From Nitrosarchaeum sp. (GTDB lineage Archaea; Thermoproteota; Nitrososphaeria; Nitrososphaerales; Nitrosopumilaceae): a DNA stretch of 36,347 bases. The notes under the pieces were generated by a model that saw only the letters and a program-made list of their open reading frames with translations, was not told the origin of the DNA and made no database searches. The position numbers were made by a program, and so were the translations under genes. Below are positions 1-36,347 of this stretch, one piece after another. Position 1 is the first letter of the stretch. Each line of letters opens with the position of its first letter. The stretch is from the NCBI GenBank assembly GCA_023265135.1, contig JAHFUM010000011.1:1-36347 (forward strand), in the 5' to 3' direction.

Positions 1-570
1 GCTACTCTATTGCTAGTAGCTATTGCTGTGGTGGGCGGTGCATTGATTTTTTCATTCGCACAAGGTTACTTTACCAGCTCACAAACAAGCGGTAGACCAA
101 ACATAGAGCAGTACAAAATTGCTGGATATGACGCAAGCGATACCGGCCTTCTCAAATTACATGATGGCAATACAATGACTACTACTGCCTTTACAAACGG
201 TGGTACAGCTGGTCTAAAAGCTAACGATGTAATATCTGTATATGTAGAGAACAAGAGTGCTCAAAAGATCACAATAACTGATCTAATGTTTGCTGGCACC
301 AAGTATACCTATCTAAAAGGTACTGGAACCACTGTAATCTCAGCACTTGTAAACCCTGCAACTAGCGGTCAATTTGCATTAGTAACTGACGCAACAACAG
401 AGTTTTCATCTGCATCAACTGGTGCAGAATTCCAACCAGGACAATCAGGTACGTTGATAGTTAAAATAAAAGAAGACATCAAAGACGGGCGAGATGTACA
501 ACTGAAACTAACAACCGGTAACGGTAATGTTTTAGTAGGAACACTCATCGCTGGACAACAAGAGGGTTAA
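1..570 (+). CDS. Type IV pilin / archaellin-like surface filament protein, 5' end missing
   Basis: The reading frame is open from base 1, so the start lies before the window. The first visible residues (ATLLLVAIAVVGGALIFSF) form the hydrophobic helix expected just after a class III (prepilin/FlaK-type) signal peptide. A Gly/Thr/Ser-rich domain predicted to be beta-rich follows and ends in QQEG. This layout is shared by archaeal type IV pilins and archaellins, which are assembled outside the membrane on the conserved N-terminal helix. The cleavage site and any motor or assembly genes are outside the window, so I cannot tell archaellin from adhesion pilin. A T-rich tract follows the stop codon. 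Confidence 0.65.
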   Translation, partial: ATLLLVAIAVVGGALIFSFAQGYFTSSQTSGRPNIEQYKIAGYDASDTGLLKLHDGNTMTTTAFTNGGTAGLKANDVISVYVENKSAQKITITDLMFAGTKYTYLKGTGTTVISALVNPATSGQFALVTDATTEFSSASTGAEFQPGQSGTLIVKIKEDIKDGRDVQLKLTTGNGNVLVGTLIAGQQEG

Positions 571-577
571 TGACTAG

Positions 578-589
578 TTTTTTTATTTT
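578..589 (+). terminator. T-rich tract after the pilin gene, likely terminator
   Basis: The tract TTTTTTTATTTT begins 8 bases after the pilin stop codon and has no stem-loop. Archaeal RNA polymerase terminates on such non-template T tracts, so this is a plausible terminator. The remaining bases up to 783 hold no credible gene. Confidence 0.45.
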
Positions 590-783
590 CAAAACTCATT
601 TTGTGCCTAACTCTAAGAACTAATGCAAAAATGACGGATTAGCTTTTAGTTATTCGTACCATGAATCTATAATCGTGGGCGGATTACTCTGAAGTTCAAA
701 CATCATTCCAATGTATTTTTTATTTTTTGGGCATATGATATAAACCAACGAATAGATGATTTTTGGATATTTGAGAGAATCTA

Positions 784-1158
784 TCAAAATCTATGAAAAA
801 ATTCACATTCTGAAATTTTAAGTGGTTTTGTTTGAATCCACGTAATTGATCTTTGAAATAGTACTGTTTCTAATTTGAGAAATTCGGAAAAAGGCATTGG
901 GCGTGTTTTTACAGTATCTATGAGGCCAATCTCTTTTGCAATAGTCATTGCCTCAGATACAATACATTTTGCACGAAGAAAATTAGGATTTTTCATCATA
1001 GATGAATCTAATTCGTATTCTTGTGTGATCTCTTTTGGCTCAAATTCTCTACCCAGTGTAAGGGATTTTAGACATAGGGTAACCTGACGAGTAATATTTC
1101 TTCCATAATCTTTGTCAGGATCAAATGACTCTACTACCTTGTATCTTACGTGTACCAT
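784..1158 (-). CDS. Conserved small protein of unknown function (124 aa)
   Basis: I do not recognise a named family. The protein is charged and soluble, with no signal peptide or membrane segment. It starts MVHVRYKVVESFDPDKDYGRN, has a central region that looks alpha/beta, and ends in an aromatic, positively charged stretch. Codon use looks like its neighbours. It is divergent from the parvulin gene. On the minus strand a TATA-like GATATAG (1182-1188) sits about 27 bases before its ATG, consistent with a leaderless transcript and with a real gene. Confidence 0.6.
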   Translation of the reverse strand: MVHVRYKVVESFDPDKDYGRNITRQVTLCLKSLTLGREFEPKEITQEYELDSSMMKNPNFLRAKCIVSEAMTIAKEIGLIDTVKTRPMPFSEFLKLETVLFQRSITWIQTKPLKISECEFFHRF

Positions 1159-1181
1159 CTTCTACCAGTAAGAATAGAAAA

Positions 1182-1200
1182 CTATATCATTATAAAAAAA
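1182..1200. promoter_or_regulatory. Divergent TATA-like elements between the 124-aa gene and parvulin
   Basis: The 55-base gap between the two divergent starts holds CTATATC (1182-1188), about 27 bases upstream of the minus-strand start at 1158. TATAAAAAAA (1191-1200) lies upstream of the parvulin ATG at 1214, although its spacing of about 20 bases is short. The two elements are adjacent, so transcription factor binding for the two genes may compete. Confidence 0.4.
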
Positions 1201-1213
1201 CCCGTAAAAAAAT

Positions 1214-1489
1214 ATGAATAAAATAAAATGTTCACATATTTTGGTACAAAAACAAAGTGAGGCTTTAATGATTCAGGAACGTCTTAAAAATGGAGAAAAA
1301 TTTGGCAAGTTAGCAAAAGAACTATCAATTGACACAGGGAGTGCAAAAAAGGATGGAAACTTGGGATATTTTACAAAAGGGATGATGGTAAAACCATTTG
1401 AAGAGGCTGCTTTTAAATTGCAAATTGGTGAAACGTCTGAGCCAATTAAATCAGAGTTTGGATATCACATAATCAAAAGATTTGGATAA
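1214..1489 (+). CDS. Parvulin-type peptidyl-prolyl cis-trans isomerase, single domain
   Basis: This enzyme catalyses cis-trans isomerisation of peptide bonds before proline and helps folding. At 91 residues it is a bare PpiC/rotamase domain with no signal peptide, targeting helix or WW domain. Visible family motifs are the N-terminal CSHILV strand, the GGxLG-like turn as [11 protein letters not shown], the PFEEAAF helix and the C-terminal FGYHIIK strand with the conserved His. Minimal parvulins are known from the same lineage (CsPinA of Cenarchaeum, NmPin of Nitrosopumilus). It stands alone, divergent from the upstream gene. The family call is secure; the substrates are unknown. Confidence 0.93.
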
Positions 1490-1498
1490 AACACAAAA

Positions 1499-1657
1499 TC
1501 AATTTGATTTAATTTGAGATTTTTGTATTTGATCAAAATCCAGGTTTATTTTTTCAGTGATTTTTTTGTAATCTTTGCGAATATCCTTGTGTAGCTGTTT
1601 TTCTTTTTTGAGTAAATCTTTGATTCCATTTAACGAATCAGTTTGTTTTGATGTCAA
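1499..1657 (-). CDS. Possible small charged helical protein (52 aa, TTG start)
   Basis: Reading the minus strand from a TTG at 1657 gives a 52-residue Lys/Asp/Gln-rich peptide (LTSKQTDSLNGIKDLLKKEK at its start, QIQKSQIKSN at its end). It is strongly helical and possibly coiled-coil. The frame is closed upstream by a stop at about 1684-1686 and contains no ATG. The gene would lie tail to tail with parvulin, with the two stops only 10 bases apart. The amphipathic pattern favours a real small gene, but the lack of an ATG and of any recognised family keeps confidence low. Confidence 0.35.
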   Translation of the reverse strand: MTSKQTDSLNGIKDLLKKEKQLHKDIRKDYKKITEKINLDFDQIQKSQIKSN

Positions 1658-1741
1658 TGCAGTTCTATTCCATATGAGATTTTAGAGATTTAAGATAAAT
1701 TTCCCGGTCTAAATTATCAAAATTAAAGACACAAATCAGCA

Positions 1742-3247
1742 TTACAGAAATGCGTCCAATCCAGTTCTTTGTGATTCAATTTCTTGATTTTTTTGCAAAA
1801 CTCTAGTCATCTTCTCACCCATTGATTTTGCAGCAGTCATCTTTCTTTTTCCAATCCAGTAATATGTCTCATCAATGGTATCTTTTGCAATCAGTACAAC
1901 TAATTTACCAATATCTTTTCTCCCAGTTCTACCTCTCCTTTGTACATAGCGAATTGAACTTGGAACATTATCATAAAAAATAACTTGGTTTACTTCAGAG
2001 ATATCCAAACCTTCTTCTCCAACACGTGTGGCAATCAATACCCGAAAAAGTCCATCGCGAAAATTTTGTACAGTTTCTATCTGCTTTTTTTGTTTTAACC
2101 CAGTCTCTCCAGATTTTCCAATCAGTATTGCAGCAGAGAACCCCATTTGGGTTAATTTGTTAAAAATTACATCCACAGAATCTCGATAGCTAGTAAATAT
2201 CAAAACTTTGCCAGGAACAGATTCAATAATTTCTTTTAGTTTTAGAATTTTAGAGTGCTCTATTCCTTTTGATTGTGCGTCTTTTGCAAGATGTATGGCT
2301 CTAGTAAAATTTGGATCAACTTCAAATAGTTCCTTTACTCCTGCACCTTTTTTTATTTTTGCACGCTCACAGAATTTTAAAAAAGATGTCACTCCATGAG
2401 CCTCCAATATATTTAACGCATAATGAATTCTAATTGCAGTAAATAGCGGTTTTGCTGACCGTCTGTTTTGATTTAGTACAAATTGCCTGATTCGCAACAA
2501 GGCAGACAGTGATTGCTGTTCTGCCAGTTTAATTCCATTTTTTCTCAGAGTGTCATATCGTTCATCTAAAGATAATTTTAGCAATGTCTGAATTGCTTTC
2601 ATTTCGGGTGGGAGTTCCACACTAATCCATTCAGTATTTGTCTCTTGTGTGTAAGGTTTTACATCAGGACTGTCTTCGGTTCTTTCTGCTACACTTGAAA
2701 CTCGTAGTTTTGTGAGAAGTTCAGTTGCTTTATCTTTTTCACTTGGGAGTGTTGCAGTCATGCCAAGAATTCTCAAATTAGAATTTGCAAATCTCTCTGC
2801 AATTCCAGAATATGCATAATCACCTACAGTTCGGTGAACCTCATCAAATATCACCAGATTGAATTGTTCAGGTGAAACAATTTGTCTGTCTAAATCATTT
2901 TTTGTAATTTCAGGAGTTGCGCAAATAACGCTACTGTTCCAAAGTTTTGTTCTTTTTGGTATCGGGTCTTCTCCAGTTATCAAAGAGACATCATCGATAG
3001 TAAGATGTTGTTTTAAAAATTCGTAGTGCTGATTGACTAAAACCCTAGTTGGTGCTAAAAATAAGATAGCCCCTGTTCCCTTTGATAGAAACTCTGCAAT
3101 TACTTGCAATGCGATTGCTGTCTTTCCCAGACCAGTTGGCAATACCACAATACAGTTTTCCTGCATTGCCTGATTTGCAAGATTTACCTGATAATCTCTT
3201 TTTTCAATAGAGTTTTTCTGGATGTATTTTTTTTCAATGTATTCCAT
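1742..3247 (-). CDS. Hef/FANCM-type superfamily 2 DNA helicase, nuclease-less
   Basis: This is an ATP-dependent helicase/translocase that acts on stalled forks and branched DNA. Visible motifs are KRDYQ (16-20), Walker A PTGLGKT (37-43), Walker B DEVHR (135-139) in a context typical of Hef (VGDYAYSGIAERF), motif III TATLP (164-168) and motif VI QRRGRTGR (436-443). Euryarchaeal Hef adds a C-terminal XPF-type nuclease. This 501-aa protein stops after the helicase and a short basic tail. Its last residues, RTGLDAFL, resemble a PCNA-interacting (PIP) peptide and nearly match the PolB C-terminus elsewhere in the window. The ATG at 3247 overlaps a weak upstream reading frame by 14 bases. Confidence 0.9.
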   Translation of the reverse strand: MEYIEKKYIQKNSIEKRDYQVNLANQAMQENCIVVLPTGLGKTAIALQVIAEFLSKGTGAILFLAPTRVLVNQHYEFLKQHLTIDDVSLITGEDPIPKRTKLWNSSVICATPEITKNDLDRQIVSPEQFNLVIFDEVHRTVGDYAYSGIAERFANSNLRILGMTATLPSEKDKATELLTKLRVSSVAERTEDSPDVKPYTQETNTEWISVELPPEMKAIQTLLKLSLDERYDTLRKNGIKLAEQQSLSALLRIRQFVLNQNRRSAKPLFTAIRIHYALNILEAHGVTSFLKFCERAKIKKGAGVKELFEVDPNFTRAIHLAKDAQSKGIEHSKILKLKEIIESVPGKVLIFTSYRDSVDVIFNKLTQMGFSAAILIGKSGETGLKQKKQIETVQNFRDGLFRVLIATRVGEEGLDISEVNQVIFYDNVPSSIRYVQRRGRTGRKDIGKLVVLIAKDTIDETYYWIGKRKMTAAKSMGEKMTRVLQKNQEIESQRTGLDAFL

Positions 3248-3446
3248 TCTCTGAGTTAAAGTCGGATTTTATTGATTTTATGCTTTCGTGTAGTAAAGTA
3301 TTAGCTATTGAATACTTTTCAGTTTCATTTTTGAAATAATGCGTGCTCAACAGAACAAATACAACATAAAAGAGAACCCAATTGAGAGATTTTAAGGCAC
3401 ATGTCGTGTCTTCAAAAATTTCATTATATCTGTAAACTATAATCAA
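3234..3446 (-). CDS. Doubtful small membrane protein upstream of the helicase (70 aa)
   Basis: This minus-strand frame overlaps the helicase start by 14 bases and has one hydrophobic stretch (NWVLFYVVFVLLSTHYF) flanked by polar residues. I recognise no family. It could be a single-pass membrane protein co-transcribed with the helicase, or chance coding in the roughly 280-base AT-rich gap that must also hold the promoters of the helicase and the divergent MFS gene. I lean towards spurious. Confidence 0.25.
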   Translation of the reverse strand: MIIVYRYNEIFEDTTCALKSLNWVLFYVVFVLLSTHYFKNETEKYSIANTLLHESIKSIKSDFNSENGIH

Positions 3447-3530
3447 TTCTTTTTGTTAATCTGTCAAATCTTCAAGTCACAATGTCTTTTTCAAGCCAAC
3501 ACATCAAAATAACATCCAGAGAGAACTGAT

Positions 3531-4808
3531 TTGAAATTAAAAGCAAGTAGAAAATGGATGTTTTTTGTCTTACCAGCAAGCATAACTGCAGAAGGACTTC
3601 ACATTGTCATTCCACTGTATGTTCTTTTTCTTGGTGGCAACGTAGTAGACGTAGGAATTGTGGTAGGACTTCACTATGCACTCTCAGCAATAGGTGCAGT
3701 TTTTTGGGGAAAAATCATTGACAAATATCATGTAAAGAGAAGCATACTGTTTATTTGTTTTTCAGCAATCACCATTTGCAGTATCGGATTATTTTTTACA
3801 ACTAGTTTGAGTGTGGTGTTTATAATTTCATCAGTTGCAGGATTTTTCATTATTGGAAAAAACCCAGTAACACAAATTCTGGTGATGGAATCAGTGTCAA
3901 ATAATCAATGGAGCAGATTGTTTACACAAATTTCAATCATTACTAGTTTTGGAAGTCTAACTGCATTTTTAGTTGGTTCTATTTGGGACACATTTTTTGA
4001 TCTTAGACCATACTTTGTCTTCTGTGCAGTTGTAAGTGCATTGGCTACAATTCTAAGTATGTGGGTAGGCAGTAAAAGCACTATAGAACGACACACAATA
4101 GTACACTCGATTCACGGCATAAGACATATTTTTGATCACACCAGGCTAAATTTTCAGTTTATCTTTACTAAAATTCCACACCCTCATGATTTTAAACCAA
4201 TCATATCAATTTTCCAAAGAAAGATGTCTCATGAGATAGGCATACTTTTTCTTACAAATTTCTTATTTTATTTTGGAAGCAATATTTTCTTTACAGCATT
4301 TATACCATTTCTAAAAAAATTTGATTTTACAAATTCAGAAGTTTTTCTAGTGTATATGATTCAGACAATGGTGTTGCTTACAATATTTTTCTTTGTTCCA
4401 CGCTTGATTTCAATTATTACAGAAGAACGTGCAACACAGATATCATATTTGCCAAGGGTCTTGGGAGTCATCATAGCTGCGTCATTGATTCCCACCGTAT
4501 CAGGAATTAATTCGCTGTTAATGGCAATGATTTCATCGTCTTTGATGGTAGCAGCGTTTTCTATCTTTAGTGTTTCAAATTCAATAATTATTTTCAAGTC
4601 AATTCCCAAAGGTTTTGAAGGAACGTATCTTGGAGTGAACAGCTTTATGACAGGAATAGGGATATTCCTGGGGGCCTTAACTGCAGGATACGTCTCACAC
4701 GCAATAAGTTATTCAGCAGCATTTACCATAGCAGTCTGCATCATACTATCATCACTAGTGATGTTTAGAATTTATTTAAAACATAGATTGTCTCATAGAA
4801 TTATTTAA
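3531..4808 (+). CDS. Major facilitator superfamily (MFS) transporter
   Basis: This is a polytopic inner-membrane secondary transporter of 425 aa with about 12 hydrophobic segments in two halves. A long polar loop (around residues 180-230, rich in His and Lys) separates the halves. The loop after TM2 reads GKIIDKYHVKRSI, matching the MFS signature between TM2 and TM3 (G-x-x-x-D-x-x-x-R-R/K). The start is TTG; no ATG lies in frame before the first membrane helix. It is divergent from the helicase and convergent with the PEFG-CTERM gene. The substrate cannot be deduced; sugar, drug or metabolite efflux are all possible. Confidence 0.85.
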   Translation: MKLKASRKWMFFVLPASITAEGLHIVIPLYVLFLGGNVVDVGIVVGLHYALSAIGAVFWGKIIDKYHVKRSILFICFSAITICSIGLFFTTSLSVVFIISSVAGFFIIGKNPVTQILVMESVSNNQWSRLFTQISIITSFGSLTAFLVGSIWDTFFDLRPYFVFCAVVSALATILSMWVGSKSTIERHTIVHSIHGIRHIFDHTRLNFQFIFTKIPHPHDFKPIISIFQRKMSHEIGILFLTNFLFYFGSNIFFTAFIPFLKKFDFTNSEVFLVYMIQTMVLLTIFFFVPRLISIITEERATQISYLPRVLGVIIAASLIPTVSGINSLLMAMISSSLMVAAFSIFSVSNSIIIFKSIPKGFEGTYLGVNSFMTGIGIFLGALTAGYVSHAISYSAAFTIAVCIILSSLVMFRIYLKHRLSHRII

Positions 4809-4861
4809 AATTAGTACGAGAGTTTTTGAATTAAAATTAGAAAAATAATTTAAATTATAAT

Positions 4862-5665
4862 CTAGTATCGTGGAACAATACAGAGTCGTGACTTTGAAGA
4901 TACTGCAATTATAGAAATAATTGCTGCAGCCAAAATCATTACTGCGATTGGTCCAAATTCAGGTACAACCACACCATTGCTTATCTCAACTTGTACTGAC
5001 TGTTTTAATTCAGAAGTTAGACCCTGATTTGCAGTTATAGTGTAAAGACCGTCTTCTTTCCACAATGGTCCTCCAGCATTGATTTTTGTTGAAAATTTAC
5101 CATTTACATCAGGTGTAACTTGTCCAACTGAAATCAAGTTACCTTTAGGTGAAGTTATGGTAAATGTAATGTCAGTTGATGAACTGCGTGTACTTCCAGT
5201 CACAGTAATTTCATGGTAACCATATTTTGATTCAACTGATAAAGCAATAACACTTGGTTTCTCAGTCATTCCAGGTTTAGTAGATTCAGTTGAAGGAACT
5301 GTTGGAGTGATAATGGGACCAGTAACTGTAAATTGTATTTGTGCAGTCTTTTCTGTATCTTCATGACTTGCAATTACAGTGTATACACCTTGCTTGAAAC
5401 TTGGAAGCGGCGCATGAATCAATCTTTTGAACATGCCATCATTATCAAATGATAATTGCGGAGTATAAACAATTTCACCATCAGGGGCAATAACTGTAAG
5501 AGTGACAGGTTTGAACTCAGAGACGCCAGTTATCTTACCGACAACTAGCACAGTATCTAAAGCATGTACTTCAGTTTGAGCAGAGCTTAACTCAATCATC
5601 GGTTCTGCAAATGCAGTAATTGGAATAAACATAGCAACTAAAACAAGCAATATGATCTTGAACAC
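4862..5665 (-). CDS. Secreted Ig-like surface protein with PEFG-CTERM sorting signal
   Basis: This is an exported protein of 267 aa. A signal peptide (MFKIILLVLVAMFIPITAFA) is followed by two related beta-sandwich domains (roughly 22-118 and 135-230) with macroglobulin/Ig-like strands such as VTLTVIAPDGEIVYTPQ and ITFTITSPKGNLISVG. The C-terminus has VPEFGP, a hydrophobic helix and a short tail with Lys/Arg. That is the PEFG-CTERM tripartite signal of ammonia-oxidising archaea, thought to be processed by an archaeosortase. The PEFG motif lies at residues 235-238. The tail after the helix (SSKSRLCIVPRY) is longer than the usual one or two basic residues. The role is probably in the cell envelope; the ligand is unknown. 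Confidence 0.82.
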   Translation of the reverse strand: MFKIILLVLVAMFIPITAFAEPMIELSSAQTEVHALDTVLVVGKITGVSEFKPVTLTVIAPDGEIVYTPQLSFDNDGMFKRLIHAPLPSFKQGVYTVIASHEDTEKTAQIQFTVTGPIITPTVPSTESTKPGMTEKPSVIALSVESKYGYHEITVTGSTRSSSTDITFTITSPKGNLISVGQVTPDVNGKFSTKINAGGPLWKEDGLYTITANQGLTSELKQSVQVEISNGVVVPEFGPIAVMILAAAIISIIAVSSKSRLCIVPRY

Positions 5666-5876
5666 TTTATTTATGAGAAACTGTTTGTATATTAATTATC
5701 CTATATAGTAAATTATAATCGTTTGATCTATATTTTAAAACAAAAACTAGATCTACAATTTTTTGAATTTATCTAGATCATTGAGAAAATTGATCGGATT
5801 TAAGTATCATCTTAAACATTCTGCCGTATATTTTATAAAATTATATCAAAAAGAGTTACAGGTTTATTTCAATGTA

Positions 5877-5984
5877 TTAAATTCCAATCTGATTAAATGG
5901 ATGATTTGTAATATCCTGGTGTATGTGGGCATGGACTTCTTGTTTGAATGTTAGGTCACATCTATAACATTTCCAGGATTTCAT
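5877..5984 (-). CDS. Small classical C2H2 zinc-finger protein (35 aa)
   Basis: From the ATG at 5984 the product is MKSWKCYRCDLTF and onward, with Cys-x2-Cys-x12-His-x5-His and a Phe four residues after the second Cys. That is the spacing of a classical C2H2 finger, predicted to bind one zinc and perhaps DNA, RNA or protein. I prefer this start over the longer one at 6065 because GTTATATGC (6006-6014) lies 26 bases upstream, as expected for a leaderless archaeal gene, and because residues before it have no finger homology. The longer form would abut the stop of the upstream transporter and could be translated from read-through mRNA. Confidence 0.6.
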   Translation of the reverse strand: MKSWKCYRCDLTFKQEVHAHIHQDITNHPFNQIGI

Positions 5985-6005
5985 ATTTGATAGTGGGTAA
6001 TTTTT

Positions 6006-6014
6006 GCATATAAC
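6006..6014 (-). promoter_or_regulatory. TATA-like box for the C2H2 zinc-finger gene
   Basis: On the minus strand this reads GTTATATGC. It is centred 26 bases before the ATG at 5984, the canonical archaeal TATA-to-start distance for a leaderless mRNA. It decides the choice of the shorter start. Confidence 0.45.
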
Positions 6015-6065
6015 AACAGCGTACAAATCATTCATCTTAATCATCAGTGAATTAACACCTAGCAA

Positions 6066-6791
6066 CTAGATGTGAATAATTCCTAAATTAGATAGCTCAC
6101 TGCCAATACCATAACCAATCAGGGCAATTCCAGTACCCAATCCTGCCATCTCCAAGCCTCCAACTATCATGCTAGTATTTGCCATTTTTGATTTTATCAC
6201 ACCGACACTAAAAGATGTAGAAATACTAACACCTATTGCAACTAAAAGCGCTTCAAATCCTGCAAGGAAAAAAAACGGCAATATAGGTAGCATTCCTCCA
6301 ATTAGAAATGAAACAAACATTCGAAATGCGCTTTTTAGCGGACTGCCAGCAATATCTAAATTCAAATTTAGTTCTTCAGTAAGCATGGTATCAAGCCATA
6401 CTTTCTTATCAGAAGTAATCTTATCTACAATCATTTCAAGTTCCTTTCCTGAAAATCCCTTTGCTTTGTAAATCTCTTCTATTTCGGTTCTTTCATCATC
6501 GGGTTTATTTTCAATTTCCCATTTCTCACGTTGTATTTCAGATGTCAATAATTGTCTTTGAGTTTTTACTGCAAGATAATTTTGCACAGCCATTGCTTTT
6601 GCACCAGTAAACATTCCAACTAGTGCAGCAAGAACAATTATGTTAGCAGAAACATCAGCTCCACCAACTCCAGCAGCAATACCTAGCGACGTATTAATTC
6701 CATCACCAAATCCAAAAACAAAATCCCGCATTGCACTTGATTCCTTAAGATGCGGTTCAAGATGTCGTGGTTCAGATATATCTCGCAACAA
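6066..6791 (-). CDS. VIT1/CCC1-family divalent metal (Fe/Mn) transporter
   Basis: This integral membrane protein of 241 aa belongs to the vacuolar iron transporter family, which moves Fe2+ or Mn2+ out of the cytosol. Family signs are FVFGFGDGINTSLGIAAGVGGA in helix 1, GMFTGAKAMAVQNYLAVKTQ around helix 2 (small residues plus the amphipathic start), a charged cytosolic metal-binding hairpin (about 85-135, rich in Glu, with EEIYKAKGFSGKELEMIV), and three C-terminal helices. The family usually has five membrane helices and that fits here. The zinc-finger frame follows immediately downstream. The metal specificity cannot be read from the sequence. Confidence 0.88.
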   Translation of the reverse strand: MLRDISEPRHLEPHLKESSAMRDFVFGFGDGINTSLGIAAGVGGADVSANIIVLAALVGMFTGAKAMAVQNYLAVKTQRQLLTSEIQREKWEIENKPDDERTEIEEIYKAKGFSGKELEMIVDKITSDKKVWLDTMLTEELNLNLDIAGSPLKSAFRMFVSFLIGGMLPILPFFFLAGFEALLVAIGVSISTSFSVGVIKSKMANTSMIVGGLEMAGLGTGIALIGYGIGSELSNLGIIHI

Positions 6792-6883
6792 ATATGCTTA
6801 AGACAACACCTTAATTGAGTTTTTGATAAGAATTAATTTTTCTAAAATAACAAATAACGCTATAGTTTTGGCAATTAGAAAAT

Positions 6884-7819
6884 CTAGTTAAAAATGGTGA
6901 TTGATTGATTAATCAACGACTTTGTTGGAATAACAATGCTTTCGTTTCTATCGTTTGTTACTATAACATGTAACAAGTGTGATGCAGTTATAGTTCCAGT
7001 GACATCGCCGATTTTTACTTTTTGACCTACTTTGAGAATAGAGCGTTGAGTTGATGCCCCCATTATGGAACCTGGCAGTATATCTTTTAGTGTAAATCCT
7101 ACCCCCACTGCAATTGATACACCTATGGCAATTGCAATGCTCCACGCAAAAGCAGATACCAGGATTGGAATTATAGTCTCGCCAACACCTAGTTGTGTAA
7201 AGCCAATCGCAAATACAATGGCATAGATAACTGCTTTAATTATTGATACGATAATTCTTGGGCTGCCAATTTGATGGTCTAATAATTGGTGCTCGATCCA
7301 CTTGCTGACATAACTGACAACAATGGAGCCAATTACAACAATTAATACAAATGCCAGGAGGTTTGGAACCCAGAGCCATAGGCTTGTGAGTCCCGAAGTA
7401 AGTTGCTCAAATTGGAGTGCATTGACTGCTGCAACTATGAAGAATAGATAGACAAACCATCGAATTGTGGCTGAAATTAGTTTTACAGAGTTAAACTTGC
7501 CATATACACCCTCTGCAAGATGCAAATCCTGATTTTTCTGACCTGTTTTTTGTAAAATGGCTGTTGCAGCCTTTGTTGAAGCTCTGCCTACTAGTTTACC
7601 AACTATGAATCCAATTATCAGCAAAATTGCAGCTGCAATAATTTTTGGAAGACTGTTTGCAACACTTACTGCAAATTCTTTTAATGCATCACTTGTTGGG
7701 ACAGAAATCCCTTCAATAAAATTTTCTTCTGCAAATGCAGAACCAAAACCGACTAAAATTAACGATAAAGATAAAATTGCAATCAAATTATTTTTTGAAC
7801 TATGCATTACTTTTTTCAA
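6884..7819 (-). CDS. MscS-like mechanosensitive channel / conserved TM-helix protein
   Basis: This membrane protein of 311 aa probably forms a small-conductance, tension-gated channel against osmotic shock. An N-terminal hydrophobic segment or signal (about 10-30, ending FGSAFAEE) is followed by the 'conserved TM helix' pattern PKIIAAAILLIIGFIVGKLVG, two or three more helices, and a Gly/Ala-rich pore-like helix (IAIAIGVSIAVGVGFTLKDIL). A short beta domain with VGQKVKIGDVTGTI matches the MscS beta domain. The large MscS C-terminal cytosolic vestibule is absent. An alternative start at the internal Met (residue 5, base 7807) is possible. Confidence 0.8.
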   Translation of the reverse strand: MKKVMHSSKNNLIAILSLSLILVGFGSAFAEENFIEGISVPTSDALKEFAVSVANSLPKIIAAAILLIIGFIVGKLVGRASTKAATAILQKTGQKNQDLHLAEGVYGKFNSVKLISATIRWFVYLFFIVAAVNALQFEQLTSGLTSLWLWVPNLLAFVLIVVIGSIVVSYVSKWIEHQLLDHQIGSPRIIVSIIKAVIYAIVFAIGFTQLGVGETIIPILVSAFAWSIAIAIGVSIAVGVGFTLKDILPGSIMGASTQRSILKVGQKVKIGDVTGTITASHLLHVIVTNDRNESIVIPTKSLINQSITIFN

Positions 7820-7862
7820 GCCATTTAATGAATTATTATACCTTGCTACTCAAAAATATGAA

Positions 7863-7955
7863 CTATACAACGTTTTTACATTCACATTTTTTTTGTTTAT
7901 CAGATCGTGTATATTTTAGTTTATTACATATTTCACAGTAAAGCTGATTTGTCAT
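7863..7955 (-). CDS. Possible 30-aa zinc-ribbon-like miniprotein
   Basis: The gap between the channel gene and the coiled-coil gene contains a 31-codon minus-strand frame with an ATG. The product starts MTNQLYCEICNKLKYTRSD and ends in KKCECKNVV. The four cysteines are arranged Cys-x2-Cys-x13-Cys-x-Cys, compatible with one structural zinc. The stop is 44 bases before the channel gene's ATG, on the same strand, so the two could share a transcript. There is no clear TATA box at ideal spacing. The cysteine pairing argues against chance, but the length is at the limit of what sequence alone can support. Confidence 0.4.
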   Translation of the reverse strand: MTNQLYCEICNKLKYTRSDKQKKCECKNVV

Positions 7956-8022
7956 AATAGATCATATGTGTGATAGTATTTCCGTCTTTAGTTTTTTAAT
8001 GATCTTAAAATTAAAAATTAAT

Positions 8023-8568
8023 TTATTTTTTTTTTAGTTGTAAAGTATTTTGAACCTCATGAAAACTGTTGATAAATTTTTGTTTTGCTTCAAATTCATC
8101 TTTTACAGCGATTACTATTTCAGTTGGAGACAACATTACATCTTTTACAACAAGCGGTGAGCTAAGACCCAATATTTCACATAAAATGTCAAAAACATTT
8201 TTGAACTTTGCACCGTTTCTGTATTTGTAAACTGTATTTCCATCCACTATCTTTGGATTTCCATCAAGAGGAATGATTAAATTTGGAGAACTCAGTTCGG
8301 CGATAAAAGTATCAGTATCTTTGCTAATAGTGGCTCTAAGGTCTGTCTTTGTTCTTTCCAGCTGCTCTTTTGCCTTTTCAAGATCAGCAAGTTTATCGTC
8401 ATAACCAACACCGATCATTTTTGCAAATGTGGATTCAGTCGTTCGTTTTAGAGGAATCTCACGCAGTTGTATATTGACTTCAGATAGAGAGTCTTCCACA
8501 TCGTACAGTTTTGACCTACTTTCTTTGATTTGAATTGCAAGATTTTCAAGAAAGTCAAAATCAGACAT
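8023..8568 (-). CDS. Coiled-coil protein encoded directly after artubulin (181 aa)
   Basis: I recognise no named family. Residues about 8-100 are strongly helical with heptad-like spacing and many Leu/Lys/Glu (LADLEKAKEQLERTKTDLRA), predicting a coiled coil. Residues about 105-181 look like a small alpha/beta domain (KYRNGAKFKNVFDILCEIL, then strands TEIVIAVKDEFEA). There is no signal peptide or membrane segment, so it is cytosolic. Its ATG lies 4 bases after the artubulin stop on the same strand, so the two are almost certainly co-transcribed. By inference it is a partner, regulator or crosslinker of the tubulin filament. That role is not demonstrated. Confidence 0.8.
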   Translation of the reverse strand: MSDFDFLENLAIQIKESRSKLYDVEDSLSEVNIQLREIPLKRTTESTFAKMIGVGYDDKLADLEKAKEQLERTKTDLRATISKDTDTFIAELSSPNLIIPLDGNPKIVDGNTVYKYRNGAKFKNVFDILCEILGLSSPLVVKDVMLSPTEIVIAVKDEFEAKQKFINSFHEVQNTLQLKKK

Positions 8569-8572
8569 ATCT

Positions 8573-9958
8573 TTAGCTGAATTGGTGGATTACATCCATT
8601 AGACCCTGTTTAAATTCTTCAGTTGAAAGTCCCCATCGCCCATATTCGTCTTTATAGCCATCCCATGCCTCTTCAGCCTCTTTTGCGATTTCTAGAATTT
8701 TGGGTCCGATTGCCTTTGTATTTACAAGAACAGCGATACTTGCTTGTTCTCCTTCCATTATAGGAATTTTTACAAATATCATTCTAGATTCTTCAATGTT
8801 AAATTTGTCTTTGATGGTTCTTTTAATTGCCTCTCTTTCTTTGATGTCAAATTCTCCTTTCACTTTAACTAAAACACAGCAGGAATCACGAGAACTGCCA
8901 TTGTTTCTTATATCATTTTCATCAATATCAAAAAGTAATGCATCTTCTTTCTTACCTAATTTATTTAACACATCTTCCATGGTATTGTTTTTCGTTGATG
9001 TAAGCATGTCTTTACCCCATTGATTTTCAGCTGGACTAACAGGCATAATCCAAGGAATAGCAAATTTTGGTTTTTTCGTTGCAAGCCATGTACGATAATT
9101 AGACATGTCCCATTCAGTCTCTCGTGCAAATGACGAGATAAACATCGAAATAGTATTTGCAGCTATCAAGTTCATTCCCTTGTAATCTTTCCATCCTACT
9201 TCATGTTCTTTTGGAAGATCATCTATAATTGAAGGAATTTTTTGTAGCTTCTTTTCGTGTTGATGCGCTAGTTGTCTTAATGATTTATTGGAAATTAAAA
9301 CAGAACAGTCACTGTATTTGATTTGGTATTCCAAATTCATTACGATGTTAATTGCTGCTGCTTCAAAAATTACTGGGTCCCATCCAAACTCTGGAAGTAA
9401 TCCAAAAGTTGCAACAGTCGCATGTTCTTTTGAAACATTTTTTATATATTCAATAAATGCACTTGAAAACGAACTTCCTGTTCCACCTGCCAAGCCAAAC
9501 GGAATCACGTATCCTCTTACAGGTTCTGGAGAAATAGCAGCCAGTTGTTTTTTAATATCGATTTTTGTCCTCATTTCTTCTAAAAATCGTGTTTTTCCTT
9601 CTGCCCAATTTCTAGCAGCCCCTCCTGCACCGTGAATCACATGTTGATCACGTAAAGCAAAGAGATCAGGATATGATTGTAAAATAAGATTGGCAGCTCG
9701 TGGGTCAAGATCAACTAACAGTGCTCTTGGAATAAGTGGAATGTTTGCCGAACCATAAGTAGGGGCAAATCTCAAAATGGTACTGCCGTATCTTTTTAGC
9801 ACACGAGATTCATCTTTTGGGTTAAGTGATGGTTTTAGCGGATCTGCTCCAACATCTAGCAGTAATCTACGATAGGTTTCAGCCCCCAAACCAATTCCAC
9901 AGTGACCAAAACAGATCATAAGTACGGGTGCCGGTGGAAGAGGAGCTAATTTTGACAT
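8573..9958 (-). CDS. Artubulin: archaeal tubulin-family GTPase
   Basis: This is a filament-forming GTPase of the tubulin/FtsZ superfamily, 461 aa, the length of tubulin rather than FtsZ. By-eye alignment to eukaryotic tubulin is co-linear: T1 loop GHCGIGLG (18-25, tubulin GQCGNQIG), LVDLDP (81-86, LVDLEP), GAARNWAEG (113-121, GAGNNWAKG), T4 LAGGTGSS (156-163, LGGGTGSG), VIFEAAAINIVMNLEY and SDCSVLISN (about 196-224), T7 region EWDMSNYRTW (about 282-291, NVDLTEFQTN) and CCVLVKVKG (CCLLYRGD). The T7 catalytic acid position appears to be Asn287. A TTTATTAA about 30 bases upstream could be its own promoter. It sits between a CdvB paralogue and a coiled-coil gene. It is not the cell's FtsZ. Confidence 0.9.
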   Translation of the reverse strand: MSKLAPLPPAPVLMICFGHCGIGLGAETYRRLLLDVGADPLKPSLNPKDESRVLKRYGSTILRFAPTYGSANIPLIPRALLVDLDPRAANLILQSYPDLFALRDQHVIHGAGGAARNWAEGKTRFLEEMRTKIDIKKQLAAISPEPVRGYVIPFGLAGGTGSSFSSAFIEYIKNVSKEHATVATFGLLPEFGWDPVIFEAAAINIVMNLEYQIKYSDCSVLISNKSLRQLAHQHEKKLQKIPSIIDDLPKEHEVGWKDYKGMNLIAANTISMFISSFARETEWDMSNYRTWLATKKPKFAIPWIMPVSPAENQWGKDMLTSTKNNTMEDVLNKLGKKEDALLFDIDENDIRNNGSSRDSCCVLVKVKGEFDIKEREAIKRTIKDKFNIEESRMIFVKIPIMEGEQASIAVLVNTKAIGPKILEIAKEAEEAWDGYKDEYGRWGLSTEEFKQGLMDVIHQFS

Positions 9959-10060
9959 GATAATACTTTACGTAATTGCCTACTCATTAATAAAATAGTA
10001 GATTAAATCATTCCAGATATATCGTATTTTGGACTTGAAATAGAATCTATAGAGGGATTG

Positions 10061-10684
10061 TTATTCTAATCCAATGGAACTTGATGAAGAAATTCCTGTT
10101 GGAGTTGAGGGGAATTTATCACCGATACGAGTTCCTGCTACTGCTGCAGCCTCTTTGAGTATGTTCTCAGTTTCCTCATTAGAGACACTGTCAGATTCAA
10201 AGCTTCCTTCAAATGAACCGGATATGGATTCATTGAGAATTCCAAACAATGATTCGAATTCATGACTTACTTCAGGCATGATTCTTCCCAAAGCTGGTTT
10301 TAATGCATTCATAGTTGCAAGGATTGGTCGTAGTGAAACCATCGCATCACCCAAATCTTGAACGGTTGATAATCTAAGGTTAACTTGTTCTAATGAAAGT
10401 TTCAATGTTGTTAGAACTTTTTTATTTTTTCTCAATTCCACTAGTTCGTTTGCGAGAATTTTCCCAGTGGTTAAATCATGATTCTTTTTTGCTAAGACAA
10501 TTCTGTTAAATAATTTTGCATCTTTTTCATCTAAACTTTTTACTTTGTAATCAAGTGAAGATACAGTTTTAGTTAATTGTGTAAGAGAACTTTGAATTCT
10601 TGGTTTTAGAGGTGCTTCTTTTTTTAATCCATGTAAATGGTCTGAGATTCCTTTTGATTGTGGATTATTCCAGTTCTGTTGCAT
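10061..10684 (-). CDS. cdvB: ESCRT-III-like cell division protein, CdvB paralogue
   Basis: This Snf7-type protein polymerises on membranes in archaeal division and scission. From the ATG at 10684 it is 207 aa: a basic N-terminus with KPRIQSSLTQLTKTVSSL (27-44), a long helical hairpin (45-110, with ELVELRKNKKVLTTLKLSLE), the conserved LKPALGRIMPEVSHEFESL (128-146), a Ser-rich linker, and a C-terminal helix ENILKEAAAVAGTRIGDKFP typical of CdvB proteins. A longer frame reaches 10801, but its extra 39 residues lack family features and would overlap the divergent dCMP deaminase start. It lies 102 bases upstream of artubulin on the same strand. Several CdvB paralogues are normal in this lineage; which one this is I cannot say. 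Confidence 0.85.
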   Translation of the reverse strand: MQQNWNNPQSKGISDHLHGLKKEAPLKPRIQSSLTQLTKTVSSLDYKVKSLDEKDAKLFNRIVLAKKNHDLTTGKILANELVELRKNKKVLTTLKLSLEQVNLRLSTVQDLGDAMVSLRPILATMNALKPALGRIMPEVSHEFESLFGILNESISGSFEGSFESDSVSNEETENILKEAAAVAGTRIGDKFPSTPTGISSSSSIGLE

Positions 10685-10806
10685 GATTTCTCTTTTAGGT
10701 AATAGAACAAGATCATAATTAGCGGTGTCTAAGATTTTACACAAAAAAGATAGTTTTGGGTTATTTTTGGAATTCTGGTGAGAATTATCATGAAATTTCA
10801 TGAATC

Positions 10807-10815
10807 AATATATTG
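10807..10815 (+). promoter_or_regulatory. TATA-like box for the dCMP deaminase-PolB pair
   Basis: AATATATTG is centred about 25 bases before the GTG at 10836, but only about 16 before the ATG at 10827. This supports the GTG as the start of a leaderless transcript that would also carry PolB. Confidence 0.45.
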
Positions 10816-10835
10816 AACAAATAGGCATGATTTGT

Positions 10836-11360
10836 GTGAACAAGTCTTTTGAGAGACCTAATTGGGATGAATATTTTATGCTTCAAGCAGAGTTGGCTAA
10901 ACTTCGCTCAAATTGTATGACTAGACAGGTAGGAGCAGTAATAGTACGTAAGAATAGACAGTTGGCAACAGGGTATAATGGAACACCCCCAGGAATCAAA
11001 AATTGTTTTGATGGGGGATGCAAGCGATGTCAACTAAGAATGGAAGGAAAGATAGAATCAGGAGCTTCTCTGGATAGATGTCTTTGCAATCATGCAGAAG
11101 CTAATGCAATAATGCATTGTGCAATTTTAGGAATTGAGGCAGGAATCGCAGGAGCCATATTATACACAACATTTGTTCCATGTTTAGAATGCACAAAGAT
11201 GGCAATTACAATTGGAATCAAAAAATTTGTTTGTCTTGATTCTTATCCAGAAACAGATTTTGAATTATTAAAAGAAGCAGGCGTAGAAGTGGTTCATCTT
11301 GATAAAAGCAGAATTACCAAGTGGGCAAAAGAATTAGTCAGCAAATACGATTCCATCTAA
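10836..11360 (+). CDS. Deoxycytidylate (dCMP) deaminase family enzyme
   Basis: This zinc enzyme deaminates dCMP to dUMP, feeding dTTP synthesis. Starting at GTG 10836 the protein is 174 aa. It has the zinc/catalytic motif HAEAN (His86, Glu88) and PCLEC (Cys116, Cys119). It also has the extra CFDGGCKRCQLR insert typical of ComEB/dCMP deaminases, which can hold a second metal site. In-frame alternatives are ATG 10827 and ATG 10800. I chose GTG because homologous sequence begins around RPNWDEYF and because of the TATA spacing. PolB follows 8 bases after the stop, coupling nucleotide supply and replication. Cytidine or other nucleotide deaminase activity is a less likely alternative. Confidence 0.88.
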   Translation: MNKSFERPNWDEYFMLQAELAKLRSNCMTRQVGAVIVRKNRQLATGYNGTPPGIKNCFDGGCKRCQLRMEGKIESGASLDRCLCNHAEANAIMHCAILGIEAGIAGAILYTTFVPCLECTKMAITIGIKKFVCLDSYPETDFELLKEAGVEVVHLDKSRITKWAKELVSKYDSI

Positions 11361-11368
11361 GTGATCAC

Positions 11369-13927
11369 ATGCAGATTAACGTTAAAGAGACAGAAAAATT
11401 TACATCAATGCCGCCATCAATGTTAGTGTCTGCAGCATATGACAACATAACAAGAACCGCAGTGTTAAAATTCTATGAACCAACATCACAGAAATTAATT
11501 TTATGGCATGATGAATCAGGACATAAACCGTACTGCTACTCTAGATTATCTCCTGACGAATTGGATTTTTTGCAAGAAAGAGATGATGTTTTAGAAATAA
11601 AAACAGTGACACGACATGATTTAATTAAAGATCAAGAGGTCACCATGTCAAAAATTACTGTAGCTGATCCACTTGCAATTGGAGGAACTACCGGGGACAA
11701 AAGCATCAGAAACATAATTGAAACGTGGGAATCAGATATCAAATATTATGAGAATTATCTATATGACAGATCATTGATTGTTGGAAAATATTATGAAGTA
11801 ATAGATGGAAAAATAAAACCACATGATTTAGAAATATCAAGCGAGGTTAGACTCGCTCTGAAAAGTTTGTTGTGGGATAAAGTAGATAGTGAAAACATGG
11901 TAGACCCAAAGGAGTTCAAAGAATTAATTTCAGATTGGGCGGATTTACTGAATCAACCCATTCCAAGAATCAAAAGATTGAGCGTAGATATTGAAGTTGA
12001 GGCAGAAATTGGGAGAATTCCAGACCCAAAGATTGCAGAAAAAAAAGTTACGGCAATCGGATTAAAGGGAACTGATGGTTTTGATCAAATTTTCGTGCTA
12101 AAAACAGAAGGCACCGATGAGGGAACAAACGAACTTGGACAAAATATCAAGATTGTATTTTATGAACAGAGTAAAGAAAAAGAGATGATCTTAGATGCAT
12201 TTAAAATAATTGAAGAGTTTCCTTTTGTGGTAACATATAACGGCGACGAGTTTGATTTACCGTATTTATTTAACCGAGCAGAAAGACTTGGGATAAAAAA
12301 TGAAAACAACCCACTATACATGATGAAGGATTCTGCCACGCTAAAACACGGTGTGCATCTTGATTTGTACAGAACACTTTCAAATCGTTCATTTCAGATT
12401 TATGCATTTAGTCAAAAGTATACAGATTTTTCATTAAACAGTGTCTCAAAGGCACTTTTAAACAAAGAAAAAATAGATTACGGTTTAGAGTTTGATCAGC
12501 TCAGTCTGTATCAAATTGCAAACTATTGTTACAATGATGCACTGCTAACATACGAGCTTACAAGTTTCAACAATGATCTTTTGATGGATCTGCTTGTAAT
12601 TATTGCAAGAATTGGAAGAATGCCAATTGATGACATTGCAAGAATGGGAGTATCTCAATGGATTAGGAGTTTGTTGTATTATGAACACAGACAAAGAAAT
12701 GCATTGATTCCAAAAAGAGAAGAGTTTGAGCGAAGATCAGAAGGGGTATCATCAGATGCAATAATCAAAGATAAAAAATACAGAGGAGGATTAGTTATTG
12801 ATCCTAAGGAAGGAATTCATTTTGATGTTGTTGTGATGGATTTTGCAAGTCTATACCCAAGTATTATCAAGGTGAGAAACATATCATATGAGACAGTAAG
12901 ATGTTCCCACGAAGAATGTAAGAAAAACACTATACCTCAAACAAATCATTGGGCATGCACAAAAAGAAACGGATTGACTGCATTAATTATTGGCTCACTG
13001 CGAGATTTGAGGGTAAATTACTACAAAAGCCTCTCAAAAAAAGAGACACTAACTGAAGAACAAAGACAGCAATACACTGTAGTCAGTCAAGCACTCAAGG
13101 TAATACTAAATGCAAGCTATGGGGTAATGGGCGCCGAAATATTTCCATTGTACTTTCTTCCAGCTGCCGAAGCAACAACGGCAATTGGTAGATTCACAAT
13201 TTTAGAAACTATCAAAAATTGTGAAGCAGTAGGAATCGAAGTTCTTTACGGGGATACAGATTCATTATTTATTAAAAAACCAACAGATGAGCAAATTCAT
13301 AAAGTTATAGAGCAAGCAAAAAAAGATCATGGCGTAGATTTAGAAATTGACAAAGTGTACAGATACTGTGTGTTAAGTAACAGAAAGAAAAACTATCTTG
13401 GAGTAACTAAAGCTGGAATCGTAGATGTGAAAGGTCTGACTGGAAAAAAGTCACACACTCCACCATTTATCAGAAAATTATTTTATGAATTACTTGAGGT
13501 GCTATCCAAAGTTCAAACAATTTCAGATTTTGAGCGAGCAAAAAAAGACATCACCGACAAAATTGCGACATGTGCGAAAAGAGTAGAAGCCAAAGAGATT
13601 CCACTGCAAGACCTAACATTTAACGTGATGATCAGCAAATCACCATCAGAGTACATCAAAACAGTTCCACAGCATATACGCGCAGCAAAATTACTTGAGA
13701 CAATAAGAGAAGTAAAAAAAGGAGATAAAATATCATATGTAAAAATTTTAAACAAACCCGGAGTAAAACCAGTAGAGATGGCAAAAAAAGAAGAGATAGA
13801 TTCAAAGAAGTACATGGAGTTTATGGAAGCTACGTTGGATCAAATTACATCGTCGATGGATTTGGATTTTCAGACTATGTTAGGCAAGCCAAAACAAACT
13901 GGATTAGATGAATTTTTTTGGAGTTAG
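11369..13927 (+). CDS. polB: Family B DNA polymerase with proofreading exonuclease
   Basis: This is a replicative-type DNA polymerase of 852 aa from the ATG at 11369. An earlier in-frame start at 11321 would overlap the deaminase and adds no conserved residues. Exonuclease motifs: Exo I SVDIEVE (about 205-211), Exo II VTYNGDEFDLPYL, Exo III YCYNDALLT. Polymerase motifs: motif A DFASLYPSI (from D491), motif B KVILNASYG, motif C YGDTDS (about 627-632). All catalytic acids are present. The C-terminus ends QTGLDEFFWS, a perfect PIP box (Q-x-x-L-x-x-F-F) for binding the PCNA clamp. The helicase at 1742-3247 has a similar ending. Lineage members also have PolD, so the division of labour is open. 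Confidence 0.95.
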   Translation: MQINVKETEKFTSMPPSMLVSAAYDNITRTAVLKFYEPTSQKLILWHDESGHKPYCYSRLSPDELDFLQERDDVLEIKTVTRHDLIKDQEVTMSKITVADPLAIGGTTGDKSIRNIIETWESDIKYYENYLYDRSLIVGKYYEVIDGKIKPHDLEISSEVRLALKSLLWDKVDSENMVDPKEFKELISDWADLLNQPIPRIKRLSVDIEVEAEIGRIPDPKIAEKKVTAIGLKGTDGFDQIFVLKTEGTDEGTNELGQNIKIVFYEQSKEKEMILDAFKIIEEFPFVVTYNGDEFDLPYLFNRAERLGIKNENNPLYMMKDSATLKHGVHLDLYRTLSNRSFQIYAFSQKYTDFSLNSVSKALLNKEKIDYGLEFDQLSLYQIANYCYNDALLTYELTSFNNDLLMDLLVIIARIGRMPIDDIARMGVSQWIRSLLYYEHRQRNALIPKREEFERRSEGVSSDAIIKDKKYRGGLVIDPKEGIHFDVVVMDFASLYPSIIKVRNISYETVRCSHEECKKNTIPQTNHWACTKRNGLTALIIGSLRDLRVNYYKSLSKKETLTEEQRQQYTVVSQALKVILNASYGVMGAEIFPLYFLPAAEATTAIGRFTILETIKNCEAVGIEVLYGDTDSLFIKKPTDEQIHKVIEQAKKDHGVDLEIDKVYRYCVLSNRKKNYLGVTKAGIVDVKGLTGKKSHTPPFIRKLFYELLEVLSKVQTISDFERAKKDITDKIATCAKRVEAKEIPLQDLTFNVMISKSPSEYIKTVPQHIRAAKLLETIREVKKGDKISYVKILNKPGVKPVEMAKKEEIDSKKYMEFMEATLDQITSSMDLDFQTMLGKPKQTGLDEFFWS

Positions 13928-13936
13928 TGATTTATT

Positions 13937-14224
13937 GTGGAAATTGACGGAACGTTACTTACCATACTTGGAATAGCAGCAGGAGTGTTAATTTTATCAG
14001 GATGGGTAGAGCAAATTATCAAAGGATACAAGACAAAGAGCCTCAAAGATGTTTCAAAATATCTGATGGTGTTTATCTCTGGCGGCTCCATATTGTGGCT
14101 AATTTACGGAGTTGTGGTTTCAGACGTCTTTATTATAGGCACAAATATTTCAGCAATTTTTCTTATGATGATAGTGTTATTTATGAAAAAAAGATATGAA
14201 AAGATATCAAAATTAAATCAATGA
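13937..14224 (+). CDS. SemiSWEET/PQ-loop-like small membrane transporter
   Basis: This 95-aa protein has three predicted membrane helices (about 8-27, 40-62, 66-84). The loop and helix GWVEQIIKGYKTKSLKDVSK, followed by GGSILWLIYGVVVSD, match the MtN3/SWEET repeat. A single repeat of this size is a SemiSWEET, which works as a dimer to carry sugars or other small solutes. The usual PQ of the PQ-loop is replaced by EQ. The start is GTG, 9 bases after the PolB stop, so it is likely in the same transcript. Substrate unknown. Confidence 0.75.
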   Translation: MEIDGTLLTILGIAAGVLILSGWVEQIIKGYKTKSLKDVSKYLMVFISGGSILWLIYGVVVSDVFIIGTNISAIFLMMIVLFMKKRYEKISKLNQ

Positions 14225-14270
14225 TATTCAATCAAGGATTAAATACAATGCATAAATTTTCAAAGAAAGA

Positions 14271-14927
14271 ATGTTCATAATTAATTGCAAAAACTATGAA
14301 GAAATAGCTGGAGAAAAAATAATAAAATTTGTAAAGATTGCAGAAAAGATTTCAAAAAAATACAAAATTAAGATTGCAGTTGCCCCTCCATCTCACTTGA
14401 TCGGGCTAGTGACAAATAGCTCGATTCCAATTTTATCTCAGCATGTAGATAATTCCAAAGTGGGAAGCACCACAGGATTTATGATTCCAGAACTGCTAAA
14501 AAAATCCAAAGTCAGTGGATCTTTAATCAATCATAGCGAACATAGAATTTCAGAGAAAGAAATTATCGAATTGATTTTAAAATTAAGAGAGTTAAAGATG
14601 ATTTCAGTTGTTTGTGTCAAAGATGTTAGAGAAGCTAGAAAATATGCAAAATTAAATCCAGATTATATTGCAATAGAACCCCCGGAGCTTATTGGCTCTG
14701 GCAGGGCAATCTCAAAAGAAAGACCGGAACTAATTACAAAATCACTAGATGCAGTAAAAAGTGCAAATAATAAAACAAAGTTACTTTGCGGTGCAGGAAT
14801 TATTTCAGGACAAGATGTTACTAAAGCCATAGAATTAGGCTCTGCGGGAATTTTGGTTGCAAGCGGAATAATTAAAGCAAAAAACTGGACAAAAATAATT
14901 GAAGAGTTTTCAAAGGCAATGCGGTAA
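14271..14927 (+). CDS. tpiA: Triosephosphate isomerase (archaeal type)
   Basis: This enzyme interconverts dihydroxyacetone phosphate and glyceraldehyde 3-phosphate, here probably in gluconeogenesis of an autotroph. At 218 aa it has the short length of archaeal TPI. Catalytic and substrate residues are visible: NCKNY with Asn5 and Lys7, INHSEHR with His88, and YIAIEPPELIGSG with Glu136 next to flexible loop 6. The phosphate-binding GAGI and GILVASG segments follow near the C-terminus. ATTAAATAC about 30 bases upstream is a likely TATA box, so it may be transcribed apart from the preceding genes. The end is convergent with the histidine kinase. Confidence 0.95.
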   Translation: MFIINCKNYEEIAGEKIIKFVKIAEKISKKYKIKIAVAPPSHLIGLVTNSSIPILSQHVDNSKVGSTTGFMIPELLKKSKVSGSLINHSEHRISEKEIIELILKLRELKMISVVCVKDVREARKYAKLNPDYIAIEPPELIGSGRAISKERPELITKSLDAVKSANNKTKLLCGAGIISGQDVTKAIELGSAGILVASGIIKAKNWTKIIEEFSKAMR

Positions 14928-14992
14928 AAATCAAACTTTAAAATTTTGCCTAAAAAAATTCATAAAAAGTAAAGATTTGAGAATATTAAAAA

Positions 14993-16663
14993 CTAGTTTT
15001 GTAGATTATCTTTTGGTAGGGTAAAATAGAACTTTGTTCCCTTTCCCTCATCAGATTCAAGCCAAATTTTACCATTCATTCCTTCTATGATTCCTTTGCA
15101 AATAACAAGACCCAATCCAGTTCCCCCGTGTTTTCTTGTATGACTAGTATCGACTTGGTAAAATTTCTTAAATAGATTTCCTTGTTTGTTTTTAGGAATT
15201 CCTATTCCATTATCTTTAACATAAAACAACACATAGTCATTTTGAGATGTTGCACCAATTTCAATTACTCCTGTATGTGAAGGAACAAAGTCCACTGCAT
15301 TTCTAATTAAATTATCAAATATCTGATGCAGCCTATTTGAATCTGCAAGGATTGTAATTTCTAGTGGAATTAGTTCTAGACGAATCTGTTTTTCAATCAA
15401 TAACGATGCAGAATCATTTACGATTTTGTTAAAAAATTCTTTTAGATTTAACGGCATCATGTTGAATTTCATCTGACCTAAGGAAAGTTTTTGGACGTCA
15501 AGTACTTCGTTAATCAATGACTCGAGTCGTTCAGAATTGTCATAAATTTCATTTATGAATTCTAGTTGATCGGGGGTTAGATTTTTTGATATTTCTGGAT
15601 CTTTTAGCATTTCACAGTATCCCTTGATTGGTACAAGGGGGGTTCTTAGTTCATGAGATATCATTGATGCAAACTCGTCTTTTTGTTTGTCAGACTCTTG
15701 TAGTTCTTTTAATTGTTCTTCGATTAATCGTTTGGATATTTTATTTGAGAGTAATGCTTTGCTAAGTTCTATTTTAGTAGTTTCTAGATCAGTTAGTTGG
15801 TTGACAGTTTTAGATTGGGATTGAAGAATAATTTTTGTTTGTTTTATTGTTTTATCATATATAATAAGGGTAAGCAACAAAATACTTCCAATTATCAAAA
15901 TTATTAGTGGAATTGTAACTTCATAAACAAAATACAAATTTTTTGTTGTAATAGCATCTTGAGTGAGAACAAAAACAACATCATTTGTAATATGCTTGGA
16001 ACCTTTTTCTACTTGAATACCTTTTACTCCGTCTTCAAAAAAGTAATTATCCCAATTCATTTCAAAGTTAACTATCTTTCCTGTAATGGGTTCTACCCAT
16101 ACATTACAAGCACCGTCATTGAGTATCTTCTTTGGTGCAAACTGTGGAAATGCATATGAAATATCATTTTTAGCAAATTTACAGGAAAATAAGTACACAG
16201 ACAAATCGTTTATTTTTTCTTCCCTTTCAAAAATAAAAGTTGCAGGAGCAAGAACTAACGGGTGAAAAAATTCATAATTTTGTTTTTTAACATGTATTGG
16301 AAACAGAAAATAGCCAACATGATTTTTAGCATATTGTTTTGTCATCATATCAACAAAAAAAACATCTTTTGCATCAAAAATGATTTGTTCAGAATCTTCA
16401 TTTTTTCCAGTTGTACTTGATTCCAATTCAACAACATTTCCTTGAATAGAGATTACTTTTCGAAGATGGGTTTCTGTTAGGGGAAAAGGTTCAGATAATT
16501 TGCCTTCAAGGGGATCAAGAACTTGATCTTTACCATCAAATACCAAATACAAAGAATAATTTGACGGAATTTTAGTTAATTCATCAACTCCCATAGTTAA
16601 CCACAAAAAAATTACAAATGCAATAACAAGACCTCCTGTTATTATTTTGAGTTTGGCATTCAA
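14993..16663 (-). CDS. Membrane sensor histidine kinase with large extracytoplasmic domain
   Basis: This 556-aa kinase has TM1 at about 7-24 and TM2 at about 248-269, enclosing an outside sensor domain of roughly 220 residues. A helical/coiled-coil linker (270-330) leads to the dimerisation domain with SHELRTPL (phospho-acceptor His337), then the ATPase domain with N box DNLIRNAVDFV, G1 DNGIGIP and G2 GTGLGLVI. All kinase motifs are intact. The sensor region (FEREEKINDLSVYLF, VEPITGKIVNF) faintly resembles the DUF3068/PorA-like fold, but I hold that loosely. No response regulator gene is adjacent, so the partner is elsewhere. The signal sensed is unknown. Confidence 0.88.
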   Translation of the reverse strand: MNAKLKIITGGLVIAFVIFLWLTMGVDELTKIPSNYSLYLVFDGKDQVLDPLEGKLSEPFPLTETHLRKVISIQGNVVELESSTTGKNEDSEQIIFDAKDVFFVDMMTKQYAKNHVGYFLFPIHVKKQNYEFFHPLVLAPATFIFEREEKINDLSVYLFSCKFAKNDISYAFPQFAPKKILNDGACNVWVEPITGKIVNFEMNWDNYFFEDGVKGIQVEKGSKHITNDVVFVLTQDAITTKNLYFVYEVTIPLIILIIGSILLLTLIIYDKTIKQTKIILQSQSKTVNQLTDLETTKIELSKALLSNKISKRLIEEQLKELQESDKQKDEFASMISHELRTPLVPIKGYCEMLKDPEISKNLTPDQLEFINEIYDNSERLESLINEVLDVQKLSLGQMKFNMMPLNLKEFFNKIVNDSASLLIEKQIRLELIPLEITILADSNRLHQIFDNLIRNAVDFVPSHTGVIEIGATSQNDYVLFYVKDNGIGIPKNKQGNLFKKFYQVDTSHTRKHGGTGLGLVICKGIIEGMNGKIWLESDEGKGTKFYFTLPKDNLQN

Positions 16664-16766
16664 CGTAATTCATTAATCCGTGAGTTACACTATTTAAAAA
16701 GTTAGTAACACAGTATTTTGGATCCCATATGAATATTTTTTCCAATATGATAATTTCCAAAAAGAG

Positions 16767-16787
16767 GATCTAATCAGAGATTAGATC
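16767..16787. other. Perfect 9-bp inverted repeat (hairpin) with flanking A/T tracts
   Basis: GATCTAATC, three bases, GATTAGATC. On the plus strand it is followed by TTTTT and preceded by AAAAAGAG, so the stem extends with one or two wobble pairs. It lies between the cysteine-rich miniprotein stop and the histidine kinase start, both on the minus strand. It could be a terminator for the miniprotein, or an operator or 5' UTR structure about 105 bases ahead of the kinase. Confidence 0.5.
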
Positions 16788-16855
16788 TTTTTCCCTAAAT
16801 AGACAAAAGATACAACTCTACAAACCATGTCAAATAATTTTTCACATTGTGTTAA

Positions 16856-16981
16856 CTAAGATTCATTGTTTTCTGCCCAGCAATCACAGTGTGTCCAAGT
16901 ACAATTAGGGCAATCATATGGGGTATCACTGACTCTGCATTCTGAAGGAAGGCAATTACAGCGTAAGCATTTTGTTTCCAT
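16856..16981 (-). CDS. Cysteine-rich miniprotein (41 aa), probable metal-binding
   Basis: This minus-strand frame has an ATG start and TAG stop. The product begins METKCLRCNCLPSECR and contains eight Cys in 41 residues: Cys-x2-Cys-x-Cys-x4-Cys, then CPNC and HCDC. The pattern suggests two metal sites, zinc or possibly another soft metal. It is hydrophilic with no signal. AAATATAT (17008-17015, minus strand) lies about 30 bases upstream, giving a plausible promoter. It is the only gene in the 498-base gap between the kinase and PPDK. Chance occurrence of eight paired cysteines is unlikely, so I regard it as real; the function is unknown. Confidence 0.65.
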   Translation of the reverse strand: METKCLRCNCLPSECRVSDTPYDCPNCTWTHCDCWAENNES

Positions 16982-17007
16982 AGATAATTTTAGAAAACAA
17001 GATTTGG

Positions 17008-17015
17008 ATATATTT
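17008..17015 (-). promoter_or_regulatory. TATA-like box for the cysteine-rich miniprotein
   Basis: It reads AAATATAT on the minus strand, centred about 30 bases before the ATG at 16981, implying a leader of only a few bases. Confidence 0.4.
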
Positions 17016-17161
17016 AGATTTTAGAATAAAATATCAATAATTTTCTAAATTTTGTATGAACATTTTTGATAAATCTGGAATATTTGTTTTAAGAATCCTT
17101 TGAGTATGTCAAGGCAATGCTTTAAAAACCCCTGATTTTGATTTGAAAACCTAGGTAAAAA

Positions 17162-19942
17162 ATGAAGCAAGTTTACTTTTTTGATGAAGGGGACGGAAAA
17201 AACAAGAAACTCCTAGGAGGAAAAGGAGCTGGTCTTTGTGAGATGACCAAACTAAAATTGCCTGTACCACCAGGATTCACAATTACTACCGAAGTTTGTA
17301 AAGAGTATTACAAAAATAATAAAAAACTACCAAAAACGCTAATTCCAGAAGTAAAAAAGAACATTGCAAAGATTGAAAATAAAACAGGAAAGAGATGGAA
17401 TTCTAAAGAAAACCCATTGCTTGTATCTGTAAGATCAGGGGCTGCATTATCCATGCCTGGAATGATGGACACTATATTGAATTTAGGATTAAACGATGAA
17501 ACAGTCGAAGGACTAGCAAAGAAAAGCAACAATCCAAGATTTGCATGGGATTCATACAGAAGATTTGTTCAGTTATTTGGTAAAGTTGTATTTGGTGTAG
17601 AGGATAAGAAATTTGATGAGGTTTTGGAACATGCAAAGATAAACCAAGCTGTGCAAGAAGATAGTGCATTAAATGAAACATCTCTAAAAACAGTTGTTTC
17701 AGAGTACAAAAAAATTTGTGAAAAACATACAGGGGTAAAATTTCCTTCAGACCCATCTGAACAGTTAGAGTTGGCAATCAAAGCTGTGTTTGGAAGTTGG
17801 ATGGGTGAAAGAGCAGTAGTATACAGAGAGAGAAATAACATTACAAAAAACATTGCAGATGGAACTGCAGTAAATGTAGTTTCAATGGCATTTGGAAATA
17901 TGGGAAATGACAGTGCTACAGGGGTTGTATTTACAAGAAATCCAGGAGATGGAACAAGGCATATTTTTGGAGAGTATCTAGTCAATGCACAAGGTGAAGA
18001 TGTAGTGGCTGGAGTTAGAACAGGAAAACCAGTAGACGAAATGAAAATAGAGTTGCCAAAATCATATGAGCAATTAGCACAAACATGTGAGAGATTAGAA
18101 AAACACTACAGAGAACCTCAAGATATAGAGTTTACAATTGAGCAAGGAAAATTCTATTTGCTACAAACAAGAAATGCAAAGATGAACGCAATTGGAATGA
18201 TAAAGACATCAGTAGATATGGTCAATGAAAAACTCATTGACAAAAATAGAGCACTAACAAGATTGCATGCAGAACAACTAGAACAATTACTACATAGAAC
18301 AATTGATTCAAAATCTATCAAAAATTACACCATGCTTGTAAAAGGAATTGCAGCATCTCCTGGTGCAGCAAGTGGCATAGCAGTACTTGATGTAAAAAGA
18401 GCAACTGTGATGGGAGAAAATGGAGTAAAAGTTATTCTAATTAGAGAAGAAACAAAGCCAGAAGACGTTCCAGCATTCTTTGAGTCAGTAGGGATACTTA
18501 CCAGTAGAGGTGGAAAAACATCTCATGCAGCAGTTGTTGCAAGAGGAATGGGTAAACCATGTATTGTTGGCTGCTCTGATTTGAGAATAGATTATGAAAA
18601 TAAACAATGCAATGTGGATGGAAAAATAGTCCATGAGGGGGACGCAATCACTATTGACGGTAGTACAGGTTCAGTTTATCTCGGAGAGATTCCTACAATA
18701 GAGCCAAAAATCACAGAAGATTTTAAGATAATTCTTGAATGGGCACAAAAAATTAAGCAAATTGGAATCAGGGCAAATGCAGACACACCAGAAGGAGCAA
18801 GACTTGCAAGAGAGTTTGGCGCTCAAGGAATTGGTCTTTGCAGGACAGAAAGAATGTTCAATGGAAGTGACAGAATAGGATTGTTTGTAGAAATGATCAT
18901 GGCAGAAAATATTGAAGAGAGAAAAAAAGTGTTAACCAAATTAGGGGAATTACAAAAGAGTGATTTTATTGAAATTCTAAAAGCAATGGAAGGATATGCA
19001 GTAACCATCAGACTATTGGATCCACCGTTACACGAGTTTTTACCAAATCCAGAAGAGCTTGCTGAAAAAATTCACAGATTAGAACAAAGAAATGAAGTGG
19101 GCGAATTGGATAAAGCAAGAATTTTACTAAAAAGAGCAAGAGAATTAGCAGAGATCAACCCAATGATGGGACACAGAGGAGTGAGGGTGGGAATTACATA
19201 TCCTGAAATTTATGAGATGCAAATTAGAGCAGTCTTTGAAGCTGCCGCAGAACTTGCAAAAAATAAAGTAGATGCACATCCACAAATTATGATTCCACAA
19301 ATAAGCAGCATTGCAGAGCTAAACCATGTTAAAAAAATCTATGATGCTATCAAAAAGGAGATGGAGCAAAAACACAACATGAAATTAAAAATAAACTTTG
19401 GAACAATGATTGAAGTTGTAAGAGCTGCCTTGACTGCTAATGAACTTGCAGATACAGCAGAATTCTTTAGCTTTGGCACAAATGATCTTACACAGGGGAC
19501 ATTTAGCTTTAGTCGTGAAGATGTAGAAGGGAAGTTCCTACCAGAATACATGGATAAAGAAATTCTGGAGAAAAATCCATTCCAGTCAATTGATGTAAAC
19601 GGTGTTGGAAGTCTTATGAAGATGGGAATTGCAGCTGGACGAAACATAAAACCATCAATGGAGATTGGAATTTGCGGTGAGCATGGAGGAGACCCAAGTT
19701 CCATCAAATTCTGCCATAATGCAAATCTAAGTTATGTTAGTGCATCACCACACAGAATACCAATTGCAATAATAGCTGCTGCGCAGGCTGCAATTGAGCA
19801 TCCAAAATCAGCAAAAAATGCAAAAAGACCAGCAAAGAAAATAGTAAGAAAACCAGCAAAGGCTACAAAAAAATCAGTTAAGAAAGTAACCAGAAAACCA
19901 GTAAAGAAAGCTGCCAGAAAGAGCAAATCTAAAAGAAGATAA
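17162..19942 (+). CDS. ppdK: Pyruvate phosphate dikinase with histone-H1-like basic tail
   Basis: This enzyme converts pyruvate, ATP and phosphate to PEP, AMP and PPi (reversible) and supplies PEP for gluconeogenesis. The 926-aa protein has the ATP-grasp start GGKGAGLCEM (19-28), the phospho-carrier motif SRGGKTSHAAVVARG with His455, and the PEP/pyruvate TIM barrel with EIGICGEHGGDP (Cys838). Typical PPDK ends near residue 880. Here residues 883-926 form an added tail almost entirely of Lys, Arg, Ala, Pro, Ser and Val (RPAKK, RKPAKATKK, RKPVKKAARK), like the C-terminus of histone H1 or bacterial HU/AlgP-type proteins. The frame and codon use run smoothly into the tail. GCTTTAAAAAC about 40 bases upstream may be the TATA box. 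Confidence 0.95.
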   Translation: MKQVYFFDEGDGKNKKLLGGKGAGLCEMTKLKLPVPPGFTITTEVCKEYYKNNKKLPKTLIPEVKKNIAKIENKTGKRWNSKENPLLVSVRSGAALSMPGMMDTILNLGLNDETVEGLAKKSNNPRFAWDSYRRFVQLFGKVVFGVEDKKFDEVLEHAKINQAVQEDSALNETSLKTVVSEYKKICEKHTGVKFPSDPSEQLELAIKAVFGSWMGERAVVYRERNNITKNIADGTAVNVVSMAFGNMGNDSATGVVFTRNPGDGTRHIFGEYLVNAQGEDVVAGVRTGKPVDEMKIELPKSYEQLAQTCERLEKHYREPQDIEFTIEQGKFYLLQTRNAKMNAIGMIKTSVDMVNEKLIDKNRALTRLHAEQLEQLLHRTIDSKSIKNYTMLVKGIAASPGAASGIAVLDVKRATVMGENGVKVILIREETKPEDVPAFFESVGILTSRGGKTSHAAVVARGMGKPCIVGCSDLRIDYENKQCNVDGKIVHEGDAITIDGSTGSVYLGEIPTIEPKITEDFKIILEWAQKIKQIGIRANADTPEGARLAREFGAQGIGLCRTERMFNGSDRIGLFVEMIMAENIEERKKVLTKLGELQKSDFIEILKAMEGYAVTIRLLDPPLHEFLPNPEELAEKIHRLEQRNEVGELDKARILLKRARELAEINPMMGHRGVRVGITYPEIYEMQIRAVFEAAAELAKNKVDAHPQIMIPQISSIAELNHVKKIYDAIKKEMEQKHNMKLKINFGTMIEVVRAALTANELADTAEFFSFGTNDLTQGTFSFSREDVEGKFLPEYMDKEILEKNPFQSIDVNGVGSLMKMGIAAGRNIKPSMEIGICGEHGGDPSSIKFCHNANLSYVSASPHRIPIAIIAAAQAAIEHPKSAKNAKRPAKKIVRKPAKATKKSVKKVTRKPVKKAARKSKSKRR

Positions 19943-19989
19943 TCATACAAAGCACATTTTAAAACTAGTTCAGTACACAATAATACGAA

Positions 19990-20547
19990 TTGCTACCAAG
20001 AATTGATTCCATAAAGCAGATTAGACTAAAAATAGGAATTACGCAAAAAAAACTTGCCACCATGACAGGTGTGAGCACATCAATGATTAACCAAATAGAG
20101 TCAGGTAGAAGTCAACCAAGTTATAATACTGCTAAAAGAATTTTTGATAGTCTTGCAAATCTTGAAGGAAGAGCATCATCACACAAAGCAGGCGATTTCT
20201 GCAGCAAAGATGTGGTAAAACTAAGACCAAGCAACACGTTACATGATGCAATTAAAAAAATGCATGAATCGTCAATTAGTCAAATTCCTATTTTTAATGG
20301 ACACGAACTTGTAGGAATGATCTCTGAAGATGGAATTGTCAAGCATTTAGCAGATGTAGGTGAATCTGAATTGAAAAATGCAAAATTAGCAGACACAATG
20401 GAACCAGTTCCACCAATCGTTGATTATGACACACCAGCAAATGTTCTTGTTCCACTAATTAGATATTCAAAATGCATTCTAGTATCAAAAAAATCAAAGA
20501 TCATAGGCATAATTACTGCGTCAGACACATTAAAGATGATGGAATAA
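19990..20547 (+). CDS. HTH (XRE-type) transcription factor fused to a CBS-domain pair
   Basis: This is a DNA-binding regulator of 185 aa. Residues 5-55 form a Cro/CI helix-turn-helix (IRLKIGITQKKLATMTGVST, SMINQIESGRSQPSYNTAKRI). Residues about 68-185 form two CBS motifs (VVKLRPSNTLHDAIKKMHES, SQIPIFNGHELVGMISEDGI and CILVSKKSKIIGIITASDTL). CBS pairs usually bind adenine nucleotides or S-adenosylmethionine, so the protein may link energy charge to transcription. The start is TTG. It follows ppdK by 47 bases on the same strand and could be co-transcribed. HTH-CBS proteins are common in archaea; the target is unknown. Confidence 0.88.
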   Translation: MLPRIDSIKQIRLKIGITQKKLATMTGVSTSMINQIESGRSQPSYNTAKRIFDSLANLEGRASSHKAGDFCSKDVVKLRPSNTLHDAIKKMHESSISQIPIFNGHELVGMISEDGIVKHLADVGESELKNAKLADTMEPVPPIVDYDTPANVLVPLIRYSKCILVSKKSKIIGIITASDTLKMME

Positions 20548-20661
20548 GATTATTTAAAAAATCAATACATAATCAAAAAAGAAGTATTAAAACCATTAGT
20601 AGTAATTAGTAGTACAAATTCTCAGCAGAGTAGATATCCTAAATTAATTATCTTAGGGTCA

Positions 20662-21516
20662 ATGCTTAGAAAAACACTACAAGTCATGATTTTGACGTTG
20701 ATGATAACGATGTCAATTTCATTGAGTCAATCATATGCACAGACAGATACAAAATTCACAAAAAGTGCGGGGGATGACATAAAAAATAATTCAATTGCAA
20801 AAAACATTCTAAAAAATATCGAAATTGCAAGAAAACAGTTTGCCAGCATGACAGAAAAAGAAAAGCAAAATGCAAACCAACAGAAACTAGTCAACGACCA
20901 AAGAAAAGCTGCACAAACAAGTTTGCAGGATGCAATATCAAAAATGAATGTAAAATATGCGGAATTTACACCACAAAATGCATTTGCAAAATACGTCTCA
21001 GGAGTTAATGCAACTCATCAAGCAATCTACTGGGACCAATTTGAGTATTTCAACACCAAAATAACTCTAGCAAAAAATGCAAGGGATGGAATTCTCAAGA
21101 AAGGTGGTACATATTTTGATGCAATGAATGAATATTCAAAGTATGCAAAAATGTCCAAAATTGAAATGCTCAGTGTCATTAAAGATTTGAACATCAAACA
21201 TAGTTTTACTGACAAAGAGACACAGGCATATTTTGATGCAAACGGAAAGCTACCTAGAGTAAAAGATGATCTCAGTGCACCTTGTTATGGTTGCAAATCA
21301 AATATTTCAAAGGTAAAGATGGACAAGGTAACAGTTCCAATAACTACAGAAAAAATAAAGCCAATTTCACAATCAGAGCAGATCAAAACTCTAAAAGACA
21401 AACTGTCCACACTTCAAAAAGAATTTGTAAATTCTAAAGACATCACAAAACAAAAAACAATCATACATGACATGAACACCGTACTAAAACAAATTCAAGA
21501 CTTTCACAATTCTTAA
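20662..21516 (+). CDS. Secreted helical protein of unknown function
   Basis: No family recognised. The 284-aa product has a signal peptide (residues 1-26, MLRKTLQVMILTLMITMSIS then LSQSYAQ) and a Lys/Gln/Ala-rich, mainly helical mature part. Residues about 45-100 and 235-284 look coiled-coil-like. The only cysteines in the mature protein form a CYGC pair (208 and 211), which could be a redox or metal site. Repeated KxxK and Gln-rich stretches suggest an extended envelope or periplasmic-like protein. A hairpin terminator follows and the next gene is convergent. Confidence 0.7.
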   Translation: MLRKTLQVMILTLMITMSISLSQSYAQTDTKFTKSAGDDIKNNSIAKNILKNIEIARKQFASMTEKEKQNANQQKLVNDQRKAAQTSLQDAISKMNVKYAEFTPQNAFAKYVSGVNATHQAIYWDQFEYFNTKITLAKNARDGILKKGGTYFDAMNEYSKYAKMSKIEMLSVIKDLNIKHSFTDKETQAYFDANGKLPRVKDDLSAPCYGCKSNISKVKMDKVTVPITTEKIKPISQSEQIKTLKDKLSTLQKEFVNSKDITKQKTIIHDMNTVLKQIQDFHNS

Positions 21517-21542
21517 ATCATTTTTTATTCTTTATCTTAACA

Positions 21543-21569
21543 TCTATCATTGTGAAAAGCAATGATAGA
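21543..21569. terminator. Bidirectional hairpin terminator between convergent genes
   Basis: TCTATCATTG, a 7-base loop, then CAATGATAGA: a perfect 10-bp stem. It sits 26 bases after the secreted-protein stop and 8 bases before the methylmalonyl-CoA epimerase stop on the other strand. T-rich DNA follows on both strands. Confidence 0.6.
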
Positions 21570-21577
21570 AATCTTAT

Positions 21578-21973
21578 TTATTTAGGATGAGAGCAAAGTT
21601 CTGCCAAAACACCATGTAGTGATTTTGGATGAATAAATGTGACTTTGGTGCCAGCAGAGCCAGGTCTAATTTTTCCTAGAAATTGAATTCCACATCCTTC
21701 CATTCTTGAAACCTCACCTTCAATGTTATCAGTTTCAAGAGCCATATGATGAAGACCAGGTCCCTTTTTGTCAAGAAATTTTTTAATTGGGCTTGAATCA
21801 TTTGTTGGCTGCATCAATTCAATTCTCCCATTTTCAAGATGAATTATTGCAACTTTGACACCTTCTGATTCAACTGTTTCAAACTCTACTTCATGAACAC
21901 CAAGTGCCTCCTGGTAAACTTTGGCAGATTCTTCTACATCATTTACTGCAATTGCAATATGATCAATTTTCAT
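21578..21973 (-). CDS. mce: Methylmalonyl-CoA epimerase
   Basis: This enzyme interconverts (S)- and (R)-methylmalonyl-CoA, in this lineage as part of the 3-hydroxypropionate/4-hydroxybutyrate CO2-fixation cycle. The 131-aa protein is a vicinal-oxygen-chelate fold with paired beta-alpha-beta-beta-beta units. Metal-site residues are visible in MKIDHIAIAV (His5), IELMQP (Glu52), GLHHMALE (His76) and GVLAELC (Glu125). Its ATG directly follows the mutase stop codon on the same strand, so translation is likely coupled. Confidence 0.95.
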   Translation of the reverse strand: MKIDHIAIAVNDVEESAKVYQEALGVHEVEFETVESEGVKVAIIHLENGRIELMQPTNDSSPIKKFLDKKGPGLHHMALETDNIEGEVSRMEGCGIQFLGKIRPGSAGTKVTFIHPKSLHGVLAELCSHPK

Positions 21974-23584
21974 CTAAAATACCTCTTTTGGACGATATTC
22001 ACCAAATACTTCTCTGAATGTATTACTGATTTCACCAGTTGTCGCATACGCTTTTGCAGATGCAATGATGTATGGCATTAGATTCTCATCTGTGTCAGCA
22101 GCACTCTTCATTGCAGATAATGCATTTTCAAGTTTTTTGTTATCTCGTGTTGATCGTAGTTCTTTGAGTGCTTTCTTTTGTTGAATTTCGATTCTTTCAT
22201 CAATTCTCAATAGTTCAGGAGACTTGCCTTCTACCTCAGAATACTTGTTTACACCAACTATAATTCGGTCACCGGCATCTGTCTCTTTTTTTAGACGATA
22301 TGCGTTTTGCCTGATTTCAGATTGAAAGAATCCTTTCTCAATTGCTTTAATTGACCCTCCCATTTTTTCAATTTGTTTTAGATATTTCCAAACACCCTCT
22401 TCAATTTGGTCACACAGTTCCTCAAGATAGTAAGAGCCAGCCAATGGGTCCACAGTTTTAGTTACTCCACTTTCATGAGCCACAATTTGCTGTGTTCGAA
22501 GTGCAATTTTTGCAGACTCTTGAGTAGGTAAAGCCAGTGCCTCATCTCTGGAATTTGTGTGAAGTGACTGGGTTCCTCCAATTACTGCAGCCATTGTTTG
22601 TACAGCAACACGTACAATGTTATTGTCTGGCTGTTGTGCAGTTAGCGATTCTCCACTAGTTTGTGTATGGAATTTTAATTGCAATGAACGAGGGTCTTTT
22701 GCATGGAATTTTTCTTTGAGGATTTTAGCATAAACTTTTCTTGCGACTCTAAACTTTGCAACCTCTTCAAAGAACTCAATTGTACAACAAAAGAAAAATG
22801 AAAGTCTTGGTGCAAAATCATCAATTTTCAATCCCCTATCAATGCATGTTTGAATATATGCAATAGCATTTGCAATGGTAAATGCAATCTCTTGTGTTGC
22901 AGTGCATCCTGCCTCTCTCATGTGATAACCAGAAATTGAAACAGGATACCATTGTGGAACTTTATCAGCGCAATATCCAATCATGTCCCCAATTAATCTC
23001 ATTGAGGGTTTTGGTGGATAGATGTAGGTGTTTCTTGCAATGTATTCTTTGAGGATGTCGTTTTGTGTAGTACCTCTTAGTTCAGTGCTTTTGAATCCTT
23101 GTGATTCACCTACCACGATATAGTATGCAAGTAAAGTCGATGCAGTAGAGTTGATAGTCATCGAAGAGCTTACTTTACCAAGTGGAATTCCATCAAATGC
23201 AATCATCATGTCTTTAAGTGAAGCAATTGAAACTCCGACTTTACCTACTTCGCCTTCTGCTTGTGTAGAATCAGGGTCATATCCTATTTGTGTTGGAAGA
23301 TCAAATGCCATGCTAAGACCAGTTTGTCCTTTTTCAAGCATAAACTTGAATCGCTCATTTGTTAGTTTAGCATCACCAAAACCAGAATACTGTCTCATGG
23401 TCCAAAATCGCTCACGAAACATTTCAGGGTGAATTCCACGTGTAAATGGATACACTCCTGAATCCTCTTTGGAATATTTCTTTGCAGATCTTTGATAGAC
23501 TCTCTTTACAGGAAAATTTGAATCAGTGACATATTGTTTTGCAGGTTCCTTTTTTGCACTTTGTTTTTTAACCATACTTTTCAC
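21974..23584 (-). CDS. Methylmalonyl-CoA mutase, large (catalytic) subunit
   Basis: This is a coenzyme-B12-dependent enzyme that isomerises (R)-methylmalonyl-CoA to succinyl-CoA. The 536-aa protein covers the substrate-binding TIM barrel only: YPFTRGIHPEMFRERFWTMR, QYSGFGDA, GLSMAFDLPTQIGYD, TINSTASTLLAYYI and SLHTNSRDEALALPT are all recognisable. The cobalamin-binding DxHxxG domain is absent, as expected for split archaeal mutases where a separate small subunit carries it. No such gene is seen in this window. The gene overlaps meaB upstream by 4 bases (ATGA) and abuts the epimerase, a tight operon. The N-terminus carries a short Lys-rich extension. Confidence 0.95.
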   Translation of the reverse strand: MKSMVKKQSAKKEPAKQYVTDSNFPVKRVYQRSAKKYSKEDSGVYPFTRGIHPEMFRERFWTMRQYSGFGDAKLTNERFKFMLEKGQTGLSMAFDLPTQIGYDPDSTQAEGEVGKVGVSIASLKDMMIAFDGIPLGKVSSSMTINSTASTLLAYYIVVGESQGFKSTELRGTTQNDILKEYIARNTYIYPPKPSMRLIGDMIGYCADKVPQWYPVSISGYHMREAGCTATQEIAFTIANAIAYIQTCIDRGLKIDDFAPRLSFFFCCTIEFFEEVAKFRVARKVYAKILKEKFHAKDPRSLQLKFHTQTSGESLTAQQPDNNIVRVAVQTMAAVIGGTQSLHTNSRDEALALPTQESAKIALRTQQIVAHESGVTKTVDPLAGSYYLEELCDQIEEGVWKYLKQIEKMGGSIKAIEKGFFQSEIRQNAYRLKKETDAGDRIIVGVNKYSEVEGKSPELLRIDERIEIQQKKALKELRSTRDNKKLENALSAMKSAADTDENLMPYIIASAKAYATTGEISNTFREVFGEYRPKEVF

Positions 23585-24501
23585 TTTACCAAAGATGCAG
23601 TGATTTTATCGGCTGCCTCAAAAGGATCTATTTCTTTTGATTGAATTTTTTTAAGATATTTTGAGAATGTTTTATCAGACTCTAGCATTACTTCGATCTT
23701 TTCACTCATATTATTTAAAATAAGATCTTTGAGTTCAGTCTCTAGTCTGAACAAGTCCTTTTCTCTCTTATTCTTATTTTTTGTAACCATCATTTCTTTT
23801 AGTGTCTTGGCAAATTCAGATATTCCAGAATTTTTCTTAACTGATGTCTTCAAAATTACAGGATTCTTCTCAGATGAGCCAATGTATTCACGAACTGCGT
23901 CATACAGTTGATTGGCACCATCAAGGTCGCTTTTGTTCACAATATAGATATCGCCAATTTCAGTCAATCCTGCCTTTATGGTTTGTATACTGTCACCAGT
24001 GTTTGGATTAAACACTACAACAGTGATATCTGCAATATTTGAAATCTCTATTTCAGTTTGACCTGCACCTACACTTTCAATAATTATTGGGTTAAACCCA
24101 GCATAATCTAAAATTCTAATACTGTTTCTCAATGATCTAGAGATTGCACCAGTTGCCCCCCTTGATGCAACACTGCGGATGTATGTTCCAGAATCAGTGG
24201 ATTCAGTCATTCTGACTCTGTCACCAAGTATGGCACCGCCTGTCACATGACTTGTAGGGTCAATTGCTAAAACTGCTGGTTTTGTATTTAGTTTTTTTAA
24301 TGCCACGGATGTTTTGTTGATAAGCGAACTTTTACCAGCGCCTGCAGGTCCTGTAATTCCAATAATTGATGCGCTTCCAGTGTCTTTGAATATTTTTTTT
24401 AGTAATTTTCTTGCCTCTTTAGGATCATTTTCAACCATAGTGATAGCCTTGGCAATTGCACCTCTTTTGCCTTTTTTTAAATCAGAGATATCCAACATCA
24501 A
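23581..24501 (-). CDS. meaB: MeaB/ArgK-type GTPase, chaperone of methylmalonyl-CoA mutase
   Basis: This G3E-family GTPase protects and reactivates B12-dependent mutase. The 306-aa protein has Walker A GPAGAGKSS (51-59), AIDPTSHVTGGAILGDRVRM (79-98) holding the switch and base-recognition elements of the family, ESVGAGQTE (Walker B region) and NKSD for guanine recognition. The C-terminal dimerisation helices are present. The ATG at 24501 is immediately preceded in frame by TTG, and a stop lies 14 codons further up. The 4-base overlap with the mutase fits coupled translation. The older name 'ArgK' (arginine transport kinase) is not supported by this context. Confidence 0.93.
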   Translation of the reverse strand: MMLDISDLKKGKRGAIAKAITMVENDPKEARKLLKKIFKDTGSASIIGITGPAGAGKSSLINKTSVALKKLNTKPAVLAIDPTSHVTGGAILGDRVRMTESTDSGTYIRSVASRGATGAISRSLRNSIRILDYAGFNPIIIESVGAGQTEIEISNIADITVVVFNPNTGDSIQTIKAGLTEIGDIYIVNKSDLDGANQLYDAVREYIGSSEKNPVILKTSVKKNSGISEFAKTLKEMMVTKNKNKREKDLFRLETELKDLILNNMSEKIEVMLESDKTFSKYLKKIQSKEIDPFEAADKITASLVK

Positions 24502-24540
24502 AGAATCTTTGCAAGCTGCAATAAAATCTTGTGTGTGATC

Positions 24541-24945
24541 TTAAGGAGTACCGTAGATAATTGGGGGTGCAGGTTTACCATATGGATGAATTTCAGTTTT
24601 GAGGGAAACTTTGCCAAGTTCCTGATGGTCTATTAGAAATGTCACAGGATGGACTTGCCATCCGTATTTTGGAGTGACTGGAAATGGAACAGTCTCTACA
24701 AATTCAGAGCCAGAGATAGTTTTTTGAAAAGATTTGTCCATTCCTAAAATTTCCAACACCACATTATTGGTCTTTGTCGATTTATCCAGATATGAAATCT
24801 TGACATATCCATCATCATAATATGTCGCATCAATTTCAAATGTTGATTTTAAGACGTCCTTATTTGGACCGGAATCAGAAATAAAAAACAAACCCAATAC
24901 AGTAACTGCAATAATAGAAATTATAGGAATTATTTTTTTTGCCAT
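24541..24945 (-). CDS. Small membrane-anchored extracytoplasmic protein (134 aa)
   Basis: No named family recognised. An N-terminal hydrophobic anchor or signal (MAKKIIPIISIIAVTVLGLF) is followed by a beta-rich domain of about 100 residues (ATYYDDGYVKISYLDKS, VVLEILGMD, VPFPVTPKYGWQVHPVTFLI) and a Pro-rich end. It is probably an Ig-like or similar envelope domain. It lies 3 bases downstream of the aminopeptidase stop and 39 bases before meaB, all on the minus strand. It may therefore be transcribed with the aminopeptidase. Confidence 0.7.
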   Translation of the reverse strand: MAKKIIPIISIIAVTVLGLFFISDSGPNKDVLKSTFEIDATYYDDGYVKISYLDKSTKTNNVVLEILGMDKSFQKTISGSEFVETVPFPVTPKYGWQVHPVTFLIDHQELGKVSLKTEIHPYGKPAPPIIYGTP

Positions 24946-24948
24946 AAA

Positions 24949-27438
24949 TTATGTAAACTCTGTTCTCATTCTACGTAAGAATTTTGAATTTATTCTGATT
25001 CTCTCAAGTGTTTGCTCCTGTGTTCTTTCAGTGCCAGGAGTCGGATTCTTTATAAAAAATTGACGAATCTCTTTTTCCATAGAGTCGTCTGCAACAGATG
25101 ATATACTTGCAACAATTCTATTTAACAGCGGATTTCCACGACCAACTTTCTTGCTAATCTTTAACCAATTAATCTTAAGCCAGGACCACAGAATTTTTTT
25201 GCCATATGGATTTGCAGCTACTTTCATTATTGGCAATTGCATGTTTTGAGAGCGAACCTCTGGAGTTTGTGAGAAATTCAATGTTTTTATCAACAGTTTG
25301 TCATCTTTGAAGCTGCACATTGCTCCAAGGAAGCGGAGTTTTTCTTCGGTTGTTTTTGCGTTTCTGTAAAGTGTAGTTAATTCTTGATGAGTTTTTGAAT
25401 TTCCATTCCATGCCATAACAGAGCAAACAGGCTCAATTAGGTCAGGGGATAAAGAACTTGGATCTTTTAAAAATTGCTTGTATCTGTTTTCAGATTCAAT
25501 TATAACTTCATCGTCATCTAATTTGCCCAATGTGAATATGGCAAATCCTCTCATCATAGCATCTGTATGCTTGTCAATTTTTTTAGGGCTCCATCCCAAA
25601 TCATACAAAATTTTCTTTAGATAGTTTAGTGCATAATTTCTAATTTCTGCAGAGAACTCTTCGCCAAATGCTCTAAAATATAATGAAGACAAGTTGTGTG
25701 CAACATTTACAGATGCCAAGTAACTATCTTCATCATAGTATGCATCAGAAAAATCAAGATAATTGCGAACTTTTTCATCACCAGATACACAGAGTGAAAA
25801 TAGATCATTTTGAATTGCCCATCTGTCAATTGCAGAAATTTGTTTTTGGTCTACAAGCATTTTAAGGTCTATCATAGTGCCTTTGTCATATTTTACACGA
25901 TAGAATCCTTTTCTTCCAAAGTTTGCTACAAAGCCAACATTGTTTTTTGGTAATTTTACAGACATTGATTTTTTTGTAAAAAGTTTCTGGAAAATTTCAT
26001 CTTTTAGTCCCACAGAAAGAGGAATGGACCATACTCCTTTGTCTGTTCCAGACTCCATCATGTAACGTCTTTGTTTTAGATGCAATGTTGAATTTTGTTT
26101 TTCTATCTCAAGCACTGGAAATCCGGGTTGCTTTAACCAGGTAGATACCATTGAGCGTACAGGCATTTTTGAAACTTTGCCTATTGCATCCCAAAGATCT
26201 TTGCCTTCAGCATTTTTGTATTTGAAATCTGCAAGATATTGTTTTAACCCTTTTTGGAAATTTGATTCTCCTACATAATGCTCCAGCATTCTTAAAACAC
26301 ATCCTCCTTTATCATAAGAGATGGCATCAAAGATTTCACGAATTTCAGATGTAGAGTTTACTTTGACGTCAATTGGATGTGTATGTTTTAACGAATCTAG
26401 ACCCATTGCAGTGTTCATCGCATCTTCTACAAATTGATTCCACAAGTCCCATTGTGGATAAAACTTGTCAACAAACTTTGTTGCCATAAATGTTGCAAAG
26501 CTTTCATTTAGCCACAAGTCATTCCACCATTTCATGGTGACAAGATTTCCAAACCACTGGTGTGCAATTTCATGGGAGATTACTTCTGCAATGTATTGCT
26601 TTGTCTTTGTCGAAGATGTCTTTGGGTCATAAAGCAAAATGGTCTCTCTAAATGTTATTGCACCCCAATTCTCCATTGCCCCTGATGCAAAGTCTGGAAT
26701 TGCAATCAAATCTAATTTAGGTAGTGGGTATTTTATTCCAAAATATTTCTCATAAGATAAAAGTAATTTCTTTCCAAGCTCAAGGGAATACCTTCCTTTT
26801 GATTTGTTTCCCTTTGTTGTAATTACACGGACCTGAATTTTACCAATCTTACCTGTAAGATATTCAAACTCACCCACAGCAAGATAGAGAAGATATGTGG
26901 ACATGATTGGAGTTTTTGCAAATTTGTATATGGTTTTATTTTTGATTCTCTTTTTTGATGAGATCGGCATGTTGGAAATTGCAGTGAACTTGTTTTCTGC
27001 GATTATTGAAATATCAAATGTTGCCTTGGCTTCGGGTTCGTCCCAACATGGAAATGCCCTTCTTGCATCAGATGCTTCAAATTGTGATGTTGCAAGATAT
27101 TTTGTTTTACCATTTTGTTTGTATTGACTTCGATAGAAGCCAATTAGACGATCATTTAATTCTCCAACAAAGTCAATCTCTACAAAAGCATCACCTTTGA
27201 TTTTGTTTTTAATGATAATGGTTAATTCCTCTTTTTTTGAGTCAAGTTTTGTTGTTGCTTTTTGAGATACGTTATTTTGTCTAATTTGGCAGGAACGTAT
27301 TTTGAGTTCAGCGCAATGCAAAGTAATTGAATTTACATACTCTGTACAATGAATAGAGATTATCTCTTTTCCATTAAAGGTAAAATTTTTGAAAATAGGC
27401 TCAAATTCAAGGGTGTAGTGTATTGGAGTTACCTTCAC
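24949..27438 (-). CDS. M1-family zinc aminopeptidase
   Basis: This enzyme removes N-terminal amino acids from peptides, probably downstream of the proteasome (tricorn-interacting-factor F2/F3-like). The 829-aa protein has the exopeptidase motif GAMEN (253-257) and the zinc site HEIAH (289-293) with the third ligand Glu312 in LWLNESFA, the exact HExxH-x18-E spacing. An N-terminal beta saddle domain (1-190) and the helical C-terminal domain (about 520-829) complete the usual architecture. There is no signal peptide, so it is cytosolic. A 312-base gap lies upstream. The downstream small anchored-protein gene begins 3 bases after its stop. Confidence 0.93.
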   Translation of the reverse strand: MKVTPIHYTLEFEPIFKNFTFNGKEIISIHCTEYVNSITLHCAELKIRSCQIRQNNVSQKATTKLDSKKEELTIIIKNKIKGDAFVEIDFVGELNDRLIGFYRSQYKQNGKTKYLATSQFEASDARRAFPCWDEPEAKATFDISIIAENKFTAISNMPISSKKRIKNKTIYKFAKTPIMSTYLLYLAVGEFEYLTGKIGKIQVRVITTKGNKSKGRYSLELGKKLLLSYEKYFGIKYPLPKLDLIAIPDFASGAMENWGAITFRETILLYDPKTSSTKTKQYIAEVISHEIAHQWFGNLVTMKWWNDLWLNESFATFMATKFVDKFYPQWDLWNQFVEDAMNTAMGLDSLKHTHPIDVKVNSTSEIREIFDAISYDKGGCVLRMLEHYVGESNFQKGLKQYLADFKYKNAEGKDLWDAIGKVSKMPVRSMVSTWLKQPGFPVLEIEKQNSTLHLKQRRYMMESGTDKGVWSIPLSVGLKDEIFQKLFTKKSMSVKLPKNNVGFVANFGRKGFYRVKYDKGTMIDLKMLVDQKQISAIDRWAIQNDLFSLCVSGDEKVRNYLDFSDAYYDEDSYLASVNVAHNLSSLYFRAFGEEFSAEIRNYALNYLKKILYDLGWSPKKIDKHTDAMMRGFAIFTLGKLDDDEVIIESENRYKQFLKDPSSLSPDLIEPVCSVMAWNGNSKTHQELTTLYRNAKTTEEKLRFLGAMCSFKDDKLLIKTLNFSQTPEVRSQNMQLPIMKVAANPYGKKILWSWLKINWLKISKKVGRGNPLLNRIVASISSVADDSMEKEIRQFFIKNPTPGTERTQEQTLERIRINSKFLRRMRTEFT

Positions 27439-27750
27439 AGTTATGGTGTTTTTCTAGCGCTTTATGTGAATTTCTAATTTTCAAAATTCTGAAAAAAATA
27501 TGAATATTTTGGTTTTAGTGGGTACATTTACAGTTTGTATCAATATGAGGTTTCCAGATGATATATTTTGAAAGGATATTTGAAAAAATGTATTTAATTA
27601 AGATTAATTGGAACTGAACTGTATGATGGAAAAAAGGTTATTTGAATTCTGTTCCCATATAATTCTACTTTGACTACAATGTAAAATCAAAATACAGCCA
27701 ACTTTAGAAAACAGTCTTTTTTTCAAGTAGAATAAGATTAGAAATTAGGT
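27439..27750. other. Intergenic region without recognisable gene
   Basis: This is AT-rich DNA between the aminopeptidase start and the stop of the next minus-strand gene. I found only very short frames (under 20 codons) with no motif, and no strong hairpin. It presumably holds the aminopeptidase promoter and the terminator of the upstream gene. Confidence 0.6.
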
Positions 27751-29847
27751 TTATTTTATTGTTACAGGAATTGTTACACTGCTTGAGCTATGAGTCAAGT
27801 CTCCAGCATAGGTTGCAGTGATTGTTACATTGCGAGCGGTTGGTGGAGCTTTAAAATTTACAGTGCATGTAGAGGAGGATATTGAAGTTGACAGAGTACA
27901 CGAACTAGTGATTGTGCCTCCACCTGATACTTTCCAGTTTACTGTACCACTTGGAGCAGTATTATCAGAAACAGTTACAGTGTATTGTGTCAAACTTTTA
28001 CGTGGAACTGAGGCAAGTCCAGCAATTGATGATGTTGTGGAGAATTTTGATACGGTGATTGTTCCACTACTTGAAGCATGGATAGTATCTCCATTGTATG
28101 TTGCACTGATTGTTCCACTTGCTGAAGCGGTATAGGAAACGGTACAAATTAGATTATTAGAAATGGTTGTATATACACAAGGTCCAAATGATCCTCCAGC
28201 TGTTCCAGAATTCCAAGATACAGTACCGGTAGGAGTATTGGAAGGAGTAGTTGTGTCAGATACTGTAGCAACAAGTGTTGTCGCAATTCCTGGGAATATT
28301 GGAGATGGGGACCCAGTAACTCCAGTCACAGTATTGTCAATGTTGTTTAATGATGCATCTACTGCTTGAATCCATGTGGACCAATATGTTGGGGTTAAAG
28401 AGGATGTATGATATTCGCCTGCTAGCCAAACTCTGTTTGTGCCAGGATCCATTCCTGCACCAAAATAGTCACCATATCTGTTGGTTCCTTCATAGTTTGT
28501 TCCAGATTTTAGCAACACTTGTTGTTGCATTGCAGTACTTCCAAATAGTTGAGAAGTTGCAGCAAGACTTGGATAAGAACCTGTTGAGGAAATTCCATAC
28601 ACTACAACCAAGTTTTTACTACCATCTATTGCCAACGCCGGATAAAATAGATAATTACCATTTATGCCATAAAGGAAATCTTGTTGCTTTGGAGTACTGG
28701 ATGTTGTATCTAGCTGTACAAGATGGACACATGATCTTTGTGTTGTGTCACCACTTGGAATACATGAATCCCCAAACGTAGCCCATAAAATATTGTTAGA
28801 CCATTTGGCATCCTGAATTCTGGCATCACCTGTAGCTATGAGACCATTTGTACCAAGTTGTTTTGCGTCTGGTGGAAGACCGACAGAACTTATGGAGAGA
28901 TTGGATTGAACCACATTAACTGATGTAGATGGATTTCCGGTAATGGTAAAGAAATTAAGAGTACTAGTAGAACCATCACCAACACTCACCATATACAATG
29001 AACTTGAAGAACTTACAGATTGAGCTGGATGGACAGAAAAGAGATTAGAGTTAGGACCAAAAAACTTGTCAATCACTGACGGGGTGATGCTTGTCAACGA
29101 TGTTTTGTCAATTACTACATATTGTGCTCCAACATAAAACGATGAACCACCATTAATTCCACACTTGTTGCTAAACTCATTTGTACTAATTACAACTTTG
29201 TCAGAACTTAATCCAAGGATGGGTTGATCAGGACAGTTGGTGCTGGATTGAAAATAAATTGGATAATTTTTCCATGTGTTTGTTGGATCACTTGTATCAG
29301 AAACTGCCAGTATGACACTACCTGTTGTAATATCGGTTATAGTAGCAAACCATCTTCCACTTAACGAATCATACATCACCCTTGGATCAGAAAGAAAGTC
29401 AGATGAAGGCATGCCAAAAAAGGTTGCAGCGTTTGCAGTTGATGCTGTGTTTCCTGACTTGTCAGTTATGATAACTTCAAGATTTACCATCTCCACAATA
29501 TGACTTGGACCTGCTGCAACTTGGACATCTGGAGGATACCAACCTCCACTTTGTGTCATATCAAGACCTGCAAATCCAGAACCAGATGTGGCCAATTGAC
29601 TTGATGAGATTGTCGCAAGAGGTCCGCTTGATGTTTGTAATGCATGTCCTGATGCCATGTCCTGTTTCATTTTACCTAATCCAGCAGTATCTTTAGAGTG
29701 ATACAAAATAAGGTGTTCAGGAGATGGAGGTCCAGTTGGAGGACTGTCTGCAAAAACATTTGTCTGAGAACCAATCAGTGATGGTTGTATTATCATCAAA
29801 GATATCAGCAATAAAGAAAATATCACAACAGGAAATTTAGTATTCAA
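27751..29847 (-). CDS. Large secreted protein: beta-propeller-like region plus Ig-like repeats
   Basis: This is an exported surface or extracellular protein, 698 aa from the TTG at 29847. I chose TTG because it gives a clean signal peptide (MNTKFPVVIFSLLLISLMII, cut near NVFA-DSPP) and TTTTAATA (29871-29878, minus strand) lies 27 bases before it. An ATG at 29928 would add 27 residues of no clear use. The middle 400 residues carry repeated strand motifs typical of a beta-propeller (GGWYPPDVQVAAGPSHIVEM, DPRVMYDSLSGRWFATI). The last 190 residues hold two Ig-like Big_3-type domains (TPTGTVSWNSGTAGGSFGPC, then APSGTVNWKVSGGGTITSSC) with paired cysteines. Function may be adhesion; no catalytic site seen. 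Confidence 0.8.
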   Translation of the reverse strand: MNTKFPVVIFSLLLISLMIIQPSLIGSQTNVFADSPPTGPPSPEHLILYHSKDTAGLGKMKQDMASGHALQTSSGPLATISSSQLATSGSGFAGLDMTQSGGWYPPDVQVAAGPSHIVEMVNLEVIITDKSGNTASTANAATFFGMPSSDFLSDPRVMYDSLSGRWFATITDITTGSVILAVSDTSDPTNTWKNYPIYFQSSTNCPDQPILGLSSDKVVISTNEFSNKCGINGGSSFYVGAQYVVIDKTSLTSITPSVIDKFFGPNSNLFSVHPAQSVSSSSSLYMVSVGDGSTSTLNFFTITGNPSTSVNVVQSNLSISSVGLPPDAKQLGTNGLIATGDARIQDAKWSNNILWATFGDSCIPSGDTTQRSCVHLVQLDTTSSTPKQQDFLYGINGNYLFYPALAIDGSKNLVVVYGISSTGSYPSLAATSQLFGSTAMQQQVLLKSGTNYEGTNRYGDYFGAGMDPGTNRVWLAGEYHTSSLTPTYWSTWIQAVDASLNNIDNTVTGVTGSPSPIFPGIATTLVATVSDTTTPSNTPTGTVSWNSGTAGGSFGPCVYTTISNNLICTVSYTASASGTISATYNGDTIHASSSGTITVSKFSTTSSIAGLASVPRKSLTQYTVTVSDNTAPSGTVNWKVSGGGTITSSCTLSTSISSSTCTVNFKAPPTARNVTITATYAGDLTHSSSSVTIPVTIK

Positions 29848-29963
29848 CGTCAAAAATTTATTTTGTAAGTTATTAAAAGTTACTAAACAAAAATCAACAT
29901 CATTGTATTTTAAGAAAAGCGCTTGCAATAATTCATCACATCTAAATTTCAGCCAGAGATTGA

Positions 29964-29985
29964 GTGTAACAAAAAAATGTTACAC
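29964..29985. promoter_or_regulatory. Perfect inverted repeat GTGTAACA-N6-TGTTACAC, candidate operator
   Basis: An 8-bp perfect palindrome with an A6 spacer lies between the divergent secreted-protein gene and the small RHH gene. Its TGTTACACA core recurs in the two other intergenic regions of this section. RHH dimers bind such short inverted repeats, so this may be a site for the neighbouring regulator. Confidence 0.5.
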
Positions 29986-30061
29986 AATAATTTTCTAATT
30001 GTAGATAAATCAATTATTTCGATCAAAAAACAAATGTTTGTGTATTTAATGATATAACTAG

Positions 30062-30072
30062 GTATAAATATA
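30062..30072 (+). promoter_or_regulatory. TATA-like box for the small RHH gene
   Basis: GTATAAATATA-type sequence centred about 25 bases before the GTG at 30092, consistent with a leaderless transcript and supporting the GTG start. Confidence 0.5.
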
Positions 30073-30091
30073 ATTTTAAAGAATCGAATCT

Positions 30092-30235
30092 GTGAATCAA
30101 AGAATCACCATAATGCTTGATGAAGAAATTATCAAAAAACTCAGAATAATTCAAGCTAGAAAAATCAAAGAATCTACACAATCTGTGAGTTTTTCCCAAG
30201 TAATCAATGACTGTATTGCAGAATCTCTCAAATAG
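30092..30235 (+). CDS. Ribbon-helix-helix (CopG/Arc-type) DNA-binding miniprotein (47 aa)
   Basis: From GTG 30092 the product is 47 aa, starting MNQRITIMLDEEIIKKLRII. It has the complete RHH pattern: a short beta strand RITIML (4-9), helix A (10-27), a turn with Ser (QSVSFS), and helix B VINDCIAESL. RHH proteins dimerise through the strand and bind operator palindromes. A strong TATA box sits 25 bases upstream. Candidate operators flank the gene: the perfect palindrome 107 bases upstream and another repeat 30 bases downstream. This suggests autoregulation and control of the adjacent secreted-protein genes. The family call is firm; the targets are inference. Confidence 0.75.
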   Translation: MNQRITIMLDEEIIKKLRIIQARKIKESTQSVSFSQVINDCIAESLK

Positions 30236-30264
30236 TTCAATTAAACAGGCTCAAATAAAATCAC

Positions 30265-30281
30265 TGTAACACTTTGTTACA
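30265..30281. promoter_or_regulatory. Inverted repeat TGTAACA-N3-TGTTACA, candidate operator
   Basis: Two perfect 7-bp arms lie 41 bases before the TTG of the next secreted-protein gene. The right arm continues TGTTACACACA, matching the half-site before the subtilase gene. It is placed just upstream of the TATATATATT (about 30313-30322), where a bound protein could affect initiation. Confidence 0.5.
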
Positions 30282-30321
30282 CACACATGAATATCAACGA
30301 AATTGAATTTTATTATATATA

Positions 30322-31383
30322 TTGAAAATTCTGGTAATCTTATTGGGGGTATTTTTGTTATGCCTCTCTAGTGTTATCTATCAGAATGCATATGCCGCAG
30401 ATAGAAAATGTAGTAACGATTGTGAACCACCTACATTGGGACTGGACCAAAAAGGCAAAAGAATGGTAAATGATGGAATTACATACAATAATCAGGTAAT
30501 TGATGTTACAGATTATTCTGCCACATATCAAAAGATCACTGCTGGAATAGGCAAGGAAAATACCGTCAAATTTAGGATTTATGATAATTGGGGACCAGAT
30601 AATGTAGAACATTTTGAATTGGCATTTGGTCTTGTCAATGGACAGACTCTGCAAGATAGCAAGGCTCGAATAATTTGGGACCGTTCACTATTAAATGAAG
30701 AAAAAACAACACTTGTTGATCCAGATAATGTTTTAGAAAAAGTCACAGTAACTAGCGGTACAGAAAAGTGCGATGTTGGAAAAAATCAGTGTCTCACTTT
30801 AATAATACATCATACATTTAGAGCACCATTAGAAGGGGATGTAGTTGCAACAAATATCTGGGACCATTACAAAAATGCCTGGCAGAATTATTACAATCAT
30901 GGAATTCACATTACAGGAAAATCACTAAATCCGCCAAAATCATTTACTGCAATTAATGATGGTAAGATATACCATCTAGTCAAGACAGGAAAAGATACTG
31001 CAGTGGATAAATTTGGAGATGGCTGGACATTGGATGTAGAGTGGAGTAAAAACTTGAAAAAAGTAATCAAGTCTCCAACTGTAATGGACCCAAACAAATT
31101 ATGGGCATTGGAACACCTAGGTCGTTCCGATGATGTCGGTGTGTTTGGATACAAAAGAGACCAGGTTGAATTCAAAGAATACAAAAATAAAGACATGATG
31201 CAAAAAGATGTCTTTACTAAAACCCTCTATCCGGGACTAAAAGCAGTGCACTTTTTGGGAATTGATAACATAAAATCAATTGCACCTAAAGAGCGTAGCG
31301 ACAAACTAGCGGATTTCAAAGTTATTTATGAAATGAAAAAAGAGGCAGAACGGGCAGAATTGCTTGTAAAGACAAAACAGTAA
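30322..31383 (+). CDS. Secreted protein of unknown function (353 aa)
   Basis: No family recognised. Starting at TTG 30322 it has a signal peptide (MKILVILLGVFLLCLSSVIY, cut near AYA-ADRK) and then a Cys pair (CSNDC). A soluble domain rich in beta strands and aromatics follows, with CDVGKNQCLTLIIHHTF as a second Cys pair and WDHYKNAWQNYYNHGIHITG. No membrane anchor or sorting signal is seen at the C-terminus. The start could instead be TTG 30343, nearer the usual distance from the TATATATA box, but that would remove the Lys of the signal peptide. The candidate operator 41 bases upstream suggests regulation by an RHH protein. Confidence 0.72.
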   Translation: MKILVILLGVFLLCLSSVIYQNAYAADRKCSNDCEPPTLGLDQKGKRMVNDGITYNNQVIDVTDYSATYQKITAGIGKENTVKFRIYDNWGPDNVEHFELAFGLVNGQTLQDSKARIIWDRSLLNEEKTTLVDPDNVLEKVTVTSGTEKCDVGKNQCLTLIIHHTFRAPLEGDVVATNIWDHYKNAWQNYYNHGIHITGKSLNPPKSFTAINDGKIYHLVKTGKDTAVDKFGDGWTLDVEWSKNLKKVIKSPTVMDPNKLWALEHLGRSDDVGVFGYKRDQVEFKEYKNKDMMQKDVFTKTLYPGLKAVHFLGIDNIKSIAPKERSDKLADFKVIYEMKKEAERAELLVKTKQ

Positions 31384-31404
31384 AGTTACTTTTTTAGATT
31401 ATAT

Positions 31405-31977
31405 TTATCTTAATTTTAGATTTTTAATATTACCATAGTCATATAGTTTGTTTTCCAGATTAATTATGACAATGTTTTTTTCGACTAGATCAACATTTGT
31501 CTCAAGTTTGAAACTTTTTCCCATCGCCAAGAAAAACTCGGAGATGTACAGTGAGAAATTCTTGTTAACTTTGTGACGTATTGTAAATGAAAAATCTCCG
31601 TTCTTTTTGAGAATTGATACGGTTCCAAATTTGTTTGCAATTACCTCAACTAGGTCAAAGAGTCCTTCATAGTCATCCCCTATATGGGACATTGTTGCCA
31701 TCTCTTTTGGGATAGTCTCACCAACATATCGTGCAATGGAAGTAATGTTTTTTTCGTCTAAAATATCAAAAATTTGAGTTAGCGCAATATTTGAAAGAGG
31801 AATAAATCCTATATCATCTCCAAATTTATCCCAAGTATCATATTTTTTTGCAATGTTATTAATCATAGAGTTGAAGCTAACTTGCCTCTTTTGAGATTCG
31901 TTTAAGAGTGATGCATAGAGGTCTTTTTTCATCCTGCATGAAAAAGTAATAGAAGAGTTATTGTTTCGTGCTTGCAT
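31405..31977 (-). CDS. RHH-type transcription factor with C-terminal putative sensor domain
   Basis: The 190-aa protein opens with an RHH-like module: strand SITFSCRM, helix KDLYASLLNESQKRQ, turn VSFN, helix SMINNIAKKY (about 8-45). The remaining 140 residues form an alpha/beta domain I do not recognise (DDYEGLFDLVEVIANKFGTV, then strands with FSFTIRHKVN and NIVIINLENK). It might bind a ligand or mediate oligomerisation. It is divergent from the subtilase gene across a 164-base gap that holds a TGTTA(C/T)ACACAA inverted repeat. By inference it controls that intergenic region. Convergent with the upstream secreted-protein gene. Confidence 0.65.
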   Translation of the reverse strand: MQARNNNSSITFSCRMKKDLYASLLNESQKRQVSFNSMINNIAKKYDTWDKFGDDIGFIPLSNIALTQIFDILDEKNITSIARYVGETIPKEMATMSHIGDDYEGLFDLVEVIANKFGTVSILKKNGDFSFTIRHKVNKNFSLYISEFFLAMGKSFKLETNVDLVEKNIVIINLENKLYDYGNIKNLKLR

Positions 31978-32024
31978 AAAAATAATCTAAGATCAAAGAA
32001 TATTAAGACCGCGTTGTATTTCTA

Positions 32025-32064
32025 TGTTACACACAATATACAAATCTAATTTTTGTGTATAACA
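32025..32064. promoter_or_regulatory. Imperfect inverted repeat TGTTACACACAA...TTGTGTATAACA, candidate operator
   Basis: Twelve-base arms (32025-32036 and 32053-32064) with one mismatch and a 16-base spacer lie between the divergent RHH-sensor gene and the subtilase gene. The half-site TGTTACACA is the same as in the two palindromes near the small RHH gene. Confidence 0.5.
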
Positions 32065-32141
32065 AAACATGTAAGAAAAACTAGATTATGTTCATAATGC
32101 ACAGCTTCTAGCTTTCAAAGTGTTTGTTTTTTAAGTATACA

Positions 32142-33908
32142 ATGAAGATAGTTTCGCTAATTGCAATTACCGTGATTTTATCAGGTATTGTTTTATCAAG
32201 TTCTGTATATGCAGAACCAAATCATGACAAATTTGTTCCAAACAGACTGCTTGTAAAATTCAATAATAATACATCAGAGAATCAAAAACACGGGTTACTT
32301 GAACAAAATATGGCAAAAGTAACTGATGAGATATCTCAAATCAAAGTTTTAATAATTACAGTTCCAGACAATGCAATTGATAAAGTGGAGACAGCACTCA
32401 AAAATAATCCTAATGTACAATATGTAGAAAGAGACTGGATTTTAGAATCTACTGCAATTCCAAATGATCCTGAAATTTCAAAACAATGGCATTTGGAAAA
32501 AATTGGAGCATACAATTCTTGGGATATTACACATGGAAATACAGCACCAATTGCAATTTTGGATACAGGTGTAAACTCTTTACAGCCTGACCTTGCTGGC
32601 AAGTTACAGGATGGTTGGAATACTTATGCTAATAATTCTGATTTTAGTGATGGTTGTGGTCACGGCACACAGGTTGCAGGAGCTGCAGCTGCAAGTACAA
32701 ACAACAAAGTAGGAGGGGCAGGCGTAGCGTGGGACAATCCAATAATTCCAATTAAGGTCACTGATTCTAATTGTTACGGATATAGTTCTGCAATAGCAAA
32801 AGGCATAACATATTCTGCAGACAAAGGAGCTAAAGTAGCAAACATTAGTTTTGGAATTTTTAGTGGACAAGTATATTCAGATGCTGCCAAATACATGAAC
32901 TCGAAAGGAGGATTAGTTGTTGCATCTGCAGGCAATACTGGAGCTTATGAAAACGTTGTTGATAACCCATACATAATTTCTGTTGGTGCAACTGATGGCA
33001 AAGATAACATTACAAGTTTTTCATCATCTGGTCCATATGTTGACTTTACAGCACCAGGAATTGCAATTTATACAACATGTGTTTGCAACACCACAGAAAG
33101 TAATTCCACAGGAACGTATTCGTATACTACTTACTACAGATATTCATCTGGAACATCGTTCTCATCACCAATTGTTGCAGGGGCAATAGCACTGGTCTTT
33201 GCTGCAAATCCTTTAGCAACACCTGATCAAGTATTTAATGCACTAAAAGCATCAGCTGTAGACCTTGGCACTCCAGGAAGAGATGATTATTACGGATGGG
33301 GGAGAATTAATGTCAATGGTGCAATTAATATCATATCAGCAAATTCTCAGCCAATAGCAGATACCGTGTCTCCAACTGTATCAATTACCAGTCCAACTAA
33401 TAGCACAACAGTGAGCAGTGCATTTACAGTTACCGGAGATGCTAGCGATAATGTGAAATTAAGCAAAGTAGAGTTGTTTGTAAATGGTGCATCTTCTGGT
33501 CAGACCAGCATTACGCCGTATTCATTTTCTGTAGATTCTTCCAAGTTAAAGGGAGGAAATAATGTAATTGATGTCAAAGCATATGATGCAAGTAACAATA
33601 TTGCAGCAGCAGAGGTAATCATAAATGTTGGGGACATACAACCGCCAACTGTATCAATTACCAGTCCAATTTCTGACTCTACTATATACGGAAAGACAAT
33701 AATTTCTGTTTTAGCTGATGATAATTATTCAGTAAGCAAAGTCGAGATCTTCATTGATGGCTCATTACAGACTACCTTGACTGGCAAATATGATTATAGT
33801 TGGAATTCAAGGTCTGTCCAATCTGGAACCCATATTATAATGGCAAAAGCGACAGACAGTAACGGAAACTCTGCGCAAACATCAATCTCTGTAATTACAA
33901 GAAAATAG
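32142..33908 (+). CDS. Secreted subtilisin-like serine protease with Ig-like repeats
   Basis: This is an extracellular S8-family peptidase, 588 aa from the ATG at 32142; a TTG at 32124 is an alternative. Order: signal peptide (to VYA-EPNH), I9-type inhibitory propeptide (about 30-100, RLLVKFNNN to VQYVERDW), catalytic domain with Asp141 (AILDTGVNS), His174 (GCGHGTQVAG), oxyanion Asn265 (SAGNTG) and Ser339 (SSGTSFSSPIVAG). Two C-terminal Ig-like domains follow, each beginning PTVSITSP. All catalytic residues are present, so it should be active. A Cys-x-Cys insertion (TTCVCNTT) lies before the Ser. It is divergent from the RHH-sensor gene with a shared candidate operator. No C-terminal anchor is seen. 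Confidence 0.92.
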   Translation: MKIVSLIAITVILSGIVLSSSVYAEPNHDKFVPNRLLVKFNNNTSENQKHGLLEQNMAKVTDEISQIKVLIITVPDNAIDKVETALKNNPNVQYVERDWILESTAIPNDPEISKQWHLEKIGAYNSWDITHGNTAPIAILDTGVNSLQPDLAGKLQDGWNTYANNSDFSDGCGHGTQVAGAAAASTNNKVGGAGVAWDNPIIPIKVTDSNCYGYSSAIAKGITYSADKGAKVANISFGIFSGQVYSDAAKYMNSKGGLVVASAGNTGAYENVVDNPYIISVGATDGKDNITSFSSSGPYVDFTAPGIAIYTTCVCNTTESNSTGTYSYTTYYRYSSGTSFSSPIVAGAIALVFAANPLATPDQVFNALKASAVDLGTPGRDDYYGWGRINVNGAINIISANSQPIADTVSPTVSITSPTNSTTVSSAFTVTGDASDNVKLSKVELFVNGASSGQTSITPYSFSVDSSKLKGGNNVIDVKAYDASNNIAAAEVIINVGDIQPPTVSITSPISDSTIYGKTIISVLADDNYSVSKVEIFIDGSLQTTLTGKYDYSWNSRSVQSGTHIIMAKATDSNGNSAQTSISVITRK

Positions 33909-33940
33909 ATTATCTAAAGAAATAAAGTTTTAAAAAAAAT

Positions 33941-36347
33941 CTAAATGTCAAATGGCTGTGTGTATGGAGCCTTCCAGAATGCAGAGTTGTATCCTTGAAT
34001 TCCAGTCTGTGTGTTCAAGTAGTTTCCAGCATCAGTAAATGCAGCGTTTGCAATTGCTACTGCTCCTGCCTTGTTGGCAGAGGAATTTACAAATCCTGAT
34101 GGGAATGGTGATAGGTCGCCACTGTTGTTAAATCCGTCCAGTAATCCTGCAATTCTGATTACTTCAGCTCTGTTTGCAGCATTGTTTACACTAACATTGA
34201 GAGCATTGCCTGCTGCAGTTCCTACTGGTGCACTGCACGTAGCTGGATCAATTATATTATTTGCTGGGTGGAGTGGATCAGTTCCTGGTGTAGAACCAAA
34301 TGCTCTGCAGTTAAGTTCTGCAGCCATTAATTGCTGCATTAATTGCATCTTTGCTTGGGATAGGCTATCTCTTGCAACACTGTTTGAGTCCTTTGAAATG
34401 CTAGACCAGAATGCTCCAAATACGGTTGGAAGATCATCAATTAGTTTGCCACTTGTAGTACCGCCTACAGTCAATACATTACTGCCTGTAATTCCATAGT
34501 TAGTGCCAGTACCAGTATGCAATACAGATCTTACTTGATCTGGATGTGTACTCCAGTAACCCAGTGTTCTAGTTGGGGCAACAGGAATATTGGTAAATGT
34601 GCATTGGACGTTTTGTTGTCCGGCAACTGTAAATGTTGCAGTGGCTCCGTTATATGATGGATTTGCACCAGTACCTTCACATACGATTGATTTTAGTTTC
34701 CAGCCTGATAGAGGTTGTTCAGTAACATGATATGTGCCTATTTGAACAGGATCCCAGTCTTTCTGGTCTCTATGATCTCCTCCAACATCATTTAGTGTGT
34801 TAAGAGTAAAGCCGGCTGGGGTTGGTAAATCGGATGTAAATGTGAATGTTCCATCACCGCCACCTTCTGTAACCTTTACAATTGTAACAGTTCCAGTTAG
34901 AGGCAATACATCAACTGTAGCAGTAGCATCGTCAGTGATATTATTTGTAAATTCTAATGGGTGATAGTGTACAGTTACCACATTAACTATTGGGCTATTT
35001 AGCATGTCATTGTGGGTTGTAATATAATCAACATCAAATGTGCAGGAATCCCCTACTGCTAATTCGTCACATGCAGCTGGTGCGTCTGCTTCCAGGTTAC
35101 CTAGTTTATCATCATCAATAGAGTCCATGATAAGGTTTGGTGAGTCAGATGAACCGGTGTTGGTTATCACATAGGTATACGTTACAGTGTCCCCTTCTAG
35201 AACACTAGTAGGATCAGCTGTCTTTGTCACTTCTACTGCTGGTTGGAATAGTTCAGTACTCTCAGAGTCATCATCTGTGATATCATTTGGAAATCCTAAT
35301 GGGTTATAGTGGACAGTTACGGTGCTATCCAGTGGGTCTGGATCTCCTACTTGAACTGTGTAATCAACATTAAATGTACAGAAGTCACCTGGAGCCAAAT
35401 TGTCACATCCAGCATTTGTTGCAGCAGTCATTAGATCACCTTGTAAAGTATCATCTATACTGGCCAAGATAAGGTTTGGAGAGTCAGATGAACCGGTGTT
35501 GGTTATTGTAAATTTGTAAGTTGCAACATCTGTGGCTTTGGATAGTGCAGGACCTTCCTTTACTATTTCAACTGATGGTTGGAATAGGTTAGTTTCATGG
35601 GAATCATCGTCGGTGATGTCATTTGTAAATCCATCTGGGTGATAGTGTACAGTTACGGTGTTTATCAATGGGTCATCATCACCTGCTTGAACGGTATAAT
35701 CAACATCAAATGTGCATGAATCTCCTACTGCTATATCGTCACATGTAGCTGGTGCGTCTGCCTCTAGGTTGCCAATTACATCATCATTAATAGAATCCAT
35801 GATGAGGTTTGGTGAGTCAGATGAACCGGTGTTAGTTATTGTAAATGTGTAAGTTGCAACATCGCCTACTTTGGATAGTTCAGGACCTTCTTTTGTCACT
35901 GTAACTTCTGGTTGGAATAGGTTAGTTTCATGGGAATCATCGTCGGTGATGTCATTTGTAAATCCATCTGGGTGATAGTGTACAGTTACGGTGTTTATCA
36001 ATGGATCATCATCACCTGCTTGAACGGTATAATCAACATCAAATGTGCATGAATCACCTGGTGCTATAGAAGAACATTCAGCTGGTGCATAAATTTCTAA
36101 GTTGCCAATTATACTATCATCAATAGAGTTCATGATGAGGTTTGGTGAGTCATCAGAGCCGGTGTTTTCAATTGTAAATGTGTAAGTTGCAACATCACCT
36201 ACTTTGGATAGTTCAGGACCTTCTTTTGTCACTGTAACTTCTGGTTGGAATAGGTTAGTTTCATGGGAATCATCGTCGGTGATGTCATTTGTAAATCCAT
36301 CTGGGTGATAGTGTACAGTTACGGTGTTTATCAATGGATCATCATCA
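33941..36347 (-). CDS. Repetitive DUF11-like surface protein, 5' end cut by the window
   Basis: The frame is open to the last base, so the N-terminus and signal peptide are outside. The visible part, about 800 aa, has one partial and four complete repeats of 111-112 aa with VTVTKEGPELSKVGDVATYT, ITNTGSSDSPNLIMDSI, a Cys pair, DVDYTVQAGDDDP and VTVHYHPDGF. These are DUF11/CARDB-like beta-sandwiches. A prealbumin/SpaA-like domain (GTVTIVKVTEGGGDGTFTF) follows, then a C-terminal part beginning RTLGYWSTHPDQ. The repeats are acidic and carry DDDS runs that could bind calcium. It is likely a stalk or adhesin in the envelope. It is convergent with the subtilase, 32 bases away. Confidence 0.85.
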   Translation of the reverse strand, partial: DDDPLINTVTVHYHPDGFTNDITDDDSHETNLFQPEVTVTKEGPELSKVGDVATYTFTIENTGSDDSPNLIMNSIDDSIIGNLEIYAPAECSSIAPGDSCTFDVDYTVQAGDDDPLINTVTVHYHPDGFTNDITDDDSHETNLFQPEVTVTKEGPELSKVGDVATYTFTITNTGSSDSPNLIMDSINDDVIGNLEADAPATCDDIAVGDSCTFDVDYTVQAGDDDPLINTVTVHYHPDGFTNDITDDDSHETNLFQPSVEIVKEGPALSKATDVATYKFTITNTGSSDSPNLILASIDDTLQGDLMTAATNAGCDNLAPGDFCTFNVDYTVQVGDPDPLDSTVTVHYNPLGFPNDITDDDSESTELFQPAVEVTKTADPTSVLEGDTVTYTYVITNTGSSDSPNLIMDSIDDDKLGNLEADAPAACDELAVGDSCTFDVDYITTHNDMLNSPIVNVVTVHYHPLEFTNNITDDATATVDVLPLTGTVTIVKVTEGGGDGTFTFTSDLPTPAGFTLNTLNDVGGDHRDQKDWDPVQIGTYHVTEQPLSGWKLKSIVCEGTGANPSYNGATATFTVAGQQNVQCTFTNIPVAPTRTLGYWSTHPDQVRSVLHTGTGTNYGITGSNVLTVGGTTSGKLIDDLPTVFGAFWSSISKDSNSVARDSLSQAKMQLMQQLMAAELNCRAFGSTPGTDPLHPANNIIDPATCSAPVGTAAGNALNVSVNNAANRAEVIRIAGLLDGFNNSGDLSPFPSGFVNSSANKAGAVAIANAAFTDAGNYLNTQTGIQGYNSAFWKAPYTQPFDI
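34905..36347 (-). repeat. Tandem 333/336-bp coding repeats
   Basis: The marker GGTTGGAATAG (plus strand) recurs at 35241, 35577, 35910 and 36243, giving periods of 336, 333 and 333 bases. Long stretches of the last three copies are nearly identical at the DNA level, for example GTGATAGTGTACAGTTACGG. The copy nearest the 3' end of the gene is more diverged. The array continues past the window edge. Confidence 0.85.

Follow-up and report, generated by a model that had tools for sequence, protein, structure and literature searches.

Comparison of gene neighbourhoods across genomes shows that artubulin, a tubulin-family GTPase, is obligately paired with the gene of a coiled-coil protein (CC) and is lost together with it, and that the CdvB (ESCRT-III) paralogue encoded beside the two genes in Nitrosarchaeum is kept without a need for artubulin. 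Because the pairing with CC is universal, CdvB is local to one genus and persists alone, and CC decays without artubulin, we regard a two-gene artubulin-CC operon as the most likely functional unit, in which CC would probably be a dedicated partner that binds filaments or subunits and CdvB a separate resident. Gene adjacency as such is linkage, not contact.

Pairing of artubulin with a coiled-coil protein gene

The window, that is, the whole stretch of 36,347 nucleotides analysed here (Nitrosarchaeum sp., contig JAHFUM010000011.1), carries the following features of the locus.

10061-10684, minus strand: CdvB paralogue (207 aa)
9983-10003, minus strand: conserved promoter-like block, consensus TTCTACTCTCTTATTAATGAG, diverged in the window (from 11 Nitrosarchaeum loci)
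8573-9958, minus strand: artubulin gene, tubulin-family GTPase of 461 aa (PF00091 match)
9470-9490, minus strand: tubulin T4 signature, AGGTGSS in the window copy (alignment of 15 artubulins)
9086-9124, minus strand: predicted T7 loop with the beginning of helix H8, RETEWDMSNYRTW (register from the secondary structure of the model)
8023-8568, minus strand: artubulin-associated coiled-coil protein gene (CC), 181 aa
8293-8559, minus strand: CC residues 4-92, predicted hairpin of two long antiparallel helices, a short helix lying between them (AlphaFold2)
8026-8292, minus strand: CC residues 93-181, predicted small alpha/beta domain with a long helix at its end (AlphaFold2)

Read along the minus strand, the genes follow one another as CdvB paralogue (10684 to 10061), artubulin (9958 to 8573) and CC (8568 to 8023), separated by 102 bases (9959-10060) and 4 bases (8569-8572); the coordinates, strand, order and gaps that an earlier note on this DNA had given for them were all exact on re-reading. 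The open frame of CdvB extends to 10801, but orthologues start at the ATG at 10684. This three-gene order recurs at 11 loci in 10 Nitrosarchaeum genomes and its artubulin-CC part at every examined locus with room for it, which places the order above chance. Besides these genes, the assembly has three further Snf7 protein genes and a separate gene of FtsZ type. Elsewhere in the window, the minus-strand frame at 33941-36334 encodes a long protein that contains several near-identical repeats (VTVHYHPDGFTNDITDDDSHETNLFQPEVTVTKEGPELS...) and is probably a surface protein built of repeats.

From contigs of one genome per species, we gathered 80 artubulin loci, together with as much as 10 kb of flanking DNA. 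Because RETEWDM and ANLILQSY served as the peptide patterns of the contig scan, this set is biased towards motif-bearing copies, a bias that does not affect the genome profile scans, in which these patterns played no part. CC was found directly downstream of artubulin and on the same strand at all 75 loci with room, mostly across gaps of 2-18 bases, the remaining five of the 80 being contig ends. These loci sample Nitrosarchaeum, Nitrosotenuis, Nitrosotalea and deeper Nitrososphaeria, whose artubulins are 51-56% identical to that of the window. Independently, when 400 genomes of the class were scanned with profiles, artubulin was detected in 86, every one of which (86/86) also has CC. G241, initially a candidate exception with artubulin and CC on different contigs, was dismissed as a contig break, both genes lying at contig ends; G273 and G380 have CC without artubulin, but with CC at a contig edge. 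Pairwise identities of artubulin and of CC are correlated with r = 0.976 over 2,775 pairs, which shows co-inheritance of the two genes without partner swapping.

Within ~4 kb of artubulin, CC is the sole family common to all lineages, the other genes forming lineage-specific blocks. Loci within each genus share flanking genes and hence are not independent observations, as would be expected if the adjacency were inherited synteny devoid of functional meaning. From one lineage to another, however, every neighbour but CC is replaced, and CC remains within a few bases even where artubulin identity falls to 51-56%; CC also decays once artubulin is lost, so that we consider a mere relic of synteny very improbable.

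This decay was read from the DNA of genomes without artubulin. At the empty sites of Nitrosarchaeum, the segment corresponding to window positions 7969-10058, that is, CC and artubulin together, is missing by DNA comparison while CdvB is intact, and the flanks align on both sides where the contig reaches far enough. In one of these genomes (G009), CC is left as two fragments, which indicates that the pair was lost there and not that it had never been acquired. Remnants outside the genus, namely a CC fragment inside conserved synteny (G130) and a CC with in-frame stops and a frameshift (G048), likewise point to loss. In the genomes compared, CC is thus a gene that decays where artubulin is lost.

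A few loci deserve separate mention. One genome, 97% complete (G038), has two complete artubulin-CC pairs (L015 and L019); identity between the copies is 85% and 62%, and they could be a system of two subunits or a mixture of strains. Two Nitrosopumilus-like genomes carry a 5'-truncated artubulin beside an intact CC (L157:9920-11255 and L209:3810-4883; the truncation was recorded for L157 and for G153), which counts against the reading of a dedicated pair. Although L157 is labelled Nitrosopumilus, the closest relatives of its pair are Nitrosarchaeum pairs, and it has no CdvB; this combination suggests transfer of the artubulin-CC pair. A record titled Gammaproteobacteria bacterium BBSC-SA02 (L098) contains a 76% identical artubulin and CC, and its title is probably wrong.

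The CdvB paralogue and the Nitrosarchaeum site

The CdvB paralogue matches the Snf7 domain with 33.3 bits (cut-off 27.3) and scores 143 bits, below the cut-off of 350, against the NCBIfam CdvB1/B2 equivalog NF041005. It is a Snf7-only paralogue, most similar, at 39-48% identity, to two of the other three CdvB genes in the genome that encodes it. By this indirect likeness, drawn through the CdvB genes of its own genome, it looks like the Nmar_0029/Nmar_0061 group of Nitrosopumilus paralogues and not like Nmar_0816, and it differs from Nmar_0029 and Nmar_0061 in being a further, genus-specific paralogue (PMC3684127).

CdvB of the window type (83-100% identical) is present in 16 searched Nitrosarchaeum genomes, including six that lack artubulin (G003, G004, G009, G010, G012 and G015). 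In these six, CdvB is found at the same site, next to a deaminase gene; since it is kept there without artubulin, it does not need artubulin. In a maximum-likelihood tree, the window-type copies make up one clade (support 98/98) on a long stem, within which the artubulin-less genomes fall in at least three places, with many inner branches weak. The CdvB paralogue belongs to a genus-specific clade and is a neighbour that probably stands outside the artubulin module. It adjoins artubulin at six of the 80 loci, all of them in Nitrosarchaeum, and no CdvB was found near artubulin outside this genus in flanks of up to 10 kb. Judged by gene order, the placement of CdvB beside artubulin proves to be a coincidence, local to a single genus.

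The gap between CdvB and artubulin ranges from 102 to over 200 bases in Nitrosarchaeum. The promoter-like block with consensus TTCTACTCTCTTATTAATGAG is recognisable there at 11 of 11 loci, and its distance to the start of artubulin changes fairly little. A wider regulon for this block was considered and rejected, as only the artubulin locus was retrieved in four of five genomes, with one further match of three mismatches in G000, at about the level of the reversed control. Being essentially confined to the artubulin locus, the block looks like the pair's own promoter.

The earlier note had proposed that artubulin, CC and the ESCRT-III paralogue form a three-gene module for division or membrane remodelling, and knew of no characterisation of the CdvB linkage. 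That linkage had in fact been described: the artubulin-Snf7/CdvB linkage and its reading as cooperation in division were published by Yutin and Koonin in 2012 (PMC3349469), and the Snf7 observation was repeated by Santana-Molina and co-workers (PMC9871819), who also noted coiled-coil neighbours of archaeal tubulin-like genes in general. The legend of Figure 2B in PMC3349469 names Snf7, dCMP deaminase, DNA polymerase, helicase, MFS and triosephosphate isomerase; all of these neighbours are recognisable in the window, and the artubulins of Nitrosoarchaeum limnia and N. koreensis treated there belong to the same protein family as that of the window. The genome paper of Nitrosotenuis uzonensis (2013, PMC3835317) records an artubulin that is not near Snf7.

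Support for the three-gene module comes from the same-strand adjacency at the 11 loci of 10 Nitrosarchaeum genomes, from the evidence for CdvB-based division in thaumarchaea (PMC3684127) and from the artubulin-Snf7 cooperation predicted in print. Its artubulin-CC part is supported, with the pair adjacent at 75 of 75 loci with room. The CdvB part is not, given its restriction to six of 80 loci in one genus, its retention at the same site in the six genomes without the pair, on at least three branches, and a promoter-like block that suggests separate transcription of CdvB and artubulin. The comparison of gene order, which the earlier note itself had named, together with separate transcripts, as able to refute the linkage, bears out the coiled-coil half and goes against the CdvB half, which was not found near artubulin beyond Nitrosarchaeum. 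On this balance we find a three-gene module distinctly unlikely. The analogy with the eukaryotic midbody rests in turn on a lineage-specific neighbourhood, because the CdvB adjacency is confined to Nitrosarchaeum and CdvB is kept without the pair.

New here is CC as the conserved partner of artubulin across the family, the CdvB linkage being already known. Whereas the partner proposed in PMC3349469 was Snf7, the neighbour conserved family-wide is CC, and the Snf7 linkage is restricted to a genus. The literature we searched, with few subscription journals, contained no account of CC as a conserved artubulin partner, and no demonstrated function or partner of artubulin.

Families and predicted folds of the two proteins

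Artubulin matches the Pfam tubulin family PF00091 at 4.5e-16 (60.1 bits, cut-off 33). In a profile search of solved structures, its best match was an Asgard alpha-like tubulin (8.3e-22), with gamma-tubulin at 1.6e-14. The AlphaFold2 model of artubulin, of moderate confidence (pLDDT 72.7, pTM 0.80), retrieved tubulins over its whole length with Foldseek, the best being AtubB of Asgard archaea (E 5.4e-19, TM 0.73/0.79). The artubulin profile at E 0.01 did not match the FtsZ-type proteins of the artubulin-comparison genomes. Artubulin is nearer to tubulins than to FtsZ. Set against the tubulin T4 signature GGGTGS(G/S), the loop reads GGGTGSS in most other artubulins of the alignment and AGGTGSS in the window copy.

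In the region predicted as the T7 loop, the stretch RETEWDMSN (residues 279-287) and residues 289-291 are invariant in 39 artubulins, with residue 288 nearly so, and RETEWDMSN is also invariant in 15 artubulins gathered without the motif as query. The catalytic acid of T7 is Glu254 in alpha-tubulin and an Asp in FtsZ. All 39 artubulins have Asn287 at the predicted position of the catalytic Glu, in a register inferred solely from the predicted order helix H7-loop-helix H8-strand. We relied on predicted secondary structure because alignment by hhalign of artubulin to FtsZ of the same genomes, with two FtsZ sequences only, gave nothing usable. If this register is right, artubulin would be devoid of the usual activating acid. 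Beta- and gamma-tubulin likewise do not have the T7 Glu, and Asn287 therefore does not exclude artubulin from the tubulins.

CC matched no Pfam or NCBIfam family, its sequence matches in searches being generic coiled coils, and by sequence it has no relative among solved structures. The AlphaFold2 model, computed from 41 sequences, is of high confidence (pLDDT 92.5, pTM 0.80) and places the helices of the hairpin at residues 4-37, 40-52 and 59-92, ahead of the alpha/beta domain. Foldseek returned no match of this model in the PDB at E <= 0.001.

Homologues of CC also occur without artubulin in two other families, f2 and f8. Full-length CC, unaccompanied by artubulin, is found in six genomes of family f2; in the two that we read, its neighbours are a radical SAM gene and an open frame of 93-98 aa, as at L194:7090-9070, where the CC homologue lies with the radical SAM gene on one side and, on the other, an open frame of 93 aa that has no known family. 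A short form, equivalent to about the last two thirds of CC, is present in 23 genomes of family f8, and the short forms make up a separate deep clade. Residues 93-181 are the part of CC best shared with these short homologues (profile matches ~55-181). In four of five genomes read, the short form, without the full N-terminal hairpin, is encoded between Emg1 and the RNase P subunit Rpp21 (L193:8142-8558, L196:8016-8429, L197:5315-5746 and L198:6954-7373). Because short CC homologues adjoin translation and RNase P genes, a relation of the C-terminal domain to KEOPS Pcc1 was considered; it was dropped for want of Pfam support. The CC family thus reaches beyond artubulin, and what its members basically do may be something other than binding tubulin. 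Outside the order, neither artubulin nor CC was found in a 398-genome sample of the phylum, and the one class-level match to CC (G074, 6e-4) is probably due to chance.

Proposed role of the pair

As reconstructed from these comparisons, artubulin followed by CC would be a two-gene operon, presumably read as a shared transcript, whose two genes have been passed on, duplicated and lost together and have probably also moved together. Judging by its family, artubulin would be a GTP-binding protein of tubulin fold that most likely forms protofilaments. The hairpin and the alpha/beta domain of CC would probably bind artubulin subunits or filaments and, if one is to guess at the precise activity, would stabilise, bundle or anchor them, much as Bklc does for bacterial tubulin BtubA/B. 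The CdvB paralogue would have occupied the site in Nitrosarchaeum for a long time and would serve its own function; any cooperation between it and artubulin would be an addition made in this genus only.

The best precedent is the bacterium Prosthecobacter, where the tubulin genes BtubA/BtubB occur with Bklc/BtubC, a protein that binds bacterial tubulin filaments and lipid vesicles (PMC5372463); in both cases, a prokaryotic tubulin would share an operon with a dedicated partner that is not a tubulin. The partners themselves are different, since Bklc is a TPR protein and CC, with no Pfam match to a TPR domain, is modelled as a helical hairpin plus an alpha/beta domain. Unlike the BtubA/BtubB pair, artubulin is a single subunit in most genomes. 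OdinTubulin is similar in being an archaeal tubulin flanked by coiled-coil genes, but those are genome-specific according to PMC9871819, whereas CC is kept over many genera and is not described there as a conserved partner.

The main rival to a filament- or subunit-binding CC is a folding or stability factor, chaperone-like, on which artubulin would depend for reaching its native state. Strict pairing, co-loss and the decay of CC after loss of artubulin fit this reading equally well, and eukaryotic tubulin depends on dedicated cofactors. The CC model, however, bears no likeness to a solved tubulin cofactor or any other chaperone (none in Foldseek at that same threshold), and CC relatives persist without artubulin in family f2, which together make such a role unlikely in our judgement. 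With CC taken as a binding partner, one may tentatively go further: CC could be the founder of a new tubulin-binding family, and artubulin, seemingly without the T7 catalytic acid in all copies, would not hydrolyse GTP in the usual way, so that the pair builds a stable or nucleating structure and not a dynamic microtubule. We hold this fuller scheme to be possible, if still rather doubtful; if true, the organisation of this tubulin system would differ from that of microtubules, FtsZ rings and the mini-microtubules of Btub.

Close relatives of the eukaryotic tubulin family, artubulins have been on record since 2012, and the one partner proposed for them, ESCRT-III, had been inferred from two genomes of one genus. 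With the conserved partner being a small, confidently folded protein of no known family, less weight falls on the link that has repeatedly been drawn between tubulin and ESCRT-III in the division of archaea. The pairing tells experimenters what to co-express with artubulin, and the role of tubulin in these ammonia oxidisers becomes directly testable.
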